DNA of 64,000 nucleotides, from the NCBI GenBank assembly GCA_944350115.1, contig CALVNZ010000003.1:1-64000 (forward strand). Reading direction: 5' to 3'. The notes beneath the pieces were generated by a model. It did not search any database and was not told the origin of the DNA. It saw nothing but the letters and a program-made list of their open reading frames with translations. This stretch comes from an uncultured Clostridia bacterium (GTDB taxonomy: Bacteria > Bacillota > Clostridia > Christensenellales > UBA1242). Position numbers and translations under genes: made by a program. Positions 1 through 64,000 of this stretch are shown here, in pieces. Position 1 is the first letter of the stretch. Each line of letters opens with the position of its first letter.

Positions 1-334
<334 letters not shown>

Positions 335-421
335 GATTTAAGCATAAGTCTGTTATGTAGTTGTCAGAGTTCTTAAAACTCTTTAAGAGATAATTTCAGG
401 TTAACCTGTGATTATACCATA

Positions 422-539
422 TCTGGTGGCGATAGAGAGAAGGATCCACCTGTTCTCATTCCGAACACAGAAGTTAAGCTTCTCATCGTCGAAAATACTT
501 GGCTGGCGACGGCCCGGGAAGATAGAACACTGCCAGATA
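422..539 (+). rRNA. rrf: 5S ribosomal RNA
   Basis: A roughly 117-base sequence has the 5S core (CCGAACACAGAAGTTAAGC) and complementary ends (TCTGGTGGCGA at the start, TGCCAGATA at the end) that form helix I. It lies downstream of the 23S 3' end with only spacer between, and a terminator hairpin follows at once. Ends are accurate to a few bases. Confidence 0.95.
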
Positions 540-545
540 ATCATT

Positions 546-577
546 AAAGCGACCGCACGAGGTCGCTTTTTTGTTTT
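546..577 (+). terminator. Rho-independent terminator of the rRNA operon
   Basis: A perfect 9-bp stem (AAAGCGACC / GGTCGCTTT) with a 6-base loop runs into a T-rich tract directly after the 5S gene. Confidence 0.9.
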
Positions 578-655
578 TATCGATAATATTTTTTCGTGAA
601 AAGGTCTGTAAAGGTAATAAATTAGCAAAAATTTAAAAAATTTTTTAAATAGGTA

Positions 656-684
656 TTGAAATTCTTTGTAAAAGGTGGTATAAT
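656..684 (+). promoter_or_regulatory. sigma-A promoter for the surface protein at 706
   Basis: TTGAAA (656-661) and a consensus TATAAT (679-684) are separated by 17 bases. The predicted transcript starts near 691 and leads straight into the AGGAGG ribosome-binding site at 695-700. Confidence 0.8.
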
Positions 685-705
685 AAGCGTAATTAGGAGG
701 GTAGT

Positions 706-1869
706 ATGTCTACAAGATTTACAAAAATTTTAACATATTGCGTTTTAACTATGGCAATTATCGCTATTGTTGTTTGTTCTGCAATGTGCTTAACAAATGC
801 TGTTGGCGTTAAAATTAGCTTGGAAACCAAATATTTGTCAAAAACAACTGCAACTGAAAACGGACAAGAAATCGTTTTGAAAATCAACGGCGAAGAAACC
901 AATGAATTATATGTCAGACAAGATTCAGTTGTAACACTTACATTTGAAGCTCCTGGATATGCTTTGCAAGGGTGGTACAATGTGTCAGAAGCTGAATTGG
1001 CTGACGACATGGAACCAGTTGGAGAATCTTTCTCATATGAATTTACTGCAACAAAAGACACTAATTTTACGGCAGTTTTTGATGCAATAAAATATGTTGT
1101 AACTTATGAAGGCGTTGAAGGACTTGGAACAAGAACATATACTTATGGAGATGAAATAGAGAAAGTTGAAAATCCAGTTGTTTTAGAAGATGGATCTTTG
1201 GGAGTGTTCTTGGGCTGGAAAAACACAAGTGATGAATATGTTTCATCAATTGATGATTTGGATAGCGACAACGTCGTTCTTAATGCCAACATTAAACCAC
1301 TTTCTGATTATCAATTCAAATTTATTGCTGATGCAGGGACTTACGGAAAAGAAGATGGCGTAATTTATTATGATTCAATGGCTGGGGCTAATTTAGAATC
1401 AAGCGTTATTCCAACAAGAGATTTCTATGAACTTGATAAAATTATTTTAAACGGTCAAAGCTATTTCTTGACCGATAAAGATGCAATTAATTTAGTTCTT
1501 GCTCAAAATTATGTAAATGCCGATTCAACAAAAGAAATTTCAGTGACAGTTCAAACTGAATGGAAATTGGTTTTTGAAAACATTACAATTAATTATTCAT
1601 CAAAATTTGGCGATAATGGAACTTTTGAAATAACAAATGATGGTAAAGTTGATATAGAATCAATTGTATTGTCAGACGAGTTTGCATCAATAGATCCAGA
1701 TATTCAAGGCATTGAAATAACCTACAATGACGAAACATACTTGAAGACAAAAGAATATTATGAAGGACTTACGATTGCTGATTTGCTTGCTATTGAATCT
1801 TTTGGTATCACAGGTGAAGAAACAACACTTATCTTCGACATTGAATTTCTTTACAACCCAGGAGTTTAA
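706..1869 (+). CDS. Secreted or membrane-anchored surface protein with InlB-type repeats
   Basis: This 387-residue protein starts at an ATG six bases behind AGGAGG. Residues about 7-33 form one hydrophobic segment after a short basic N-terminus, so it is a signal peptide or membrane anchor. The rest is acidic, beta-rich and exported. Two stretches (LQGWYN near residue 88 and FLGWKN near 168) look like the GW core of InlB B-type/Listeria-Bacteroides repeats, common in Firmicutes surface proteins; this resemblance is an inference. No LPXTG motif or sortase tail is visible. It is a single-gene unit between the rRNA operon and tRNA-Val, with its own promoter and terminator. Function unknown; adhesion or envelope interaction is plausible. 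Confidence 0.7.
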   Translation: MSTRFTKILTYCVLTMAIIAIVVCSAMCLTNAVGVKISLETKYLSKTTATENGQEIVLKINGEETNELYVRQDSVVTLTFEAPGYALQGWYNVSEAELADDMEPVGESFSYEFTATKDTNFTAVFDAIKYVVTYEGVEGLGTRTYTYGDEIEKVENPVVLEDGSLGVFLGWKNTSDEYVSSIDDLDSDNVVLNANIKPLSDYQFKFIADAGTYGKEDGVIYYDSMAGANLESSVIPTRDFYELDKIILNGQSYFLTDKDAINLVLAQNYVNADSTKEISVTVQTEWKLVFENITINYSSKFGDNGTFEITNDGKVDIESIVLSDEFASIDPDIQGIEITYNDETYLKTKEYYEGLTIADLLAIESFGITGEETTLIFDIEFLYNPGV

Positions 1870-1880
1870 AAACTATAAAA

Positions 1881-1911
1881 AAATCTTGAGAACATCTCAA
1901 GATTTTTTTTG
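1881..1911 (+). terminator. Terminator of the surface-protein gene
   Basis: An 11-bp perfect stem (AAATCTTGAGA / TCTCAAGATTT) with loop ACA is followed by a run of T, 11 bases after the stop codon. Confidence 0.9.
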
Positions 1912-1931
1912 TGATTTTTTTTAAAAAATAG

Positions 1932-1960
1932 TTGACAAACTTTTGCGAGTTTGATATATT
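1932..1960 (+). promoter_or_regulatory. Promoter of tRNA-Val
   Basis: TTGACA (1932-1937), a 17-base spacer and an extended -10 TGATATATT (hexamer 1955-1960). The spacer carries TTTTGCGA, which recurs at the same place in the promoter at 28881; the two tRNA promoters are clearly alike. Confidence 0.85.
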
Positions 1961-1979
1961 TAATTTGCACCTTAAATTT

Positions 1980-2055
1980 GGGAGTTTAGCTCAGCTGGGA
2001 GAGCATCTGCCTTACAAGCAGAGGGTCATAGGTTCGAGCCCTATAACTCCCACCA
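1980..2055 (+). tRNA. tRNA-Val (anticodon TAC)
   Basis: Complete cloverleaf: acceptor GGGAGTT/AACTCCC, D arm GCTC/GAGC, anticodon stem TCTGC/GCAGA with loop CTTACAA (anticodon UAC), T arm around GGTTCGAGCC, discriminator A and an encoded CCA at 2053-2055. Confidence 0.97.
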
Positions 2056-2060
2056 GCATA

Positions 2061-2083
2061 AACACGGCGAAAGCCGTGTTTTT
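2061..2083 (+). terminator. Terminator behind tRNA-Val
   Basis: An 8-bp perfect stem (AACACGGC / GCCGTGTT) with a GAAA tetraloop is followed by a short T run. It begins five bases after the tRNA CCA and is also the first hairpin of the repeat array. Confidence 0.8.
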
Positions 2084-2117
2084 ACTTTCAGCAAAGCGCA
2101 GGAGCGCAATGCTGGTG
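2063..2117 (+). repeat. 55-bp direct repeat, left copy
   Basis: From CACGGCGAAAGCCGTG to GCTGGTG this stretch is identical to 2501-2555. It holds the GAAA-loop terminator hairpin and a second hairpin CAGCA..GCGC-AGGA-GCGC..TGCTG. The two copies bracket the tandem array. Confidence 0.85.
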
Positions 2118-2225
2118 GGAGATATATCGCTATCAAGGTTCACCCTTGCAAGCAAGTTCACCTTGCTAGATATAACTCCATTTAAATATGAGTAAAAAAG
2201 CACGACGACAGTCGTGTTTTTTTTT
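2112..2225 (+). repeat. Structured tandem repeat, copy A
   Basis: First of three units of about 115 bp starting CTGGTGGGAGATATATCG. The ends of its core (GGAGATATATC / GATATAACTCC) are complementary, and inside are two further hairpins (CAAGG-TTCAC-CCTTG and GCAAG..CTTGC), giving a three-way, cloverleaf-like fold. An ATTTAAAT box follows, then a terminator-type hairpin (CACGAC-GACA-GTCGTG) with a long T run. No credible coding frame. Confidence 0.8.
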
Positions 2226-2261
2226 GTTTACTTTGTAAACAAACATGCCATACAGGCATGT

Positions 2262-2374
2262 CTGGTGGGAGATATATCGCGATCATGGTTCACCCTTGCA
2301 AGCAAGTTCGCCTTGCTAGATATAACTCCATTTAAATATGAGTAAAAACACACGACGGCAGTCGTGTTTTTTTG
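2262..2374 (+). repeat. Structured tandem repeat, copy B
   Basis: Second unit, 150 bp after copy A and nearly identical. The panhandle stem and the GCAAG/CTTGC hairpin are kept, while the CAAGG hairpin has one change (CATGG). The terminal hairpin is CACGAC-GGCA-GTCGTG plus T run. The spacer before it carries the perfect hairpins GTTTAC-TTT-GTAAAC and ACATGCC-ATACA-GGCATGT. Confidence 0.8.
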
Positions 2375-2409
2375 TTTACTTTGTAAACAAACATGCCATA
2401 CAGGCATGT

Positions 2410-2522
2410 CTGGTGGGAGATATATCGCTATCAAGGTTCACCCTTGCAAGCAAGTTCGCCTTTGATGCGATATAACTCCATTTAAATATGAGTAAAAACA
2501 CACGGCGAAAGCCGTGTTTTTA
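2410..2522 (+). repeat. Structured tandem repeat, copy C
   Basis: Third unit, 148 bp after copy B. Its right arm differs (CCTTTGATGCGATATAACTCC), but the outer stem is kept. The terminal hairpin is CACGGC-GAAA-GCCGTG, a paired A-T to G-C change relative to copies A and B. Confidence 0.78.
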
Positions 2523-2555
2523 CTTTCAGCAAAGCGCAGGAGCGCAATGCTGGTG
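2501..2555 (+). repeat. 55-bp direct repeat, right copy
   Basis: Identical to 2063-2117 and closing the array. Bases 2556-2680 beyond it are plain AT-rich sequence apart from the promoter-like element at 2621 and the small inverted repeat GGAGT..ACTCC at 2653-2668. Confidence 0.85.
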
Positions 2556-2620
2556 AAAAAAATGTATAAAATATTTTAAAATCGCTGTAATTTTTTTAGT
2601 TTTTGTTGTTTTAAAAATTA

Positions 2621-2647
2621 ACAATTGTCATTTTTTTATCATACTAT
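2621..2647 (+). promoter_or_regulatory. Possible mother-cell (sigma-K/sigma-E-like) promoter of the collagen-like gene
   Basis: AC at 2621-2622 lies 17 bases before CATACTAT (2640-2647), fitting the sigma-K pattern AC-N16/17-CATAnnnT and close to the sigma-E -10 CATACAnT. No good sigma-A promoter is seen in the same 125 bases. An exosporium-type gene is expected to be expressed in the mother cell. The match is by eye, in AT-rich DNA. Confidence 0.45.
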
Positions 2648-2660
2648 GCAATGGAGTTAA

Positions 2661-3881
<1,221 letters not shown>

Positions 3882-3890
3882 CCCGCAAAA

Positions 3891-3918
3891 CAAAACGAGG
3901 CAAAAGCCTCGTTTTTTT
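3891..3918 (+). terminator. Terminator of the collagen-like gene
   Basis: AAAACGAGGC-AAAA-GCCTCGTTTT, a 10-bp perfect stem, followed by T residues, 10 bases after the stop codon. Confidence 0.92.
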
Positions 3919-3967
3919 ATGCACGCTTATTTATAATTTGGAATATATAAGGGTTAGGGGGAATTTT

Positions 3968-4474
3968 ATGCCAATTTGTAATGATAATTTTAATGGTTGT
4001 TACACAGGTCCTTATTATCCGCGACCAATTTTTAACTGTTGTAGTGCAGAATCCTGTGGAGGCGGAAACAATGTGCAAAATCCAAGTCGTTCTGCGCAAT
4101 GGGGTATGGCTTCTGTTCAAAACGTTGCGGTGGAAGAAGGTGAAAGTGTGCCTATTGTTTTGGTTGGAAGTGAAGGGACTTCTGTTAAACAAGATAATGC
4201 CGGTGAAATTGTTTTAACTGCGGGAAATTATTTGGTTTCCTATTCGATTTCAGCAAGTTCGCAGACGAATCCAATAAAATTTGTTTTACGGGTAAACGGG
4301 CAAGATTTGCCTTATTCAGTTTCCTATGCAACAGGTAATAATGAAATTCAATCCTTTGGAAATTCCTTTATAATAAGCGTGTCGGGAAACACGGTTTTGT
4401 CTTTAATGAATCAAACAAATGGTAATGTCGCAATAAACAACGCAAATGTTGTGTTGACAAAACTTTTAAATTAA
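3968..4474 (+). CDS. Cys-rich spore-surface-type protein with BclA-C-like domain, no collagen
   Basis: A 168-residue protein with a Cys-rich head (CNDNFNGC, NCCSAESC, residues 4-35), then a beta-rich domain from about residue 45. That domain resembles the C-terminal domain of the preceding collagen-like protein (…AGNYLVSYSISAS…, …VVLTKL at the end versus …VIKLSE). ATG 3968 is preferred over the upstream in-frame ATG 3938 because AGGGGGA lies seven bases before it. No signal peptide or membrane segment. Likely an exosporium or coat component that co-assembles with the collagen-like neighbour; this is inferred from adjacency and the shared domain. A separate promoter is not clear, and a terminator separates the genes. 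Confidence 0.75.
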   Translation: MPICNDNFNGCYTGPYYPRPIFNCCSAESCGGGNNVQNPSRSAQWGMASVQNVAVEEGESVPIVLVGSEGTSVKQDNAGEIVLTAGNYLVSYSISASSQTNPIKFVLRVNGQDLPYSVSYATGNNEIQSFGNSFIISVSGNTVLSLMNQTNGNVAINNANVVLTKLLN

Positions 4475-4487
4475 CCTTAAAATTCCT

Positions 4488-4516
4488 TTTCTTTTTTATT
4501 GCAAGTGCGGTATAAT
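4488..4516 (+). promoter_or_regulatory. Promoter of yqzL-recO
   Basis: A perfect TATAAT (4511-4516) with a poor -35 (TTTCTT, 4488-4493) at 17 bases. The transcript would begin near 4523, just before an imperfect hairpin (AGAGAG-AACC paired with GGTT-CTCTCT, 4526-4560) in the 5' leader. Confidence 0.5.
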
Positions 4517-4630
4517 ATGAATGTAAGAGAGCAACCTAAATTTGATCATGGTTCTCTCTTGCGTAGAATTCGCTTGTCAAGGAGGGAGCGGTGTTGCGTT
4601 AAAAGTTTTTTACATAAAAGGAGGCGTAAG

Positions 4631-4786
4631 ATGAAATATAATGATTTTGCAAGTGATTTTCAACGAGCATATTGGGAGCTTTTTCAAGCTTCGGGAGACC
4701 CGCGTTTCATAAGCCTTTTTTTGATGGAAGAAGCTGATCGTGAACTTAAACGACCTAAATTGATGGAGAAAGAACTGGGAAGATAA
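4631..4786 (+). CDS. yqzL: YqzL-like small protein
   Basis: This 51-residue protein starts at ATG 4631, which has AAAGGAGG six bases before it; earlier in-frame codons lack a ribosome-binding site. The core AYWELFQASGDPRFISLFLM matches the W-x-x-F-x-x-(T/S)-G-x-x-x-x-(Y/F)-L-L pattern of YqzL, a 40-50-residue protein encoded directly upstream of recO in Bacillus and many Clostridia. It ends one base before the recO start codon. Molecular function is unknown in the family. Identification rests on the motif, the size and the position. Confidence 0.75.
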   Translation: MKYNDFASDFQRAYWELFQASGDPRFISLFLMEEADRELKRPKLMEKELGR

Positions 4787-5503
4787 ATGGCTAAAACAAA
4801 AGTTAAAGCATTAGTTATTGATAGTAAAGACAGCAAAGAAAAGGACAAGCTTGTCACTCTCTTTTCATTAGAGGAGGGCAAGCTTTTTGTTTATTTTAGG
4901 GGGGTTAAATCTGAAAAAGCGAAGTTAAAAGCAGCCAAAGAAATTTTCACTTTTGGTGAATTTGTCATTGAAGAAGGCAAAAGTGGAAATATAGTCACAG
5001 AAGTGGAAATCATAGATTCGTTTTTGCCGTTGAGAAATAACATTGACAAATTTTTCGAAGCTTGCTCTGTTTTAGATATTGTAAAAAAACTTACAAAAAA
5101 CGAACCAAACACATCTCTTTTTATTGAAATTATTAAAGCGTTAAAAGCGCTTGCGTATGACGAAGCACCACAAAATTATTCGTTAGTAAAATTTTTAATA
5201 TCAATTTTCAATTTTTCAGGTTATGCTTTAAACTTTGAAGAATGTGCTGGGTGCAAGGCAAAACTTACAGGAAAGAAGTTTTTTAATTTTGAATATGGAG
5301 AGTTTGTTTGTGCTAATTGTAAAAATTTGACATCTCTTGAAGTTGCCCCAGCCACAATCAGTGCTTTAAAATTATTAAAGTCAACACCTTATGAAAAACT
5401 CAATTCACTTAAATTAGGCGGAAGCGGAGAATTAAAAGCCTTAAACCTTTTAAGCCAAAATTTTGAGTGGAGATTTGGAAGCAAGTTTTTTACAAAAATT
5501 TAA
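4787..5503 (+). CDS. recO: DNA repair protein RecO
   Basis: 238 residues, the usual size. RecO helps load RecA on SSB-coated single-stranded DNA in the RecFOR pathway. The N-terminal third is the OB-fold (KALVIDSKDSKEKDKLVTLF at the start), followed by the helical domain with a zinc module: Cys153-x2-Cys156 and Cys175-x2-Cys178. It starts immediately after the yqzL stop codon (TAA ATG), so the two are translationally coupled. No terminator is obvious behind it; the next promoter is at 5603. Confidence 0.93.
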   Translation: MAKTKVKALVIDSKDSKEKDKLVTLFSLEEGKLFVYFRGVKSEKAKLKAAKEIFTFGEFVIEEGKSGNIVTEVEIIDSFLPLRNNIDKFFEACSVLDIVKKLTKNEPNTSLFIEIIKALKALAYDEAPQNYSLVKFLISIFNFSGYALNFEECAGCKAKLTGKKFFNFEYGEFVCANCKNLTSLEVAPATISALKLLKSTPYEKLNSLKLGGSGELKALNLLSQNFEWRFGSKFFTKI

Positions 5504-5602
5504 AAATTTTTATTTTGTAAATTTTGATATTTACAAACTAATTACTCATTAAATTAGATATTAAAATCAAGTATATTTTTTATAAAAATCTTTGAAAAAC
5601 AC

Positions 5603-5631
5603 TTGACTTATCTTTTGCCTTTGTTTATAAT
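5603..5631 (+). promoter_or_regulatory. Promoter of the S10-spc-alpha cluster
   Basis: TTGACT (5603-5608), a 17-base spacer and TATAAT (5626-5631). Predicted start near 5638, about 218 bases before rpsJ. It probably drives the whole cluster to rplQ, since no terminator is visible until 21517. Confidence 0.85.
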
Positions 5632-5637
5632 AACTAT

Positions 5638-5855
5638 GCTGTGAAATATGGGTTGATTCCCAAGGTTACTTTGGTTACTGGCAATCAAAGAGAACTTGGG
5701 CGGACAAGTTCGCGGCAGCGACTGCGAGCGGATCATCATAAATCACATTTTTTATTGCCTCACAGCATGAAACACACGGACTCGTGTACGATGTTCGCAA
5801 CTTTCAAGGCAAGTGATGGTTTTGATGGTTTTAGCCAAGACAGGAGGATTAAAAA
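5638..5855 (+). promoter_or_regulatory. Structured 5' leader of the S10 operon
   Basis: The 218-base untranslated leader holds several stems: GAACTTG-GGCGGA-CAAGTTC (5692-5711), GCAG-CGA-CTGC (5715-5725), ACACG-GACT-CGTGT (5774-5787), and TTGCCT (5755-5760) pairing with AGGCAA (5807-5812) as a closing stem. Long structured leaders before rpsJ are known sites of ribosomal-protein autoregulation (L4 in gamma-proteobacteria; L4-type leaders have been proposed in Firmicutes). Whether this is an L4 leader cannot be told by eye. The rest of the 352-base gap (5504-5602) is AT-rich with nothing else visible. Confidence 0.6.
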
Positions 5856-6164
5856 ATGGCATCAAAAAAAATTAGAATTAAGCTTAAAGCCTTTGAGCAC
5901 TCGCTTATTGATGAGGCATGCAAAAGAATCATTTTGGCTGCTGAAAAAAACGGTGCAAAAGTGGCTGGGCCAATTCCACTTCCAACTGACAGGGAAGTGA
6001 TCACTGTTATTCGTTCACCACATAAACACAAGGATAGTCGTGAACAATTCGAGTCAAAGACTCACAAAAGAATTATTGATATTATCAGTCCATCAACTAA
6101 GGTCGTTGACGCTATGATGAAGCTTGACCTTCCAGCTGGGGTGGACATCCAAATTAAACTGTAA
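5856..6164 (+). CDS. rpsJ: 30S ribosomal protein S10
   Basis: 102 residues, family length. The head-domain protein S10 (also the antitermination factor NusE). Typical features: start [15 protein letters not shown], the loop [27 protein letters not shown] (read in part) and the end [22 protein letters not shown] follows AGGAGG by eight bases. First gene of the S10 cluster, behind the long leader. Confidence 0.98.
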
Positions 6165-6175
6165 GGAGGCACTTC

Positions 6176-6808
6176 GTGAAAAAAGCAATTCTTGGAAAAA
6201 AACTTGGAATGACTCAAGTTTTTACACCTGAAGGTGTGGTTGTTCCTGTGACTGTGATTGAAGCTGGTCCTTGCAGTGTCGTTCAAATCAAGTCAAAGGA
6301 AAGAGATGGTTATGAAGCCGTTGTTGTGGCTTTTGGAAAACAAAAAGCATCACGTCTTTCAAAACCTAAACTTGGCGTGTTTACAAAAGCTAATGTTGAA
6401 CCTGCCAAAGTTTTAAGAGAGCTTAAACTTGACAATTCAAATGAATATCAAGTTGGGCAAGAACTTAATTGTTCTGTTTTTGCCGAAGGCGACAAAGTTG
6501 ACGCTGTTGGCACAACAAGAGGTCGTGGTTTCACTGGCGTTATTCAAAGATGGAACCAACACCGCTTAAAAATGACTCACGGAACAGGTCCTGTTCACAG
6601 AGAAGTTGGGTCTATGGGTGCAAACTCTACACCATCAAGAGTGTTTAAAAATAAACACATGCCAGGACAATATGGTTGTGAAAGAGTGACCATTCAAAAT
6701 CTTGAAATAGTCAAAGTCGACGCAGATAGAAATATCTTGCTTGTCAAGGGATGCGTTCCTGGACCTAAAGGTTCATTGGTGACCATTCGCGAGGCAAAGA
6801 AAGCATAA
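6176..6808 (+). CDS. rplC: 50S ribosomal protein L3
   Basis: 210 residues. An early-assembly protein near the peptidyl transferase centre. It begins ILGKKLGMTQVF and carries the conserved loop around GTGPVHREVGSMGANSTPSR. The start codon is GTG at 6176, six bases behind AAGGAGG; no ATG in the region fits better. Eleven bases follow rpsJ. Confidence 0.98.
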   Translation: MKKAILGKKLGMTQVFTPEGVVVPVTVIEAGPCSVVQIKSKERDGYEAVVVAFGKQKASRLSKPKLGVFTKANVEPAKVLRELKLDNSNEYQVGQELNCSVFAEGDKVDAVGTTRGRGFTGVIQRWNQHRLKMTHGTGPVHREVGSMGANSTPSRVFKNKHMPGQYGCERVTIQNLEIVKVDADRNILLVKGCVPGPKGSLVTIREAKKA

Positions 6809-6821
6809 GGAGCGAACAAAC

Positions 6822-7448
6822 ATGGCAAAAGTTAAAGTTTATGATATGACTGCGAAAGTGGTTGGCGAAATTGAACTTTCTGATGACCTTTTTGCCCTTC
6901 CTTACAATGAACCTCTTATTCATGAGGCTGTTGTAAACTATCAATCTAATCAAAGACAGGGCACAAAAAGCACATTGACCAGAAGTGAAGTTCGCGGACA
7001 TGCAGCTAAACCATGGAGACAAAAGAAAACCGGACGCGCTCGTCATGGTTCAACAAAATCTCCAGAATACACAGGCGGAGGAGTTGTTTTTGCTCCAAAA
7101 CCAAGAGATTTTTCCAAAAAGATGAACAAAACTGCAAAAAGACTTGCTCTTCTTACTGCTCTTTCCAAAAAATTGGAACTTGGCAATTTGATTGTTCTTA
7201 AAGATTTCGTCATCGAAAGTGGAAAAACTAAAGACGCAAACGCTTTCTTAAAAGCTTTCGGGCTTAATGGAAAAACAATTGTTGTGGGAAGTGCAAATTC
7301 AGCTGAAACTCTTAGAGCAACAGCCAACATTTCTTCTCTTGAAGCAATCAGCATTGACAGTCTTTCAACTTACAATGTTGTTGCCAACAAGAATGTTCTT
7401 CTTACAACATCCGCTATTAAGAAAATAGAGGAGGCTTACGCAGAATAA
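6822..7448 (+). CDS. rplD: 50S ribosomal protein L4
   Basis: 208 residues. L4 lines the exit tunnel and is a classical autoregulator of the S10 operon in enterobacteria. The extended loop GTKSTLTRSEVRG…KPWRQKKTGRARHGS (residues 47-75) is typical, followed by the Rossmann-like body. The stop codon overlaps the rplW start by one base (TAATG). Confidence 0.98.
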   Translation: MAKVKVYDMTAKVVGEIELSDDLFALPYNEPLIHEAVVNYQSNQRQGTKSTLTRSEVRGHAAKPWRQKKTGRARHGSTKSPEYTGGGVVFAPKPRDFSKKMNKTAKRLALLTALSKKLELGNLIVLKDFVIESGKTKDANAFLKAFGLNGKTIVVGSANSAETLRATANISSLEAISIDSLSTYNVVANKNVLLTTSAIKKIEEAYAE

Positions 7449-7750
7449 TGGAAGCATATGAAATTATTAAAAAACCGCTTTTAACTGAAAAAAGCTATAC
7501 AGGCATTCAAGCAAAAGTTTACACTTTTGTTGTTGACAAACGCGCAACAAAAATTGAAATCAAAAAGGCCGTTGAAAAAGCTTTTGGCGTTGAAGTGGCA
7601 AAAGTGAACACAGCCGTTGTCAAAGGACACGAAAAAACACAAAACACAAGATCAGGAAGGACTGTGGGAAGAACCAGCGATTATAAAAAAGCAATCGTGA
7701 CTCTCACTGAAAAATCAAAACCAATCGCCTTCTTTGAAAGCTTGTCATAA
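7448..7750 (+). CDS. rplW: 50S ribosomal protein L23
   Basis: 100 residues. L23 sits at the tunnel exit and docks trigger factor and SRP. It starts [15 protein letters not shown] and has the [20 protein letters not shown] core. The start overlaps the rplD stop by one base, indicating translational coupling. Confidence 0.97.
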
Positions 7751-7764
7751 AGGAGGAGAGAAAA

Positions 7765-8592
7765 ATGGCTATTAGAAAAGCGAAACCTACATCAGCGGGC
7801 AGAAGATTTTACTCAGTTGCCACTTTTGATGAAGTGACTAAAAAAACGCCTGAAAAAGCTCTTCTCGATGTTAAAAAGAAACACGCGGGCAAAAACGCGC
7901 AAGGCAGGATCACTGTTCGTCACCAAGGTGGTGGAAACAGACAAAAATATAGAATTATCGATTTCAAAAGAAATAAAGATAACATTCCTGCAAAAGTTGT
8001 TGGAATCGAATACGATCCAAACAGAACAGCCTATATTGCATTAGTTAGCTATGCTGATGGCGAAAAAAGATATATTATTGCACCTGTTGGACTTAAACCT
8101 GGCGACGAAATTATGAGTGGTGAAAATGTTGAAATCAAAATTGGAAACGCGCTTCCAATTTCAGCAATTCCTGTAGGTAGCCAAATTCATAACATCGAAC
8201 TTCAACCTAAGAAAGGTGGGCAAATTGCTAGAAGTGCTGGAAGCACAGTTCAACTTATGGCAAAAGAAGGGAAATACGCAACATTAAAAATGCCTAGCGG
8301 AGAAATGAGAAAAGTTCTCGTTACTTGCAGAGCTACAATCGGAACAGTTGGCAACTTGGATCATGAACTTGTTTCTCTTGGAAAAGCTGGAAGAAAACGT
8401 CATATGGGCGTTCGTCCAACAGTTCGTGGTGTTGCTATGAACCCTAACGATCACCCACACGGTGGTGGTGAAGGAAAGAGCCCAGTCGGCATGAAGTCGC
8501 CTATGACTCCATGGGGCAAACCTGCACTTGGTCTTAAAACTAGAAAAAGAAAAAATTCTTCTAACCGCTTGATGGTTAAGAGAGTAAATTAG
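7765..8592 (+). CDS. rplB: 50S ribosomal protein L2
   Basis: 275 residues. A core protein near the peptidyl transferase centre. Conserved landmarks: [20 protein letters not shown], the SH3-like middle domain, and the C-terminal [21 protein letters not shown] with the His implicated in activity. Preceded by AAAGGAGGAG. Confidence 0.98.
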
Positions 8593-8602
8593 GAGAAAAG
8601 TC

Positions 8603-8887
8603 ATGCAGAAAGAAATTAAAAAACCTTATGTTCACCCATCTCTTATCAAAAAGGTTAAAGAAATGAGTGAGTCAGGAGTTAAAAAACCAATCAAAACTTG
8701 GTCTCGTTCTTCAACAATTTACCCAGATTTTGTTGGTTTCACATTTGCAGTTCATAATGGCAAAAAACACATCCCGGTTTATTGCACAGCTGACATGGTT
8801 GGACATAAACTTGGTGAGTTTGCTCCTACTAGAACTTATAAAGGCCATGCAAATAAAAAAGCAGCTAAAGCTGCTGGCAAAAAGTAA
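8603..8887 (+). CDS. rpsS: 30S ribosomal protein S19
   Basis: 94 residues. A head protein in the bridge to the A-site region. It has the family core [24 protein letters not shown] and [16 protein letters not shown], with a basic tail. Ten bases separate it from rplB, with a GGAGAA ribosome-binding site. Confidence 0.97.
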
Positions 8888-8900
8888 GGCGAGGTGAAAT

Positions 8901-9287
8901 ATGGCTACAAGAATTAGACAAAAAGCAGAAAAAAGGGCAAAAGAAAAAGATATTCGCCCATTTGCAAAAGCAAGATACATTAGAATGAGCCCTTCAAAAG
9001 TTCGTATCGTTTTGGACCTTGTTAGAGGCAAAGATGCACGCCTTGCTTGCGCAATACTTGAAAATATGCCAAATTCAGCTGCCGAAGCATCTTTAAAAGT
9101 GCTTAAAAGTGCAATCGCAAACGCTGAAAACAACAAGGGACTTATGGGAGACAACTTGTTTGTGGCAGAAGCTTTCGTTACTCCTGGACCAGTTTTAAAG
9201 AGAATTACTCAAAAAGCTAAAGGTCAAGGAAGCAGAATTTTAAAAAGAACATCACACATTACAATTGTGTTGGATGAAAAGAAGTAA
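8901..9287 (+). CDS. rplV: 50S ribosomal protein L22
   Basis: 128 residues, slightly longer than the roughly 110 common in the family because of a 20-residue basic N-terminal extension. The core ARYIRMSPSKVRIVLDLVRG starts near residue 24. The hook entering the exit tunnel ends ILKRTSHITIVLDEK. A macrolide-binding neighbourhood in other species. Confidence 0.96.
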   Translation: MATRIRQKAEKRAKEKDIRPFAKARYIRMSPSKVRIVLDLVRGKDARLACAILENMPNSAAEASLKVLKSAIANAENNKGLMGDNLFVAEAFVTPGPVLKRITQKAKGQGSRILKRTSHITIVLDEKK

Positions 9288-9298
9288 GGAGGGAAGTC

Positions 9299-9967
9299 AT
9301 GGGACAAAAAGTTAATCCAATTGGACTTAGAATTGGCATCAACAAAGACTGGAATTCGACTTGGTATGCAAAGAAACAAGACTTTGCTCCGAATCTTTTA
9401 GAAGATCAAAAGGTTAAAAAACTTTTGAGACAAAAATATGCCAACAGTGCAATTGCAAATATCACAATTGAAAGAATGGAAGGAAAACTTATTGTTGACA
9501 TCTTTACTGCAAAACCTGGTATGATCATCGGTGCAAAAGGTGCTGGAATAGAAAATATCAAAAAAGATGTTTCAAAAGTTATTCGTCCAGTTAAAAATCT
9601 TATCATTAACGTTAAAGAAGTTAAGAAACCTGATTTAAATGCAACGCTTGTTGCTGACAGCATTGCAAGCCAACTTGAAAAACGTGTTCAATGGAGACGC
9701 GCTTTAAAAATGGCTTTGCAAAAAGTTATGAGAGCTGGGGCAAAAGGATGCAAAGTTCAAGTTAGTGGCGTTATAGATGGTGCAAACACTATCGCCAGAA
9801 CTGAAAACTACCTTGAAGGAAGCTTGCCATTGCACACTCTTCGTGCAGACATCGATTATGGTGTTTCATCAGCTTTCACAAACTATGGAAAACTTGGCGT
9901 TAAGTGTTGGATTTACAAGGGAGACATTCTTCCTACAAAGTCGTCTGAAAAAGGAGGACAAGAATAA
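9299..9967 (+). CDS. rpsC: 30S ribosomal protein S3
   Basis: 222 residues. It binds mRNA at the entry channel. It starts [19 protein letters not shown] and holds a KH domain ([20 protein letters not shown]) and the C-terminal domain with [23 protein letters not shown] (read in part). The stop overlaps the rplP start by one base. Confidence 0.98.
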
Positions 9968-10401
9968 TGTTAATGCCAAAGAGAGTTAAAAGAAGAAAAG
10001 TTTTCAGAGGCAGAATGACAGGAAAGGCTATGAGAGGAAACACTGTTGCTTACGGGCAATATGGGCTTATGGCTCTTGAACCATGCTGGATCAAATCTAA
10101 CCAAATCGAAGCAGCCAGAATTGCTATGACTCGTCATATCAAGCGTGGCGGTAAAGTTTGGATCAAGATTTTCCCAGACAAACCTGTTTCTAAAAAGCCT
10201 CTTGGAACTCGTATGGGTTCCGGTAAAGGCGGACCAGAATTTTGGGTTGCCGTTGTTAAACCAGGCAGAATTCTTTTTGAAATCGAAGGTGTTTCAGAAG
10301 AACTTGCACGTGAAGCTATTAGACTTGCTGGGCACAAACTTCCTTGCAAAACTAAATTTGTGAGAAAAGAAGAAGCCGCAGCTATGGAAGGTGGTGAGTA
10401 A
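9967..10401 (+). CDS. rplP: 50S ribosomal protein L16
   Basis: 144 residues. Contacts A-site tRNA. It begins [17 protein letters not shown] as in other Firmicutes, which supports ATG 9967 within the TAATG overlap with rpsC. Conserved [20 protein letters not shown] and [18 protein letters not shown] follow. Confidence 0.97.
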
Positions 10402-10402
10402 G

Positions 10403-10615
10403 ATGAAAATTAGTGAAATCAAAACACTCAGCACAGCAGAATTAAATGCTAGGCTCAGAGAATTAAATATGGAACTTTTCAATCTTCGTTTTTCAAACGC
10501 TTCACGAAATCTTGCAAGCCCTGTTCAAATTCGAAACGTGAAGAGAGAGATTGCAAGAGTTAAGACTGTTATCCGTGAAAAAGAGATAGCAGCAGGAGGA
10601 AACGATGGAAGATAG
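10403..10615 (+). CDS. rpmC: 50S ribosomal protein L29
   Basis: 70 residues from ATG 10403, which has AAGGTGG eight bases before it; an in-frame GTG at 10391 inside rplP is less likely. Two long helices ([20 protein letters not shown] and [19 protein letters not shown]) identify L29 at the exit-tunnel rim. It overlaps rpsQ by 11 bases. Confidence 0.95.
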
Positions 10616-10865
10616 AAATTCAAGACTTACAAGAATTGGTCAAGTCGTAAGCGCTGGCAAAATGGACAAAACCATTGTTGTTAAAATTGTGTCCAGAGTT
10701 AACCATCCAATTTATAAAAAAGTCGTTCAAAAAACAAAAAAATTCAAAGTTCACGATGAGAAAAACGAATGTGGAATTGGAGATACCGTTATGATTATGG
10801 AAACTCGTCCACTTTCAAAAGACAAATACTACCGTCTTGTTAAAATCATCGAGAAAGCGAAGTAA
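10605..10865 (+). CDS. rpsQ: 30S ribosomal protein S17
   Basis: 86 residues. A primary 16S-binding protein with an OB fold: [17 protein letters not shown] at the start and [18 protein letters not shown] in the middle. The start lies inside the end of rpmC, behind GCAGGAGG. Confidence 0.97.
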
Positions 10866-10878
10866 GGAGGGATAGAAA

Positions 10879-11247
10879 ATGATTCAACCTCAAACAAGAT
10901 TAAAAGTGGCTGATAACACTGGCGCTAAAGAAATCATGTGCATCAGAGTGCTTGGTGGTTCTTTTAGAAGAAGTGGAAACATCGGCGATGTGATCGTTGC
11001 TTCTGTTAAAAAAGCTATTCCTGGGGGTTCAGTCAAGAAGGGTGACGTCGTTAAAGCTGTTATCGTTCGTTCAGCAAAAGGACTTCGTCGTCCAGACGGC
11101 TCTCACATTCGTTTTGATGACAATGCCGCAGTCATCATTGATAATCAAAAACAACCAAAAGGAACTCGTGTTTTCGGGCCTATCGCTCGTGAACTTCGTG
11201 ATAAGGGATATATGAAAATTATTTCTCTTGCACCTGAGGTTATTTAA
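10879..11247 (+). CDS. rplN: 50S ribosomal protein L14
   Basis: 122 residues, exact family length. It starts [19 protein letters not shown] and ends with the conserved [20 protein letters not shown]. Forms inter-subunit bridges and is the docking site of the silencing factor RsfS. Confidence 0.98.
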
Positions 11248-11258
11248 GGAGCACAGCG

Positions 11259-11813
11259 ATGAAAATGAACATTAAGAAAGGTGACAATGTTTTAGTTATT
11301 GCCGGAAAAGACAAGGGCAAGTCTGGGAAAGTTTTGGAAACTAGCCCAAAAGACGGCAAAGTTCTTGTTGAAGGCATCAACATTGTTACAAAACACAAAA
11401 AACCAAGATCACAACAAGATAAAGGCGGCATTATCAAAAAACCTGCAATGATTGACAGTTCAAATGTTCAAGTTATTTGTGGAGTTTGTGGAAAAGCAAC
11501 AAGAGTTTCTCACAAAGATGTCAATGGTAAAAATGTTCGAATCTGCAAAAAATGTGGAGCAAGCCTTGATAAAGAATTTGTGAAAACTGTTAAAAAAGAT
11601 GCTAAAAAAGCTGAAAAAATAGCAAAAAAAGATGAAAAAACTGCTCAAAAGGCAGAAAACACTGAAAAAGAAGTTAAAGTTGAAACAAAAACAACCGAAA
11701 CAAAAACAGTGAAAAAAGCAGCAACTTCAAAAGCTCAAACTGCTGGCGAAGAGAAAAAAACAGCTGCAAAAACAACAACAAAAAAGTCGACAACTTCATC
11801 TAAAGCAGAGTAA
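11259..11813 (+). CDS. rplX: 50S ribosomal protein L24 with long C-terminal tail
   Basis: 184 residues, whereas L24 is normally 100-110. Residues 1-104 are a standard L24: KOW motif (KGDNVLVIAGKDKGKSGKVL, residues 7-26), KPRSQQDKGGII and a zinc-type Cys74-x2-Cys77/Cys96-x2-Cys99 module. Residues 105-184 are an added low-complexity tail of Lys, Ala, Thr and Glu with no recognisable fold. The tail is in frame, with no second start and the normal short spacing to rplE, so it belongs to the protein. It may be disordered and bind RNA; its role is unknown. Confidence 0.93.
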   Translation: MKMNIKKGDNVLVIAGKDKGKSGKVLETSPKDGKVLVEGINIVTKHKKPRSQQDKGGIIKKPAMIDSSNVQVICGVCGKATRVSHKDVNGKNVRICKKCGASLDKEFVKTVKKDAKKAEKIAKKDEKTAQKAENTEKEVKVETKTTETKTVKKAATSKAQTAGEEKKTAAKTTTKKSTTSSKAE

Positions 11814-11826
11814 GAGGGGATGAAAA

Positions 11827-12381
11827 ATGGCAAAAAAAGAACAAAACAGATTGGTAAAACTTTATAAAGAAACTGTTGTTCCTGCATTAAAAGAAGAGTT
11901 TGGCTACAAAAACATTAACGAAGTTCCAAAACTTGTTAAAATTGTTGTCAACGCTGGACTTGGAGATGTTAAAAGCAATTCTAAGAGTTTTAACATAGCC
12001 CTTGAAGAACTTGCTGTCATCACTGGTCAAAAACCTGTTGCAACAGTTGCTAAAAAATCTATTTCAAACTTTGCTCTTCGTGAAGGACAAAAAATTGGTG
12101 CAAAAGTCACCTTGCGTGGAGAAAAAATGTATGAGTTCTTTGACAGACTCGTTGCTATCGCACTCCCAAGGGTGAGAGACTTCCATGGAGTTTCAGAGAA
12201 AGCTTTTGACGGAAGAGGCAATTATTCATTAGGTATTAAAGAACAATTGATTTTCCCTGAAATTTCTTATGACAAAATTGAAAAAGTCAGAGGTTTCGAC
12301 ATTTGTTTTGTGACAACTGCAAAAACAAATGCAGAAGCAAAAGCACTTTTGAAGGCACTTGGAATGCCTTTCAATAAATAA
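11827..12381 (+). CDS. rplE: 50S ribosomal protein L5
   Basis: 184 residues. Binds 5S rRNA and the P-site tRNA elbow. Landmarks: [41 protein letters not shown] (read in part), and [20 protein letters not shown]. Last large-subunit gene before the zinc S14. Confidence 0.98.
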
Positions 12382-12392
12382 GAGGTGATGAT

Positions 12393-12578
12393 ATGGCAAA
12401 AAAAGCACTAATTCAAAAACAACAAAGAAAACCTAAATACGCTACAAAAGCATACACTCGCTGTTCACTTTGTGGCAGACCACATGCCGTTTTAAAGAAA
12501 TATGGCATTTGCAGAGTATGCTTTAGAGAACTTGCTAACAAAGGTGAAATCCCTGGCGTAAAAAAGGCTAGTTGGTAA
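12393..12578 (+). CDS. rpsN: 30S ribosomal protein S14, zinc type
   Basis: 61 residues, the short zinc-binding (C+) form: Cys24-x2-Cys27 and Cys40-x2-Cys43 within [20 protein letters not shown]. It sits between rplE and rpsH as in other Firmicutes, with a GAGGTGAT ribosome-binding site. Confidence 0.97.
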
Positions 12579-12590
12579 AAGGAGGAAGAA

Positions 12591-12989
12591 ATGTTATCTA
12601 CAGACGCTATAGCAGATATGCTTACAAGAATTCGCAATGCTTTAAAAGTTAAGCATGCCGATGTTATTGTTCCTGCATCAAAAGAAAAGGCTGCAATCGC
12701 AAAGATCCTCCTTGAAGAAGGATACATCAATGGTTTTGAAATCAAAAACAATGGCAAATTTGATGATATCGTTATTTCATTAAAATATGATGAAAACGGG
12801 AACAGCATCATTCAAGGTTTGAAAAGAATTTCTAAACCTGGCCTTAGAGTTTACGCAGAAGCAAGCAAACTCCCAAAAGTTATCAGCGGACTTGGGATTG
12901 CAATTATTTCAACAAACAAAGGAATCGTTACTGACAGAGTTGCTCGCGCAATGAATGTTGGAGGCGAAGTTCTTGTGTTTGTTTGGTAA
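12591..12989 (+). CDS. rpsH: 30S ribosomal protein S8
   Basis: 132 residues. A central-domain assembly protein and the autoregulator of the spc operon in E. coli. It starts with the family pattern [18 protein letters not shown] and ends [20 protein letters not shown]…FVW. Preceded by AAAGGAGGAAG. Confidence 0.97.
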
Positions 12990-13003
12990 GGAGGACGAAG
13001 AAA

Positions 13004-13552
13004 ATGTCAAGAATTGGAAACAAAATCATTTCTATTCCTTCTGGTGTTACTGTTACCATAGCAAATGGCGTGGTGACTGTTAATGGACCTAAGGGTACTT
13101 TGTCACAAGAAGTTGACAAATGCGTTTCTCCTGTTGTTGAAGGAAACGAACTTAAGTTTGTTAAGAACAACGCTGAACAAGAAACAGATGCAAAACAAGG
13201 ACTTTACAGAGCTCTTATTGCCAATATGGTGAAAGGCGTTAGTGAAGGCTTTGAAAGATCATTACTTATCAACGGTGTTGGTTACAAAGCTCAAGTAAAT
13301 GGCAACAAACTTGTCATGAACCTTGGAATGTCACACCAAGTTGAAGTTGAAATTTGGCCTGATGTTAAAGTTGTTTGCCCTTCTGTTACTGAAATTAAAA
13401 TCACAGGCATTGACAAACAAAGAGTTGGTCAATTTGCATCAAACATCCGCGACAAAAGACCTGTTGAACCTTATCATGGATATGGAATCAGATACAGCGA
13501 TGAAGTCGTAATTAGAAAAGTCGGAAAGACCTCTGGTAAAGGCAAGAAGTAA
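13004..13552 (+). CDS. rplF: 50S ribosomal protein L6
   Basis: 182 residues from ATG 13004 ([15 protein letters not shown]), the normal L6 start, with AAGGAGG nine bases upstream; an upstream in-frame codon at 12983 overlaps rpsH and is rejected. Two L6 repeats, ending GKGIRYSDE-type sequence ([20 protein letters not shown]). Located near the factor-binding site. Confidence 0.97.
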
Positions 13553-13563
13553 GGAGGAAGCAC

Positions 13564-13932
13564 ATGATAAACGTTAAAGACAAAAACGCAGAAAGAGTTG
13601 TTCGTCATAAAAGAGTTAGAAAAAACATTTCTGGAACTGCTCAAAGACCAAGACTTTGTGTTTATAGAAGTCTTAGCAAAATCTATGCTCAAATCATTGA
13701 TGATGAGCGCAGAGTGACAATCGTTTCTGCTTCTTCACTTGACAAAGATATCGCTCCATTGCTTGCAGGCAAAACCAAAACTGAACAAGCAAAAATCGTT
13801 GGAGAAGAAATCGCAAAACGTGCAAAAAAAGCAAAAATCAAAGAAGTTGTCTTTGATCGTGGCGGTTATGTTTACACAGGCAGAGTTGCTGCACTTGCTG
13901 AAGGCGCACGTGATGCCGGCTTGAAATTTTAG
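13564..13932 (+). CDS. rplR: 50S ribosomal protein L18
   Basis: 122 residues. Binds 5S rRNA together with L5. Basic N-terminus ([20 protein letters not shown]), then the alpha/beta body ending [20 protein letters not shown]. Strong AAGGAGGAAG site upstream. Confidence 0.97.
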
Positions 13933-13943
13933 GAGGAAGAGAA

Positions 13944-14492
13944 ATGGAAGAAAAAGAAATCAAGAAAGACAAGAAATTTGAGCCAAAGCCAAAAGAAGCC
14001 CGCAGAACTCCTCGTGAAGAAAGCGAGTTCGACAAAAAACTCGTTTGCGTTCGCAGAGTTACAAAGGTTGTTAAAGGCGGAAGAACTCTTCGTTTCTCAG
14101 CCTTGGTTGTCGTTGGAGATGGCAAAAATCGTGTTGGAATTGGCATTGGAAAAGCTGCCGAAGTTCCAGCCGCTATCGACAAAGCAACAATGGAAGCTAA
14201 GAAGAATATGAAGCTTATCAAACTTGTTGACGGAACCATTCCTCATGAAGTTATTGGGAAATTCGGTTCTTCAAAAATTTTGATGTTGCCTGCTAAACCT
14301 GGTACTGGTGTAATCGCTGGTGGTTCAGCTCGTGCTGTTTTGGAACTTGCTGGAATTAAAGACATCGTTACAAAAATCCATGGCTCTTCAAACAAAATCA
14401 ATGCTGTTAAGGCTACAATGAATGGCCTTGTTGCTTTGAGAACAAGAGAAGAAATTGCTGCTAGTCGTGGAAAAAATCCTGAGGAAATATAG
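13944..14492 (+). CDS. rpsE: 30S ribosomal protein S5
   Basis: 182 residues. A decoding-fidelity protein at the mRNA entry. The dsRBD-like first domain starts [20 protein letters not shown]-like sequence (residues about 31-50), followed by [17 protein letters not shown]-type and the ribosomal S5 fold-2 domain ([19 protein letters not shown]). It has an acidic/basic N-terminal extension of about 30 residues. Confidence 0.97.
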
Positions 14493-14502
14493 GAGGTGTG
14501 AC

Positions 14503-14694
14503 ATGGCAGAAAAATCAAAAACTATTAAAGTTACCTGGATTAAAAGCACTATTGGTTACAATAAAAAACAAGCCAAAGTTATTGAAGCTCTCGGCTTCAA
14601 AAAACTTGGTCAAACCAGAGTTTTGCCGGATAACGCAAGCATTAGAGGAAGCATCTTCGCTGTTAAGCACTTGCTTAAAGTGGAAGAGGAATAG
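14503..14694 (+). CDS. rpmD: 50S ribosomal protein L30
   Basis: 63 residues from ATG 14503, with AGGAGGTGTG upstream; earlier in-frame codons lie inside rpsE. KVTWIKSTIGYNKKQAKVIEALGFKKLGQ is the L30 fold (read in part). Short form typical of bacteria. Confidence 0.95.
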   Translation: MAEKSKTIKVTWIKSTIGYNKKQAKVIEALGFKKLGQTRVLPDNASIRGSIFAVKHLLKVEEE

Positions 14695-14703
14695 GAGGTT
14701 ACC

Positions 14704-15147
14704 ATGCAAATAGGAAATCTTAAACCTGCGCAAGGCGCAACAACCAAAAAGGTTAGAATAGGTCGTGGTATCGGCAGTGGCATCGGCAAAACTAGTGGTA
14801 GAGGTCAAAAAGGTCAAAACGCTAGAAGCGGTGGCGGTGTTAAAGCCGGTTTTGAAGGAGGAAACATTCCTCTTATCAGAAAAATTCCTATTCGTGGTTT
14901 CAATAACTACAATTTTAGAAAAAGATATTCAACCATCAATGTTGGAGATTTGGAAGTTTTGGAACCTAACACTGTTGTTGACATCAATTTTCTTTATGAA
15001 AACCGTTTCATCGGCAAAATTGAAGAATATGGTTTGAAAATTTTGGGTGATGGAGAACTTACAAAACCACTTACTATCAAAGCTAGTAAGGTGACAAAAA
15101 CTGCTAGAGAAAAAATAGAAAAAGCTGGTGGAAAAATAGAGGAGTAA
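14704..15147 (+). CDS. rplO: 50S ribosomal protein L15
   Basis: 147 residues. A late-assembly protein. Gly/Arg-rich N-terminus (GRGIGSGIGKTSGRGQKGQN) that threads into rRNA, then FEGGNIPLIRKIPIRGF and a globular domain. It precedes secY as in most spc operons; only four bases separate them. Confidence 0.97.
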   Translation: MQIGNLKPAQGATTKKVRIGRGIGSGIGKTSGRGQKGQNARSGGGVKAGFEGGNIPLIRKIPIRGFNNYNFRKRYSTINVGDLEVLEPNTVVDINFLYENRFIGKIEEYGLKILGDGELTKPLTIKASKVTKTAREKIEKAGGKIEE

Positions 15148-15151
15148 GTTA

Positions 15152-16456
15152 ATGTTTAAAACCATTTATAATGCTTTTAAAATTAAAGACATAAGAAGAA
15201 AGCTGTTGTTGACACTGCTTCTTCTTTTGATTTATCGTTTGGGATGCTGGTTGCCAATTCCTGGATTCGATGTGACTGCTTTGTTTGAAGCAGAAGGTGC
15301 ATCAGGTGATTTCAGTATTTTTGGAATCATGAACATGGTCAGCGGTGACGCTTTGGCAAACAGTTCAGTCTTGGCACTTGGCGTGTCGCCATATATTACT
15401 GCGAGCATTGTCATTCAACTTTTGACTGTCGCTATTCCAAAACTTGAAAGACTTTCAAAACAGGGTGAAGATGGAAGAAAGAAAATAAATCTTTACACAA
15501 GAATCGCCGCATTGATTTTGGCTCTTGCTCAAGCAATAGGAATTGTTGTAGCATACAATCAATACCTCGATGTAAACAACGCACTTTGGGCAGGAACACC
15601 TGCATGGGTTGTAGGTGCAGGAGTCGTGTTAATATTGGTTGCAGGCGGAATGTTTACAGTTTGGATCGGTGAGAGAATTACTGACCTTGGAATTGGAAAT
15701 GGAATGAGCTTGCTGATTTTTGTTGGTATATTATCATCATCTGTTAGCGCCTTTGCTAAAGCGATTCAACTTGTTGGACAAGACATCACATATATTTGGA
15801 CAATCGTTCTTTATCTTGTGGCTGTTATTGCGATATTCGCCCTTATTGTCTTTGTTGATAATGCTGAACGCAGAGTGCCTGTGCAGTATGCAAAACAAAT
15901 CAAGGGACGCAAAATGTATGGCGGACAAAGCACATTTATTCCAATCAAAGTCAATGGTTCAGGCGTTATGCCTATCATATTTGCAAGTGCTTTGTTGACC
16001 TTCCCACAACTTATTATTTCAATTTTTGCTCCTGAGTCAACTTGGTATCAACAATGGCTCGGAACAGGTTCTTGGTTATATATCGTTTTGCTTGCTTTGC
16101 TCATCTTGGCTTTTGCTTTCTTCTATGCACAAATAACATTTAATCCAGATGATATAAGCAAACGTATTCAACAGCAAGGCGGATTTATTCCAGGCATAAG
16201 GGCGGGCAAACCTACCGCTGATTATCTTAAAAAGATTTCGAGAAGAATCACTTTCTTCGGAGCATTATTCTTGGCTTTGATTGCACTCATCCCATCATTA
16301 GCATTTAAAGCTATTGGTGACAGCGTTGGTTGGGGAATCTTGATCAATGCTTTCAGTTCAACCGGACTTATGATTTTAGTTAGCGTTGCACTTGAATTTG
16401 ACAAACAACTTGAAGCACAAATGCTGATGAGAAATTATAAAGGCTTCTTGGATTAA
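15152..16456 (+). CDS. secY: Protein translocase subunit SecY
   Basis: 434 residues with ten hydrophobic spans. It forms the Sec channel in the plasma membrane. Landmarks: KDIRRKLLLTLLLLLIYRLGC in the first span, the plug region after it, ERITDLGIGNGMSLLIFVGI, and the cytoplasmic loop RRVPVQYAKQIKGRKMYGGQ (read in part). Usual size and usual place behind rplO. Confidence 0.98.
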   Translation: MFKTIYNAFKIKDIRRKLLLTLLLLLIYRLGCWLPIPGFDVTALFEAEGASGDFSIFGIMNMVSGDALANSSVLALGVSPYITASIVIQLLTVAIPKLERLSKQGEDGRKKINLYTRIAALILALAQAIGIVVAYNQYLDVNNALWAGTPAWVVGAGVVLILVAGGMFTVWIGERITDLGIGNGMSLLIFVGILSSSVSAFAKAIQLVGQDITYIWTIVLYLVAVIAIFALIVFVDNAERRVPVQYAKQIKGRKMYGGQSTFIPIKVNGSGVMPIIFASALLTFPQLIISIFAPESTWYQQWLGTGSWLYIVLLALLILAFAFFYAQITFNPDDISKRIQQQGGFIPGIRAGKPTADYLKKISRRITFFGALFLALIALIPSLAFKAIGDSVGWGILINAFSSTGLMILVSVALEFDKQLEAQMLMRNYKGFLD

Positions 16457-16483
16457 CAAAATAGAGATATAACACAGCTATTC

Positions 16484-16546
16484 CGATGGGAAAACAAAAT
16501 TTTCCCATCGCAAAGCATAGTGGTGCAAACCACAGCAGGAAACTGC
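16484..16546 (+). promoter_or_regulatory. Three consecutive perfect hairpins in the secY-adk leader
   Basis: CGATGGGAAAA-CAAAA-TTTTCCCATCG (11 bp, 16484-16510), GTGGT-GCAA-ACCAC (5 bp, 16520-16533) and GCAG-GAAA-CTGC (4 bp, 16535-16546) follow one another in the 116 bases between secY and adk. Two of the loops are GNRA (GCAA, GAAA). None is followed by a T run, so they are not terminators; they may be a cis-regulatory RNA, a protein-binding site or an mRNA processing/stability element. Confidence 0.6.
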
Positions 16547-16572
16547 AAGATAAAATAAAAGGAAGGAAAAAA

Positions 16573-17205
16573 ATGAAACTAATTCTCTTGGGCGCAGCTG
16601 GAAGTGGCAAAGGAACAATGGCAAAAAAGATTTCTGCGGATTTTGGGATTCCTCAAATTTCGACTGGCGACCTATTTAGAGAAATTGTTAAGTCAGGCGG
16701 CGAACTTGGTGAAAAAATTTCAAGTTTAATTAATAAAGGGCAACTTGTTCCTAATGAACTTACATTTGAAGTTTTAAAACAAAGACTTGACCAAAAAGAC
16801 TGCAAAAATGGTTTCATTTTAGATGGCTTCCCAAGATCATTAGCACAAGCAGAAATGATAAAAGATCTGTTTGATGTTGATGCAGTGATTAGCATTGAAC
16901 TTCCTTTTGAAGAACTTGAAAAAAGACTTGTCAACAGAAGGCTTTGTTCAAGTTGTGGTGAAATCGACAACATAAATTATGAAGGTTTCACTGGAAAGTG
17001 CCGAAAATGTGGCACAAAATTGTTTCAGCGTGATGACGATAAGCCTGAAGCAATAAAAGCTCGTCTGGAAGTTTATAAAAAAGATGTGACACCACTTATA
17101 AACTTCTACGGTGATAAAGTGCTGAAAGTTTCAAGCAGTGGTTCGCCTGATGAAACTTATGCACCTGTAAAAACTTTTTTAACTAAATTGGAGGCAAAAG
17201 CTTGA
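16573..17205 (+). CDS. adk: Adenylate kinase, zinc-lid type
   Basis: 210 residues from ATG 16573 (AAGGAAGG upstream). Catalyses ATP + AMP to 2 ADP in the cytosol. P-loop GAAGSGKGT (residues 7-15), AMP-binding STGDLFR and LDGFPRSLAQA, and a lid with Cys125-x2-Cys128 and Cys143-x2-Cys146, the zinc-binding form usual in Gram-positives. A longer reading from 16486 would translate the hairpins and is rejected. It overlaps map by four bases. Confidence 0.97.
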   Translation: MKLILLGAAGSGKGTMAKKISADFGIPQISTGDLFREIVKSGGELGEKISSLINKGQLVPNELTFEVLKQRLDQKDCKNGFILDGFPRSLAQAEMIKDLFDVDAVISIELPFEELEKRLVNRRLCSSCGEIDNINYEGFTGKCRKCGTKLFQRDDDKPEAIKARLEVYKKDVTPLINFYGDKVLKVSSSGSPDETYAPVKTFLTKLEAKA

Positions 17206-17945
17206 ATCAATTAACAGCTGGTGAGATAGTTTTAATGAGAAAGGCTGGCGCATTAACAAGAGATGCACTTAATTATGCTCAAACCTTGATAAAACCCGGT
17301 GTTTCCACTTTAGAACTTGACAATTTGATAAAAAAGTTTATAATAAACAGTGGTGGTTCGCCTTCATTTTTGGGCTATGAAGGTTTCCCTGGAAGTATTT
17401 GTGCTTCGGTGAATGAAATGGTTGTTCACGGGATTCCTTCTTCAAAAATTATTCTTAAAGAAGGCGATATAATCAGCATTGATGTTGGCGTTGTTTACAA
17501 AGGCTACAACGGAGATGCTGCAAGAACTTTTCCTGTTGGAAAAATTTCTCCTGAAAAAGCAAAACTTATTGAAGTGACAAAACAATGCTTTTTTGAGGGG
17601 ATTGCGCAGTTAAGCGTGGGACAAAGATTGGGACGAGTTTCACATGCTATTCAAGTTCATGCAGAAAAAAATGGTTACAGCGTTGTGAGAGAACTCGTAG
17701 GGCATGGCATCGGCAAAAAGATGCATCTGCCACCAAACATTCCAAACTACGGCAAGGAAACGGATGGGCCAATTGTTATTGAAAACACTTGTCTTGCGAT
17801 TGAACCGATGATCAACATGGGAAGAAAAGAAATTTTCTTGCTTGACGATGATTGGGGAGTTGTGACAAGAGATGGTAAACCTTCTGCGCACTATGAAAAC
17901 ACAGTTTTAGTTACAAAACAAGGTGTTGAAATTTTGACTTTGTAG
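17202..17945 (+). CDS. map: Methionine aminopeptidase, type I
   Basis: 247 residues. Removes the N-terminal Met from nascent proteins. Metal-ligand motifs are present: DVGVVYKGYNGDAARTF (two Asp), GHGIGKKMHLPP (His), IEPM (Glu) and the final Glu in SAHYENTVLVT. The start is TTG 17202, overlapping the adk stop, with GGAGG seven bases before it. Confidence 0.97.
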   Translation: MNQLTAGEIVLMRKAGALTRDALNYAQTLIKPGVSTLELDNLIKKFIINSGGSPSFLGYEGFPGSICASVNEMVVHGIPSSKIILKEGDIISIDVGVVYKGYNGDAARTFPVGKISPEKAKLIEVTKQCFFEGIAQLSVGQRLGRVSHAIQVHAEKNGYSVVRELVGHGIGKKMHLPPNIPNYGKETDGPIVIENTCLAIEPMINMGRKEIFLLDDDWGVVTRDGKPSAHYENTVLVTKQGVEILTL

Positions 17946-17951
17946 GTGATT

Positions 17952-18227
17952 ATGAAAGTTGGAAATGTTGTTTTAGCAACAGCGGGAAAAGAAAAAGGGA
18001 AAATCTTTGTGGTTGTAAAACTAGATGAAAAATCAGCGTTTATAGCTGATGGGAAAAAGATTTCAGTTTTTAAACCAAAAAAGAAAAATTTGAAACATAT
18101 TCAAAAAGTTTCAAAATGTGAATTTTCTGAAAGCCTTATCACCGAGGCAAAAGATGTTAAAATTAATGCAGAAATCAGAAAATTTTTAAAAAATGAAAAG
18201 GAGAAGATATGTCAAGAGAAGATGTAA
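17952..18227 (+). CDS. KOW-domain RNA-binding protein (L14e-like)
   Basis: 91 residues from ATG 17952 (AGGTGAT just before); a GTG at 17946 is the alternative. The N-terminal KOW-like motif [19 protein letters not shown] resembles that of archaeal/eukaryotic L14e and of the uncharacterised KOW proteins that Clostridia encode between map and infA. The rest is basic. The 3' end overlaps infA by 19 bases, so the pair is coupled. Likely a ribosome-associated RNA-binding protein; the exact role is unknown. Confidence 0.8.
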
Positions 18228-18430
18228 TTGAATTTGAAGGCGTTGTTGAAGAGCTTTTGCCAAACTCAACCTTCAAAGTGCGTCTCGTCAATGGTCATGT
18301 CATAACCGCTTACATCTCTGGCAAGTTGAGAGTTCACTGCATCAGAGTTGTCGAAGGCGATAAAGTAAAAGTCGAAATGAGCCCTTACGATTTAACCAAG
18401 GGCAGAATAACTTGGAGAGACAAGGGGTAA
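18209..18430 (+). CDS. infA: Translation initiation factor IF-1
   Basis: 73 residues with an OB fold. Occupies the A site during initiation. Typical sequence: [25 protein letters not shown], and [13 protein letters not shown] at the end. AAGGAG lies within the preceding gene; the start overlaps it. Confidence 0.98.
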
Positions 18431-18442
18431 GAAGGAGAAATT

Positions 18443-18559
18443 ATGAAAGTTAGAGCTTCAGTTAAACCTATTTGCGACAAATGCAAAGTTATAAAAAGAA
18501 ATGGAAAAGTTATGGTTATTTGCCCTAAAGATGCCAAACATAAACAAACTCAGGGCTAA
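18443..18559 (+). CDS. rpmJ: 50S ribosomal protein L36
   Basis: 38 codons: [20 protein letters not shown]… ending HKQTQG. Zinc ligands Cys11, Cys14, Cys27 and His33 are present. The usual C-x4-H spacing has one extra residue here (CPKDAKH). It lies between infA and rpsM as in most Firmicutes, with AGAAGGAGA upstream. Confidence 0.95.
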
Positions 18560-18582
18560 AAGTTAAAAATTGGAGGAAAAAA

Positions 18583-18960
18583 ATGGCAAGAATTGCAGGT
18601 GTAGACCTACCTAGAGAAAAAAGATTGGAGATAGGATTGACATATATTTACGGAATCGGTCCTGTCACCTCTGCTAAAATTTGCACAGCTACAAAAATCA
18701 GTCCAGATGTTAGAGTTAAAGACTTGACTGATGATCAAGTGGCAAAACTTCGTTCTTATATCGAACACAACATCACGGTTGAAGGTGACCTTCGCAAAAA
18801 GGTTAGCCTTGACATTAAAAAGCTCAACGAAATGGGGTGCTATCGTGGACTTCGCCACCGTAAAGGGCTTCCTGTTCGCGGGCAAAACACTAGAAACAAC
18901 TCAAGAACCAGAAAAGGACCTAGAAAAGTTGTTGCTGGTTCATCTAAGAAGGGTAAATAA
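18583..18960 (+). CDS. rpsM: 30S ribosomal protein S13
   Basis: 125 residues. A head protein contacting P-site tRNA and forming subunit bridges. Begins [20 protein letters not shown], with the H2TH region and the tail [26 protein letters not shown] upstream. Confidence 0.98.
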
Positions 18961-18971
18961 GGAGATAACAA

Positions 18972-19385
18972 ATGGCAACAAAAACTAAAAATACAAAAAA
19001 GCCTGCTGCAACAAGAGTTAGAAAAAGAGTTTCAAAAAACATTTCTCAAGGGCAAGTTCATATTAAAACTTCTTTCAATAACACCATTGTAACATTTACT
19101 GACAACGAAGGTAATGTTTTGTCATGGTGCAGTTCAGGAAAACTTGGGCTTAAAGGCTCAAAAAAGAGCACACCTTTTGCAGCTCAAACTTGTGTTGAAG
19201 AAGCAGCAAAGGTTGCAAAAGAACATGGAGTTAGCTCTGTGGAAGTTTATGTTAAAGGACCAGGAAGCGGAAGAGAAGCGGCTATCCGTTCGCTTCAAGG
19301 ATGCGACCTTAATGTAACTCTTATCAAGGATGTTTCTCCAATCGCTCACAACGGTTGCAGACCTCCAAAGAGAAGAAGAGTTTAA
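18972..19385 (+). CDS. rpsK: 30S ribosomal protein S11
   Basis: 137 residues. A platform protein. Core [18 protein letters not shown] and the end [20 protein letters not shown] are characteristic. It has a basic N-terminal extension ([16 protein letters not shown]). Confidence 0.98.
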
Positions 19386-19399
19386 AAGGAGAAAAGCAA

Positions 19400-20026
19400 A
19401 TGGCAAGAAGAATTGAACCAGACTGCCGTCAGTGCAGACGTGAAGGATGCAAACTTTTTCTTAAAGGAGAAAGATGCACAACAAAAAAATGTGCCATGGA
19501 AAGAAGACCGGTTATCCCTGGTCAACATGGTAATTCAAGAAGAAGAGTTACTTTTACTGAATATGGCTCACAACTTCGTGAAAAACAAAAAATTAAAAGA
19601 ATTTATGGTTTGTTAGAAAACCAAATGCGCAGTTATTATGAAGAAGCTGAAAGAATGAAAGGCGTTACAGGTGAAAACATGTTGTCTTTGATTGAAAGAA
19701 GACTTGATAACGTTGTTTACCGCATGGGGATTGCAGCAAGCAGAAAACAAGCTAGACAAATTGTAAACCATGGTTTGATAACTGTTAATGGAAGACGCGT
19801 TGATATTGCTTCATTTATCGTTAAAGTTAACGATGAAATTGGAATCAAAGAAAGCAAATTAGACAAAGAACCTATTAAAGTTGTTAAAGGCATGAAAATT
19901 GTTATGCCAAAATGGTTGGAATTTAACACTGAAACACTTAAAGGCAAAATTTTGGCATTGCCTAAGAGAGAAGACATCGACGCTGACTTGCAAGAACGTC
20001 TTGTAATCGAGCTTTATTCGAGATAA
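19400..20026 (+). CDS. rpsD: 30S ribosomal protein S4, zinc type
   Basis: 208 residues from ATG 19400 (AAAAGGAG upstream); a longer reading would overlap rpsK. Nucleates 30S assembly and often autoregulates the alpha operon. The N-terminus has Cys9, Cys12, Cys26 and Cys31, i.e. the zinc-binding (C+) form, then the S4 domain (RLDNVVYRMGIAASRKQARQ) at about residues 97-116. Confidence 0.97.
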   Translation: MARRIEPDCRQCRREGCKLFLKGERCTTKKCAMERRPVIPGQHGNSRRRVTFTEYGSQLREKQKIKRIYGLLENQMRSYYEEAERMKGVTGENMLSLIERRLDNVVYRMGIAASRKQARQIVNHGLITVNGRRVDIASFIVKVNDEIGIKESKLDKEPIKVVKGMKIVMPKWLEFNTETLKGKILALPKREDIDADLQERLVIELYSR

Positions 20027-20042
20027 TTGGAGGGATAAAATT

Positions 20043-20996
20043 ATGATGGAAATGGAAAAACCAAAAATCGTTTGTGAAGAAACTGAAGGAGGCGCTTTTG
20101 CTCGTTTCACCGTTGAGCCTCTTGAAAAAGGTTATGGAATCACTCTTGGAAACTGCATGAGAAGAACATTGTTGTCTTCATTGCCAGGGGCAGCTCCAAT
20201 CGCTGTTAGAATTGCTGGCGTTGCTCATGAATTTTCAACAGTTAGAGGAATAACGGAAGATGTCGTTGACATCATACTTAATTTGAAAACACTTTTTGTT
20301 AAAACCTTTAATCACGACCGTAATTTCATAACGTTTCTTCGTATTAGAAAATCTGGAGCAGGGGAAATTACTGCAAAAGATTTCGAACCAAATGATGAAG
20401 TTGAAATTCTTAACCCAGACCTTCACATTTGCACAATGGACGATGGCGCTGTTTTGGATATGGATGTTATGATTGGAAATGGCAGAGGTTATGTTCCAAG
20501 CACAATCAACAAAAACAAATTTGACAACATCGATTTTATCGCTATGGATTCAATCTTTTCTCCTGTGAAAAGAGTGAACTTTAATGTTGAAGCAACTCGT
20601 GTTGGACAAAGCGTTGACTTTGACAAACTCACACTTGAAGTTGAAACAAACGGAACTGTTAAAGCAACTGAAATTGTAAGTTTGGCTGGAAAAATCATGA
20701 TGGAACACGTTGGACTTTTTGTAGAACTTTGCGAAGAAATGTCAAATGTTGAAATTTTGGTTTCCAAAGAAGAAGACAAACAAGTCAAAGTGTTGGAACT
20801 TCCAATTGAAGAAATGGATCTTTCAGTAAGGTCTTACAACTGCTTAAAGCGTGCTGGCGTTAACACAGTTGAAGACATTGTTAAAAAGTCAAGAGGCGAC
20901 ATGCTCAAAGTCAAAAACCTTGGCATTAAGTCAATTGATGAAGTTATACAAAAACTTGAAAGTTATGGACTTTCACTTCGCAAAGACGAAGATTAA
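20043..20996 (+). CDS. rpoA: DNA-directed RNA polymerase subunit alpha
   Basis: 317 residues, family length. The N-terminal assembly domain has FTVEPLEKGYGITLGNCMRR and LLSSLPGAA; the C-terminal UP-element-binding domain (from about residue 250) has LDLSVRSYNCLKRAGVNTVEDI-type and LGIKSIDEV. Alpha dimerises to seed polymerase assembly. GGAGG precedes ATG 20043 by eight bases. Confidence 0.98.
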   Translation: MMEMEKPKIVCEETEGGAFARFTVEPLEKGYGITLGNCMRRTLLSSLPGAAPIAVRIAGVAHEFSTVRGITEDVVDIILNLKTLFVKTFNHDRNFITFLRIRKSGAGEITAKDFEPNDEVEILNPDLHICTMDDGAVLDMDVMIGNGRGYVPSTINKNKFDNIDFIAMDSIFSPVKRVNFNVEATRVGQSVDFDKLTLEVETNGTVKATEIVSLAGKIMMEHVGLFVELCEEMSNVEILVSKEEDKQVKVLELPIEEMDLSVRSYNCLKRAGVNTVEDIVKKSRGDMLKVKNLGIKSIDEVIQKLESYGLSLRKDED

Positions 20997-21008
20997 AAGG
21001 AGAAGACA

Positions 21009-21518
21009 ATGGCTAACGATAAATTAGGAAGGCCAACGAAAGAAAGAACCGCTCTTTTAAGAGGGCAAGTTACAGATCTTTTATGGCTTGGAAAAATTGA
21101 AACGACACTTGCAAAAGCAAAGTCAGTGCGTTCTATTGCCGAAAAACTTTTGACAGCCGCTATTAATTCTTATAAAGATAATGTCACAGTGACAAAAGAA
21201 ATTAAAGATGAAAAAGGCGTTAAAGTTAAAAAAGAAGTTGTCAATGATGGGCCAAAGAAACTTGCTGCCAGAAGAAAGATTATGTCTTATGTTTATGACA
21301 GACAAGAACAAAGAGGAAACAAAGAGCCAAAGACATCTTTTATTGACAGAACCAAAGGCATCAATCATCCACTTCTTGAAAAAATATTCAACGTTTATGC
21401 TCCAAAGTATGCTGAACGTGCAGAAAAACTTGGACAAGGTGGTGGCTATACAAGAATCATCAAACTTGGCAAACGTAGAGGCGATGCTGCCGAAATGGCA
21501 ATTGTTGAATTAATTTAA
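21009..21518 (+). CDS. rplQ: 50S ribosomal protein L17, with insertion
   Basis: 169 residues against about 115-130 usually. The first part (LGRPTKERTALLRGQVTDLL, IETTLAKAKSVRSIAEKLLT) and the end (GGGYTRIIKLGKRRGDAAEMAIVEL) are canonical L17. The extra length is an inserted charged stretch at about residues 58-85 (KEIKDEKGVKVKKEVV) and nearby. Last gene of the cluster, directly before a terminator. Confidence 0.96.
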   Translation: MANDKLGRPTKERTALLRGQVTDLLWLGKIETTLAKAKSVRSIAEKLLTAAINSYKDNVTVTKEIKDEKGVKVKKEVVNDGPKKLAARRKIMSYVYDRQEQRGNKEPKTSFIDRTKGINHPLLEKIFNVYAPKYAERAEKLGQGGGYTRIIKLGKRRGDAAEMAIVELI

Positions 21519-21548
21519 AAAAACGGAAAATATCCGTTTTTTTTTATT
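21519..21548 (+). terminator. Terminator of the S10-spc-alpha cluster
   Basis: AAACGGA-AAATA-TCCGTTT (7-bp stem, 21521-21539) followed by nine or more T, directly behind rplQ. The stem is AT-rich and so moderate in strength. Confidence 0.8.
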
Positions 21549-21688
21549 TTTTTAATAAATAATTAATTATTTTTATTTAATTTTAATTAATTATTTATTT
21601 TTTTTATTATTTACTATTCAATAAACATTTTGTATTTTTTACATGAAAAAAAATAATCATTAATAAATAATATATCATATATTTTAAT
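21549..21688 (+). other. Extremely AT-rich spacer before murB
   Basis: About 140 bases consist almost only of A and T, with repeated TTAATTA, AATAAT and TTATTT motifs. No gene. A -10-like TATATT at 21678-21683 lies six bases before the murB ATG, but no good -35 is seen. It may act as an UP-rich promoter zone or a melting/bending element. Confidence 0.5.
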
Positions 21689-22534
21689 ATGCTTAAAAAT
21701 ATAGAGAAAAAAAGAAATGTTTTATTAAAAAATTATTGCACATTTAAAATTGGAGGAAAAGCAAAAATAATTTATTTTCCAAAAAATAATGATGAATTAA
21801 TTGAATTATTAAATAAAAAAAATAAATTATTTATTTTAGGAAATGGAAGCAATATTTTGTTTCCAGATTCAAGATTCGAAACGCCTATAATTTGTACTAA
21901 AAAATTAAACAAAATGTTTGTTCAAGGTGATTGTGTTTTTTGTGAAGCAGGAGCGTCTTTGTTTGAACTTTGTATGTTTTGTCAAAAGCATGGGTTAAGC
22001 GGATTTGAAAAACTTTATGGCATTCCTGCAACGGTTGGTGGAGCAATTGTTATGAATGCTGGTGCTTTTGGAGAAGAAATCTGTTCAAAGTTGAAAAGCT
22101 TTAAAATTTTTAAAAAAAATGGAGAAATTATAGAAAAGAAAAATTTTCGTTACGCTTATCGTAAAGGTCCTGTTGAAGATGATGAAATATTGCTGTCTGC
22201 AATTTTTAAATTAAAAAAAGAAAAAAAATCAAAAATTTTAAACGAAATGATGGAAATTTTTCAAAAACGAAAAACTTTGCAACCATATAATTATCCTTCA
22301 GCCGGAAGCGTTTTTAAGAGAGGTGAAAACTTTTTGCCTGCCAAACTTATTGATGAGTGGGGGTTAAAAGGTTTAAAAGTTGGAGGAGCATGTGTTTCTG
22401 ATAAGCACGCAGGGTTTATAATTAATATTAAAAATGCAAGTTCTAATGATGTAAAAAAGTTGATTGAAGAAATCGAAAGAAACGCGTCACAGCACGGATT
22501 TGTTTTCGAAAAAGAAATTAAAGTTTTGAAATAA
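21689..22534 (+). CDS. murB: UDP-N-acetylenolpyruvoylglucosamine reductase (MurB, type II)
   Basis: 281 residues. Reduces enolpyruvyl-UDP-GlcNAc to UDP-MurNAc with NADPH and FAD in the cytosol. FAD-binding region: LFILGNGSNILF (residues about 48-59) and GIPATVGGAIVMNAGAFG (112-129). Catalytic motifs: YAYRKGP (Tyr/Arg), SAGSVFKRG (Ser), and a Glu near the end (HGFVFEKEI). The 100-residue C-terminal extension of type I enzymes is missing, hence type II. The ATG has no visible ribosome-binding site. It stands apart from the main mur cluster at 50-64 kb, as in many Clostridia. Confidence 0.94.
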   Translation: MLKNIEKKRNVLLKNYCTFKIGGKAKIIYFPKNNDELIELLNKKNKLFILGNGSNILFPDSRFETPIICTKKLNKMFVQGDCVFCEAGASLFELCMFCQKHGLSGFEKLYGIPATVGGAIVMNAGAFGEEICSKLKSFKIFKKNGEIIEKKNFRYAYRKGPVEDDEILLSAIFKLKKEKKSKILNEMMEIFQKRKTLQPYNYPSAGSVFKRGENFLPAKLIDEWGLKGLKVGGACVSDKHAGFIINIKNASSNDVKKLIEEIERNASQHGFVFEKEIKVLK

Positions 22535-22561
22535 TTGCTTTCAATTTGACCGTCACTATGC

Positions 22562-22590
22562 TTGCAAAACTTTTTTCAAATTGATATACT
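22562..22590 (+). promoter_or_regulatory. Promoter of the PHP-whiA-dnaE-pfkA group
   Basis: TTGCAA (22562-22567), 17 bases, TATACT (22585-22590). The start near 22597 leaves a short leader with GGAG before ATG 22614. The same TTGCAA -35 is used before ftsZ. Confidence 0.7.
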
Positions 22591-22613
22591 TTATATCAGT
22601 TGGAGATATAGAG

Positions 22614-23375
22614 ATGATTTTGTTTGGAGATTATCATACACATACAATTTATTCAAGGCATAATCATGGCAAGGGGACTGTTTTACAAAACGCCACAGTT
22701 GCTACTAATAAAGGCTTGAAACAAATTGCAATCACTGACCATGGCTTTAATCATCAACTTTTTGGCGTTCGAAGAAAAGATTTGCCACAAATTCGTGAAG
22801 AAATTTTAAATGCTGAAGAAGTCACTGGCGTTGATGTTTTGTTGGGGGTTGAAGCAAACATCATTTCTTTAAAAGGCGAAGTTGATTTAAAAGAAGAAGA
22901 TTATGATTCTTTGGACATTATTTTAATGGGATTTCACAAAATCGTTAAAATGCCAACATTGAAAGATGAATTTTTGTTGAAAGCATCAAATTTGCTTTCT
23001 TCGCCATTTAAAGCAAGTCCTGAAAGAATTGCTCGAAATACAACGGCGTTTTTAAAAGCACTTGATAAATATCCGATTGACATTATCACTCACTTAAATT
23101 ATGGTTGTCCTACTGACACTTTGGCTGTTGCAAAACTTGCTAAACAAAAAGGTGTTTTGATTGAACTTAATGGGAAAAGAATAAATTTCACAGATGAAGA
23201 ACTTTTAATTATGGCAAGTGAAGGGGTCAAATTTATCATAAATTCTGATGCGCATTCGCCAGACAGAGTTGGAGAATGCAACAATGCTTTAAATTTGGTT
23301 TACAGGTTGAATTTGCCTATTAATTTAATTGTTAATTTGGACAAGTTGCCTTCATTTCAGAAAAAAAGGGGTTAG
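22614..23375 (+). CDS. PHP-domain phosphoesterase, YcdX-like
   Basis: 253 residues from ATG 22614 (GGAG eight bases before); an upstream in-frame start at 22581 lies in the promoter. PHP metal-site motifs are present in order: DYHTHTIYSRHNHG (residues 6-19), AITDHG, GVEANI, MGFHK, THLNYG and NSDAHSPDRVG. This is the trinuclear-metal phosphatase family of E. coli YcdX. Many Clostridia place such a gene between murB and whiA, but here rapZ and yvcK, which often stand in this block, are absent. The substrate is unknown. Confidence 0.88.
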   Translation: MILFGDYHTHTIYSRHNHGKGTVLQNATVATNKGLKQIAITDHGFNHQLFGVRRKDLPQIREEILNAEEVTGVDVLLGVEANIISLKGEVDLKEEDYDSLDIILMGFHKIVKMPTLKDEFLLKASNLLSSPFKASPERIARNTTAFLKALDKYPIDIITHLNYGCPTDTLAVAKLAKQKGVLIELNGKRINFTDEELLIMASEGVKFIINSDAHSPDRVGECNNALNLVYRLNLPINLIVNLDKLPSFQKKRG

Positions 23376-23378
23376 GTT

Positions 23379-24341
23379 TTGAGTTTTTCAAAAGATAGCA
23401 AGTTGGAGATTTTGCATAACATAAAAGAAAATGCTGACACGGCGTTTGCATACATGTCAGGTCTTTTTCATGCTTCTGGCGAACTTGAAAAAAATGGAAA
23501 AGGTTTTGCAATTTCTGTTCTTACGGATATTAACGAACTTTATGATCAATTAAATGAAATTTGTCACACTTTGTATGGAGATTTTTTAGAGTTAGAGATT
23601 GAAGACGACTATGTCATTAACAAAACCACATATTACAGAATTTATTTTCCGCGTGACAGGGTTGAACAAATTTTACTTGACACAGGAATTGTTTCGCTGA
23701 TTGACGGACAATATTCAATAAATTTTGGAGTCGATGAAAATATTGTCAATAGTGAGGAAACAAAAAAAGCGTTTTTAAGAGGAGCTTACATTGGGTGTAG
23801 CACATCATCAATAAGGTTAAGCGAACATGAAAATGAAAAGACAACTTCGGGATATCATATGGAGTTTTCTTCAAAAAATCATGAATTTTTAACTGAAATT
23901 GCTTCAATTTTAAGCGAATTTGAAATATTTTCTAAACTTGTGCAAAGAAAAAATGGTTTTGTTTTATATTTTAAAGAAGCAGATGTTATAATGAGTTTAT
24001 TGGCGCTTTTAGGAGCAAATAACAGCGCACTTGCCTTGGCAGAAGAAATGACTACTAGAGAAAAACGCAATCAAGTGAATCGACAAGTTAATTGCATTAA
24101 TGCAAACATTTCGAAAACTGTTGAAGCGAGTTTAAAACAAGTTTCGGCAATCAATACAATCATTTCTACTATTGGGCTTGAAAGTTTGAGTGAAGAATTG
24201 CAAGAAGTGGCAATGCTTCGTCTTGCAAATCCAGAAGAAAGTTTGGACGAACTTTTGATGTTGTCAACTTTGAAACTTTCAAAAAGTGGGCTAAACCACA
24301 GATTAAACAAATTGATTAGAATAGCAAAAGAACTTAACTAG
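23379..24341 (+). CDS. whiA: DNA-binding protein WhiA
   Basis: 320 residues. WhiA has an N-terminal LAGLIDADG-homing-endonuclease-like domain without nuclease activity (FLRGAYIGCSTSSIRL near residues 130-145) and a C-terminal helix-turn-helix (LKLSKSGLNHRLNKLIRIAKEL). It regulates sporulation genes in Streptomyces and cell division and chromosome segregation in Bacillus. It starts at TTG 23379, three bases after the PHP gene, with AGGGGTTAGG before it. Followed by dnaE nine bases later. Confidence 0.93.
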   Translation: MSFSKDSKLEILHNIKENADTAFAYMSGLFHASGELEKNGKGFAISVLTDINELYDQLNEICHTLYGDFLELEIEDDYVINKTTYYRIYFPRDRVEQILLDTGIVSLIDGQYSINFGVDENIVNSEETKKAFLRGAYIGCSTSSIRLSEHENEKTTSGYHMEFSSKNHEFLTEIASILSEFEIFSKLVQRKNGFVLYFKEADVIMSLLALLGANNSALALAEEMTTREKRNQVNRQVNCINANISKTVEASLKQVSAINTIISTIGLESLSEELQEVAMLRLANPEESLDELLMLSTLKLSKSGLNHRLNKLIRIAKELN

Positions 24342-24349
24342 GAGGACTT

Positions 24350-27300
24350 ATGAAGGATTTTGTGCATTTGCATGTTCACACGGAATATAGTTTGCTTGAT
24401 GGGCTTGCACGAATTGAAAAACTCATCAAAATAACAAAAGAACGTGGTTGGAAAGCTGTTGCCATAACTGACCATGGCAATATGTTTGGCACTATTAAAA
24501 TGTATGAAGAATGCATAAAAGCTGGTATTAAGCCTATTATTGGGTGCGAGTTTTACATTTGTCATGACCATTTAAATAAAACAGGAAGAGAAGATATAGG
24601 ACATTTAATTTTGCTTGCTAAAAACAACACAGGTTATAAAAATCTTATGAAATTGATTTCAATTGCTCATGTTGAAGGAATGTATTATAAACCTAGAATT
24701 GACTATAAGCTTTTGGAACAATATCATGATGGAATCATTTGCCTTTCTGCTTGTCTTGCTGGGCATTTGCAACAATTTATTTTGCAACGCAGGTTTGACG
24801 AAGCGAGAGATCTTGCTTTATGGTTTAAAAATTTGTTTGGTGACGATTTTTATATTGAAATACAAAATCATAATTTGCCCGAAGACAAAGAGGTTTTGAT
24901 TGGGCAAACTAAACTTGCCAAAGAACTTGGAATAAAACTTGTTGCGACAAATGACGTGCACTATTTATATAAAGAGGACAGCGAACTTCAAGATGCGTTG
25001 ATGTGCGTTGCCATGCATAAATTTGTTGACGACCCTGACAGACTTAAATTTGAAGCAGATGAATTTTATTATAAAACTTATGAAGAAATGCTTGAAGTTT
25101 TGCCAGGCTATGAAGAAGCACTTGACAACACTCTTGAAATTGCAGACAAGTGCGATGTCATATTGCAAACAAAATCGATGTTCGAAAACCCTAAAATTGA
25201 CAGGAAATATGGTTTGCCTTCAAGTCAAAACTATATTCCAAACTATGTGCCTGAAACAGGTGAAACAACTTATGACTATTTAAGAAGGATGGCGTTTGAA
25301 GGTCTTGAAAAACTCTATCCACAAGTGACAAAAGAACTTACTGATAGGTTGGAAGAAGAGTTAGGACTTATTAAAAAGCAAGGCTTTGTTGAATATTTCT
25401 TGATCGTTTGGGATTATATCAACTATGCTAGACAAAATGACATTCCTGTCGGACCTGGCAGAGGCTCAGGTGCAGGAAGTTTGGTCGCATATTGCATTGG
25501 GATCACAAAAGTTGACCCAATCAAATATCATTTGCTTTTTGAAAGGTTCATCAACCCAGAGCGTGTGTCTATGCCAGACTTCGACGTAGATTTTTGCATG
25601 GATAGAAGAGGCGAAGTCATTGAATATGTCAAGCGCAAATATGGGGAAGATCATGTTGCGGGCATTGTAACTTTTGGTTCAATGAAAGCAAAAAATGCAA
25701 TTAGAGATATTGGCAGAGTTTTGAGAGTGCCACTCGCTGATGTCAATAGACTTGCAAAAGAAATTCCAAACATGCCACCAGATGGCATTAAAAAGAATGA
25801 ACCCGTGCTAAAATATTATTTTGGCACAACAAAAAAACCAGAAGCTGAAAAATATGTAATTCCAGAGTTAAGGCAAGCTTACGAAGATGATCCACTCATC
25901 AAAAAAATGGTTGACATGGCAATTAAGGTTGAAGGAGTGCCAAGAAACTGTGGAATGCATGCCGCAGGCGTTTTGATTGCGCCAGAATCGGTGTCAAATT
26001 TTGTGCCACTTGCAAGAAACGGCGACGAAATAGTGACAGAGTTTGATATGATTGAAATTGAACATCTAGGACTTTTAAAAATGGACTTTTTAGGGCTTAG
26101 AACTTTGACTGATATTAAAAAAGCGCTTGATTACATTAAAGAAAATCATGGCGTGGAAATCGACTTTTATAATATGGAATATGACGATCCAAAAGTTTTT
26201 GAACTCATCGCTTCTGGAAAAACTGACGCCGTTTTCCAACTTGAAAGTGGCGGAATGAAACGATTCATGAAGGATCTGGGGCCAACTTGCATGGACGACA
26301 TTATTGCGGGGATTTCTTTGTATCGACCTGGGCCAATGGATTCTATTCCAGATTTTGTTAAACGCAAAAAAGATCCTAGCGCTGTTGTTTACGACGATCC
26401 TTGTTTGGAAGATATTTTGGATGTCACTTATGGTTGTATCGTTTATCAAGAGCAAGTTATGAAAATTACGCAAGTTATGGCTGGATTTACTCTTGGTCAA
26501 GCGGATAACATTCGTAGAATCATGGGTAAAAAACAAGTTGACAAGATTGCTGCTGAAAAAGTCAAATTTGTTGATGGCTGGGCAGATCCTACAGGAAAAG
26601 CGTCAATACCTGGAGCAGTTAAACTTGGGCATAAAAGAGAAGTCGCTGAAAAAGTCTTTGACAGAATGGCGGAGTTTGCAAAGTATGCATTCAACAAATC
26701 ACACGCTGCTGCTTATGCTTATGTCGGTTATCAAACTGCTTATCTTAAAACTTATTATGAAGTGGAGTTTTTGACGGCAGTTTTGAATAACAGAATCACA
26801 AACCTTGACGATGTGAAAAAATATACGACTTTTGCAAGAAAAGAAGGCTTTGAGGTTTTGCCACCAGATGTTAACAAATCCACAACTTATTTTAAAACTG
26901 AAAACGGCAACATTCGTTTTGGCCTTGCAGCGCTTAAAGGTGTTGGAGCAACAGTCATTGATGAAATAATAAAGGAAAGAGAAAGAAATGGAGAATTTAA
27001 AAGTTTTGAAGACTTTATTTCTCGCGCATCTATTCCTGTTTTAAACAAAAGAGTTTTGGAAAGTTTGATTGTCAGTGGTGCGTTTGACTGTTTTGGAAAA
27101 CATCGTTCACAACTTATGGCGGTTTATGGCATTGCCGTTGATAGAGCCATTCGCGATAGCAAAAATAAAAAACTTGGGCAGTTTACAATGTTTGATTCTT
27201 TCGCTGACATGAAAGATGAATTTAATAGTTTGAGTTGGCCAAATATTAAAGAATATAACAAAGACGCTTTGTTAAAATTCGAAAAAGAAATAGTAGGAAT

Positions 27301-27973
27301 TTATATTTCTGGGCATCCACTTGATGATTATTTGGATTATTATGATAAATTTAATTTGACTTCCGACATGCTTTTGCCAACCAATGAAGAAGATACAGAT
27401 GAAGGGGATGCTGTTAAACCAGAAGATGCAATTTACGAACAAGTTTATGAAGGAATGCCTGTCACTTGCGGTGGAATAATAGTGGAGAAACGAAAAATCT
27501 TAAAAGACGGCAAAGAAATGGCGTTCATTAAAATTGAAGACCTTAATGGTGTTATTGAAGTTTCACTTTTTGCAAATGTTTATCCAAAATTTAAATATCT
27601 CATTGAAGAAGATAAATTGATTACTGTTCGTGGAAAGATTTCTATGCGAAACGGCACGCCTAGTGTCACGGCAGAAGAAGTCTTGCCATGGAAAGTTAGG
27701 GGTGAGCAGGCGGAGGAAAACAACTCGCAAAAACTTTGTTTAAGATTTGATACAAAGGATATAGACTTATATAACAAAATTTCTTCAACATTAAATGCTT
27801 ATCCAGGAGATACAGAAGTTGTTATTAAATGCACCGCTGTCAACAAACCTTTTGCTTATAATCAAAAAGTTGATGTTGGAAACTATCTTTTAAATGAATT
27901 ATATGGTATAATAGGAACAGATAATGTTAAGTTGTTTTCGCCAAAAGCGGTGGGAAAGGAGAAAAAAGAATGA
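24350..27973 (+). CDS. dnaE: DNA polymerase III subunit alpha (DnaE)
   Basis: 1207 residues. N-terminal PHP domain (HLHVHTEYSLLDG, AITDHGNMFG), polymerase palm with GPGRGSGAGSLVAY and the catalytic Asp pair in MPDFDVDFCMDRR, tandem HhH region and a C-terminal OB domain (GGIIVEKRKILKDGKEMAFI). In Firmicutes that also carry PolC, DnaE extends primers at the lagging strand; PolC is not in this window. It overlaps the PFK start by four bases. The order whiA-dnaE-pfkA is typical of Clostridia. Confidence 0.97.
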   Translation: MKDFVHLHVHTEYSLLDGLARIEKLIKITKERGWKAVAITDHGNMFGTIKMYEECIKAGIKPIIGCEFYICHDHLNKTGREDIGHLILLAKNNTGYKNLMKLISIAHVEGMYYKPRIDYKLLEQYHDGIICLSACLAGHLQQFILQRRFDEARDLALWFKNLFGDDFYIEIQNHNLPEDKEVLIGQTKLAKELGIKLVATNDVHYLYKEDSELQDALMCVAMHKFVDDPDRLKFEADEFYYKTYEEMLEVLPGYEEALDNTLEIADKCDVILQTKSMFENPKIDRKYGLPSSQNYIPNYVPETGETTYDYLRRMAFEGLEKLYPQVTKELTDRLEEELGLIKKQGFVEYFLIVWDYINYARQNDIPVGPGRGSGAGSLVAYCIGITKVDPIKYHLLFERFINPERVSMPDFDVDFCMDRRGEVIEYVKRKYGEDHVAGIVTFGSMKAKNAIRDIGRVLRVPLADVNRLAKEIPNMPPDGIKKNEPVLKYYFGTTKKPEAEKYVIPELRQAYEDDPLIKKMVDMAIKVEGVPRNCGMHAAGVLIAPESVSNFVPLARNGDEIVTEFDMIEIEHLGLLKMDFLGLRTLTDIKKALDYIKENHGVEIDFYNMEYDDPKVFELIASGKTDAVFQLESGGMKRFMKDLGPTCMDDIIAGISLYRPGPMDSIPDFVKRKKDPSAVVYDDPCLEDILDVTYGCIVYQEQVMKITQVMAGFTLGQADNIRRIMGKKQVDKIAAEKVKFVDGWADPTGKASIPGAVKLGHKREVAEKVFDRMAEFAKYAFNKSHAAAYAYVGYQTAYLKTYYEVEFLTAVLNNRITNLDDVKKYTTFARKEGFEVLPPDVNKSTTYFKTENGNIRFGLAALKGVGATVIDEIIKERERNGEFKSFEDFISRASIPVLNKRVLESLIVSGAFDCFGKHRSQLMAVYGIAVDRAIRDSKNKKLGQFTMFDSFADMKDEFNSLSWPNIKEYNKDALLKFEKEIVGIYISGHPLDDYLDYYDKFNLTSDMLLPTNEEDTDEGDAVKPEDAIYEQVYEGMPVTCGGIIVEKRKILKDGKEMAFIKIEDLNGVIEVSLFANVYPKFKYLIEEDKLITVRGKISMRNGTPSVTAEEVLPWKVRGEQAEENNSQKLCLRFDTKDIDLYNKISSTLNAYPGDTEVVIKCTAVNKPFAYNQKVDVGNYLLNELYGIIGTDNVKLFSPKAVGKEKKE

Positions 27974-28842
27974 AAGTTTTAGTTTTATCTAGTGGCGGTG
28001 ATGCTCCTGGAATGAACAGGTTTATTGCAAAACTTGCTCAATATTTTGGAAACAAACTATATGCGTGCAAAGGAGGATTTAAGGGTTTATACGAAAATCA
28101 AATTTATCCTATAAAATTCTTTGAACCACAAAAATATGCAAACAGTGCTGGTTGTTGCATAAAATCTTCCCGCTTCCCTGAATTTAAAGATAAAGAGATT
28201 TTTGACAAAGCGATTGAAAATGCAAAATCTTTTGATGCCTTGGTTATCCTTGGTGGGAATGGATCACAAAAAGCCGTTATCGAAATGAACAATGCTGGGG
28301 TTAAAGCAGTTTTTGTTCCTTGCACTATTGATAATGACGTGGAAGATAGTGATTATTCTATTGGATTCCACACCGCAGTTCAAAGTGTTATTAACGCAGC
28401 TCGAAATATTATGCCGAGCATGGAAGCTTTTTCAAGAGCTTGCATATTTGAAACTATGGGTCGTCATTGTGGCAAAATAGCTGAAGAAGCTGCAAAAGTT
28501 TTGCAACCTGATCTATTAATTACCAAAAAACAAGATTTAAACAAAGAAGAAATAGCAAATGTTATCAACAAAAACTTTAAAAAAGAAAAAGCTACAATGA
28601 TCATAATCAAAGAAAACATTATTGATATTAAAAAACTATGTAAAGACATTTCCGCCTCTGTCAAACCCGCAGATGTTAGAGATTTCTGCATCAGCTATTT
28701 ACAACGTGGGTCGGCTCCAACAAATAGGGAATTAAGGATTGCTTATATGTTTGCTGTTGCAGCGATTAAAGCCATTGAATTAAAACAACTTCCAATTGCA
28801 ACCATGATGCAAGGCGGAAAAATTGTTTTGAAAAAAATATAA
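27970..28842 (+). CDS. pfkA: 6-phosphofructokinase family protein, divergent
   Basis: 290 residues; PfkA is about 320. PFK motifs are recognisable: SSGGDAPGMNR (start), ILGGNGSQ, PCTIDND, FETMGRHCG and LQRGSAPT. Two differ from the ATP-dependent consensus: GGDGS is GGNGS (the Asp near Mg-ATP is Asn) and PGTIDND is PCTIDND (Cys where ATP enzymes have Gly and PPi enzymes Lys). The catalytic TIDND Asp residues are kept. It may have an altered phosphoryl donor or substrate, or a lower activity. The start codon overlaps the dnaE stop by four bases. Another PFK elsewhere cannot be excluded. Confidence 0.85.
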   Translation: MKVLVLSSGGDAPGMNRFIAKLAQYFGNKLYACKGGFKGLYENQIYPIKFFEPQKYANSAGCCIKSSRFPEFKDKEIFDKAIENAKSFDALVILGGNGSQKAVIEMNNAGVKAVFVPCTIDNDVEDSDYSIGFHTAVQSVINAARNIMPSMEAFSRACIFETMGRHCGKIAEEAAKVLQPDLLITKKQDLNKEEIANVINKNFKKEKATMIIIKENIIDIKKLCKDISASVKPADVRDFCISYLQRGSAPTNRELRIAYMFAVAAIKAIELKQLPIATMMQGGKIVLKKI

Positions 28843-28880
28843 TTTTTCTTTGTTTTAAATGGCAAAATTATTTAAAATTG

Positions 28881-28921
28881 TTGACAAAATTTGGCGACTA
28901 TGATATATTTACATAGTCGCC
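28881..28921 (+). promoter_or_regulatory. tRNA-operon promoter with a 10-bp inverted repeat centred on the -10
   Basis: TTGACA (28881-28886), 17 bases, extended -10 TGATATATT (hexamer 28904-28909). A perfect inverted repeat GGCGACTATG (28893-28902) / CATAGTCGCC (28912-28921) flanks the -10, with its centre within half a base of the hexamer centre. No T run follows. The right arm lies in the predicted start region. This could be an operator. Confidence 0.85.
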
Positions 28922-28928
28922 AAAGTGC

Positions 28929-29002
28929 GCGGGTGTAGTTCAGTGGTAGAACCCCAGCCTTCCAAGCTGGTTGCGAGGGTCCGATTCCCTTCACCCGCTC
29001 CA
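28929..29002 (+). tRNA. tRNA-Gly (anticodon TCC)
   Basis: Acceptor GCGGGTG/CACCCGC, anticodon stem CCAGC/GCTGG with loop CTTCCAA (anticodon UCC), T arm around GGTCCGATTCCC, discriminator T and encoded CCA. First of five tRNA genes sharing the promoter at 28881. Confidence 0.97.
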
Positions 29003-29006
29003 TCGG

Positions 29007-29083
<77 letters not shown>

Positions 29084-29089
29084 GAATAT

Positions 29090-29166
29090 GGTGGTCGTAG
29101 TTCAGTTGGCAGAACGCTAGATTGTGGCTCTAGAGGTCAAGGGTTCGATTCCCTTCGATCACCCCA
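29090..29166 (+). tRNA. tRNA-His (anticodon GTG)
   Basis: Carries the extra G at position -1 opposite C73, the tRNA-His identity mark. Acceptor GTGGTCG/CGATCAC, anticodon loop ATTGTGGC (anticodon GUG), T arm CAAGGGTTCGATTCCCTT and encoded CCA. Confidence 0.96.
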
Positions 29167-29186
29167 TATTCGTTTAAAAAACATTA

Positions 29187-29261
29187 TGGGGTGTCGCCAA
29201 GCGGTAAGGCATTGGACTCTGACTCCAACATTCGTAGGTTCGAATCCTACCACCCCAGCCA
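29187..29261 (+). tRNA. tRNA-Gln (anticodon CTG)
   Basis: Acceptor TGGGGTG/CACCCCA, anticodon stem TTGGA/TCCAA with loop CTCTGAC (anticodon CUG), T arm GTAGG-TTCGAAT-CCTAC, discriminator G and CCA. A second tRNA-Gln with anticodon TTG is at 31014. Confidence 0.96.
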
Positions 29262-29309
29262 TCAACATTTTATTAATGTTTAGGGGAAACACAATTTAAT
29301 CACCGATTT

Positions 29310-29385
29310 GGTCCACTAGCTCAGTCGGTAGAGCACTTGACTTTTAATCAAGGGGTCCCGGGTTCGAGCCCCGGGTGGGCCACCA
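29310..29385 (+). tRNA. tRNA-Lys (anticodon TTT)
   Basis: Acceptor GGTCCAC/GTGGGCC, anticodon stem CTTGA/TCAAG with loop CTTTTAA (anticodon UUU), T arm CCCGG-GTTCGAGC-CCGGG and encoded CCA. Last gene of the tRNA run, followed by a terminator. Confidence 0.97.
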
Positions 29386-29387
29386 AA

Positions 29388-29414
29388 AAGCGCTTCAAAA
29401 TGAAGTGTTTTTTT
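29388..29414 (+). terminator. Terminator of the tRNA operon
   Basis: AAGCGCTTC-AAAAT-GAAGTGTTT, nine pairs with two G-T, then T residues, starting three bases after the tRNA-Lys CCA. Confidence 0.8.
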
Positions 29415-29466
29415 ATTTTACAATTAAAAAAATAACAAACTTTTACATTTTTATAGTTGTCGAATA

Positions 29467-29495
29467 TTGACTTTTCAAGTCTATTATTTTATACT
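29467..29495 (+). promoter_or_regulatory. Promoter of the unknown paralogous pair
   Basis: TTGACT (29467-29472), 17 bases, TATACT (29490-29495). GACTT-TTC-AAGTC (29469-29481) forms an inverted repeat overlapping the -35. The leader to the first ATG is about 70 bases and AT-rich. Confidence 0.7.
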
Positions 29496-29574
29496 TTTAA
29501 AGTGTTTTTATTTTAAAATTAATCATAAAAAATTATATAAAAAGTTATCTTTAAAATGTTGCAGGAGATTTAAA

Positions 29575-30282
29575 ATGGCAGATTATATAGAAAATGACTT
29601 AAAAAATTTGTTAGATGAAGGGCATACATTGATTGAAGCAAGAGCGAAAGGGTTAGATATTGGAAATTTTCCAAACAAAAAATTTACCGCTTATGCAATG
29701 CCACAAAACGATTTTCCAGACGATTATTTTGAATTGCAAAATGAGGGCAAATACTATTTTAAACTTGACCGCATTTATGATTATAGAAGACTTCCACAGC
29801 TGGGTATAATCTTAAAAGACGGCACAATTATTCATGTAGATGAATGGCATTTAAAGCATGCGTTATGGTTAAAATTTAACAAACCAGATGGAAAAAATTT
29901 TACAGATCTTGAAGGAAGCATAAACTACATTTATTTTAAAGAGAGCGCGTTTAGAGCGCCATATTTGTCATTTGTTCAAGGGTATGATTATAAAAAAGTG
30001 AACAACACAAATTTATACGAATTGATATCGCAATGGTATGATAAGCGTGAAAGAGAAGAAGGTTTTGTTGGAGTCAGTTTGACGGAAAATCAAGTTTTGG
30101 CAATTTTAGGGTTGTGTGGTAAATTTCATTTAAAATTTGATGATGTTGTTTATAAAAATGTCAGTTTTTGTTTAGATTCAACCGAACAAGGATTGAGAAA
30201 AATTGGAAGGGACAACGAAGACACAATAAATTGTGCTTTTAGAATGAGAAGAAAAAAAGAAAGAGACGGGATTCAAAGATGA
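29575..30282 (+). CDS. Protein of unknown function, paralog 1
   Basis: 235 residues from ATG 29575 with CAGGAGA before it; the longer reading from 29467 starts in the promoter. No signal peptide, membrane span or known motif. Soluble, charged, rich in Asp, Tyr and Phe. It shares with the next gene the blocks LLDEGHTLIEAR (residues about 11-22), F-PDDYF, a central LPQ-G-ILKDGTI-V…H…LWLK-N, Y-YF, and the end GRDN-DT, so the two are tandem duplicates that have diverged. The last four bases overlap the next start. It lies between the tRNA-Lys terminator and a tRNA-Gln, a typical place for gene gain. I do not recognise the family. Confidence 0.8.
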   Translation: MADYIENDLKNLLDEGHTLIEARAKGLDIGNFPNKKFTAYAMPQNDFPDDYFELQNEGKYYFKLDRIYDYRRLPQLGIILKDGTIIHVDEWHLKHALWLKFNKPDGKNFTDLEGSINYIYFKESAFRAPYLSFVQGYDYKKVNNTNLYELISQWYDKREREEGFVGVSLTENQVLAILGLCGKFHLKFDDVVYKNVSFCLDSTEQGLRKIGRDNEDTINCAFRMRRKKERDGIQR

Positions 30283-30950
30283 GCAAAAACCAAGATTTAA
30301 AAAAAATGTTAGATGAAGGGCATACATTGATTGAAGCTAGAAAAGAAATTGATGTTGATGATTGTTTGGACAAACAATTCAGGCTTTCATTTGATGAAAA
30401 TTTTTATCCTGATGATTATTTCGACGATTCGTATGAAGGCATAGAATTTTTTAAATTAAAAAATATAAGAAATTATAAAACCTTACCACAAGTTGGTCTT
30501 ATTTTGAAAGATGGGACAATTTTTAGTGTAAAAGCTTTTCATATTGAACTCACTTTATGGTTAAAGTATAATGGCGTAGATATTACAAACAGCTTGAAAT
30601 ATGTTTATTTTCCTGACACGAAAAGATTAAGCATAATAGAAGGTTATGACTATGAATATGCGACGGATGAGAATGATATCAATAAACTTTGTGAAAGATG
30701 GAAGGATATTTACGAAGGTGAAAGTCTTGATACTGATTTAGTTTTGACAGACCCACAAGCTTTTGTTATTTGCAAATTAGCGGATTATTTCGGTTTAGAT
30801 AGAGATGAAGTTTTCACAAGTAACAATGGTTTTAGAATGTGTGAATCTTGGCAAGTTGATCCCAAAAGAAGAAAAGTGGGCAGAGATAATTGGGACACGG
30901 TTGATAGAAGTTTCAAATTGTTCTCAAAAGGAACTTCTTTTGTTCGTTAA
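30279..30950 (+). CDS. Protein of unknown function, paralog 2
   Basis: 223 residues, translationally coupled to paralog 1 (ATGA overlap). The shared blocks are MLDEGHTLIEARKE, YPDDYFDD, LPQVGLILKDGTIFSV, LWLKYNG, KYVYFPD and VGRDNWDTVDRSF. The alignable order is the same along the full length, which argues for one domain family of about 220 residues rather than short shared motifs. No Cys pairs, Walker box or helix-turn-helix is apparent. No terminator follows; the tRNA-Gln promoter begins 15 bases later. Function unknown. Confidence 0.8.
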   Translation: MSKNQDLKKMLDEGHTLIEARKEIDVDDCLDKQFRLSFDENFYPDDYFDDSYEGIEFFKLKNIRNYKTLPQVGLILKDGTIFSVKAFHIELTLWLKYNGVDITNSLKYVYFPDTKRLSIIEGYDYEYATDENDINKLCERWKDIYEGESLDTDLVLTDPQAFVICKLADYFGLDRDEVFTSNNGFRMCESWQVDPKRRKVGRDNWDTVDRSFKLFSKGTSFVR

Positions 30951-30964
30951 TTTATTTAAAAAGG

Positions 30965-30993
30965 TTGACTTTGTTTTTGCGTTTTGCTAAAAT
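30965..30993 (+). promoter_or_regulatory. Promoter of tRNA-Gln (TTG)
   Basis: TTGACT (30965-30970), 17 bases, TGCTAAAAT (hexamer 30988-30993, extended -10). The spacer again carries TTTTGCG, as in the other two tRNA promoters. Confidence 0.8.
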
Positions 30994-31013
30994 ACTTGTG
31001 CAATCTTTATCAA

Positions 31014-31088
31014 TGGGGTGTCGCCAAGTGGTAAGGCACAAGACTTTGACTCTTGCATGCGCAGGTTCAAATCCTGCCACCCCAGCCA
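31014..31088 (+). tRNA. tRNA-Gln (anticodon TTG)
   Basis: Acceptor TGGGGTG/CACCCCA, anticodon stem CAAGA/TCTTG with loop CTTTGAC (anticodon UUG), T arm GCAGG-TTCAAAT-CCTGC, G discriminator and encoded CCA. Close relative of the tRNA-Gln at 29187. Confidence 0.97.
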
Positions 31089-31113
31089 AAGAAAATTTTT
31101 GCGCTTTGATTTG

Positions 31114-31265
31114 TTTTCAAGCTCAAGCTTGAAAAACTGCATATTGACGCTTAAAATTTTCTATTTTGCGACCAAACGAAAATCGCACTTACGTTGGCGA
31201 TTTTGTCGCAACTTTGAAATTAGGCAGGATTTGAACCTGCACCTCACCCGTACCGGCGGGGAACA
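31114..31265 (+). other. Structured non-coding stretch with an inverted tRNA-like piece
   Basis: Fills the 31089-31460 gap together with the terminator and promoter listed separately. From left: TTTTCAAGC-TCAA-GCTTGAAAA (31114-31135, 9 bp perfect); a two-part stem TTGCGAC..AAAATCGC / GCGATTTT-GTCGCAA (31166-31211); GGCAGGATTTGAACCTGC (31223-31240), exact reverse complement of the T arm of tRNA-Gln at 31061-31078; and CCCG-TACCGG-CGGG (31247-31260), which on the minus strand resembles the variable arm of a class II tRNA. No acceptor stem or 5' half accompanies the tRNA-like piece, so it is not a working tRNA. No coding frame. Confidence 0.6.
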
Positions 31266-31294
31266 AAACAAGTTTTTTGTGACTTGTTTTTTTT
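31266..31294 (+). terminator. Terminator behind the tRNA-Gln transcript
   Basis: AAACAAGT-TTTTTGTG-ACTTGTTT followed by T residues. The same ACAAGT/ACTTGT stem is used in the ppdK terminator at 34113. Confidence 0.8.
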
Positions 31295-31404
31295 ATTTTT
31301 TTAAAAATAATAATTTGTTCAAATTGCTTAAAAAATAGATAAAAAAATTTTGATATTTTACCAAAAAATTTATGATAAATGTTTTAAAAATCCTTTATTT
31401 CATT

Positions 31405-31432
31405 TTGAAAAAATTTTCGTTTTTTGTATACT
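31405..31432 (+). promoter_or_regulatory. Promoter of ppdK
   Basis: TTGAAA (31405-31410), 16 bases, TATACT (31427-31432). Predicted start near 31439, a short leader to AAAGGAG and ATG 31461. Confidence 0.65.
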
Positions 31433-31460
31433 AAGTAGGTAACAAAAAAAGGAGATGTTT

Positions 31461-34088
31461 ATGAAAAAATTTGTATATGCATTTAAAGAAGCAGATGGCA
31501 AAAACAAGGCTCTTTTTGGCGGAAAAGGTGCAAACCTCGCTGAAATGACAAAACTTGGCATGCCTGTTCCACAAGGCTTTATTGTGACAACTGAAGCCTG
31601 CACACAATATTACAATGATGGCAGAAAAATTAATGATGGCATAATCAGCCAAATTAATTCAAAACTTGCTGAACTTGAAAAAATGACAGGCAAGAAATTT
31701 GGAGATAAGAAAAATCCTCTTCTTGTGTCAGTTCGTTCAGGGGCAAGAGTTTCTATGCCTGGTATGATGGACACAATTTTGAACCTTGGTTTAAACGATG
31801 AAGTTGTTGAAGGACTTGCTGCTTTGACAAACAATCCTCGTTTCGCTTATGACTCATACAGAAGATTTATTCAAATGTTTTCTGATGTTGTTATGATGCA
31901 AGACAAATCTAAATACGAAAGAATTCTTGACAACATTAAAGAAAAGAAAAATGTTCAATATGACAAAGATTTGACGGCTGATGATTTAAAAGAAATCGTT
32001 AAACTCTTTAAAGATCTTTACAAAAAAGGATTAAAGAAAGATTTCCCACAAGATCCAAAAGAACAACTTATTGAAGCTGTTAAGGCTGTGTTTAGATCTT
32101 GGGATAATGATCGTGCAAATGTTTACAGAAGAATGCATGACATTCCTTATGAGTGGGGAACAGCTGTCAATGTTCAATCCATGGTGTTTGGAAACATGGG
32201 TGACGATTGCGGAACGGGTGTTGCTTTCAGCAGAAACCCAGCAACTGGTGAAAATGAATTCTACGGCGAATATCTCATGAATGCACAAGGTGAAGATGTT
32301 GTTGCAGGTATAAGAACACCAATGCCTATTTCGGAACTTAAAAAACAAAATCCTGATGTTTACAAACAATTTGTTGAAATCGCTAAAAAACTTGAACAAC
32401 ACAATCATGACATGCAAGATATGGAATTTACTATCGAAAAAGGCAAGTTATATATGCTTCAAACGAGAAATGGTAAAAGGACAGCAAAAGCTGCATTGAA
32501 AATTGCCGTTGATCTTGTTCATGAAAAAATGATTTCTGAAAAAGAAGCACTTTTAATGATTGATCCAAAACAATTGGATGCTTTACTTCACCCACAATTT
32601 GACCCAGCCGCTTTAAAGAAAGCAAAGGTTTTGGCAGAAGCTTTGCCAGCATCTCCTGGCGCTGCATGTGGAAAAATTTGCTTCACCGCAGAAAAAGCTA
32701 AAGAAATGGCTGCAAATAAAGAAAAGGTCGTTCTTGTTAGACTTGAAACATCTCCTGAAGATATTGAAGGTATGGCAGCGTCACAAGGCATTTTGACTGC
32801 TCGCGGTGGTATGACTTCTCACGCCGCTGTTGTTGCAAGAGGAATGGGAACCGCTTGTGTTGCTGGATGCAGCGCTATTAAATTTGCTGACGATGGAAAA
32901 TCTTTCACACTTCGTGGGAAAACTTTTAAAGAAGGCGATATGCTTGCTTTTGATGGTTCAACGGGCAAAATTTATGATGGCGCAGTTGCAACAGAACCTG
33001 CTAAAATTTCTGGTGAATTTGCCACAATCATGGCTTGGGCAGATAAAAACCGCAAACTTCAAGTGAGAACAAATGCTGACAATCCAAAAGATGCAAAAGT
33101 TGCTTTTGATTTTGGTGCGGAAGGTATTGGACTTTGCAGAACAGAACACATGTTCTTTGAAGAAGATAGAATAATGGCCATGAGAGAAATGATTGTTGCA
33201 TCAACAGTTGAAGAAAGAAAAGCTGCTCTTGCAAAAATTCTTCCTATGCAAAAGAAAGACTTTAAAGGTCTTTACACTGCAATGAAAGGAAAACCTGTTA
33301 CAATCAGATTCTTGGATCCACCTCTTCATGAATTCTTGCCTCACACTGATGAAGAAATTAAAGCTCTTGCAAAAGAAATGAAAATTTCTTTCGAAACCCT
33401 TAAACAAACAGTTGTAGACTTACACGAATTTAACCCAATGATGGGACACCGTGGGCTTAGACTTGCTGTGACATATCCTGAAATTGCTGAAATGCAAACA
33501 CAAGCAGTTATTGAAGCCGCAATCGAAGTTAAAAAATCTCATGGTTACGACATCGTTCCTGAAATCATGATTCCTTTGACTTGCGATTCAAAAGAATTTA
33601 AATATGTTCGCGACATTGTTGCGAAGAAAGCTGACGAAATCATTGAAAAGAAAAAATCTGACCTTGTTTACAAGATCGGAACAATGATTGAAATTCCTCG
33701 TGCTGCTTTAACAGCTGATGAAGTTGCAAAATATGCTGAATTCTTCTCATTTGGAACAAATGACTTAACACAAATGACTTATGGATTCAGCCGTGATGAT
33801 GCAGCAAAATTCTTGGATGTTTACTATCAAAAGAAAATATTTGAAAGCGATCCATTTGCTAGACTTGATCAAAATGGCGTTGGCAAACTTGTTAAAATGG
33901 CAGCTGACCTTGGCAAATCAACACGCCCAGACATTAAACTTGGAATATGTGGTGAACATGGTGGGGATCCTTCAAGTGTTGAATTCTGCCATAGTGCAGG
34001 CTTGAACTATGTTTCATGCTCACCATTCCGTGTGCCAATCGCTAGATTAGCAGCAGCACAAGCTAATATCAAAAATCCAAGAAAGTAA
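31461..34088 (+). CDS. ppdK: Pyruvate, phosphate dikinase
   Basis: 875 residues from ATG 31461; GGAG lies six bases before it, whereas an in-frame ATG at 31455 abuts GGAG. Interconverts pyruvate + ATP + Pi and PEP + AMP + PPi. N-terminal nucleotide-binding domain (GGKGANLAEMTKLGMPVPQGF read in part; SVRSGARVSMPGMMDT), swivel domain with the phospho-His in GGMTSHAAVVARGMG (about residue 450), and a C-terminal PEP/pyruvate barrel ending CGEHGGDPSSVEF with the catalytic Cys. Monocistronic. In anaerobes it works in glycolysis or gluconeogenesis, which is of interest beside the odd PFK. Confidence 0.97.
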   Translation: MKKFVYAFKEADGKNKALFGGKGANLAEMTKLGMPVPQGFIVTTEACTQYYNDGRKINDGIISQINSKLAELEKMTGKKFGDKKNPLLVSVRSGARVSMPGMMDTILNLGLNDEVVEGLAALTNNPRFAYDSYRRFIQMFSDVVMMQDKSKYERILDNIKEKKNVQYDKDLTADDLKEIVKLFKDLYKKGLKKDFPQDPKEQLIEAVKAVFRSWDNDRANVYRRMHDIPYEWGTAVNVQSMVFGNMGDDCGTGVAFSRNPATGENEFYGEYLMNAQGEDVVAGIRTPMPISELKKQNPDVYKQFVEIAKKLEQHNHDMQDMEFTIEKGKLYMLQTRNGKRTAKAALKIAVDLVHEKMISEKEALLMIDPKQLDALLHPQFDPAALKKAKVLAEALPASPGAACGKICFTAEKAKEMAANKEKVVLVRLETSPEDIEGMAASQGILTARGGMTSHAAVVARGMGTACVAGCSAIKFADDGKSFTLRGKTFKEGDMLAFDGSTGKIYDGAVATEPAKISGEFATIMAWADKNRKLQVRTNADNPKDAKVAFDFGAEGIGLCRTEHMFFEEDRIMAMREMIVASTVEERKAALAKILPMQKKDFKGLYTAMKGKPVTIRFLDPPLHEFLPHTDEEIKALAKEMKISFETLKQTVVDLHEFNPMMGHRGLRLAVTYPEIAEMQTQAVIEAAIEVKKSHGYDIVPEIMIPLTCDSKEFKYVRDIVAKKADEIIEKKKSDLVYKIGTMIEIPRAALTADEVAKYAEFFSFGTNDLTQMTYGFSRDDAAKFLDVYYQKKIFESDPFARLDQNGVGKLVKMAADLGKSTRPDIKLGICGEHGGDPSSVEFCHSAGLNYVSCSPFRVPIARLAAAQANIKNPRK

Positions 34089-34112
34089 GAAAAAGTTTAA
34101 TTTTATGCAAAA

Positions 34113-34139
34113 AAACAAGTCTTTTTGACTTGTTTTTTT
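34113..34139 (+). terminator. Terminator of ppdK
   Basis: AAACAAGTC-TTTTT-GACTTGTTT, a 9-bp perfect stem, then T residues. Confidence 0.9.
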
Positions 34140-34150
34140 CAAATTTTCAG

Positions 34151-34179
34151 TTTACAAAAGGAAAACATTGTGTTATAAT
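34151..34179 (+). promoter_or_regulatory. Promoter of rpoZ
   Basis: TTTACA (34151-34156), 17 bases, TGTTATAAT extended -10 (hexamer 34174-34179). Confidence 0.8.
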
Positions 34180-34210
34180 TAAATTTATAAAAATATTCGA
34201 GGTGATTAAT

Positions 34211-34408
34211 ATGATGATTTATCCGCCAATTGACGAACTTGTTAAGAAAACAAAGGGCAATATTTATGTGCTTTGTACGGTTATAACAAAACGAGCAAAA
34301 GAAATTGAAACCGTTAGAAGAGCAGAACTTGCTGATCAAGACAAAAAAGCGATCAGCATCGCTTGTGAAGAAATTTATCAAGGCAAAATTGTGCCAAGCG
34401 AATTTTAA
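34211..34408 (+). CDS. rpoZ: DNA-directed RNA polymerase subunit omega
   Basis: 65 residues from ATG 34211 (GAGGTGATT upstream; ATG 34214 is also possible). Family pattern: YPPIDELVKKTKGNIYVLCTVITKRAKEIE, then KKAISIACEEIYQGKI. Omega latches the beta' subunit. It precedes priA as in other Firmicutes, although gmk and coaBC, common neighbours, are missing here. Confidence 0.92.
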   Translation: MMIYPPIDELVKKTKGNIYVLCTVITKRAKEIETVRRAELADQDKKAISIACEEIYQGKIVPSEF

Positions 34409-34437
34409 TTTTCATTTTAAAAAAGATGTGTTATAAT
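34409..34437 (+). promoter_or_regulatory. Promoter of the priA-def-fmt-rlmN-rsgA-rpe operon
   Basis: TTTTCA (34409-34414), 17 bases, TGTTATAAT extended -10 (hexamer 34432-34437), starting one base after the rpoZ stop codon. Confidence 0.7.
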
Positions 34438-34467
34438 TCTATTGTTGTTTAACAATAGAATTTTTTT
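34436..34467 (+). terminator. rpoZ terminator overlapping the priA promoter
   Basis: ATTCTATTGTT-GTTT-AACAATAGAAT, an 11-bp perfect stem (34436-34461), is followed by seven T. Transcripts from the priA promoter would start near 34444, inside the left arm, so only rpoZ read-through can form the full hairpin. Confidence 0.8.
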
Positions 34468-34477
34468 AAGGAGAAAT

Positions 34478-36652
34478 ATGTTTGCTTCTGTCATCATAGA
34501 TCAAGACACAAAAGCACTTGACAAAGTGTTTGATTACAAAATACCAGACGAGCTTAACATAAAAGAAGGATTTCGCGTTTTAGTTCCTTTTGGTTCAAGA
34601 ATCCTTCAAGGTTTTGTGGTGGAAATAAAGTCACAGGCTGGCTATGATGAAGCAAAAATAAAAAAAGTTATTTCCAGCGTTGATGATTTTCCAATAATTA
34701 AACCTGAGATGCTGAAACTTATGAAATTTATGTGTGATAAATTTCATTTGCGACTAACCAGTGTTTTAAAACTTGTCGTGCCAAGCGAAATGAGAGAAGG
34801 AAAAGTTAAAGATCTTTTTGTCAAATGGGCAGTTTTAAAACCAAATTTTGAATTACAAAATTTAAATAAAGCAAAAGTTCAACAAAAAATAGTTGTTAAA
34901 CTTCAGGAATTAAAAAAAGCAAAGTTAAATGATTTAAAAGAAGAGTTTGGCATAAGCGCAGTTAAAGCGTTGATTGAAAAAGGCGTGATTGAAATTGTTT
35001 TAGAAAAAATAAACAGACAACCATATTTGACGGAAAGAGAAGATAAAAAAGTTGTTTTGAACGAAATGCAAAGAAAAGCGATTGAAACTGTCAAAGGTGA
35101 AGGCGTTTTCTTGTTGCATGGAGTGACGGGCAGTGGAAAGACCGAAGTTTATATGAATCTTATTTCAAAGGTTTTGCAAGAAGGGAAAAATGCCATCATG
35201 CTTGTTCCAGAAATTTCTTTAACACCACAAGTCATGTCAACTTTTAGAGCAAGATTTGGCGAAAATATTGCACTTTTGCATTCAAATCTGTCTGCGGGAG
35301 AAAGATTTGATGAATGGAAAAGACTTTTTTCTGGTCAAGCCAAAGTCGTTGTGGGGGCACGTTCTGCTATTTTTGCTCCACTAGAAAATGTGGGAATAAT
35401 AATTATTGACGAACAGCATGAAGCAACTTATATTTCTGAATCAAACCCTAGATATGACACCTTTGATGTTGCAAAATTTCGTGCAAACTTCAATAAATGT
35501 CCGCTTTTAGTTGGAAGCGCGACGCCTAGCGTTGATATTTATGAAAAAACGAAAGATCAAGAAGTAAAGCTGGTTGAACTGCCAGTTAGAGCCAACGGCA
35601 AAGAACTTCCTAAAATTCAAATAATTGACATGATGAACGAGATTAGAGTGGGCAATTCTGGAATTTTTTCCACTCAACTTTTGACAGATTTGGCGTCTGT
35701 GATAAACGACAAAAAACAAGCTATGATTTTTATAAATCGCCGTGGGTTTTCATCTTTTATGATGTGCCGTGAGTGTGGTTATGTTGCAAAATGCACAGAC
35801 TGTGATGTAAGTTTGGTTTATCATCGTGAAGACAACAGGCTTAAATGCCATTATTGTGGAAAGCAATATAAGGTTTTAGACAAATGCCCAAATTGTGGTT
35901 CAGACAAAATAAAGCAAGGCGCAGTTGGAACAGAAAGAGTGGTCAAAGAATTGCAAGAAATTTTTAAAGATGTCAAAATTTTACGCATGGACAATGACAC
36001 AACTTCTCGAAAAAATGGGCACGAAAAAATTTTAGAAGAATTTAGAAAAACTACGCCAGCAATTTTGGTTGGAACTCAAATGATTGCAAAAGGTCATGAT
36101 TTTGAAAATGTCACGCTTGTTGGAATTATTGATGCTGATCAAAGTTTGTATCGGGCTGATTACAGAAGCACCGAAAGATGTTTTCAACTTATAACACAAG
36201 TTGCCGGCAGAGCGGGAAGGAGCACTTTTGAAGGCAAAGTTGATTTGCAAACTTATTCTCCGCGACACTATGTTTATAAATTTGCGGCAAATTACGATTA
36301 CAAAGGTTTCTTTAAAAAAGAAGCTAATTTAAGAAAAACAGCATCGTTTCCACCTTATTCTAAAATAATTCGAATATTATTTTCACACACAGATGAAAAT
36401 GTTGTTCGCGATGAACTCAAATCGTGCTATAATAAATTGTTAAAAGTTAGAGAAAAATTTTTCGATGACATTATTTATATGGATGCGATGAAATCGCCGA
36501 TTAAAAGAATTAAAAATTCTTATCGATATCAAGTGATTATAAGAATAAAACTAGAACATTGTGATGAAATTGAAAAAGAAATTTTCAAATGCACAGAGGA
36601 TGTTTTAAAATCAAGTGTGTTTTTTGAAGTCAATCCTGAAAATATGAGTTAG
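34478..36652 (+). CDS. priA: Primosomal protein N' (PriA helicase)
   Basis: 724 residues from ATG 34478 (AAGGAG before it); earlier codons lie in the terminator hairpin. Restarts collapsed forks. N-terminal 3'-DNA-binding domain (residues 1-100), Walker A GVTGSGKTE, helicase motif II IIIDEQHEATY, zinc module CRECG…CTDCD…CHYCG…CPNCG, and helicase motif VI QVAGRAGRS. Usual length. Confidence 0.96.
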   Translation: MFASVIIDQDTKALDKVFDYKIPDELNIKEGFRVLVPFGSRILQGFVVEIKSQAGYDEAKIKKVISSVDDFPIIKPEMLKLMKFMCDKFHLRLTSVLKLVVPSEMREGKVKDLFVKWAVLKPNFELQNLNKAKVQQKIVVKLQELKKAKLNDLKEEFGISAVKALIEKGVIEIVLEKINRQPYLTEREDKKVVLNEMQRKAIETVKGEGVFLLHGVTGSGKTEVYMNLISKVLQEGKNAIMLVPEISLTPQVMSTFRARFGENIALLHSNLSAGERFDEWKRLFSGQAKVVVGARSAIFAPLENVGIIIIDEQHEATYISESNPRYDTFDVAKFRANFNKCPLLVGSATPSVDIYEKTKDQEVKLVELPVRANGKELPKIQIIDMMNEIRVGNSGIFSTQLLTDLASVINDKKQAMIFINRRGFSSFMMCRECGYVAKCTDCDVSLVYHREDNRLKCHYCGKQYKVLDKCPNCGSDKIKQGAVGTERVVKELQEIFKDVKILRMDNDTTSRKNGHEKILEEFRKTTPAILVGTQMIAKGHDFENVTLVGIIDADQSLYRADYRSTERCFQLITQVAGRAGRSTFEGKVDLQTYSPRHYVYKFAANYDYKGFFKKEANLRKTASFPPYSKIIRILFSHTDENVVRDELKSCYNKLLKVREKFFDDIIYMDAMKSPIKRIKNSYRYQVIIRIKLEHCDEIEKEIFKCTEDVLKSSVFFEVNPENMS

Positions 36653-36661
36653 GAGGAAAAT

Positions 36662-37135
36662 ATGGCTAAAAGAAAAGTTTTAAAATATGGCGATGAAAGA
36701 TTGAGAAAAAAAGCCACGCCTGTGACTGAGTTTGATGAAAATTTGTTTGAGCTTTTAGATGATATGCGAGACACTATGTATGCAAACAATGGTATGGGGC
36801 TGGCTGCGACACAAGTTGGTGTTTTAAAAAGAGCGGTTATTGTGGATTTGGGCGGAACATTTTTTGAACTCATCAATCCTGAAATAATTTACGAAGAAGG
36901 TGAGCAAGTTGACGAAGAAGGTTGTTTGAGTGTGCCTAATTTTACAGATTTAGTAAAACGACCTTATAAAATCACAATCAAAGCTAAAGACAGATATGGT
37001 TATGATTTTGAAATAACTGGCGAGAAGTATTTTGCGCGTTGTGTTTGTCATGAAGTCGATCACTTAAATGGTGTGCTTTATGTTGATAAAAGTGAAAATA
37101 ATGAAAAATATTTTAAAAAGTATGGTAAAAAATGA
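36662..37135 (+). CDS. def: Peptide deformylase
   Basis: 157 residues. Removes the formyl group from the initiator Met. The three motifs are GMGLAATQVG, EEGCLSVP and CHEVDHLNG (metal ligands Cys and two His). It overlaps fmt by four bases; deformylase and formyltransferase are thus co-translated. Confidence 0.97.
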   Translation: MAKRKVLKYGDERLRKKATPVTEFDENLFELLDDMRDTMYANNGMGLAATQVGVLKRAVIVDLGGTFFELINPEIIYEEGEQVDEEGCLSVPNFTDLVKRPYKITIKAKDRYGYDFEITGEKYFARCVCHEVDHLNGVLYVDKSENNEKYFKKYGKK

Positions 37136-38031
37136 AAATTTTGTTTTTGGGTTCGCCTAAATTTGCGAAAATTATTCTTGAAAGCTTGTTAAAAAATGGT
37201 CGCGAGATTGTGGCTGTTATTTGTCAACCAGACAGACCAGCTGATAGAGGCGGAAAAATTCAAATGCCTGAAGTGAAAACGTTTGCTCTCGAAAATGGAT
37301 TAAAAGTTTTTCAATTTGAAAAAGTAAGCGCTAATCTTGATGAAATAAAAAAACTTGATTATGATCTTTTTGTAACAGCATCATTCGGGCAAATTTTGTC
37401 AAGAGAGTTTATCAGTTATAAGTGGGGCGTTAATGTTCATCCTTCTCTTTTGCCTGATTTGAGAGGGGCGACTCCTATTCAAACGGCTTTAATGCAGGGG
37501 CGCAAATTTTCTGGCGTAACAATTCAAAAGATGGTTTACGAAGTTGATGCAGGAGAAATTATTAAACAACAAAAGGTTGAAATTAAAGACGATGAAGATT
37601 ACTGCGCTCTTGAACAAAGGCTTGCTTACATTAGTGCTGAACTTTTAGAAGAAGCACTAAAAGATATCGAAAGTGGTAAAGCAAAGTTTTTGGAGCAAAA
37701 GGGGGCTCCAACTTATACAAAACTAATAAAAAAAGAAGACGGGAAGTTAGATTTTTCAAAGACTGCTTTTGAAATTGTAAATCAAGTTCGAGCTTTGGCA
37801 CACAATCCAGGTTGTTATTTTGAAGTTCAAGGTAAAAGAGTGAAAGTCTTGAAGGCGAAAGTTTGTGAAATGAATTTTGATGAAAAAGCTATTGCAAACG
37901 ACAAAAAGCATTTTATCATCGGAGCAAAAGAAAATGCAGTTGAAATTTTGGAACTCATTGCGCCAAGTGGAAAGAAAATGGATGGCGTTTCTTTTAAAAA
38001 TGGTTTAAAAGATGTGGAGAAAGTGGACTGA
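37132..38031 (+). CDS. fmt: Methionyl-tRNA formyltransferase
   Basis: 299 residues. Formylates initiator Met-tRNA with 10-formyl-THF. Landmarks: FLGSPKFAKIILESLL at the start, CQPDRPADRG, the catalytic VHPSLLPDLRGATPIQTAL and the C-terminal OB-like domain. It overlaps def by four bases and rlmN by one. rsmB, usual next gene in Bacillus, is absent. Confidence 0.96.
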   Translation: MKILFLGSPKFAKIILESLLKNGREIVAVICQPDRPADRGGKIQMPEVKTFALENGLKVFQFEKVSANLDEIKKLDYDLFVTASFGQILSREFISYKWGVNVHPSLLPDLRGATPIQTALMQGRKFSGVTIQKMVYEVDAGEIIKQQKVEIKDDEDYCALEQRLAYISAELLEEALKDIESGKAKFLEQKGAPTYTKLIKKEDGKLDFSKTAFEIVNQVRALAHNPGCYFEVQGKRVKVLKAKVCEMNFDEKAIANDKKHFIIGAKENAVEILELIAPSGKKMDGVSFKNGLKDVEKVD

Positions 38032-39059
38032 TGCTGTTAGATTTGACCAAAGAACAATTGCGTGATTGGATGAAAAAAGAAGGAGAGTCAGCATTTCGTG
38101 GTGACCAGCTTTTTGATGCACTTTTAAGGGCAAAAAAGTTGGAAGAGATTTCTACTTTTTCAAAGGAGCTTAAAACAAAAATTAAACCATTTTATCCTAA
38201 TTTTTGTGTAAGAAAAAAATTGACAGCAAAAGACGGAACAATCAAATATGTGTTTGAATTTTCTGATGGCGAAATAGTTGAAGGCGTGCTTATGAAATAC
38301 AAATATGGAAACACGCTTTGTATTTCAACACAAGTTGGTTGCAGAATGGGTTGCAAGTTTTGTGCGTCCACTTTGCAAGGTTTAAAAAGAAATTTGACCG
38401 CGGGAGAAATGCTTGAACAAGTTCTTTTAGTCAATCGAGATTTGGGCGGAGACCTGAAAAAAAGAGCTGTGACTAATATCGTTTTGATGGGTATGGGAGA
38501 ACCGCTTGATAATTATGAAAATGTTTCAAAATTTTTAAAATTTGTTTCATCACAAGATGGACTTAACATAAGTCAAAGAAATATCACTCTTTCGACATGC
38601 GGAATCGTGCCAAAAATTTATCAATTAGCAGATGACGGGTTTAGCGTGACGCTTACAATTTCTTTGCATGCGACAGATGACAAGTCGCGACAGAAGCTTA
38701 TGCCCGTTGCCAAGGCTTATTCAATAAAAGAAATCTTGGACGCTTGCAAATATTATTTTGAAAAGACTGGTCGCAGGTTTGCGTTTGAATACGCTTTAGT
38801 AAATGGTGAAAATGACTCGTTAAAACAGGCGGAAAAGCTTGCTTTGTTATTAAAAGGATTGCCTTGCCTTGTAAATTTGATCCCTCTTAATTATGTTAAA
38901 GAACGAAATTTGAAAGGCTCTTCTATAAGCGCAGTTCAAGGATTTTTGGATTATTTAAAAAACCACGGAATAAATGCAACCAAAAGAAGAACTATGGGCG
39001 AAGATATTGGTGGCGCTTGTGGTCAATTGAGGGCTCAAATTTTGGAGGATAAAAAATGA
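38031..39059 (+). CDS. rlmN: 23S rRNA (adenine-2503-C2)-methyltransferase RlmN
   Basis: 342 residues. A radical-SAM enzyme methylating A2503 of 23S rRNA and A37 of some tRNAs. [4Fe-4S] motif CRMGCKFCAST (about residues 102-112); start of barrel CISTQVG; NIVLMGMGEPLDNYENV; LSTCGIVP; the C-terminal mechanistic Cys lies in GGACGQLRA. Confidence 0.96.
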   Translation: MLLDLTKEQLRDWMKKEGESAFRGDQLFDALLRAKKLEEISTFSKELKTKIKPFYPNFCVRKKLTAKDGTIKYVFEFSDGEIVEGVLMKYKYGNTLCISTQVGCRMGCKFCASTLQGLKRNLTAGEMLEQVLLVNRDLGGDLKKRAVTNIVLMGMGEPLDNYENVSKFLKFVSSQDGLNISQRNITLSTCGIVPKIYQLADDGFSVTLTISLHATDDKSRQKLMPVAKAYSIKEILDACKYYFEKTGRRFAFEYALVNGENDSLKQAEKLALLLKGLPCLVNLIPLNYVKERNLKGSSISAVQGFLDYLKNHGINATKRRTMGEDIGGACGQLRAQILEDKK

Positions 39060-39892
39060 AAACGCATGTGATTGAGAAAAAGAACGCAGATTTGTTTTTT
39101 GTCGAAGGAAAAGGGTATAAAGCAAGAAAAAACTTAAAAACGCAAGGGATTTTTGTTGGAGATAAAATTGTTTTAAATGAAAAAGAAGGTGTGATTGAAA
39201 AAGTTTTGGAAAGAAAAAATTATATTATTAGACCACCAATCGCTAATCTAGACAAAATGTTTATTGTGATTGCTCCAATTCCAAAACCAGATTTTTATCT
39301 TGTTGATAAATTGATTATATTTTGCAAAGTCAAAGGAATTGAGCCGACTTTAGTTGTTAACAAAACCGACCTAATGAGTGAAAAAGAAATTTTAGGTATA
39401 AAAAATATTTATTCTTCTTTTTTAAAAGTGGTTTTTGTAAGCGCTGAAAAAGGAGACGTTGTTAAGTTAAAAAAAGAAGTAAAAGGCATTTGTGCTTTTG
39501 CTGGGCAAAGTGCAGTTGGCAAATCTTCTCTTATAAATGCAATTTTTGAAGAAGCAAGAGAAAAGGTTGGATTGCTTTCAAAAAAAGTGGAGAGAGGCAA
39601 ACAAACAACGAGAGTTGTTTGTCTTCATCATTTAGGTGGCAAAAACTATTTAGCTGACACGGCCGGTTTTTCAAAATTAGATGAAAATCTTCTAAATATT
39701 GAAAAAAATGAAATTTGCAGATATTTTGATGAGTTTATCGAATTTTTGCCAAAGTGCGAATTCAATTCATGCAGTCACATTGTAGAGAAAAAATGTGGAA
39801 TAAAAGATGCGTTAAAATTAGGAAAAATAAGCGAGCAAAGATATAATAGTTATGTTAAACTTTTTGAAGTTTTAAGTGGGAAGGGAAGATGA
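39056..39892 (+). CDS. rsgA: Small-subunit assembly GTPase RsgA
   Basis: 278 residues. A circularly permuted GTPase that checks 30S maturation. N-terminal OB domain (residues 1-65), then G motifs in permuted order: VVNKTDL (G4), VSAEKGD (G5), GQSAVGKSSLINA (G1), DTAGFS (G3), then the C-terminal zinc module CEFNSCSH…KKCGI. The prpC-prkC phosphatase/kinase genes usual between rlmN and rsgA are missing; it overlaps rlmN by four bases. Confidence 0.96.
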   Translation: MKTHVIEKKNADLFFVEGKGYKARKNLKTQGIFVGDKIVLNEKEGVIEKVLERKNYIIRPPIANLDKMFIVIAPIPKPDFYLVDKLIIFCKVKGIEPTLVVNKTDLMSEKEILGIKNIYSSFLKVVFVSAEKGDVVKLKKEVKGICAFAGQSAVGKSSLINAIFEEAREKVGLLSKKVERGKQTTRVVCLHHLGGKNYLADTAGFSKLDENLLNIEKNEICRYFDEFIEFLPKCEFNSCSHIVEKKCGIKDALKLGKISEQRYNSYVKLFEVLSGKGR

Positions 39893-40554
39893 TGAAAAAA
39901 TGTGTTGATGTTTCGGTTTCAACTGATCCAGTTAAAGATTTTCAAGAACTTGTTGAATATGCAAAAGAGTTGCAGGGTCAAGCAGACCTTTTGCATTGTG
40001 ATGTTATGGACGGAGAGTTTGTTGAAAACAAAACTTTTGACGCTTCGTTTGTTAAAAATTTAAATGAGCAGACAGTAACAATGCTTGATGTCCATTTGAT
40101 GGTTAAAGAGCCAATGCAAGATATTGAAAAATATTCTGAAGCCGGAGCAAATATTATAACCGTTCATTATGAGGCGTTTGCTAACAAAAAAGAGGTTTTA
40201 AAGGCATTAAAGCTCATAAAAGAAAAGGGGTGCCTTGCAGGAATAAGTTTTAAACCAAAAACAAACATAAACGAAATTAAGAATTATTTATATTTTGTCG
40301 ATGTTGTTCTTGTCATGGGTGTCGAACCTGGCGCAAGCGGACAAGAAATTTTGCAAAGCACTTATAAAAAAATCAGCGAATTAAAAAAATTAAGACAAGA
40401 AAACAAATATAATTATAAAATTGAAGTTGACGGTGGAGTAACAGATCAAAACAGCAAACTGTTAAGCGAAATGGGCGCGGACATATTAGTCAGCGGTAGT
40501 TTTGTTTACAATTCAAAAGACAGATCAAAAGCAATAAAAAAATTAAAAAAATAA
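39889..40554 (+). CDS. rpe: Ribulose-phosphate 3-epimerase family protein
   Basis: 221 residues with a TIM barrel. Catalytic and metal motifs are kept: LLHCDVMDG (His, Asp), DVHLMV (His) and KIEVDGGV (Asp). Other conserved parts are altered: the usual PSILSADF at the N-terminus is VSVSTDPVKDF, and VNPGFGGQ is VEPGASGQ. It overlaps rsgA by four bases, the normal place of rpe in Firmicutes, so ribulose-5-phosphate is the first guess; a related ketose-phosphate epimerase is possible. Confidence 0.85.
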   Translation: MMKKCVDVSVSTDPVKDFQELVEYAKELQGQADLLHCDVMDGEFVENKTFDASFVKNLNEQTVTMLDVHLMVKEPMQDIEKYSEAGANIITVHYEAFANKKEVLKALKLIKEKGCLAGISFKPKTNINEIKNYLYFVDVVLVMGVEPGASGQEILQSTYKKISELKKLRQENKYNYKIEVDGGVTDQNSKLLSEMGADILVSGSFVYNSKDRSKAIKKLKK

Positions 40555-40577
40555 AACTTCCATTAGGAAGTTTTTTT
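40553..40577. terminator. Bidirectional terminator between rpe and the MFS gene
   Basis: AAAACTTCC-ATTA-GGAAGTTTT, a 9-bp perfect stem with T run on the plus strand and A run before it (T run on minus). It can serve both convergent transcripts. Confidence 0.88.
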
Positions 40578-41824
40578 TAATAATAAACATCATATTTGTT
40601 AATCTTTCTTTTTCTATGAAGAAGAAGTGAAAACACTATGCAAAGTGGCATTAATGAACCCAACAAAATAAGATTTGACATTGCCGCAGATTGTGACAGT
40701 AAAATATAACTTAACACAAGTGAAACGATAAATCTTCCAGTGTAAGAACCCAAATTGGTGATCTGTAAAAGTGTTTGTCTTTTTGTCAAACCATTACTGT
40801 TCATAACAAAATCTTCTCGAATTAAACTAAATGGATCTCTTGTGCAGTAAAGTAAAACTGTCCCTGCGCCTAACAAAAGTAAAGCAGTAGTTCCTGTGGT
40901 GAATAGACCGCCTAAACCAATTGATAATACGCCTAAAAGTAACACGCTTAAAACTATATAAACTGATTTAAAGCCAAGCTTTTTATATAAAACACCAAAA
41001 CCAAAAGCAGTCGCTCCTCTAACAATTCTTGCAACAGTAATAACAGTCGTGATGGTTATTGTGCTGAATGCAAGTTCTTGGAAAACCATTTTATTTATAT
41101 CCATAGAGCATGCAATCAGTGCGAACATAATTGCCGAGAAGAAAAATAAAAGCCAGGTTGTGTGATATTTAAATAATTTGAAAAATTCAAACTTTTCTCT
41201 TTTTGTGTTATGCAATGGAAGATTGTTTTGTTTTTTGTAAAGCTCTTTTTCATTTTTAATAAAAAATGACATAACAAACCCAACTGCAAGAAGTCCACAG
41301 CAACAAACTATTGGGGCATAGCACCAAGCGGAATATAAATAACCAGATGCAAATGTTGCCCCTGCTCCTACAAAAGCATAGCACAATTGAACAATGCTTG
41401 TGTATTTTGAGTAGTTGCCACTTAGACCAAACATTTTTAAATTATCTTTTAAAATCTTTGATTCACTTGGGCCTTTTAAGGCCAATCCAATTGCAAAAAA
41501 AAGTTGTGATATATAAATTGTCAAAGGATTTATAAAAATCATAAGTGCAGAAATTAAGTAGAAAAATGTTCCAAGTTGAGAAGACCTGACGGTGCCTAAT
41601 TTTCTAACAACAGAAACCAAAGGAATCGAAACAATCATGTAACATAATGAAAATATTGTTATTATCAAAGAAATTTCGGAGAACGTCATGCTTTTAACTT
41701 CATTATAATAAATTGAGTCAATTGCATAAAAAAAGAAATAGTCTAAAGCTATTGCTTTATATATCAAAAAGAAATATATTTTTCGTTTATTTTTTTTAAT
41801 TTCTGCTGAATTTCCATTTGTCAT
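40577..41824 (-). CDS. Major facilitator superfamily transporter
   Basis: 415 residues, about 12 hydrophobic spans with a basic central loop (EKELYKKQNNLPLHNTKREK) between spans 6 and 7. Plasma-membrane secondary transporter; substrate not evident. Its sequence is Phe/Tyr/Ile-rich. The start is taken as ATG 41824; a GTG six bases upstream lies next to the -10. No ribosome-binding site: the promoter at 41831-41859 puts the transcription start on the ATG. Confidence 0.82.
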   Translation of the reverse strand: MTNGNSAEIKKNKRKIYFFLIYKAIALDYFFFYAIDSIYYNEVKSMTFSEISLIITIFSLCYMIVSIPLVSVVRKLGTVRSSQLGTFFYLISALMIFINPLTIYISQLFFAIGLALKGPSESKILKDNLKMFGLSGNYSKYTSIVQLCYAFVGAGATFASGYLYSAWCYAPIVCCCGLLAVGFVMSFFIKNEKELYKKQNNLPLHNTKREKFEFFKLFKYHTTWLLFFFSAIMFALIACSMDINKMVFQELAFSTITITTVITVARIVRGATAFGFGVLYKKLGFKSVYIVLSVLLLGVLSIGLGGLFTTGTTALLLLGAGTVLLYCTRDPFSLIREDFVMNSNGLTKRQTLLQITNLGSYTGRFIVSLVLSYILLSQSAAMSNLILLGSLMPLCIVFSLLLHRKRKINKYDVYY

Positions 41825-41830
41825 AGCCAC

Positions 41831-41859
41831 ATTATAACAACAAAAAATTCAAAAGTAAA
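41831..41859 (-). promoter_or_regulatory. Promoter of the MFS gene (leaderless)
   Basis: On the minus strand TTTACT (41859-41854), 17 bases, TATAAT (41836-41831). The usual start seven bases past the hexamer is 41824, the A of the ATG. Confidence 0.7.
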
Positions 41860-41905
41860 ATATTTTTCTACAATATATTTATTTTTATATATCTATTATT
41901 ATATT

Positions 41906-42142
41906 CTAACTATTTTGAATGGTCACGTTTCCACACAAAACATCAAAATAAGAAAAAGTTTGCAAGGGTTGATTTACACCTTTTATTTTAACCGTGAAAA
42001 CACTTGGATAAACATCAGCCACCATTGCGTTTACGGTGTCTATTTTTTTTCTTCCGCGATTTATGCTCATTTCAACTTCAAGGCCTTTTAGCGCAGCGAT
42101 TTGCTCTTTAACCAGAGAAAGTTGGCCAGTTGGTCTTTTCAT
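41906..42142 (-). CDS. veg: Veg family protein
   Basis: 78 residues from ATG 42142 (GAGAGGT upstream). The family pattern is clear: KEQIAALKGLEVEMSINRGRKK, then PSVFTVKI and QTFSYFDVLCGNVTI. Veg is a small, SH3-like protein linked to biofilm gene control and spore outgrowth in Bacillus. In Clostridia it commonly stands next to the SPOCS-LysM gene, as here (divergent). Confidence 0.92.
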   Translation of the reverse strand: MKRPTGQLSLVKEQIAALKGLEVEMSINRGRKKIDTVNAMVADVYPSVFTVKIKGVNQPLQTFSYFDVLCGNVTIQNS

Positions 42143-42195
42143 ATTTACCTCTCTTTTTTTCAATTGTTGTCATTTTAAAATTTTCTAAACATTTG

Positions 42196-42224
42196 GAATA
42201 CTTGGGCAAAACCTTTAATACAAT
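42196..42224 (+). promoter_or_regulatory. Possible sigma-E promoter of the SPOCS-LysM gene
   Basis: GAATACT (42196-42202) and AATACAAT (42217-42224), 14 bases apart, match the Bacillus sigma-E pattern KMATATT-N14/15-CATACAnT at 6 of 7 and 7 of 8 positions. No comparable sigma-A promoter lies nearby. Confidence 0.55.
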
Positions 42225-42255
42225 ACTAGCGTAATTGAATTTTAGGGGGAAAACA

Positions 42256-43767
42256 ATGTCATTCGAATCAAATAATTTTAAAGTTGTGAAAAAAACGCGT
42301 TTGCCAAAAAGCGAATTTACTGTTGATTGCAGTGTTTTGGCAGAGGGAGAAATTGCAAAAGTTTATGCTGTTGCAATAAATGTTTACGACGACAATCAAG
42401 AAGTAACAGAAGGTGTGGTGTCCTATTCCGGTCATGTTGATGTCTGCATGATTTATGGTTTGGAAACTGGCGAAGTTGAAAGCGCTTGTGCGACCTGTCC
42501 GTTTTCTTCTAAATTTGAAAGCGCTGACATTGTTTCTGGCGAAAAAGCCATTATAAAAATTAAAGTTGTTGATCATAGCATTTCTTCAGTTGAAGGGAAT
42601 GAAACAAAAATTTTGATTACACTTGAACAAACAGGTGTTTTGATTTCTTCCACGCAAATAAATTCAATTACTTCTGTTGGCGAAGATGTTTGCGCTCGCG
42701 AAGAAGAGATCAGCGTCGTAAGATTCATTGGAGCTGGGCAATCGCAAGCAACCGAAACGCTTGAAAATAATAATCGTGAGAAAGTTAAAAAAGTTTTGGG
42801 TGCAGAAGCCGTTGTTTTGATAAAAACAATTGAGCCAGGTGTAAATTTTGTTTCTGTTGGCGGGGATATTATCACGAAAATTCTCTTTGTTGATGATAAT
42901 GATAAATTCGATTCAGTAACCCTTTACGATTCTTTTAAAGAAGAAGTTGAGATTGAAGGAGTTTCAAGAGAAAGCTTGGTTGAAGCATATGCTAAAATTA
43001 ATTCATCTCAAATAAAAGTCGCTGTTGAAGACCAAGAAAAAGGAAGCAAACTGACTGTGACAATTCCATTTGAAGTTAGTGCTTTATCTTATGAAGAAAT
43101 CACTGTTAAAACTATTGAAGATTTGTATAGCCTTACTCATGAAATGGAAATTTCAACAGAAAGCTTTAACATGTCAAAGGTGCTTCCTATTGAAATCATT
43201 GAAGGCAAAATAGATGGAACATTGACGCTTGATGAAAATCAACCTAGAGTTGATAAAATTCTTTTCACATTTGGAAATTCTGTCGAACTTACAAATTCAT
43301 TTGTTGAGAATGGAGAATTAACAATTGAAGGAATTGCAAAAACATCAGTTGTTTATTTAAACGACGACCTTTCATCATTAAACTCGGTTGAATTAGAAAT
43401 TCCTTTTTCAATTTCAGACAAAACAAAAGCGACGGAAGACAGTTTGATCAATGTTGATGCAATTTTAACTGATGTTGATGTGGCAGTTAAAAAAGGAAGA
43501 GAGCTTTTCTTTGATGCAAAAGTGAAAGGCTTGGTTGTTATCAGTGATGATGATGTTTCCGCTGTGATCACAGAAGCTGTGGATGGCGAGACCCTTCCTG
43601 AAAGAGATTTTGCTATGCAAGTGATTTTTGCAAAAGAAGGGGATAGTTTGTGGGATGTAGCTAAATTAAATCATTTAAAAGAAACAGAAATAGTTAGACA
43701 AAACCCCGGTGTAAGTTTTCCATTGCAAGAAAACACTGATATTATAGTTTTTTATCAAAATAGTTAA
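42256..43767 (+). CDS. SPOCS (DUF3794) and LysM domain spore protein
   Basis: 503 residues from ATG 42256 (AGGGGGA upstream). Three beta-rich SPOCS-type regions (about residues 30-115, 165-260 and 300-410; e.g. VYAVAINVYDDNQEV in the first) and a C-terminal LysM domain (EGDSLWDVAKLNHLKETEIV, last 45 residues). No signal peptide, fitting a mother-cell protein. SPOCS-LysM proteins (relatives of SafA/SpoVID/CsxA types) tie the coat to the cortex surface. Located beside veg and spoIIR. Domain limits are approximate. Confidence 0.88.
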   Translation: MSFESNNFKVVKKTRLPKSEFTVDCSVLAEGEIAKVYAVAINVYDDNQEVTEGVVSYSGHVDVCMIYGLETGEVESACATCPFSSKFESADIVSGEKAIIKIKVVDHSISSVEGNETKILITLEQTGVLISSTQINSITSVGEDVCAREEEISVVRFIGAGQSQATETLENNNREKVKKVLGAEAVVLIKTIEPGVNFVSVGGDIITKILFVDDNDKFDSVTLYDSFKEEVEIEGVSRESLVEAYAKINSSQIKVAVEDQEKGSKLTVTIPFEVSALSYEEITVKTIEDLYSLTHEMEISTESFNMSKVLPIEIIEGKIDGTLTLDENQPRVDKILFTFGNSVELTNSFVENGELTIEGIAKTSVVYLNDDLSSLNSVELEIPFSISDKTKATEDSLINVDAILTDVDVAVKKGRELFFDAKVKGLVVISDDDVSAVITEAVDGETLPERDFAMQVIFAKEGDSLWDVAKLNHLKETEIVRQNPGVSFPLQENTDIIVFYQNS

Positions 43768-43867
43768 AAACAAATAATTAATTTTAAAATATTAAAAAAA
43801 TCAAAAATTTACCGATTTTCGCAAACATTTTAAGGCAAAACTTCTTTCGAAAGAAAGGAGTTTTTTT

Positions 43868-44395
43868 ATGAAATGGATTGTTTGCGGAGTTTGTTTTGTT
43901 TTGCTTTGCGTTTTAATGGCTTGTGCGCCCTTGTTTTCTTCTGGTGTCGAGACAGATTATTTAAGAATTCATATTCGCGCAAATTCTAATTCTAGCGAAG
44001 ATCAAAGAGTTAAATACATGGTTAAAGATGCTGTGGTTGAAGCGCTGATTCCTCTTTTAAGCGATGCAAAGACAAAGCAAGAGGCAATTGATGTGATAAA
44101 TGCAAACACAAATTACATCAATTCTGTTGCAAACGCTGTTTTAGAAGCAGAAGGGTTTGACTATTGTGGGCAAACTCGCATCGCAAAAGAAACTTTTCCT
44201 ACTAGAACTTATGACGACATCACTCTTCCAGCAGGCGAGTACGATGCCGTGATTTTAGATTTGGGCTCTGGAGAAGGAGATAATTGGTGGTGCCTTGTTT
44301 ATCCTGCTTTTTGTTTCACAAAAACTGAAAATTCGACAAATTATGTTTATATTTCGAAAATTTGGGAAATAATTAATAATGTAACCAAAAATTAA
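43868..44395 (+). CDS. spoIIR: Stage II sporulation protein R
   Basis: 175 residues. Made in the forespore and exported to the intermembrane space, where it triggers SpoIIGA to process pro-sigma-E. Conserved blocks: YLRIHIRANSNSSEDQRVK (residues about 36-54), RTYDDITLPAGEYDAVILDLG and NWWCLVYPAFCF. The N-terminal hydrophobic segment (residues 4-20) ends LMACAP, so signal peptidase I or II cleavage is possible. AAGGAG precedes the ATG; a palindrome TTCTTTCGAAAGAA stands just upstream. GGCAAAACT at 43834-43842 fits the sigma-F -10 pattern GGnnAnAnT, but the -35 is weak. Confidence 0.95.
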   Translation: MKWIVCGVCFVLLCVLMACAPLFSSGVETDYLRIHIRANSNSSEDQRVKYMVKDAVVEALIPLLSDAKTKQEAIDVINANTNYINSVANAVLEAEGFDYCGQTRIAKETFPTRTYDDITLPAGEYDAVILDLGSGEGDNWWCLVYPAFCFTKTENSTNYVYISKIWEIINNVTKN

Positions 44396-44417
44396 TATAG
44401 TTTGAGATGGAGGTAGT

Positions 44418-45089
44418 ATGAAAGCAAAAATTATATCTTTAGTTTTGGGGCTTATATTTTTGATGTCATCCTTTATAATTGGAGATTGTTTGGTTTTTCA
44501 AAATACAATGGTGTCTGTAAAAGCGGCCACAACAGTTTCTGAAAATAAAGCGATTCAGCAAAAATTAAAAGAACTTGGATATTACACGGGTTCAGTTGAT
44601 GGCGTTTATGGCCAAGGCACAAGAAGTGCAGTCATTGCTTTTCAAAAAGCGAACGGTTTAACTGCCGATGGGGTTGTCGGGACTCAAACAGCGAAAGCTT
44701 TAGGTGTTACTTTAAATTCCGAAGAGGTTGCACAGTCCGGAAGTGATTTATATCTTCTTGCAAAATGTGTCTATTCCGAGGCAAGAGGAGAGCCTTATGA
44801 AGGACAAGTTGCTGTTGCTGCTGTGGTTTTAAACAGAGTTGAAAGTCCAGAATTTCCAAACACAATTTCAGAGGTAATTTATCAACCTTGGGCGTTTACA
44901 GCAGTGCATGATGGACAAATCAATTTAGAACCTGATTCTACAGCATACAGTGCTGCAAAAGATGCGATGAACGGATGGGATCCTACATATGGTTGTTTGT
45001 ATTATTATAATCCAGCCACTGCGACTAGCAGTTGGATTTTTACTAGAACCACAGTTGTAACAATAGGCAGACATGTGTTTGCGATTTAG
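44418..45089 (+). CDS. sleB: Spore cortex-lytic enzyme SleB
   Basis: 223 residues. A lytic transglycosylase acting on muramic-lactam cortex. Signal peptide (residues 1-37, ending VKAA), peptidoglycan-binding domain IQQKLKELGYYTGSVDGVYG…VGTQTAKALGV (45-95) and catalytic hydrolase_2 domain (KCVYSEARGEPYEGQVAVAAVVLNRV read in part, the Glu of SEARGEP being catalytic). It is followed by its partner ypeB at 9 bases. Only 22 bases separate it from spoIIR, so read-through from there is possible. Confidence 0.96.
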   Translation: MKAKIISLVLGLIFLMSSFIIGDCLVFQNTMVSVKAATTVSENKAIQQKLKELGYYTGSVDGVYGQGTRSAVIAFQKANGLTADGVVGTQTAKALGVTLNSEEVAQSGSDLYLLAKCVYSEARGEPYEGQVAVAAVVLNRVESPEFPNTISEVIYQPWAFTAVHDGQINLEPDSTAYSAAKDAMNGWDPTYGCLYYYNPATATSSWIFTRTTVVTIGRHVFAI

Positions 45090-45098
45090 GAGGAGAGT

Positions 45099-46487
45099 AT
45101 GAAAAAAAATCAAGATGTTTTAGGTGAAAACAAAACAAACAAAAAACATTATTCCAAAAGCGTTGTTATGGGTCTTTCGATTTCTACAGCGATATTAGCT
45201 TTGTCAACAGTAGGCTTAGGAATTGCATTTGGGGTTGCACAATCTAAAAGTGACAGTTATGGAATACAGCTTGAAAATGTTTATCAAAAAAATATGTATG
45301 ATTTAGTTGAAAGCGTAAACAATGTTGAAACAAAATTAAGCAAGGTTCTTGCTTCAAACAGCAACTCTTATCGAAAAAAACTTTTAAATGAAGTCGCGCA
45401 AGATTCAGAACTTGCTCAAAACGCTGTTTCTGGATTGCCATTATCTGCAAATTCATTATCTCAAAGCGTTAAATTTATTAATCAGTTGGGTGGCTATTCA
45501 CAAACTTTGGCAGATTCGTTGGCGCAAGGGAAAGCGTTAACTGAAAATGATTTGGAAACAATAGGAAAATTGCATCAAAGCGTCAAAGATATGAAAAAAG
45601 AAATAAACAAATTTTCACAAAAGACTCAAAACGACTATTCAATTTTAAATCAAAGTTTGCTTCTTAATGGTGATTACAACAACTTTACTATTGAGTTAAG
45701 TAAAATTAAAGGTGACAATATGGACTATCCTGTTATGATATATGATGGGCCTTTTTCAGATTCTACTCTTGACAAAACAGTTAAAGGGCTTTCTGGAGAA
45801 AGCAAAGACAAAGATCAGTGCAAACAAGAAATTGAAAAATGTTTCAAAAATTTGGCCAGCATACAATATAATGGAGAAACTAATGGAAGATTTAACACTT
45901 ATACATATAATGTCACAAATACAGATTCACAAAAACTTTTTGTTCAGGTTTCAAAAATCGGCGGGCATGTCATTACTGTAAGCGGACGAGGAAGTGAAAG
46001 CAATGAAAAAAATATTAATGAAGAATCTGCAAAAAACATAGCCTTGGATTTTGCCAAAGAAAATGGAATTGAAAATCCACAAGTTGTTTGGAGTGACAGC
46101 TTAAAGAATAGTTTCTATTTAAACATAGCTCCTACTCAAAACGGCATTGTCCTTTATCCAGATTTAGTGAAAGTTAAAGTTGATTTAGGAAGTGGAAGTG
46201 TTGTCGGTTATGATTCTACAAGTTACTTCATGAATCATGTCAACAGAAAATTGAGCCAACCTACGCACACAGCAAAAGAGTTTAAATCATCTCTTCCAAA
46301 AGACATGACTGTCAAAAACATGCGAGCTGTCTTAGCTCCGCTTGACTATAATAGAGAGGTTTTGTGTTTTGAATATGAATGTGAAAAGAATGGTAGTACT
46401 TATTATTTTTACCTTAATGCGTTAAATGGGAAAGAAGAAAATGTTTTGAAAGTAATACAAACGCAAGATGGTAGTAAATTGTTTTAA
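45099..46487 (+). CDS. ypeB: Germination protein YpeB
   Basis: 462 residues. Required for SleB stability and inhibition in the spore. One N-terminal membrane anchor (residues 20-45), a helical region, and three PepSY-like beta units at the C-terminal half (…ISKIGGHVITVSGRG…, ESAKNIALDFAKENGIENPQVV). sleB-ypeB bicistronic organisation is conserved in endospore formers. Terminator at 46491. Confidence 0.94.
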   Translation: MKKNQDVLGENKTNKKHYSKSVVMGLSISTAILALSTVGLGIAFGVAQSKSDSYGIQLENVYQKNMYDLVESVNNVETKLSKVLASNSNSYRKKLLNEVAQDSELAQNAVSGLPLSANSLSQSVKFINQLGGYSQTLADSLAQGKALTENDLETIGKLHQSVKDMKKEINKFSQKTQNDYSILNQSLLLNGDYNNFTIELSKIKGDNMDYPVMIYDGPFSDSTLDKTVKGLSGESKDKDQCKQEIEKCFKNLASIQYNGETNGRFNTYTYNVTNTDSQKLFVQVSKIGGHVITVSGRGSESNEKNINEESAKNIALDFAKENGIENPQVVWSDSLKNSFYLNIAPTQNGIVLYPDLVKVKVDLGSGSVVGYDSTSYFMNHVNRKLSQPTHTAKEFKSSLPKDMTVKNMRAVLAPLDYNREVLCFEYECEKNGSTYYFYLNALNGKEENVLKVIQTQDGSKLF

Positions 46488-46490
46488 AAA

Positions 46491-46513
46491 AGATGGCTAA
46501 ACGCCATTTTTTT
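46491..46513 (+). terminator. Terminator of sleB-ypeB
   Basis: ATGGC-TAAAC-GCCAT with flanking A/T pairs, then a T run, a few bases after the ypeB stop. Confidence 0.85.
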
Positions 46514-46568
46514 GTTGATTTCAAGCTTTAATTACAAGTTTTTTTTGCTGTTGATTTTAAATTAAGTA

Positions 46569-46609
46569 TTGACAGAAACCCTCCGCTGGTTTATAATTTA
46601 TTGCGGAGG
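46569..46609 (+). promoter_or_regulatory. Promoter of the GLUG protein, with inverted repeat about the -10
   Basis: TTGACA (46569-46574), 17 bases, TATAAT (46592-46597): perfect consensus. CCTCCGC (46580-46586) and GCGGAGG (46603-46609) form an inverted repeat whose centre falls on the -10; the right arm holds the ribosome-binding site. Confidence 0.85.
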
Positions 46610-46613
46610 AATT

Positions 46614-49600
46614 ATGAAAAAACTCTTGATGTATCTCGTTGTAGCCATTGTGGTTGTCACTTGTGGTTTTTCAATTTATTATGTGGTAAGAAACAACGAA
46701 GAAATTAAAGCTTTGGAGCTAACAGATAAAGTATTTTATATGAATGAGGGGGAGACCCTCTCTATTCCTTTAGAATATTCAAATCCTTCGCCACACACAG
46801 ATTTTACATACACTATTGAACAAGGGTATGAAGATTACGTTACAATTGACCTTGAAAATTGGACCATTACTGCAAATAAATCGGGGCTTGTCAATGTTGT
46901 TTTCACATCTACAAATGATGAATATTCAAAATTTGAAGTCCCATGCAAAATTGGGAACGGCTCTATAACTTCGCCTTGGTATATTAGGAATGGTGAAGAT
47001 TTACAAAACATTGGAAAAGGAAATTATTTGTATTCAGATTCTTATGAAATTACAACAGACATCAGTGTTGGAGAAATGCTCCCTATAGGTGTTGAAATAA
47101 GCGATGATGGTTCTATCTCAGTGCATGAATTTACAGGTTCTATTTCTGGTGGAACGAAGAGATACGCAATCAAAGATGCAGTTGTAAAACAAGGTGATTT
47201 AAACTTTAATGTCGGTGGAATTTTTGCAATTGTTGGCAGCACTGGTAAAATTGAAAACGTAAGATTTGAAAACATTTCAGTTGTTGGTGAGTATGCTTAT
47301 GCAGGAGTTGTTGCAGGTGCAAATTATGGATTAATTGGCATGTGTGAAGTTAAAGACAGTGAAGTTGTGAACACTCTTGAAACTATGTCTTTTACGGGCG
47401 GAATATGCGGGTTAAATCAACATTACCCTGGAAGCAGTAACTATGCTCAAGTGAACATTTGTTCATCAGATGTTTCAATAACTTCAAAATGGGTCGCAGG
47501 AGGCGCTGTTGGATATAATAAAGGCGGAGTTATTTTTAACTGTTTGATTAAAACTCGTTCATTAGATTTGCAAGTCAAAGAAGGCGAATCGTCAATCTAT
47601 TCATATTTTGGCGGAGTGGCAGGGGTTTCAGTTTGTGCTGTTAATGGTGAAGATTCTTATGACAGTTATGTTTCAAACTGTTTAGTTTACATCAATGGCG
47701 TAAAATCAACAGAATCTCATATTGCCGGAGTGTTTGGGGCTTATTATGGTGTAAGCGGTGTATACGAAGCACAGGGCAATTATAATATGATTTTCTACAT
47801 CGCAGAATCTTCAATCAAACCTTATTATCTTCATGATGATGAACAAATCATTTCTGACGAAAATCCAAATTCTGCAAAAAATTATGTTAAACAAATATCC
47901 AGTGAAGAAGCTTTGCAAAAGACGACTTACACTTCAATTCCAAACAATAGGTGGGATTTTGATTATATTTGGGTTATAGACGACCAATTAAGATACATTG
48001 ATTTGCAATTTACAACAAATGAAGAAGGCGACAATCCATATCAATATTTCCCAGCGAATGGAAGCACGTATATTATAAATTCCGAAGAAACCTTTAAAGA
48101 AGCTCTTGACAACATGAGGGGCAAACCATCGCAATCAATAGTATATGTTTTTGAAAAGAGCATCGTTTTAGATTGTAGCGACGAAGTTTGGACTCCTATT
48201 GGAACCAAAGAATCACCATTTATGGGTCAAATTATAATGGAAGAAAACGTTTATATTGTGCTCAAAAATGTGACTGTTTCTTCTGCAACTTATACCGGTC
48301 TTTTTGGATATGTTTCAGGTGTTAACACGATAATTCAAAATATTTATATAGATAATTTAATAATAAATGGTGGAACAGTTGTTGGTGGAATAGTAGGATT
48401 CAACGATGGCGCGACAATTCAAAATTGTGTTATTAACAATTTCAATATTTGTGGTGACAAATATATTGGAACATTTGCTGGTTTTAATAGTGGAACTATT
48501 TCAAATTGCAAATTCAACATTAGTTATGAAATTAGAGATGCAAAAGATGAAGAAGCCGATATCTATGGTGATATTAAGATTTATGGTTGCACAGAAACAA
48601 ATGGCACAAAAGGATATCAAGAATTAAGCAACCCGGCAATTATAATTGATGAAGAAGGTGAATTTTTGCTTGCAATTTCTGGAAAAAAGGTTTATGACAC
48701 TGTTTATGCGAAAATAGTAACAGAAGGGGCAGACGGAGCAGAATCATCAGAAGCAGAATCGTCAGAATTTGTAGAACTTGATTCAGATGAAGTTTTGGCA
48801 TATGATGAAAAAACTAATGAACCGATCTCATCCCTTTATGGAGAAGGGCAAACGAGCATATCTGATCAGTACAGTCAAATTATGTATGTCGGTGGTTTTA
48901 TTGGGAAAAATCAAGGGTCTTTAAACTCTGGTGTTGGACTTAAAAATTATATCAGTGTTGATTTTATAGGCACTGACAATAGTTTGTATATCGGAGGAGT
49001 TGTTGGGTTAAATTCTGGCATAGTAAATGATGTTTGGATTAGCGACCTTACAATGGCAGCTTCAAAATATTCAGGTCTCGTTTATGCTGGCGGTATTGCA
49101 GGATTTCAAGATAGTGGCAAAATTTCTTCTTGTGTTGTTAATGCAACTAATAATATAGAATTTTCAGTTAACAACACTTCTTCTATAGCAGGAGGAATTG
49201 CCGGTTTCCTTGGCGCTGAATCATCAATTTTGTATTCTTCTGTTGGCGTCATGACAATAACGGCTTGTTCAGCAGGGGGATTTGTTGGGATAGGTAATGG
49301 ACTTATTCAAGAAAGTTATGTAACTAAAAACACAACTTTAAATGCGGCTTATGCAGGTGGCTTTGCTTGCACATTAAATGGGCAAATCAACAATTGTATG
49401 TCAGCGGCATCAGTTAAGGGCTCTGTAATTCAAGCAGGCATGACTGTTTATTTGAGAAAGGGCTCGCACATTGACAAATGTTATGTTGACATTGGGTTTG
49501 GGACGGATAATGTCGGAGCAACATATGCTGAAACATCTTCATATTTTAGAGTAAAAGAAAATGAAGAAAAGTTTGGTTGTATAACAAACACACTTTTTGT

Positions 49601-49913
49601 TGGAGATACTGGCTCATCAAAATTGGTTTTTGGTTATCCTATTTATTTACAATATGGTATGGTAAATGGCACTTTGGCACCATATGTGACTATTGGAGGC
49701 ACAAACGCTCAGGTTCAAGCATATTTTGTTTGGTGGTGGAAAGGTTTTAGTGGGAATGCAAAAGATGCCGTTGTCACATCAACTTCAAGCCTTTGCGGGC
49801 AAGGCTCAGCTTTGATTTCAATGGGCTTTGATCAATTTGTTTGGGGATATAACACAGGTGGAAATTATTATGTTATTCCAGCAAATGCAGCGGGAAATGA
49901 TGCTGCTTGCTGA
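46614..49913 (+). CDS. Large surface protein with GLUG-type repeats
   Basis: 1099 residues from ATG 46614 (GCGGAGGAATT upstream). Residues 4-27 are one membrane anchor; the rest is outside. At least nine repeats share the pattern (A/G)GG(I/V)(A/V/C)G-N-G-I-(N/S)C, e.g. VVGGIVGFNDGATIQNC, YIGGVVGLNSGIVNDVW, YAGGIAGFQDSGKISSC and AGGFVGIGNGLIQES, typical of GLUG-type beta-helix adhesins. They cluster at about residues 200-380 and 560-980. There is an Ala/Ser/Glu-rich linker near 700. No LPXTG. It is monocistronic with a consensus sigma-A promoter, so probably vegetative. Role: adhesion or envelope layer, inferred. Confidence 0.8.
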   Translation: MKKLLMYLVVAIVVVTCGFSIYYVVRNNEEIKALELTDKVFYMNEGETLSIPLEYSNPSPHTDFTYTIEQGYEDYVTIDLENWTITANKSGLVNVVFTSTNDEYSKFEVPCKIGNGSITSPWYIRNGEDLQNIGKGNYLYSDSYEITTDISVGEMLPIGVEISDDGSISVHEFTGSISGGTKRYAIKDAVVKQGDLNFNVGGIFAIVGSTGKIENVRFENISVVGEYAYAGVVAGANYGLIGMCEVKDSEVVNTLETMSFTGGICGLNQHYPGSSNYAQVNICSSDVSITSKWVAGGAVGYNKGGVIFNCLIKTRSLDLQVKEGESSIYSYFGGVAGVSVCAVNGEDSYDSYVSNCLVYINGVKSTESHIAGVFGAYYGVSGVYEAQGNYNMIFYIAESSIKPYYLHDDEQIISDENPNSAKNYVKQISSEEALQKTTYTSIPNNRWDFDYIWVIDDQLRYIDLQFTTNEEGDNPYQYFPANGSTYIINSEETFKEALDNMRGKPSQSIVYVFEKSIVLDCSDEVWTPIGTKESPFMGQIIMEENVYIVLKNVTVSSATYTGLFGYVSGVNTIIQNIYIDNLIINGGTVVGGIVGFNDGATIQNCVINNFNICGDKYIGTFAGFNSGTISNCKFNISYEIRDAKDEEADIYGDIKIYGCTETNGTKGYQELSNPAIIIDEEGEFLLAISGKKVYDTVYAKIVTEGADGAESSEAESSEFVELDSDEVLAYDEKTNEPISSLYGEGQTSISDQYSQIMYVGGFIGKNQGSLNSGVGLKNYISVDFIGTDNSLYIGGVVGLNSGIVNDVWISDLTMAASKYSGLVYAGGIAGFQDSGKISSCVVNATNNIEFSVNNTSSIAGGIAGFLGAESSILYSSVGVMTITACSAGGFVGIGNGLIQESYVTKNTTLNAAYAGGFACTLNGQINNCMSAASVKGSVIQAGMTVYLRKGSHIDKCYVDIGFGTDNVGATYAETSSYFRVKENEEKFGCITNTLFVGDTGSSKLVFGYPIYLQYGMVNGTLAPYVTIGGTNAQVQAYFVWWWKGFSGNAKDAVVTSTSSLCGQGSALISMGFDQFVWGYNTGGNYYVIPANAAGNDAAC

Positions 49914-49930
49914 TCTGTTTAAAAAATAAA

Positions 49931-49958
49931 AAACACATCGCAAGATGTGTTTTTTTGA
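49931..49958. terminator. Bidirectional terminator between the GLUG gene and spoVG
   Basis: AAACACATC-GCAA-GATGTGTTT, a 9-bp perfect stem, T run downstream and A-rich sequence upstream, so both convergent genes can use it. The tetraloop is GCAA. Confidence 0.88.
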
Positions 49959-50024
49959 GCATCAAAAACAAAGCAGGGTGATAAAAAGCCGTGCTACGAA
50001 GCAAGTTGAAAATGTAATTATATC

Positions 50025-50297
50025 TTATTCAGCTGATTTAGATAATTCTGCTTGATAAGCTGAAAGAACTGAATTTTTAATTGTTTCTCTTGTTTCAGTG
50101 TTGATTGGATGCGCGATGTCTTTGTGGTCGCCGTCCGGAGTTTTTCTGTTTGGCATTTGAATGAAAAGTCCTTCTCTGCCATCAATGATTTTAATGTCAT
50201 GAACAACAAAGCAATCATCGATTGTGATTGATGCAACAGCTTTAAGTTTTGCATCTTCTTTGTTTACAAGTCTTACTCTAATGTCTGTGATTTTCAA
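50025..50297 (-). CDS. spoVG: Septation regulator SpoVG
   Basis: 90 residues. A nucleic-acid-binding regulator of septation and sporulation. [22 protein letters not shown] and [24 protein letters not shown] are family signatures (read in part), followed by [12 protein letters not shown]. The start is TTG 50297 with AAGGAAGG nine bases before it. No convincing sigma-H site; TGTTAGA…TCTAACA (50330-50356) is an inverted repeat upstream. Confidence 0.96.
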
Positions 50298-50444
50298 GTG
50301 AGTGTACCTTCCTTTTAAGTAGTTTTTTTGTTAGAAATCTTTATTTTTATCTAACACATCATTATTTTAACAAAAAATTTTAAAAAATCCAAATGTTTTA
50401 ATTATATAAGTGGCAATACTAAAACAAAAAGCATAAATAATCAT

Positions 50445-51164
50445 GTGTTTTTCAAGTATTGTGGAGTTTCAATTTCTTATAGTTTGACCGGGAAAGGCAA
50501 GGTCAACATCTTTTTGCATGGCTGGGGACAAAACGGAGAAGCTTTCAATAAAATTGCAAATCAAATGCCAAAGTTTAAATGGCTAAAATTAGATTTCCCA
50601 CCATTTGGTGAAAGTGGCGATGTGAAAGATTGGAGCGTTTTTACTTATGCAAACATGGTCATATCATTATGTGAACATTTGAAAATAAAAAAATGCAATT
50701 TGATTTGCCATTCTTTTGGCGGAAGAGTAGGGATTTTAATTTCATCGTTAAGACCGGAACTTGTTCATAAACTTGTGCTTATTTCAAGCGCAGGGATGAA
50801 GCCAAAGCGCGGAATAAAGTATTATGCAAGTGTTTACAAATTTAAACTTTTAAAATTTTTAGGATTTATGCCACAAAATGTGGGCTCAAAAGATTATCAA
50901 GCTTTGCCGGAGCAAATGAAAAAAATGTTTGTCGGAATTATCAACACATTTTTGGAAGATTATTGCTCGTTGATTCAAGCTAAAACGTTGATAATTTTTG
51001 GAAAAAATGACGATGTTACGCCTGTTTATATGGCAAAAAGATTAAAAAAATTAATTGCAGGATCTCAACTTGAAATTATTGACCATGCAGGACATTTTTG
51101 TTATGAAGAACGACCGCTTAAAATAATTGAAATGATTTCGCGGTTTTTAAGGGAGGGAAAATGA
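50445..51164 (+). CDS. Alpha/beta-hydrolase fold protein
   Basis: 239 residues. Oxyanion-hole motif LHGWGQNG (residues about 24-31), nucleophile elbow CHSFGG (Ser in place of GxSxG with an initial Cys), acid IIFGKNDDVTP and final His DHAGHFCYEERP: a complete catalytic triad. The start is GTG 50445 with no clear ribosome-binding site. It overlaps the MurF-like gene by four bases, and thus heads the murF-ddl-mur group; an esterase or peptidase linked to the envelope is possible, but the substrate is unknown. Confidence 0.85.
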   Translation: MFFKYCGVSISYSLTGKGKVNIFLHGWGQNGEAFNKIANQMPKFKWLKLDFPPFGESGDVKDWSVFTYANMVISLCEHLKIKKCNLICHSFGGRVGILISSLRPELVHKLVLISSAGMKPKRGIKYYASVYKFKLLKFLGFMPQNVGSKDYQALPEQMKKMFVGIINTFLEDYCSLIQAKTLIIFGKNDDVTPVYMAKRLKKLIAGSQLEIIDHAGHFCYEERPLKIIEMISRFLREGK

Positions 51165-52582
51165 ACGTCGCGTTTGCAATTTTATTTAGTGTGTTTTTCT
51201 TTATCATCTCTTATCCTTTTGCAAAAAATTTTCAACTTAATGGCTACAAAATTTTGTTTCAACTGAAACACTATTTTTCTTTGCCTTATGAATTTAAAGG
51301 CAAAAATAAACTTGTTTTTACAAAAAGAGTTGTAAGACTTTGTGTAGTTTATGCTTTGATTTTATTTGCTTTAAATTTGTGTTTATTTGTTCTTATAAAA
51401 ATTGTATGGGTACCTATTATTTTAATGATCGTTGAATTTGTATTGTTGCAGGCGTTATTTTTGTTGGTTGCTCTAATATTGGAACCATTTGAAAAACTTA
51501 TAAAAAGTTGCTACATAAAAAAAGCTAAAAAAATTTTAAACAAGTTTAAAGGAACAAAAATTGCAATAACTGGAAGTTTTGGAAAAAGCTCAACGAAAAG
51601 TTTCTTATTCAATATTTTGAAATCACGCTTTAAAGTTTTGTGCACGCCAAAAAATTTTAACACGCCGATGGGTTTATGCCGAACAGCGCGAGAAAGTTTA
51701 AGTGATTATTATGAAGTTTTTATTGTGGAAATGGGAGCAAAAAAACGCGGAGACATTAAAGAACTTATGGAAATGCTGAAGCCAAAATATGGGATAATGA
51801 CAGCAATTGGCGAACAACATTTGGAAACTTTTGGAGATTTAGAAAACATCAAAAAAACCAAATTTGAAATGTGTGAGCATATGCTCAAAGGTGGCTGTGT
51901 GGTTTTTGATTGCGCAAATGATGTGACAGAAAGTTTATGCCAAATTTATCGTGGCGAAAAACGAGAAGTGAACAAAGAAAAGGGCTTTTCATATATAACG
52001 AATTTAAAAATGTCTACATCTGGCTGTAAATTTAAGTTGCACCTTGGTTGCAAAGATTTTGATGTCAAAACAAAAATTATTGGGAAATTGCTATTAAACG
52101 ATTTGGTTGCAGCGGCTTCTATGGCTTATTTGATTGGCATGGACGCAAAAAGTATTGTTGATGCTATGGAAAACATTGAACCTTTTCCACATAGATTGCA
52201 AGTTATACAAACGCCTTATTCCACAATTATTGATGACTCTTATAATTCCAATTATTTTGGTGCAGAACAAGCACTTGAAACCTTGAAAATGTTTAAAGGC
52301 AAAAAAATTGTTATAACGCCAGGTTTTGTGGAACAAGGGGCGAAACAATATGAAATGAATTATAAACTTGGCAAGCTTATTGCAGAAAGTTGTGATGAAG
52401 TTATTATTATGAACAAAGTTAATCAAACGCCGATTATGAAAGGAATTTTGGCAGGCGGTAAAAGTGAAGACAAAATCTACTATGCAAAAACTCGTCAACA
52501 ACAAATAGAACTTTTGCAACAATTACAAGAAAAAGGCAGTGTGGTTTTATTTGAAAATGATTTGCCGGACAATTTTAATTAA
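51161..52582 (+). CDS. murF: Membrane-anchored MurF-like ligase
   Basis: 473 residues. MurF joins D-Ala-D-Ala to UDP-MurNAc-tripeptide. The ATP domain has AITGSFGKSSTKSF (residues 135-148; usual GTNGKTT is GSFGKSS), NFNTPMGLC, VEMGAKKRGDI and GEQHLETFGDLENI; the C-terminal domain has HRLQVI and IDDSYNSN. The normal N-terminal UDP-binding domain is absent: residues 1-110 hold three membrane spans (3-20, 58-79, 82-107). ddl follows after 10 bases, supporting the MurF role. It could also be a MurF paralog with another peptide substrate. Confidence 0.82.
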   Translation: MNVAFAILFSVFFFIISYPFAKNFQLNGYKILFQLKHYFSLPYEFKGKNKLVFTKRVVRLCVVYALILFALNLCLFVLIKIVWVPIILMIVEFVLLQALFLLVALILEPFEKLIKSCYIKKAKKILNKFKGTKIAITGSFGKSSTKSFLFNILKSRFKVLCTPKNFNTPMGLCRTARESLSDYYEVFIVEMGAKKRGDIKELMEMLKPKYGIMTAIGEQHLETFGDLENIKKTKFEMCEHMLKGGCVVFDCANDVTESLCQIYRGEKREVNKEKGFSYITNLKMSTSGCKFKLHLGCKDFDVKTKIIGKLLLNDLVAAASMAYLIGMDAKSIVDAMENIEPFPHRLQVIQTPYSTIIDDSYNSNYFGAEQALETLKMFKGKKIVITPGFVEQGAKQYEMNYKLGKLIAESCDEVIIMNKVNQTPIMKGILAGGKSEDKIYYAKTRQQQIELLQQLQEKGSVVLFENDLPDNFN

Positions 52583-52592
52583 AGGAGAGAAA

Positions 52593-53687
52593 ATGGAAAA
52601 GTTAGTTGTTTTTTATGGCGGAAAAAGTGTTGAACATGACATTTCAATCATAACGGGTTTGCAAGTCATGAGCGTAATTAAAAATGAGTATGAATTGTTG
52701 CCAATTTATATTGATCATGCTGGCTTGTGGTGGACAGCAGAAAATTATGACGACCCGAATATTTATGCAGATTTTTTGGCGTTAGCGAAAAAACCAAAAC
52801 AAGTGAGCATTGAGTTTGGCTTAGGTTGTGTTTATGTTTTTAAAAAATTTAAAAAATCATATTTTAAACCAGCTGCGGCGCTCATTTGTTTGCATGGAGC
52901 AAATGGTGAAGACGGGGCTATAGCCGGAGTTATGCAAATGGCAAATATTCCATATTCTTGCCCGAATTTGGAAAGCAGTGCAATTTGTTATGATAAAGAG
53001 TTAACAAAAATTGTTCTTAAAGATTTTGACATCCCGGTTGTAAGCTCAATAACAAAAAACATAGATCAAATAAACAAAAAAGAAATAATAAAGAAAATAG
53101 GATTTCCGATGATTGTAAAACCAGCAAGACTTGGAAGTAGCGTTGGAATCGTCGTATGCAAAGATGAGCATGAGTTGGAACAAGCCATTGAATGTGCAAA
53201 ATTATATGATTTTAAATTGATTTTTGAACATTTTATTGAAAATAGTCGCGAGTTTAACTGCGCTTTTTGTTTAAATGAAAATATGGTCATATCTTCAAAT
53301 GTTTATGAAGTGGTTGGGCAAAAATTTTATTCTTTTGATGAAAAATACTTGACCGACAAACCTAAAACACAAAAAGTCACATCAAAAAAACTTGAACAAC
53401 TGATTAAAAAATTGGGAGAAAAAACGGTTTTAGCACTTGAATGTGAAGGAGTGGTTAGAGTCGATTTTTTAATGGAAGGCGAAACGCTTTTTGTAAATGA
53501 AGTAAACACAATTCCAGGTTCGTTGGCGGGATATTTGTTTGGCAATTTAAAAGAAGTTGCAATTGAACTTGTCGAAAACGCAAAAGCAAGATTTTTTAAA
53601 AACGAACAACTCATTTTTAAATATCAATCGGAGGCATTAAGCATTTTTAAAGAAAATTGCTTTTCGAATAAATATGCAAAAAAATGA
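52593..53687 (+). CDS. ddl: D-alanine--D-alanine ligase
   Basis: 364 residues from ATG 52593 (AAAGGAG upstream); an in-frame start inside murF is rejected. ATP-grasp enzyme. VFYGGKSVEHDISIITG at the start, LHGANGEDGAIAGVMQM, KPARLGSSVGI and NEVNTIPGSLAGYLF (Mg and D-Ala site). The product feeds the MurF-like neighbour. Followed by 114 bases holding only a hairpin (TTTTGGCG-TCTT-CGTCAAAA, 53736-53755). Confidence 0.95.
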   Translation: MEKLVVFYGGKSVEHDISIITGLQVMSVIKNEYELLPIYIDHAGLWWTAENYDDPNIYADFLALAKKPKQVSIEFGLGCVYVFKKFKKSYFKPAAALICLHGANGEDGAIAGVMQMANIPYSCPNLESSAICYDKELTKIVLKDFDIPVVSSITKNIDQINKKEIIKKIGFPMIVKPARLGSSVGIVVCKDEHELEQAIECAKLYDFKLIFEHFIENSREFNCAFCLNENMVISSNVYEVVGQKFYSFDEKYLTDKPKTQKVTSKKLEQLIKKLGEKTVLALECEGVVRVDFLMEGETLFVNEVNTIPGSLAGYLFGNLKEVAIELVENAKARFFKNEQLIFKYQSEALSIFKENCFSNKYAKK

Positions 53688-53801
53688 TTAATTATTAAAA
53701 TTTACAAAAAAAATATTTTGTCATATTTTAAGTTGTTTTGGCGTCTTCGTCAAAAAGCAGAGATTTTGAAGTAAGATTGTTTTGCAGGGAGAGAAGTGGT
53801 T

Positions 53802-55265
53802 ATGAATTATGAAAAAATTTTTTCATTGTTAGAAGAAAAAAAATTAAACTACGAAGATGTGTGTGTTGATTTAAACAAGCTTCAAAAAGGGCAAATTTTT
53901 CTGCTTCTTAAAGACGACGATGACTCAGAGCCAAAAATTAGGTTAGCATTAAAAAAAGGTGCAAAATGTGTTTTGGCGTCAAAAAGTTTTGGCGTCGATA
54001 ATTGTTTTGAAATTGAAAAGCCAAGGGCGTTTTGGGCAATAGTAGAAAAGAAAAAGCATCACGATGCTGTTGACAAAATGAAAGTTATTGCTGTCACAGG
54101 GACAAATGGCAAAACCACCACAACTCACATAATCTATCAAGTATTAAAAGAAGCAGGTGAGAAAGTTGCTTTGATTGGAACTTTAGGTGCTTTTTTTGAC
54201 CAAAAACACATTGACACCAATTTAACAACCCCAGATCCTGATTTGCTTCACGAATTATTTGAAGATTTTTATAATGCTGGGGCAAGATATGTCGTTATGG
54301 AAGCGTCAGCACATGCGCTTGAACTTGACAAACTGGCAGGAATCAATTTTGAAGTCGCAGTGCTAACAAATATAACGCAAGATCATCTGGATTTTTTTGG
54401 CGATATGCAACATTATCAAAACGCAAAATTAAAACTATTTCAACCCAATGTTTCGCAAAAAGCTGTGCTTTGTGTTGATAGCGTTGAAGTGAAAAAAATT
54501 TTAAATAATTTAGAAATTCCTTATATCACTTGTGGCTTAAACAGCCCAAGTGATGTGTTTGGTGTGATTGAAAACGAATCAATCGATGGAAGTATTGTTT
54601 TATGCAATGCCAAAGGCGTTCCTTTTTTGTTTCAACTGCCTTTGGTGGGGCGATATAATGTTGAAAATTGTTTAGCAGCGATTGCCGTTTGCAACGAACT
54701 TGGAATTGATAAAAAATGCGTTCAATCCGCTTTAAAGCATATGGGAGAAATTGAAGGCAGGTTTAATGTGGTTAAAGGTGCAGGTAAAACTGTTGTCATT
54801 GATTTTGCACACACTCCTGACGGACTTGAAAAAATTATTCACACAGCCAGGCCTTTTGCAAAAGGGAAAGTGCTTACAGTTTTTGGTTGCGGTGGAAATC
54901 GTGATGCAAAGAAAAGACCAATCATGGGAAAAATCGCTTCAAGTCTGAGCGATGCTGTCGTTTTGACTAGCGACAATCCTAGGTTTGAAGATCCTATGGA
55001 AATTATATCTCAAATCGCCGAAGGTGTTGAAGTGGGGAAAGATGTGCTTGTTGAACCTGACAGAGCAAAAGCAATTAAAATTGCAATCAATCTTGCTGAA
55101 AAAAATGATGTCGTGATTATTGCTGGCAAAGGTGGGGAAAAATATCAAGATATAAACGGAATAAAAGTCCCATATGATGATTTAAGTGTTGTGCAAGAAA
55201 CTTTTTTTGAAATAAAAGAAGCAGAGCATTTGAAAGGAGAGCCAAAAAGTGCCATTAAGTGTTAA
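53802..55265 (+). CDS. murE: UDP-MurNAc-L-Ala-D-Glu--meso-DAP ligase (MurE)
   Basis: 487 residues from ATG 53802 (AGGGAG upstream; GTG 53796 possible). Mur ligase P-loop VTGTNGKTTTTH (about residues 102-113), substrate loop LTTPDPD, and DNPRFEDP, where Arg marks meso-diaminopimelate rather than lysine specificity. Adds the third residue of the stem peptide. It overlaps mraY by 17 bases. Usual length. Confidence 0.95.
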   Translation: MNYEKIFSLLEEKKLNYEDVCVDLNKLQKGQIFLLLKDDDDSEPKIRLALKKGAKCVLASKSFGVDNCFEIEKPRAFWAIVEKKKHHDAVDKMKVIAVTGTNGKTTTTHIIYQVLKEAGEKVALIGTLGAFFDQKHIDTNLTTPDPDLLHELFEDFYNAGARYVVMEASAHALELDKLAGINFEVAVLTNITQDHLDFFGDMQHYQNAKLKLFQPNVSQKAVLCVDSVEVKKILNNLEIPYITCGLNSPSDVFGVIENESIDGSIVLCNAKGVPFLFQLPLVGRYNVENCLAAIAVCNELGIDKKCVQSALKHMGEIEGRFNVVKGAGKTVVIDFAHTPDGLEKIIHTARPFAKGKVLTVFGCGGNRDAKKRPIMGKIASSLSDAVVLTSDNPRFEDPMEIISQIAEGVEVGKDVLVEPDRAKAIKIAINLAEKNDVVIIAGKGGEKYQDINGIKVPYDDLSVVQETFFEIKEAEHLKGEPKSAIKC

Positions 55266-56214
55266 AATCATTTTAATTACAATTATTTCATTCGCAGTTG
55301 GACTAGCCCTTGCTTTTCCTGTCATCAAAATTTGCAAAAAACATAAGCTTGGGCAGACTGTTTTACATTATGTGGAAAAGCATTCATCAAAGTCGGGCAC
55401 GCCAACTATGGGTGGAATTATTTTTATTTTAAGCACCATTTTTGCTTGTGCTTTTTTCTTGTGGGAAGATAGTCTTTTGGCGTGGACAAGCTTACTCGTT
55501 ATGTTCGCATTTGGATTATTAGGGTTTCTTGATGATTTTATCAAAATCCATTTTAGACAAAATGAAGGCTTAAAACCATATCAAAAACTTATTGGTCAAA
55601 CTGCCATTACAATTATGATTTCGTTTTTGATTTATTATCGAATTGGCACTTGTTTGGATTTTTTTGGATTGACAATTGATTTAGGGTGGGGAATTATCCC
55701 ATTTTCGGTTATTGTCTTTTTGGCAACTGTCAACAGTGTCAACTTAACTGACGGGCTTGACGGTTTGGCTGGTGGAGTGAGCCTTGTTTATCTTTTGTTT
55801 TTTGGAACGATAGTTTCGTTAATCGGCTCTTCACAAATGAACATGCTTTCGCTTTCTTCCTTTGCACTTTGCGGAGGATTGATTGCCTTTTTGGCAGTGA
55901 ACACATTCCCCGCAAAAATATTTATGGGTGACACTGGTTCGCTTGCGCTTGGTGGGTTTATTGCTTGTTTAGGTTTGTTTTCTAGCAAAGCTCTTTACAT
56001 TCCAATCATGGGACTTATGTTTGTGCTTTCTGCGCTGAGCGACATCATTCAAGTTTTGCATTACAAACGAACAAAAAAAAGGGTGTTTCTTATGGCACCT
56101 TTACATCATCATTTTGAAAAAAAGGGAGTGCATGAAAACCGAATCGTCACAATATATATAATTGTGACAAGCTTGCTTTGTGCGGGTTGTCTTTGCTTGG
56201 AAATTGTTTTCTAG
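55249..56214 (+). CDS. mraY: Phospho-MurNAc-pentapeptide transferase MraY
   Basis: 321 residues with ten membrane spans. Transfers phospho-MurNAc-pentapeptide to undecaprenyl phosphate (lipid I). Key sequences: GTPTMGGIIF, FLDDFIK, NLTDGLDGLAGG, FMGDTGSLALGG and MAPLHHHFE. The start is GTG 55249 behind AAAGGAGA, within the end of murE. Confidence 0.97.
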   Translation: MPLSVKIILITIISFAVGLALAFPVIKICKKHKLGQTVLHYVEKHSSKSGTPTMGGIIFILSTIFACAFFLWEDSLLAWTSLLVMFAFGLLGFLDDFIKIHFRQNEGLKPYQKLIGQTAITIMISFLIYYRIGTCLDFFGLTIDLGWGIIPFSVIVFLATVNSVNLTDGLDGLAGGVSLVYLLFFGTIVSLIGSSQMNMLSLSSFALCGGLIAFLAVNTFPAKIFMGDTGSLALGGFIACLGLFSSKALYIPIMGLMFVLSALSDIIQVLHYKRTKKRVFLMAPLHHHFEKKGVHENRIVTIYIIVTSLLCAGCLCLEIVF

Positions 56215-56229
56215 TAAAGAAGAGGTTTT

Positions 56230-57522
56230 ATGAAAAAATTAAAAGGGAAAAGGGTGCTTGTTTATGGACTTGGCAGAAGTGGGCAAGCTGCGAGCAAACT
56301 TCTCCATGATTTTGGCGCATGCGTCAGCATTTATGATGATGATAAAAATGAACGCAGTTTGTTTTGTTTTGACGAACAACCGCTTTTACATGCCTATGAT
56401 ATGGTCGTGTTAAGCCCTGGAATAAAAGTGCGCGGAAATGCAGTGATTTCAGGTTTTCAAGCAAGAAAAACTCCAATTGTCAGTGAATTAGATTTGGGCA
56501 GTTCATTTTGCAAAGGCACGCTTATTGCTGTGACGGGGACAAACGGAAAAACTACGGTTTGCAGTTTGCTTGGGAAAATTTTCGAACTTGCAGGAAAGGA
56601 AACATTTGTTTGTGGGAACATTGGTTTGCCAATTAGTAGCATCGCTTTGAAAACGACTAAAAAAAGTTTTATTGTTTGTGAGACATCAAATTTTCAACTT
56701 GAAACATCAAAATCGTTCGCGCCAAAGGTTGCTTGTATCTTAAATTTGGAAGAAGACCATTTAGATAGGCATGGCAGTTTTGACGAATATTTGCGTGTTA
56801 AAAACTTAATTTTTCAAAATTATAAATCTTCTCAAACTGGCGTTGTAAATTTAGACGATAAAAATGTTATGAACTTAAAATTGCCCAAAAAATTGCTGTT
56901 TTTTTCATTAAATCAGTTAAAAAAAGGCGTTTTTTTTAAAAACGGTTGCATTTATTATGGGAAAACACGAATTATTTCAATTGATCAAATTCCGCTTATA
57001 GGTTTAAAAAATTATCAAAATGTTATGGCCACTGTGGCTATTGCGATTTATTTTAAGATTAAGCCGAGAGTTATTCGCGAAGCAATTTCGTCTTTTATGC
57101 CGGCACCACATAGGCTAAATTATTTAGGAGAAAAAAATGGAGTCAAATTTGTAAACGACTCAAAGGCGACAAATATTGCTTGTGTCAAAATGGCAATTGA
57201 AAGTTTGAATTCAAAAAATCTTATTTTGCTTTTAGGTGGGCAAAACAAGGACCTTAATTTTGAAAAATTGTTTATGGAAAAACCTTTAATAAAAAAATGT
57301 CTTTGCTTTGGTGAAGCAGGGAAAGAGATTGCAAGCGTTGCAGTTAGGTTTGGCTATGATGCCGAAAGTTTTGAAACAATGGAAGAAGCAACGCGTAGAT
57401 CCAAACAATTTGCCAAGCCTGGAGATTTGGTTTTGTTGTCGCCAGGTTGTGCGAGTTTTGATGAATTTGCTTCTTATGCAGTAAGAGGACAAATTTTTAT
57501 GGAGATTGTGAGTGAAGGTTAG
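56230..57522 (+). CDS. murD: UDP-MurNAc-L-alanine--D-glutamate ligase (MurD)
   Basis: 430 residues. Adds D-Glu to UDP-MurNAc-L-Ala. N-terminal Rossmann domain (RVLVYGLGRSGQAASKLL), ATP site VTGTNGKTTVCSLLG (about residues 101-115), NLEEDHLDRHGSF, PHRLNYL and a C-terminal VNDSKATN and LLLGGQNKDLNF. The end overlaps ftsW by 11 bases. Confidence 0.96.
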   Translation: MKKLKGKRVLVYGLGRSGQAASKLLHDFGACVSIYDDDKNERSLFCFDEQPLLHAYDMVVLSPGIKVRGNAVISGFQARKTPIVSELDLGSSFCKGTLIAVTGTNGKTTVCSLLGKIFELAGKETFVCGNIGLPISSIALKTTKKSFIVCETSNFQLETSKSFAPKVACILNLEEDHLDRHGSFDEYLRVKNLIFQNYKSSQTGVVNLDDKNVMNLKLPKKLLFFSLNQLKKGVFFKNGCIYYGKTRIISIDQIPLIGLKNYQNVMATVAIAIYFKIKPRVIREAISSFMPAPHRLNYLGEKNGVKFVNDSKATNIACVKMAIESLNSKNLILLLGGQNKDLNFEKLFMEKPLIKKCLCFGEAGKEIASVAVRFGYDAESFETMEEATRRSKQFAKPGDLVLLSPGCASFDEFASYAVRGQIFMEIVSEG

Positions 57523-58618
57523 ATCAAATTATTTGTTTGTTTTTTTAATAGTTTTGGGGCTGACAATTTTTGGTTGCATTATGGTTTATTCTGCCAGCTC
57601 TTATTCTGCGCAATATCATTATGGCAACCAATATTTTTTCTTATACAAACAAATTTTTGGCGTTGTGATAGGCATTGCACTTATGCTCATATTATCATTT
57701 GTTGACTATCACAAACTTAAAAAGTTTAAATGGGCGCTTGTCATAATTTCTGCTGTTTTACTCGCGCTGGTTTTTGTTCCAGGAATAGGAACAGAAAGTT
57801 ATGGGGCTAAACGCTGGATTTCACTGTTGGGTTTTTCTTTGCAACCGTCTGAAATTGCAAAGTTTGCTCTTGTCGTTTTTTGTGCTGCTTATTTGTCAGA
57901 CAATCATGACAAAATAAAAACCTTAAAAGGTCTTTTGCCAGTTCTTGGTGTGGCAGGGCTTTTGTGTTTGCTTGTAATTTTAGAGCCAAGCATGTCAGTG
58001 ACAATGTGTTTGGCCTTTACCACACTTTTTATGTTGATTATTGGGGGCATTACAAAAAAGCATACCATTTTGTTTTCTATTCCCGCAGCTGCAACAGTGC
58101 CGGTTTTAATAATTTTAGAGCCTTATAGATTGAAAAGATTGTTTGCCTTTATCAATCCTTGGGCTTCGCCACAAGGAGAGGGGTTTCAACTTATTCAATC
58201 TTTGTATGGTTTAGGATCAGGGGGGTGGTTTGGCGTTGGACTTTTTAATTCCAGACAAAAATATTTATTTCTCCCTTTTGCAGAATCAGACTTTATTTTT
58301 TCTGTGATAGGGGAAGAGTTAGGTTTAGTGGGTTGCATTTTGTTAATAGCAGTTTTTGCGCTTTTGATTTGGCTCTTGATAAAAATAGCATTGAACGCAC
58401 CTGATAGGTTTGGGGCGTTGCTTGTTGCGGGGATTGCGTTTGTGATTGGCATTCAAACAATTTTAAATATTGCTGTTGTCACAGGCTCAATTCCGCCAAC
58501 AGGCTTGCCACTTCCATTTATTTCAAGTGGTGGAACATCTGTTATGATGTTTATGGCCGGAATTGGTATTTGTTTAAATGTCGCAAGACAAAGTAAAATG
58601 AATTTAAAAACCTTGTAA
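57512..58618 (+). CDS. ftsW: Cell-division glycosyltransferase FtsW (SEDS family)
   Basis: 368 residues, about ten membrane spans. SEDS peptidoglycan polymerase. Landmarks: MVYSASSYSAQYHYG in loop 1, GAKRWISLLGFSLQPSEIAK, NPWASPQGEGFQLIQSLYG-type region and the end GSIPPTGLPLPFISSGGTS. The start is GTG 57512 with GGAG seven bases before. By position FtsW; SpoVE/RodA are the alternatives in the family. In many genomes murG follows; here it does not. Confidence 0.94.
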   Translation: MKVRSNYLFVFLIVLGLTIFGCIMVYSASSYSAQYHYGNQYFFLYKQIFGVVIGIALMLILSFVDYHKLKKFKWALVIISAVLLALVFVPGIGTESYGAKRWISLLGFSLQPSEIAKFALVVFCAAYLSDNHDKIKTLKGLLPVLGVAGLLCLLVILEPSMSVTMCLAFTTLFMLIIGGITKKHTILFSIPAAATVPVLIILEPYRLKRLFAFINPWASPQGEGFQLIQSLYGLGSGGWFGVGLFNSRQKYLFLPFAESDFIFSVIGEELGLVGCILLIAVFALLIWLLIKIALNAPDRFGALLVAGIAFVIGIQTILNIAVVTGSIPPTGLPLPFISSGGTSVMMFMAGIGICLNVARQSKMNLKTL

Positions 58619-58657
58619 TTTCTTGACTATTTTTTTTAATTGTGCGAACATAAAAGC

Positions 58658-59107
58658 ATGGGAAAAGATATCAAAATAAGATTTACATTAAAAGAAGATT
58701 TAAAACAGTTGCCTTGGTTATATAGGCAATATCACAACGGAGACACCAAAGTGGAAACTAATTTTGATGGCATGGTGGCTGAATTTGAACGCCTTATTTC
58801 AAATCCAGACTATAAGTTTGTGTCCGCAATGAAAAATGATCAATTAGTGGGCTTCTGTTCAATTGTCGTCAATCACGACATTGTTGAGCAACAAAAACCA
58901 ATCATTATGATATGGAATTTGAGAATACACCCTGAATTTCGCAGAGAAAAAATAGGAACGAATATTATTAGTTTTATAGAAAAATTTGGGAAATCAATTA
59001 ATGCAGATTTGGTTTTTTTAACTTGTGATATTGACAATGAATCTGGACAAAAATTTTATAAAAAACTTGGTTATGATTGCGATTTTACATTTTACAAATA
59101 CTTGTAA
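58658..59107 (+). CDS. GNAT-family N-acetyltransferase
   Basis: 149 residues. The acetyl-CoA-binding core is IWNLRIHPEFRREKIGTNII (about residues 87-106), then the second motif DIDNESGQKFYKKLGYDCDF. Substrate unknown. ATG 58658 has no ribosome-binding site; TTGACT (58623-58628) with a weak -10 at 58646-58651 would place the start on the ATG. First gene of the accessory island between ftsW and murA. Confidence 0.82.
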   Translation: MGKDIKIRFTLKEDLKQLPWLYRQYHNGDTKVETNFDGMVAEFERLISNPDYKFVSAMKNDQLVGFCSIVVNHDIVEQQKPIIMIWNLRIHPEFRREKIGTNIISFIEKFGKSINADLVFLTCDIDNESGQKFYKKLGYDCDFTFYKYL

Positions 59108-59136
59108 ATTAAAATGATTGTATTAACCAATTTTTT

Positions 59137-59165
59137 TTGGCTAATTGTTAAAAAAGTGCTATATT
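59137..59165 (+). promoter_or_regulatory. Promoter of the N-formylglutamate amidohydrolase-like gene (leaderless)
   Basis: TTGGCT (59137-59142), 17 bases, TATATT (59160-59165). The start seven bases on is 59172, the A of the ATG. Confidence 0.5.
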
Positions 59166-59171
59166 ATTTTC

Positions 59172-59809
59172 ATGAGCAGTTTTTATCAAATTCATGAATA
59201 TAGAAAAAACTTTTTAATTGGAAATGCAAACAATGACCATGTCTTTTTAGAAGGCAAAAATTCTATTGTGCTTTCTGCACCACATGGAGTTTCACAAGTT
59301 AGGCTAGGTAAATATAAATGTTCCGAAATTGGAAGCTTGGCTACTGCCATATATTTAAAAAGCAACACAAATTGCAATCTTATCGCAAAAACTAAAAACA
59401 ATTTCGATGATGCAAATTTTGACGAAAATTGTGAGTATAGAAAACATTTAGAAAAAATGGTTAAATAAAAAAAATTAAATATGTGATTGATATTCATGGA
59501 TTGGCGGAGAAAAGGAATTGGGATGTTAATTTAGGAACTCATCTCGGCAAAAACATTTCAAATGATCAAGCGCTTTTTAGTTTACTTTATCAAAGATTGA
59601 TAAATGCGGGTTTTAATGTGACCATTGACCAACCTTTTATGGGTGCAATTCATACTATTTCAGGTTCATTAAAAAAGAAGTATCCAGAAATTTGGACACT
59701 TCAAATCGAAATAAATTGTGGAATCACAAATAAAAAAGTAAATTTTGATAAATTTGAGAAATTGTTGAAGGTTCTTAAAAATTGGTTAAATTCGATTGAA
59801 AATTTTTAA
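59172..59809 (+). pseudogene. N-formylglutamate amidohydrolase-like gene, frameshifted
   Basis: Two adjoining frames together make one protein of about 210 residues: the first (59172-59468) has VLSAPHGVSQVR, the second (reading from about 59465 in another frame) has VIDIHGLAEKRN and TLQIEINCGI. These are the metal-site and C-terminal motifs of the N-formylglutamate amidohydrolase family (PF05013 type). The first frame stops at TAA 59466-59468, just before an eight-A run; one inserted base there restores an open frame (V-K-I-K-K-I-K-Y-V-I-D). It is thus a recent single-base deletion, or a sequencing error in the A run. The gene would be leaderless. Confidence 0.75.
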
Positions 59810-59830
59810 ATAAACAAATTAAAAATTAAA

Positions 59831-60469
59831 TTAATATTCTTTACCAAATGGTTTTTCTTCATGTGAATAAGCTGTCTCTGAAATATACTCACAATAATCT
59901 AAAAAATTGTTTGTTTTGGCTTCAATATTTGATGGTTCGTCAGGAAAAATTTTTTCTTCTGAGATGCTTTTTACATATTCTTCCTTTGCATCTAGAAGAT
60001 GCGCAGTGGCACAATAAAGGTTATCTTTGTCTTGAATATGAATGTTTATAAATTTTTCTTGGTTTGAATTTAACTTTTCACTTTGAGTTTTTAGTTTTTT
60101 TGCATCAACAAAATTCATCCCAGCGAATGTTAATCCTGGGAGAAAAGCAGAAATTGTTCCAACAGAAATTGCCACATCTGAAAAATTTGTTAAACCCAAA
60201 GCTGTTCCTATCGCAGTTGCAGCGACGGTGGCACTTGCAAGAAAAAACAATCCTCTATATTTCTTAGTCTTTGAAAAATCGTCTATAACAATTCTTGCTT
60301 TTAAAAGAGCCGCCCTTTTTATAACTTCATTGCGTGTTTCTTCTGGAACATCTGCTCCAAGTTGCTCGGCAAAATTTAAAAGTGCTATTTGTGAGGACAC
60401 TTCATCAATTTCTTTATCGAGTTTAGTTCGAGGTTTTATTATTTGTAATAAATTTTTAATCTTTTTCAT
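59831..60469 (-). CDS. Membrane protein of unknown function
   Basis: 212 residues from ATG 60469; the longer reading starts upstream of the -10. A helical, charged N-terminus (residues 1-70), two hydrophobic spans (about 73-93 and 99-120, FFLASATVAATAIGTALGL and VGTISAFLPGLTFAGMNFV), then a coiled helical part and an acidic tail ending EEKPFGKEY. No family recognised. Leaderless by promoter position. Divergent from murA, sharing the upstream region. It has no coupling with the mur genes and looks like an inserted accessory gene. Confidence 0.7.
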   Translation of the reverse strand: MKKIKNLLQIIKPRTKLDKEIDEVSSQIALLNFAEQLGADVPEETRNEVIKRAALLKARIVIDDFSKTKKYRGLFFLASATVAATAIGTALGLTNFSDVAISVGTISAFLPGLTFAGMNFVDAKKLKTQSEKLNSNQEKFINIHIQDKDNLYCATAHLLDAKEEYVKSISEEKIFPDEPSNIEAKTNNFLDYCEYISETAYSHEEKPFGKEY

Positions 60470-60476
60470 GTGTGTT

Positions 60477-60505
60477 ATTATATCGTAAATCAGCCCATTT
60501 GTCAA
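60477..60505 (-). promoter_or_regulatory. Consensus promoter of the 59831-60469 gene (leaderless)
   Basis: Minus strand TTGACA (60505-60500), 17 bases, TATAAT (60482-60477): perfect sigma-A consensus. The predicted start at 60470 or 60469 coincides with the ATG at 60469. Confidence 0.8.
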
Positions 60506-60514
60506 TACTCATTT

Positions 60515-60544
60515 TTCACAACAAACGATGTTTTGTCATACAAT
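60515..60544 (+). promoter_or_regulatory. Promoter of murA-ftsQ
   Basis: TTCACA (60515-60520), 18 bases, TACAAT (60539-60544), back-to-back with the divergent promoter at 60477-60505. Confidence 0.5.
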
Positions 60545-60582
60545 AAATTGTGATAAACAGCGGATATTCAAAAGAGGAAAAA

Positions 60583-61839
60583 ATGAGTAAGTTTTTAATT
60601 AATGGTGGCAAAAAACTTTTTGGTGATTTGCAAATTACTGCTGCCAAAAATGCATATTTGCCTATATTAGCTGCATGTGTGCTTTGTGAAGACAAAATCA
60701 CTTTACATAACTATCCATATTATTCTGACACAGAAAGCATGTGCAAGATTTTAAGTTCGCTTGGAGCGTTGATTAGTTGTGAAAATGGCGATTTAACAGT
60801 TGATGCGTCTTCGCTTTTTTCATGGGGAATAAAAAGTGAACTTGCTTCACAAGTCAGATCTTCTATTTTTATGTTAGGGGCGCTTCTCGGACGATTTAAA
60901 AAAGCAAGAGTCGCTTATCCTGGTGGCTGTGAAATTGGTGCAAGGCCGATAGATATTCACTTGGCTGGATTTAGAAAACTTGGAGTTGTTGTTGAAGAAA
61001 AACATGGTTTTATTCAATGTGATGCGTCTAATATGCATTCAGGAAAAATTTTGCTTGAATTTCCAAGTGTTGGAGCGACAGAAAGTTTGATGATGGCAAG
61101 CGTTTTAACTAATGGTGTGACGCATATTTTGAATGCGGCGAAAGAGCCAGAAATTGTTGATCTTCAAAACTTTTTAGTAAAAATGGGAGCTAAAATTTGG
61201 GGCGCGGGAACAGGAGAGATCATTGTTGAAGGTGTCAAAAAGCTGAAAGGATGTGACTATGACCCTATTAAAGATAGAATAATTGCAGGCACTTATTTAA
61301 TTGCAACTGCAATGTGTGGCGGTGATGTTACATTGTATGGTGTAAAACCTGACCATTTAGGTGCTTTGATCGACAAACTAGACAAAACCGCTTGCAACAT
61401 TGAAGCTAAAAGTGATAAAATTAGAGTGAAAGCAAGCGGAAAGCCCATTGCTTTGGGAAAAATTGAAACTTCTGTTTATCCTGGCTTGCCAACTGATTTG
61501 CAAGCTCAAATCTTGGCGCTGTCAACCATAAGTGAAGGAAGCAGTATGATCTGCGAAAATGTTTTTGAATCACGTTTCAAGCATGTGCCTGAACTGGTGA
61601 AAATGGGTGCAGATGTGCATGTGAAAGATCGTGTTGCATTTGTTCGAGGGGTTAAAAAACTTTACGGAGCTTCTGTCACTGGCATGGAACTTAGGGGAAC
61701 GGCATCACTAATTTTGGCAGGTTTGGTTGCAGAAGGTTACACGACTGTGTCAGGGGCAAAACATATTGATAGGGGTTATGCTTCGATTGAAAAAGAATTA
61801 TCGTTGATTGGTGCAGATATAAAAAGGGTGGAAGATTGA
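60583..61839 (+). CDS. murA: UDP-N-acetylglucosamine 1-carboxyvinyltransferase (MurA)
   Basis: 418 residues from ATG 60583 (AGAGGAAAA upstream). First committed step of peptidoglycan synthesis. Catalytic Lys22-Asn23 ([10 protein letters not shown]), Cys116 in [16 protein letters not shown] (the fosfomycin-reactive Cys), and TDLQAQ near the end of domain 2. Gram-positives often have two MurA copies; only one is in the window. Overlaps ftsQ by four bases. Confidence 0.96.
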
Positions 61840-62651
61840 AGAAAAAATGGTTGATTGCATTGATTGTTGTGGTGGTTTTGGTTGTCACAATTGTGACGTT
61901 GTCTTTCACTCTCTTTACTGTTCAAAAAGTTGAAATTGATTTAAGGACAAGCAGTGACAATACTTATGTTGCAGAAGAAGTCGCAGAAGATGCAGGAGTC
62001 GATTTTGGTAAAAATATCTTTGTTGTAAACAAGGATAAACTTATAGATAATTTAGAAAAATCACAACCTTATTTAAAATGCATAAACATTGAAACTAAAT
62101 TCCCGTCAACTTTAGTTTTTCATTTGGCTGAAAGGCAACCTTTTTATTTGGTAAAAACGAACGAAGGTTTTGTAAGCCTTGATCAAGATTTAAAGGTTTT
62201 GGAGTGTTTTGAAACAGAGCAAACAGGACTTATTTATGTTCAAAATGTGATTTCAGCAACGCCGGGTGATTTTGTCGAACTGGATTTGTTAAAAGAATTT
62301 TATGACGCTGTGCTTTTGAACAATAGGACAAGAGAAGAAGCACTCGCAATGTTTAAAAAAATTGAGTATTTTGAAAGCCTAAACGAAGTTTATTCAAACA
62401 AAGAGTTAGGACTAAAACTAACATTAAATTCTGGAAGAGAAGTTTATCTGCATAATGCTGGATTTGGACTTGCCTACAAACTTGCAAAACTTTATGCGGT
62501 TTTAAGTTCCATTTATGATCTTGCGGGGCAACTATCTGATGAGGTCATTGAAAACAGTGAAATCCACATCAACAATTTTATTGGCACAAATTATTCAGAG
62601 AAAGACTGCTATTTTTATTTGATGTTCAACGGCGAAAAAGTAACAATATGA
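61836..62651 (+). CDS. ftsQ: Cell-division protein FtsQ/DivIB
   Basis: 271 residues. One N-terminal membrane span (residues 5-28), a POTRA domain beginning VQKVEIDLRTSSDNTYVAEEVA (read in part) with FPSTLVFHLAERQPFYLV, and the FtsQ domain. Scaffold of the divisome with FtsL/FtsB. TTG 61836 lies over the murA stop with GGGTGG before it. Normal position between murA and ftsA. Confidence 0.9.
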   Translation: MKKKWLIALIVVVVLVVTIVTLSFTLFTVQKVEIDLRTSSDNTYVAEEVAEDAGVDFGKNIFVVNKDKLIDNLEKSQPYLKCINIETKFPSTLVFHLAERQPFYLVKTNEGFVSLDQDLKVLECFETEQTGLIYVQNVISATPGDFVELDLLKEFYDAVLLNNRTREEALAMFKKIEYFESLNEVYSNKELGLKLTLNSGREVYLHNAGFGLAYKLAKLYAVLSSIYDLAGQLSDEVIENSEIHINNFIGTNYSEKDCYFYLMFNGEKVTI

Positions 62652-62688
62652 AAAACTATGCAAAATTATTAATATTTATAAATTTTTA

Positions 62689-62718
62689 TTTGACAAATTA
62701 AAACAAATATTTTACAAT
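62689..62718 (+). promoter_or_regulatory. Promoter of ftsA
   Basis: TTGACA (62689-62694), 18 bases, TACAAT (62713-62718). Start near 62725, only about nine bases before ATG 62734, so AGGTGA lies at or before the predicted start; a very short leader. Confidence 0.65.
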
Positions 62719-62733
62719 AAAGGCAGGTGAAAC

Positions 62734-63855
62734 ATGAGAGGAAAAGAAGTCGTAGTTTTAGAAATAGGTTCTTCACAACTTAAAGTCATCGTTGCAAAAC
62801 CAGGAATCAATGATTCTTTGTTTGTCAAAGACTATGCTTCAAGAATTTATGAAGGATATTATCAAGGCGAGTTTGTTGATGAGAGCAAGCTTGCTCCTTC
62901 TCTTTATGACCTTTTTAATTCAATTGATTTTAAAAGAAACAAATATTATAAAAAGCTTTATGTCGCTCTTCCTGCGGAAATGTCAAATGTTCAAATAGTT
63001 ACGTCGCAAGTTAACATAGAAGGGCTTGGGAAAGTTTCAAAAACCGATGTTGACAATTTGACAGGACAGGCATTTGAAAAAATTAAAGCTCCTGAAATTG
63101 AAATAGTTTCGATTTCTCCATTAAATTATTTTATTGATGATGTCAAAACCGCAAATCCATTTGGAAAAAAAGGAAGAACTTTTTCGGCCGAATTTTCTGT
63201 GATCACTTGCCCAGCATCGCTTGTTAAAAACATCAATTCAATTTTGGCTGATTTAGGATTTATTAATGTTGAATACATAAGCGAAGTTTTGGCGGAAGCA
63301 CTCACCGTTGTTCCAGAAGAAGAGAGAGAAGAAGGAGCGCTGATCATTGATGTTGGACATTTGACAACAAGTGTCGCTTTTGTAAAAGGTGAGGGGCTTA
63401 CAAATCTTACATCATTTTCTATTGGCGGAGGACATATTACAAGCGATCTTTGTGAAGCATTCGATTTGTCCTTTGAAGACGCAGAAAATTTGAAAAAACA
63501 AGTTGTTATTTCTGTTGAAGCAGATTCGCTTGATTATTATGACCTTGCAACTAGTGATGGCAAAATTGAAAGAATTCCTCAACAAGATGCAAACAAAGTT
63601 GTTTCTTATCGTCTTGAAACGATTGCTTCAGCGATTAACCAATGTTTGATGTTGCAAGGAATTTCATTAAACAATTATGTTCCTATTTATTTAACGGGGG
63701 CGGGTGCAAGCAAGATCAAAGGTGGAAAAGATTTCTTGGCTAAATGTATAAGCAAAAACATCGCTTTTGGCAAAGCGCCATTCCCTGGCAAAAATCAGCC
63801 TGAAATGGCGGTGATTTATTCGCTCGCTGATTATGCCCTTAAAAATTGTGATTAA
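62734..63855 (+). CDS. ftsA: Cell-division protein FtsA, short form
   Basis: 373 residues against about 420-440 normally. Actin-like ATPase that tethers FtsZ. VVVLEIGSSQLKVIVAK (phosphate 1), SHS2 part (VALPAEMSNVQIVTSQVNIEG), GALIIDVGHLTTSVAFVKG (phosphate 2), SIGGGHITSDLCEAF and LTGAGASKIKG (adenosine). The chain ends just behind the last domain (AVIYSLADYAL…), so the linker and the C-terminal amphipathic membrane helix are missing. ftsZ follows after 64 bases. Confidence 0.9.
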   Translation: MRGKEVVVLEIGSSQLKVIVAKPGINDSLFVKDYASRIYEGYYQGEFVDESKLAPSLYDLFNSIDFKRNKYYKKLYVALPAEMSNVQIVTSQVNIEGLGKVSKTDVDNLTGQAFEKIKAPEIEIVSISPLNYFIDDVKTANPFGKKGRTFSAEFSVITCPASLVKNINSILADLGFINVEYISEVLAEALTVVPEEEREEGALIIDVGHLTTSVAFVKGEGLTNLTSFSIGGGHITSDLCEAFDLSFEDAENLKKQVVISVEADSLDYYDLATSDGKIERIPQQDANKVVSYRLETIASAINQCLMLQGISLNNYVPIYLTGAGASKIKGGKDFLAKCISKNIAFGKAPFPGKNQPEMAVIYSLADYALKNCD

Positions 63856-63867
63856 ACGCTAATTTGC

Positions 63868-63896
63868 TTGCAAATATTGCGAAAATCAATTATAAT
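63868..63896 (+). promoter_or_regulatory. Promoter of ftsZ
   Basis: TTGCAA (63868-63873), 17 bases, TATAAT (63891-63896), between ftsA and ftsZ. Confidence 0.75.
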
Positions 63897-63919
63897 TCTT
63901 TTATATTAAGGAGACAAAC

Positions 63920-64000
63920 ATGGAAAACAACAACAATAATGTAACTTCTTTTGCAAAAATCAAGGTCGTTGGTGTTGGTGGCGGTGGAAACAACGCAGTC
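63920..64000 (+). CDS. ftsZ: Cell-division protein FtsZ (5' end only)
   Basis: The window ends after 27 codons. After a short Asn-rich start, IKVVGVGGGGNNAV is the first nucleotide-binding loop of the FtsZ GTPase. AAGGAGA lies six bases before ATG 63920. Position behind ftsA supports the call. Confidence 0.95.
   Translation, partial: MENNNNNVTSFAKIKVVGVGGGGNNAV

Follow-up and report, generated by a model that had tools for sequence, protein, structure and literature searches.

Y1 HUH transposases place single-stranded DNA on the 3' side of a short motif and do not duplicate the target. Elements with tyrosine integrases that target tRNA genes sit in the gene and supply its 3' part. Other mobile DNAs recombine at a site that is folded from one strand. 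The attC sites of integrons, which are 57-142 nt long and in which the boxes follow the order R ... R''-L''-loop-L'^R, fold in this way, keep their structure over their sequence, have unpaired bulges and occur in tandem arrays (PMC2727003). In CTX-phi (an IMEX, XerC/D at dif), the recombination site is a fold of about 150 nt of one attP strand, formed by two inverted arms that are separated by about 90 nt (PMC5357621).

The array described here lies behind a tRNA-Val gene in a stretch of 64,000 nucleotides (the window). We consider it probable that it is built from a short non-autonomous mobile element which moves as folded DNA, present in three tandem copies and a fourth that is truncated. 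The elements of the family, about 130-150 bp long and defined by the hairpin core TCAC[CT]-CTTGCAAGCAAG-TTC, are dispersed. They are inserted precisely behind TAT, the target is not duplicated, and their anatomy is conserved: TAT^[R - three hairpins - R' - L' - core hairpin - L(AATAT or GATAT)]^. As R and R' are complementary, their pairing encloses the three hairpins in a four-way cloverleaf, which is followed by the core hairpin.

With attC the element shares a site folded from one strand, the preservation of structure over sequence, unpaired bulges, tandem arrays and the order R, R'', L'', L', which was seen in the dispersed, tRNA-Val, 5S and tRNA-Glu types. Unlike attC, it has no AAC/GTT R box, its boundary is TAT^AA, with TAT and not GTT at the crossover, its conserved part is the apical loop and not the R box, and it carries no gene cargo. 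It also differs from attC cassettes in having many dispersed insertion sites; an integron integrase was not found linked to it, and we know of no integron in this lineage. The one-strand fold of two inverted arms is shared with the folded attP of CTX-phi; the element, however, is not a phage, it inserts at many TAT sites rather than at dif, and the role of Xer is that of a candidate. Like the tRNA-targeting elements it appears to sit in a tRNA gene and to supply the 3' part of this gene, but it is only 129-150 bp long and has no integrase, and the islands found at the same tRNA-Val in relatives are distinct from the array. The features of a classical MITE are absent as well: no target duplication is seen at empty sites, and the ends R and L are not mutual inverted repeats.

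The array in the window

ARAGORN placed tRNA-Val (anticodon TAC) at positions 1980-2055 of the + strand, on which the parts of the array are also read. Repeat copies were found at 2112-2223, 2262-2373 and 2410-2521, with a spacing of 150 and 148, and TRF gave a period of 150, 2.7 copies and 93% matches. The three tandem units behind tRNA-Val of the preliminary description were thus borne out, as were the ATTTAAAT box with the terminator-type hairpin in the units and the inverted tRNA 3' end (2109-2131 against 2037-2059, 23 nt, 87%). The repeat arms GGAGATATATC and GATATAACTCC are complementary but for one A.A mismatch. The register of the three units had to be changed: the first begins inside the tRNA gene, after CCTAT, at 2045 and ends with GATAT at 2173, and the others extend from 2174 to 2323 and from 2324 to 2473. 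In the same way, the proposed cloverleaf does fold, the tRNA 3' end at 2047-2059 pairing with 2109-2121, but it is not closed by the unit ends named at first.

Unit 1 (2045-2173, 129 bp) comprises R, the hairpins, R', the core hairpin and the right end GATAT. By analogy with insertion 3' of TAT, its left end R would be the last 11 nt of tRNA-Val, AACTCCCACCA (2045-2055). The R arm CTCCCACCAGCAT (2047-2059), made of the acceptor 3' strand of the tRNA, CCA and trailer, forms 13 bp with the R' arm ATGCTGGTGGGAG (2109-2121), the inverse of the tRNA 3' end; the 12 positions tested were all complementary. From sequence and fold, cloverleaf hairpin 1 (ACACGGCGAAAGCCGTGT plus a T run, which also resembles the terminator of the tRNA) was placed at 2062-2084, and the hairpin region CAGCA-AA-GCGC-AGGA-GCGC-AA-TGCTG, the outer part of which is shared with R', at 2089-2114. 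The core hairpin GGTTCAC-CCTTGCAAGCAAG-TTCACC (2138-2163), which shows covariation, includes the invariant 15-mer CTTGCAAGCAAGTTC (2145-2159). The first repeat copy (2112-2223) folds with -36.2 kcal/mol and z values of -5.2 on the + strand and -5.8 on the - strand, equalled by none of 200 shuffles, and the single-strand fold of the tRNA plus the array reached a z of -12.4.

Unit 2 (2174-2323, 150 bp) has hairpins at 2201-2216, 2223-2243 and 2243-2261, R' at 2262-2271, the core 15-mer at 2295-2309 and the right end GATAT at 2319-2323. In unit 3 (2324-2473, 150 bp), R' is found at 2410-2419, the core 15-mer at 2443-2457 and GATAT at 2469-2473. The core covariance model, in the training set of which the window sequences were included, matched the three units at 2118-2178 (65.4 bits), 2268-2328 (60.6 bits) and 2416-2478 (60.3 bits). 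The fourth unit, truncated, extends from 2474 to 2555, and its 56 nt at 2500-2555 are identical to 2062-2117. Downstream of the array, a collagen-like GPTGPTG repeat protein of 399 aa is encoded at 2682-3881.

R:R' is intact, with 13 bp, in unit 1. Units 2 and 3 have kept R', but their R arm is degenerate (AACTCCATTTAAAT), and for this reason they fail to close the cloverleaf; they therefore look inactive and may be mere duplicates. The simplest reading is that of an old insertion grown by duplication or unequal recombination. That the array arose without mobility, by local tandem duplication and inversion of the tRNA 3' end through replication slippage or template switching, would agree with the duplication-like inner units, with the identical 56-nt end blocks and with the lack of the conserved core in further tRNA-Val arrays, class B among them. 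We give it a very small chance, as the same core and layout recur at non-tRNA loci, with empty sites; for the family it is contradicted, and it leaves a core conserved across species unexplained. Slippage could nevertheless account for the growth in unit number of the window array.

Distribution and insertion sites of the family

The 15-mer CTTGCAAGCAAGTTC was present in 52 of the 112 genomes (species) of the genus, a genus of gut bacteria, in up to 24 copies per genome, with no match for a reversed-pattern control; among the 52, at least one match (L109) is due to chance and lies in coding sequence. The core covariance model detected 3 copies in the source genome and as many as 17 in its relatives; the 16 other families sampled had none. 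In an order-wide sample of 396 genomes, 19 had a match to the 15-mer. True elements were found in two sister genera of the same family (g40 and g45; L251, L252), and the matches examined outside the host family lay in coding or otherwise unrelated sequence and were not elements. The source genome (865,569 bases) has no copy besides the window array. Even so, the refutation set out in the preliminary description, an array confined to one assembly and devoid of covariation, does not apply: copies occur in other genomes, and their stems covary.

Named records with the core were MAGs of uncultured Clostridia or Firmicutes, one of them labelled Christensenella, and the IMG/VR viral contigs gave no match. 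No description of the family turned up in a literature search restricted to open-licence papers. A search for a long autonomous version bounded by left and right ends gave none, and the coding context of the copy-dense loci consisted of housekeeping genes only. At four loci (L104, L110, L124, L151), the apical CTTGCAAGCAAG is swapped for a longer hairpin (TCAAATACAAC...GTTGTGCTTGG), TCAC and TTC being kept.

To look for empty sites, the flanks of 16 dispersed insertions were joined and compared with the genomes of the genus. At several loci a sister species gave a contiguous match across the joint, and the aligned junctions showed insertion exactly after TAT, with no target duplication, as in the empty site GCATATATTAT|TCACTAAAGG compared with the filled one, ATATTAT-TGACTATGTG...CCGACAATAT-TCACTAAAGG. 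The cleanest comparisons were L149 with L279 and L193 with L285, L290 and L291; L103 and L218 fit, and for L229, L097, L090 and L086 divergence of the empty allele makes the comparison less clean. As the right end AATAT resembles the target, tandem pairs would be accounted for by insertion behind a copy already in place. The strand bias relative to GC skew was weak (31/82, p 0.035).

Element copies were found behind tRNA-Val in several species, at tRNA-Glu (L140, L152, L153), where the arms contain the T-arm sequence GGGTTCGAAT, and at the 3' end of 5S rRNA (L157, L169; GACATTGCTGG). Further copies adjoin tRNA-Arg and tRNA-Leu, and one target is a GTGGATAACTTTTGC site near a DnaA-box-like sequence. 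The earlier proposal of a non-autonomous mobile element targeting tRNA ends is thus supported by these positions at the ends of tRNA-Val, tRNA-Glu and 5S rRNA, by the dispersed copies in relatives and by the empty sites of sister species. A pure tRNA-derived repeat, proposed at the same time, is unsupported because most of the copies in relatives have no connection with a tRNA.

In the tRNA-Val gene, the apparent point of entry is CCTAT^AACTCCCACCA, so that R would encode the tRNA 3' end. This parse rests on the analogy with the dispersed empty sites and on two genomes (G005, G025) in which a full CTCCCACCA and, behind it, a terminator-type hairpin are present to the right of the array; we infer that it is the displaced original end of the tRNA. 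In two other genomes, islands of about 4.3 kb (G007, L044) and 13.7 kb (G019, L243) lie in tRNA-Val between the tRNA and the array, and both duplicate tRNA nt 29-76; in the G007 island, a 336-aa tyrosine integrase adjoins the tRNA. Since these islands push the array away, arrays and islands are separate, and the position of the islands indicates that the array is the older in both genomes.

Other units occur behind the same gene. In a second class (GGTGGAAGGCTACAAGGTTCTGC...GCAGGTTCTTATAACTTCCACCA; L027, L033, L038, L049, L051, L072) the arms are the same and the core is different, and G052 has both classes in one array. In G011 (L050), a structured unit of about 200 nt, located about 100-240 nt after the start of the tRNA-Val CCA, is flanked on either side by a copy of the tRNA-Val 3' end with its terminator and has inverted AGCCCTATAAC arms; the conserved core is absent from it.

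Fold and covariation

In the dispersed type (about 135-140 bp), R AAACTATGTGATG is followed by three small hairpins, R' CATCACATAGT and L' ATGTATAACCATC, and then by the stem AGCC, TCAC[CT], CTTGCAAGCAAG, TTC, the stem GGCT and TCCGATAATAT. Folds with DNA parameters gave z values from -5.0 to -11.3 for ten elements, and the cloverleaf layout was obtained for the dispersed, 5S and tRNA-Glu types and for unit 1 of the window. Complementarity between R and R', which was found by looking for it, holds for pairs of unrelated sequence (CATCACATAGT, GCTGGTGGGAG, CCCCGCAAAAG, CCAGCAATGTC, TTGCCGAGCTT), mostly 64-97 nt apart; the layout is thus common to types with different arms (dispersed, tRNA-Val, tRNA-Glu, 5S rRNA and others). 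Out of 11 positions, an arm matched its own partner at 9.5 in the dispersed type and 8.8 in the tRNA-Val type, compared with 6.9 and 6.0 across families. The pairing is poor in some copies, 50 of 128 units having fewer than 9 of 11 pairs.

For 29 diverse cores, the core stem was 97% paired, against 16-53% when slid, and 34 double-changed cells were counted compared with 9.6 after shuffling (0/500). The whole dispersed element (30 elements) was 92.8% paired, against 20-42% when slid, and its covariation, also analyzed with RNAalifold, exceeded that of all 500 shuffles (0/500), mostly via hairpin 3. In the tRNA-Val arrays, R' was complementary to the tRNA at 10 or more of 12 positions in 10 of 49 loci, compared with 11 of 2450 after shuffling, and it tracked the host tRNA, including the variants CTCCC and CTTCC and the trailer nucleotides.

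The nature of the pairs bears on the kind of molecule that is folded. G-T and A-C pairs numbered 13 and 9 in the core stem and 12 and 21 in R:R'. The stems therefore covary without an excess of G-U over A-C, which favours folded DNA over RNA; this pairing pattern is an indication, not proof, that selection may act on the DNA rather than the RNA structure. A structured small-RNA or regulatory RNA family, transcribed from the tRNA promoter or from promoters of its own, would account for the strong fold, the compensatory changes and the terminator-like hairpins with T runs, and in the dispersed copies a -35/-10-like TTGCAA, 17 nt, TAATAT can be read. Against it, besides the missing G-U excess, stand the Rfam search (no match at the gathering threshold, the relaxed-threshold matches all being below the family cut-offs), the precise presence or absence of the element at unrelated loci of sister species, and a sequence that varies with the type of target while the structure is kept. 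We thus regard an RNA family as highly improbable, and the small RNAs first suggested for this array were not upheld.

Proposed mechanism and candidate enzymes

Under our preferred reading, the element would move as folded DNA, most likely single-stranded, as the fold and the pairing statistics suggest. R'L' would serve as a splint pairing both ends of the element, L at the 3' end and R at the 5' end, which would place the L^R junction inside a stem, like the crossover of attC or of the CTX-phi attP. A recombinase acting in trans would then join or exchange strands at L^R. Tandem arrays would result when an element enters at the AATAT^ of a copy already present, or when copies recombine unequally. 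At tRNA-Val, the R arm AACTCCCACCA... would encode the tRNA 3' end, the original end being displaced to the right of the array; this would keep the tRNA functional and would force R' to track the tRNA sequence. Going further, we tentatively propose a new kind of mobile cassette, a folded single strand that forms its recombination site from its own ends on an internal splint, with a left arm that carries the 3' end of the tRNA or 5S rRNA gene, co-evolves with it and so allows entry into such genes, and with the chromosomal XerS-like recombinase of the host or another enzyme as mobiliser. If true, few mobile cassettes with a folded site of the attC kind would be as short, and the family would provide natural covariation data on a recombination fold; a mobile element would encode the 3' end of an essential tRNA, so that its own structure would be tied to the tRNA sequence.

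No integrase or transposase was found linked to the element family. Another explanation is that the elements are short PATE- or REP-like derivatives of IS200/IS605-type IS, moved in trans by a Y1 HUH transposase, R:R' being secondary. With IS200/IS605, PATEs and REP they have in common that they are non-coding, have terminal hairpins and insert exactly behind a short motif, which is not duplicated and which the motif at their right end resembles. Genomes with a Y1 transposase (PF01797; 13 of the 112) also carry more cores (mean 5.2 vs 1.6, p 0.002), and in G040 an IS200-like Y1 IS (L236, 1340-2030) is found upstream of an element copy, at a distance of about 300 bp. This IS, however, has unrelated CCACGGG hairpin ends, no matching parent IS ends were seen in the ten Y1 loci examined, and in the DNA retrieved around the nine other loci the core was absent, only look-alikes with 2 mismatches being present. 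Moreover, Y1 is absent from 42 of the 52 core carriers, including the high-copy genomes G057 (21 copies), G059 (24) and G147 (11), and long R:R' pairing is not known to be needed by IS200/IS605 elements. We consider this origin unlikely, and the Y1 transposase, missing in most carriers, a poor fit as the mobiliser. Two further candidates were set aside: reverse transcriptase, absent from 42 of the 52 carriers and without correlation (p 0.77), and the number of tyrosine recombinases, which also fits poorly (rho 0.19).

A phage-integrase-family protein was present in 111 of the 112 genomes. It is the single one in 24 of them, 10 of which carry cores. The best match examined is a XerS-like protein of 342-345 aa, which scored 189.3 bits with NF003462, the XerS model (cut-off 267), and 84.5 with TIGR02249, the integron integrase (cut-off 265). 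The tandem junction TTCCGATAATATAAACTATGT resembles B. subtilis dif (PMC3025954): the Firmicutes-type dif pattern used for the search has 20 fixed positions, of which the junction matched 18. The host dif was not found with this pattern, the best matches being the elements and other 3-mismatch matches being at control level. These data hint at the genus-wide single XerS-like recombinase as one candidate mobiliser.

In G057 (L261), the DNA immediately 5' of the XerS-like gene contains two copies of the element. An AATACTATATNNAGTAT-like palindrome, possibly dif, recurs near this gene in several species (L259-L266).

Follow-up and report, generated by a model that had tools for sequence, protein, structure and literature searches.

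Two overlapping genes, here called A and B, lie between a tRNA-Lys and a tRNA-Gln gene in the 865,569-base genome of an uncultured Clostridia bacterium. What family do they belong to, how did they come to occupy this slot, and what might they do there? We examined the pair within the window, the 64,000-nucleotide stretch of DNA analysed here, and compared it with the corresponding loci of related genomes.

Anatomy of the gene pair and its slot

Gene A (P0001; 29575-30282, + strand) was called as an open reading frame of 235 aa with an ATG start, and gene B (P0002; 30279-30950, + strand) as one of 223 aa. Both frames are open and co-directional and overlap by 4 bases, ATGA. An AGGAG ribosome site precedes A at 29563-29567 and B is without a strong ribosome site of its own; translation of B is probably coupled to that of A via the ATGA. 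In BLASTP, A and B are identical at 88 of 224 positions (39%) in a near full-length alignment. The E value of 3e-45 over nearly the full length places the similarity far above chance, and A and B are true paralogs, as the initial annotation had proposed in describing a coupled tandem pair with a 4-base overlap. They are the only copies of the family in the genome. Their GC content is 0.31-0.32 compared to 0.355 for the window, and base composition is uninformative.

The ordered motifs previously listed as shared by the two proteins are all present, except that A reads IGRDNEDT rather than VGRDN-DT. One of them, LDEGHTLIEAR, needs a different reading. It lies within a 48-nt 5' tract of A (29596-29643, + strand) that is 92% identical to B 30294-30341 and is a probable gene-conversion tract, whereas A/B DNA identity outside the tract is roughly 40-65% by block. 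At this place the two orthologs in G032 read LKSGATLIEAR and LIEGKSLIEAR. Since the tract stands out from the remainder of the genes and the G032 orthologs differ, local gene conversion is the simplest reading, which suggests that the perfect agreement of A and B over LDEGHTLIEAR is in part deceptive and does not mark an ancestral motif.

The upstream edge of the slot is tRNA-Lys (ttt) at 29310-29385 (+ strand), identified by ARAGORN and Rfam and conserved as the edge in four relatives (G032, G025, G005 and G088). Its intrinsic terminator follows at 29385-29413 (+ strand), and terminator-like hairpins are found at the same position in relatives. A sigma-70-type promoter-like site for A/B, TTGACT-17-TATACT, lies beyond the terminator at 29467-29495 (+ strand). 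Alone it is not above chance, as 12 promoter-like sites were found in this AT-rich stretch against 9.1 expected. G025, G005 and G022 have a similar site in the corresponding position: there, as for A/B, the homolog is preceded by a hairpin resembling a terminator and by a site of the TTGA..TATAAT type, and these counterparts bear out the claim that the pair has its own promoter. A further promoter-like sequence, TTGACT-17-TAAAAT at 30965-30993 (+ strand), has similar TTGAC...TAAAAT counterparts in relatives and probably serves tRNA-Gln (ttg). This tRNA gene (31014-31088, + strand; ARAGORN) is the downstream edge of the slot, and the same edge is found in G032, G025, G005 and G088 and in the species with an empty slot. 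The idea that A and B are tRNA sequence misread as open reading frames was rejected, as the flanking tRNAs terminate outside both genes.

Three other features of the window were observed. On the - strand at 31223-31240 there is an 18-nt perfect inverted match to the tRNA-Gln T arm (31061-31078); it sits in a tRNA-like 3' fragment, not called by ARAGORN, that lies before ppdK and is possibly a tRNA remnant. At 44418-46487, adjacent open reading frames resemble by eye the spore-germination pair SleB and YpeB, here in an 865-kb genome. At 46569-49913, a repetitive 1114-aa protein is, by eye, probably surface-anchored.

Distribution, slot history and rate of change

Neither A nor B matched any Pfam, NCBIfam, PADLOC or PHROG model, and the relatives that were also scanned gave chance-level hits, apart from one family member that matched phrog_10858 on its C-terminus (E 2e-4, 39 residues). 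A PDB sequence search returned designed repeat proteins and chance matches only. The AlphaFold2 model of B was confident (pLDDT 90.9, pTM 0.88), with N-terminal helices, two beta hairpins parted by the WLK helix, and a helical C-terminal part. The search with this model returned nothing informative: the best Foldseek E values were 1.1 against the PDB and 0.13 against a viral structure library, and the best VIA Z was 2.6. This lack of a match in PDB and viral structures does not prove a new fold. No catalytic signature was recognised in the A/B family, and literature searches yielded nothing useful. The profile scans agree with the initial description of an unrecognised family, and A and B are members of a clade-restricted protein family without a database name.

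Searches covered 61 relatives, 112 genomes of the genus, 396 of the order and 391 of the class. Across these sets, homologs were confined to the genus and family of the window bacterium, with nothing convincing beyond the genus among the 391 class-level genomes. By profile and protein search, 6 of the 112 genus genomes carry close homologs, among them that of the window bacterium itself (G000). Three species carry A-B pairs (G000, G032 and G025), in each case with A before B, and three carry a single copy (G005, G088 and G022). A-type genes occur in five species including its own, with a pairwise dN of 0.29-0.50, and B-type genes also in G032 and G025. Remoter relatives, all single genes, were found in G102, G131, G024 and G021, and one relative in another genus of the same family (G289). 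A longer subfamily of 273-277 aa is present in G019, G035 and G117 and aligns with A/B in hhalign over a collinear core (Prob 75, P 2.5e-5); in these three genomes (L020, L050 and L051) it lies between tRNA-Met and a gene identified by eye as gyrB. With single copies in three close and all remoter relatives, the expectation that homologs always occur in pairs did not hold. No A/B homolog was found in phages or plasmids by tblastn. One viral contig match (L014) was rejected as a chance WLKYNGVD within a phage tail-like protein.

The tRNA-Lys to tRNA-Gln(ttg) slot is filled with family genes in G000, G032, G025, G005 and G088. In G022, where the locus is rearranged, the gene still adjoins the same tRNA-Gln, and the other tRNA genes of the array are ~5 kb away. 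The slot is empty in six species: G133, G093 and G079 (207-208 bp), G097 (86 bp), G100 (22 bp) and G002 (7 bp). Contigs of G016 and G089 break at the slot, and neither genome yielded a homolog when searched in full with the profile. The tRNA-flanked slot noted in the initial annotation is confirmed by these comparisons, its content being truly variable between sister species. In a PPDK tree all carriers fall within one 13-species clade, and at minimum 4 changes are needed, for example one gain and three losses. This distribution fits a gene gained once in the clade, duplicated in tandem and lost several times. A repeat of ~150 bp lies in the empty slots of G133, G093 and G079 and recurs in G032, where it flanks the filled slot on the left (L015 351-800 in G032, with two copies; L054 1293-1500 in G133; L055; L058). 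Since two copies of this gap repeat accompany the genes in G032, the gap in the three empty-slot species fits a secondary loss.

The proteins have also diverged rapidly. Between G000 and G032, 44% of the residues of A and 45% of those of B differ (55-56% identical), compared with 4% in the neighbouring PPDK (96% identical). The corresponding dN is 0.40 for A/B and 0.037 for PPDK, and the rate contrast is one of dN alone, synonymous sites being saturated between species. With a dN/dS of ~0.28 for B, the A/B proteins are fast-evolving yet constrained. The A-clade and the B-clade were each monophyletic with moderate support (70/90 and 69/80), and these weakly supported separate clades suggest, weakly, that the A/B duplication predates the split of G000, G032 and G025.

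The conserved core and a small phage module

A conserved core (G-x-I--DG--Y...H...WL-N...LTxxQ) was located in A at 29791-30177 (+ strand) by profile match of alignment A6, and in B at 30483-30842 (+ strand) by profile match and core alignment. Across all subfamilies in A6, the I, G, H, L and Q are invariant. A comparable arrangement, GW[LI]xPDGxFYxC...H...GWVKI...LTxxQ, was observed to be widespread in phages, where it stands alone or C-terminal in larger proteins; the members scanned had no Pfam match. Proteins with this phrog_30541-like module include Caulobacter phage CcrColossus gp323, Bacillus phage SP-15 SP15_194, Listeria phage LIS04_35 and Paenibacillus polymyxa plasmid proteins.

Sixteen viral contigs (L151-L166) were recovered with a degenerate DNA pattern for GW[IL]xPxGxFxxC. 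A His follows the hairpin in nearly all of them, and in most a strand and a T-x-x-Q helix come next. The pattern was chosen knowing the motif sought; only the shuffled-column control and the earlier phrog_30541 match to G102 are free of that bias. A module profile made from the viral pattern set together with annotated phage and plasmid proteins was aligned with the A/B core in hhalign (Prob 72, P 3.5e-5, score 30.5). The real score was above all 300 column-shuffled controls (mean 9.6, sd 2.1, maximum 19.5). Over the same stretch, phrog_30541 matched the relative in G102 weakly (E 0.0086), independently of the motif chosen for the pattern, and it matched the viral module proteins with E values of 2e-7 to 2e-4. 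A and B themselves gave no significant direct HMM match to the module. The single-sequence HMM comparison with it gave an E of about 1, below normal significance, the confident core/module alignment covers only ~35 columns, and an unrelated 929-aa open reading frame with a fortuitous DG...H match scored similarly to the module link. A single-sequence AlphaFold2 model of a phage module member had a pLDDT of 52, too poor for comparison.

Like the module, the A/B core has the G-x-[IL]-x2-[DNEK]-G-x-[FI]-[YF] hairpin, a His 15-16 residues past the first Gly, a hydrophobic helix, a strand and an LTxxQ helix. Unlike the module, the A/B family has G[IL]I and V or G where the module has GW and C, and SLRYVYF where it has GWVKI, so that the GW[VI]K[IV] strand is absent. 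A and B are also longer, by ~70 residues at the N-terminus and by at least 50 at the C-terminus. Because the GW, the Cys and the GW[VI]K[IV] strand are replaced, we do not file A and B as members of the module, only as possible remote relatives. The comparison gives moderate support to the A/B core as a highly diverged relative of this small phage/plasmid module, and remote common descent of the two is on balance probable.

Origin and possible role of the pair

Taken together, we tentatively favour a fast-evolving, clade-restricted accessory gene that was tandem-duplicated and whose core is possibly of phage-module ancestry. An ancestral gene would have become established in the tRNA-Lys/tRNA-Gln slot at the root of the 13-species clade in this genus of small-genome Clostridia, a tandem duplication would have given A and B, and several species would have lost both copies or B only. 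The core would have come from the phage/plasmid module, with its DG-containing beta hairpin, invariant His, helix, beta strand and LTxxQ helix, and would have been enlarged N- and C-terminally. A and B may be binding proteins, soluble in the cytosol and co-translated from a single transcript, and since they descend from one ancestor whose interface, likely homo-oligomeric, may have been retained, they may pair with each other. Their role might be accessory and non-essential, most plausibly in phage-host conflict, a guess prompted by the phage-like core and the pattern of gain and loss.

It is also quite possible that A and B belong to an ordinary lineage-specific family, housekeeping-adjacent or regulatory, which was born or diverged in the genus without phage ancestry. 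On this view the tRNA slot would be no more than an intergenic stretch that tolerates extra genes, and A and B would have arisen by tandem duplication without forming a heteromer. Consistent with this, the relatives all lie within one family, and the neighbours of the remoter ones are, by eye, the housekeeping genes peptidase U32, PNPase and gyrB, with no mobility genes seen. The score of the core against the phage module, higher than every shuffle, argues against such an origin, and repeated loss and location at two different tRNA loci look more like accessory cargo.

An unlikely reading is that A and B form a two-component anti-phage system in a tRNA-side defence slot. The variable slot with empty sites, the fast evolution and the phage-like core would suit it, but A and B had no PADLOC match to a known anti-phage defence system at E values up to 10, no catalytic motif was recognised, and singletons are common. 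When the open reading frames of the loci were read by eye, no defence, toxin-antitoxin, integrase or mobility gene was firmly recognised beside the family. The defence setting suggested for the homologs is not supported in the loci read, apart from one putative helicase-like open reading frame. This 691-aa frame adjoins the moved tRNA-Lys in G022 (L018 13916-15991, - strand); it has DEAH-like and TATP motifs, is type III restriction-like by eye, and had no PDB sequence match. A defence role and an A:B heteromer are both speculation, and it is improbable that the pair is at once an obligate two-subunit complex, a fold new to the PDB and a domesticated phage module that is anti-phage or regulates phage genes.

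The locus documents an unnamed lineage-restricted family that holds a fixed tRNA slot in small-genome (0.9 Mb) Clostridia and is lost repeatedly. A phage module that is widespread but uncharacterised emerges as a candidate source of the A/B family. If the phage link is true, one solved member would aid the annotation of many phage proteins.

How does the locus compare with known systems? A toxin-antitoxin or immunity pair, suggested by two short overlapping genes, is very improbable, as A and B are homologous along their length rather than two unrelated proteins and members can stand alone (G005, G088 and G022). The remnant cargo of an integrative element that had used one of the two tRNA genes (tRNA-Lys or tRNA-Gln) for attachment is a doubtful explanation too. 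The position between tRNA genes and the single gain in one clade would agree with it, but, unlike an integrative element at a tRNA gene, the slot has no integrase and no flanking att direct repeat: it contains A and B only, and no tRNA 3'-end direct repeat was seen beyond the two complete tRNA-Gln genes. Slots for accessory genes beside tRNA genes are a general phenomenon, and the locus resembles them in its variable content between fixed tRNA genes and in its empty sites. It differs from them in having no integrase or att-like repeat and in that every filled slot carries the same genes, which suggests that they were gained once, long ago, and that the slot is not a hotspot of turnover.
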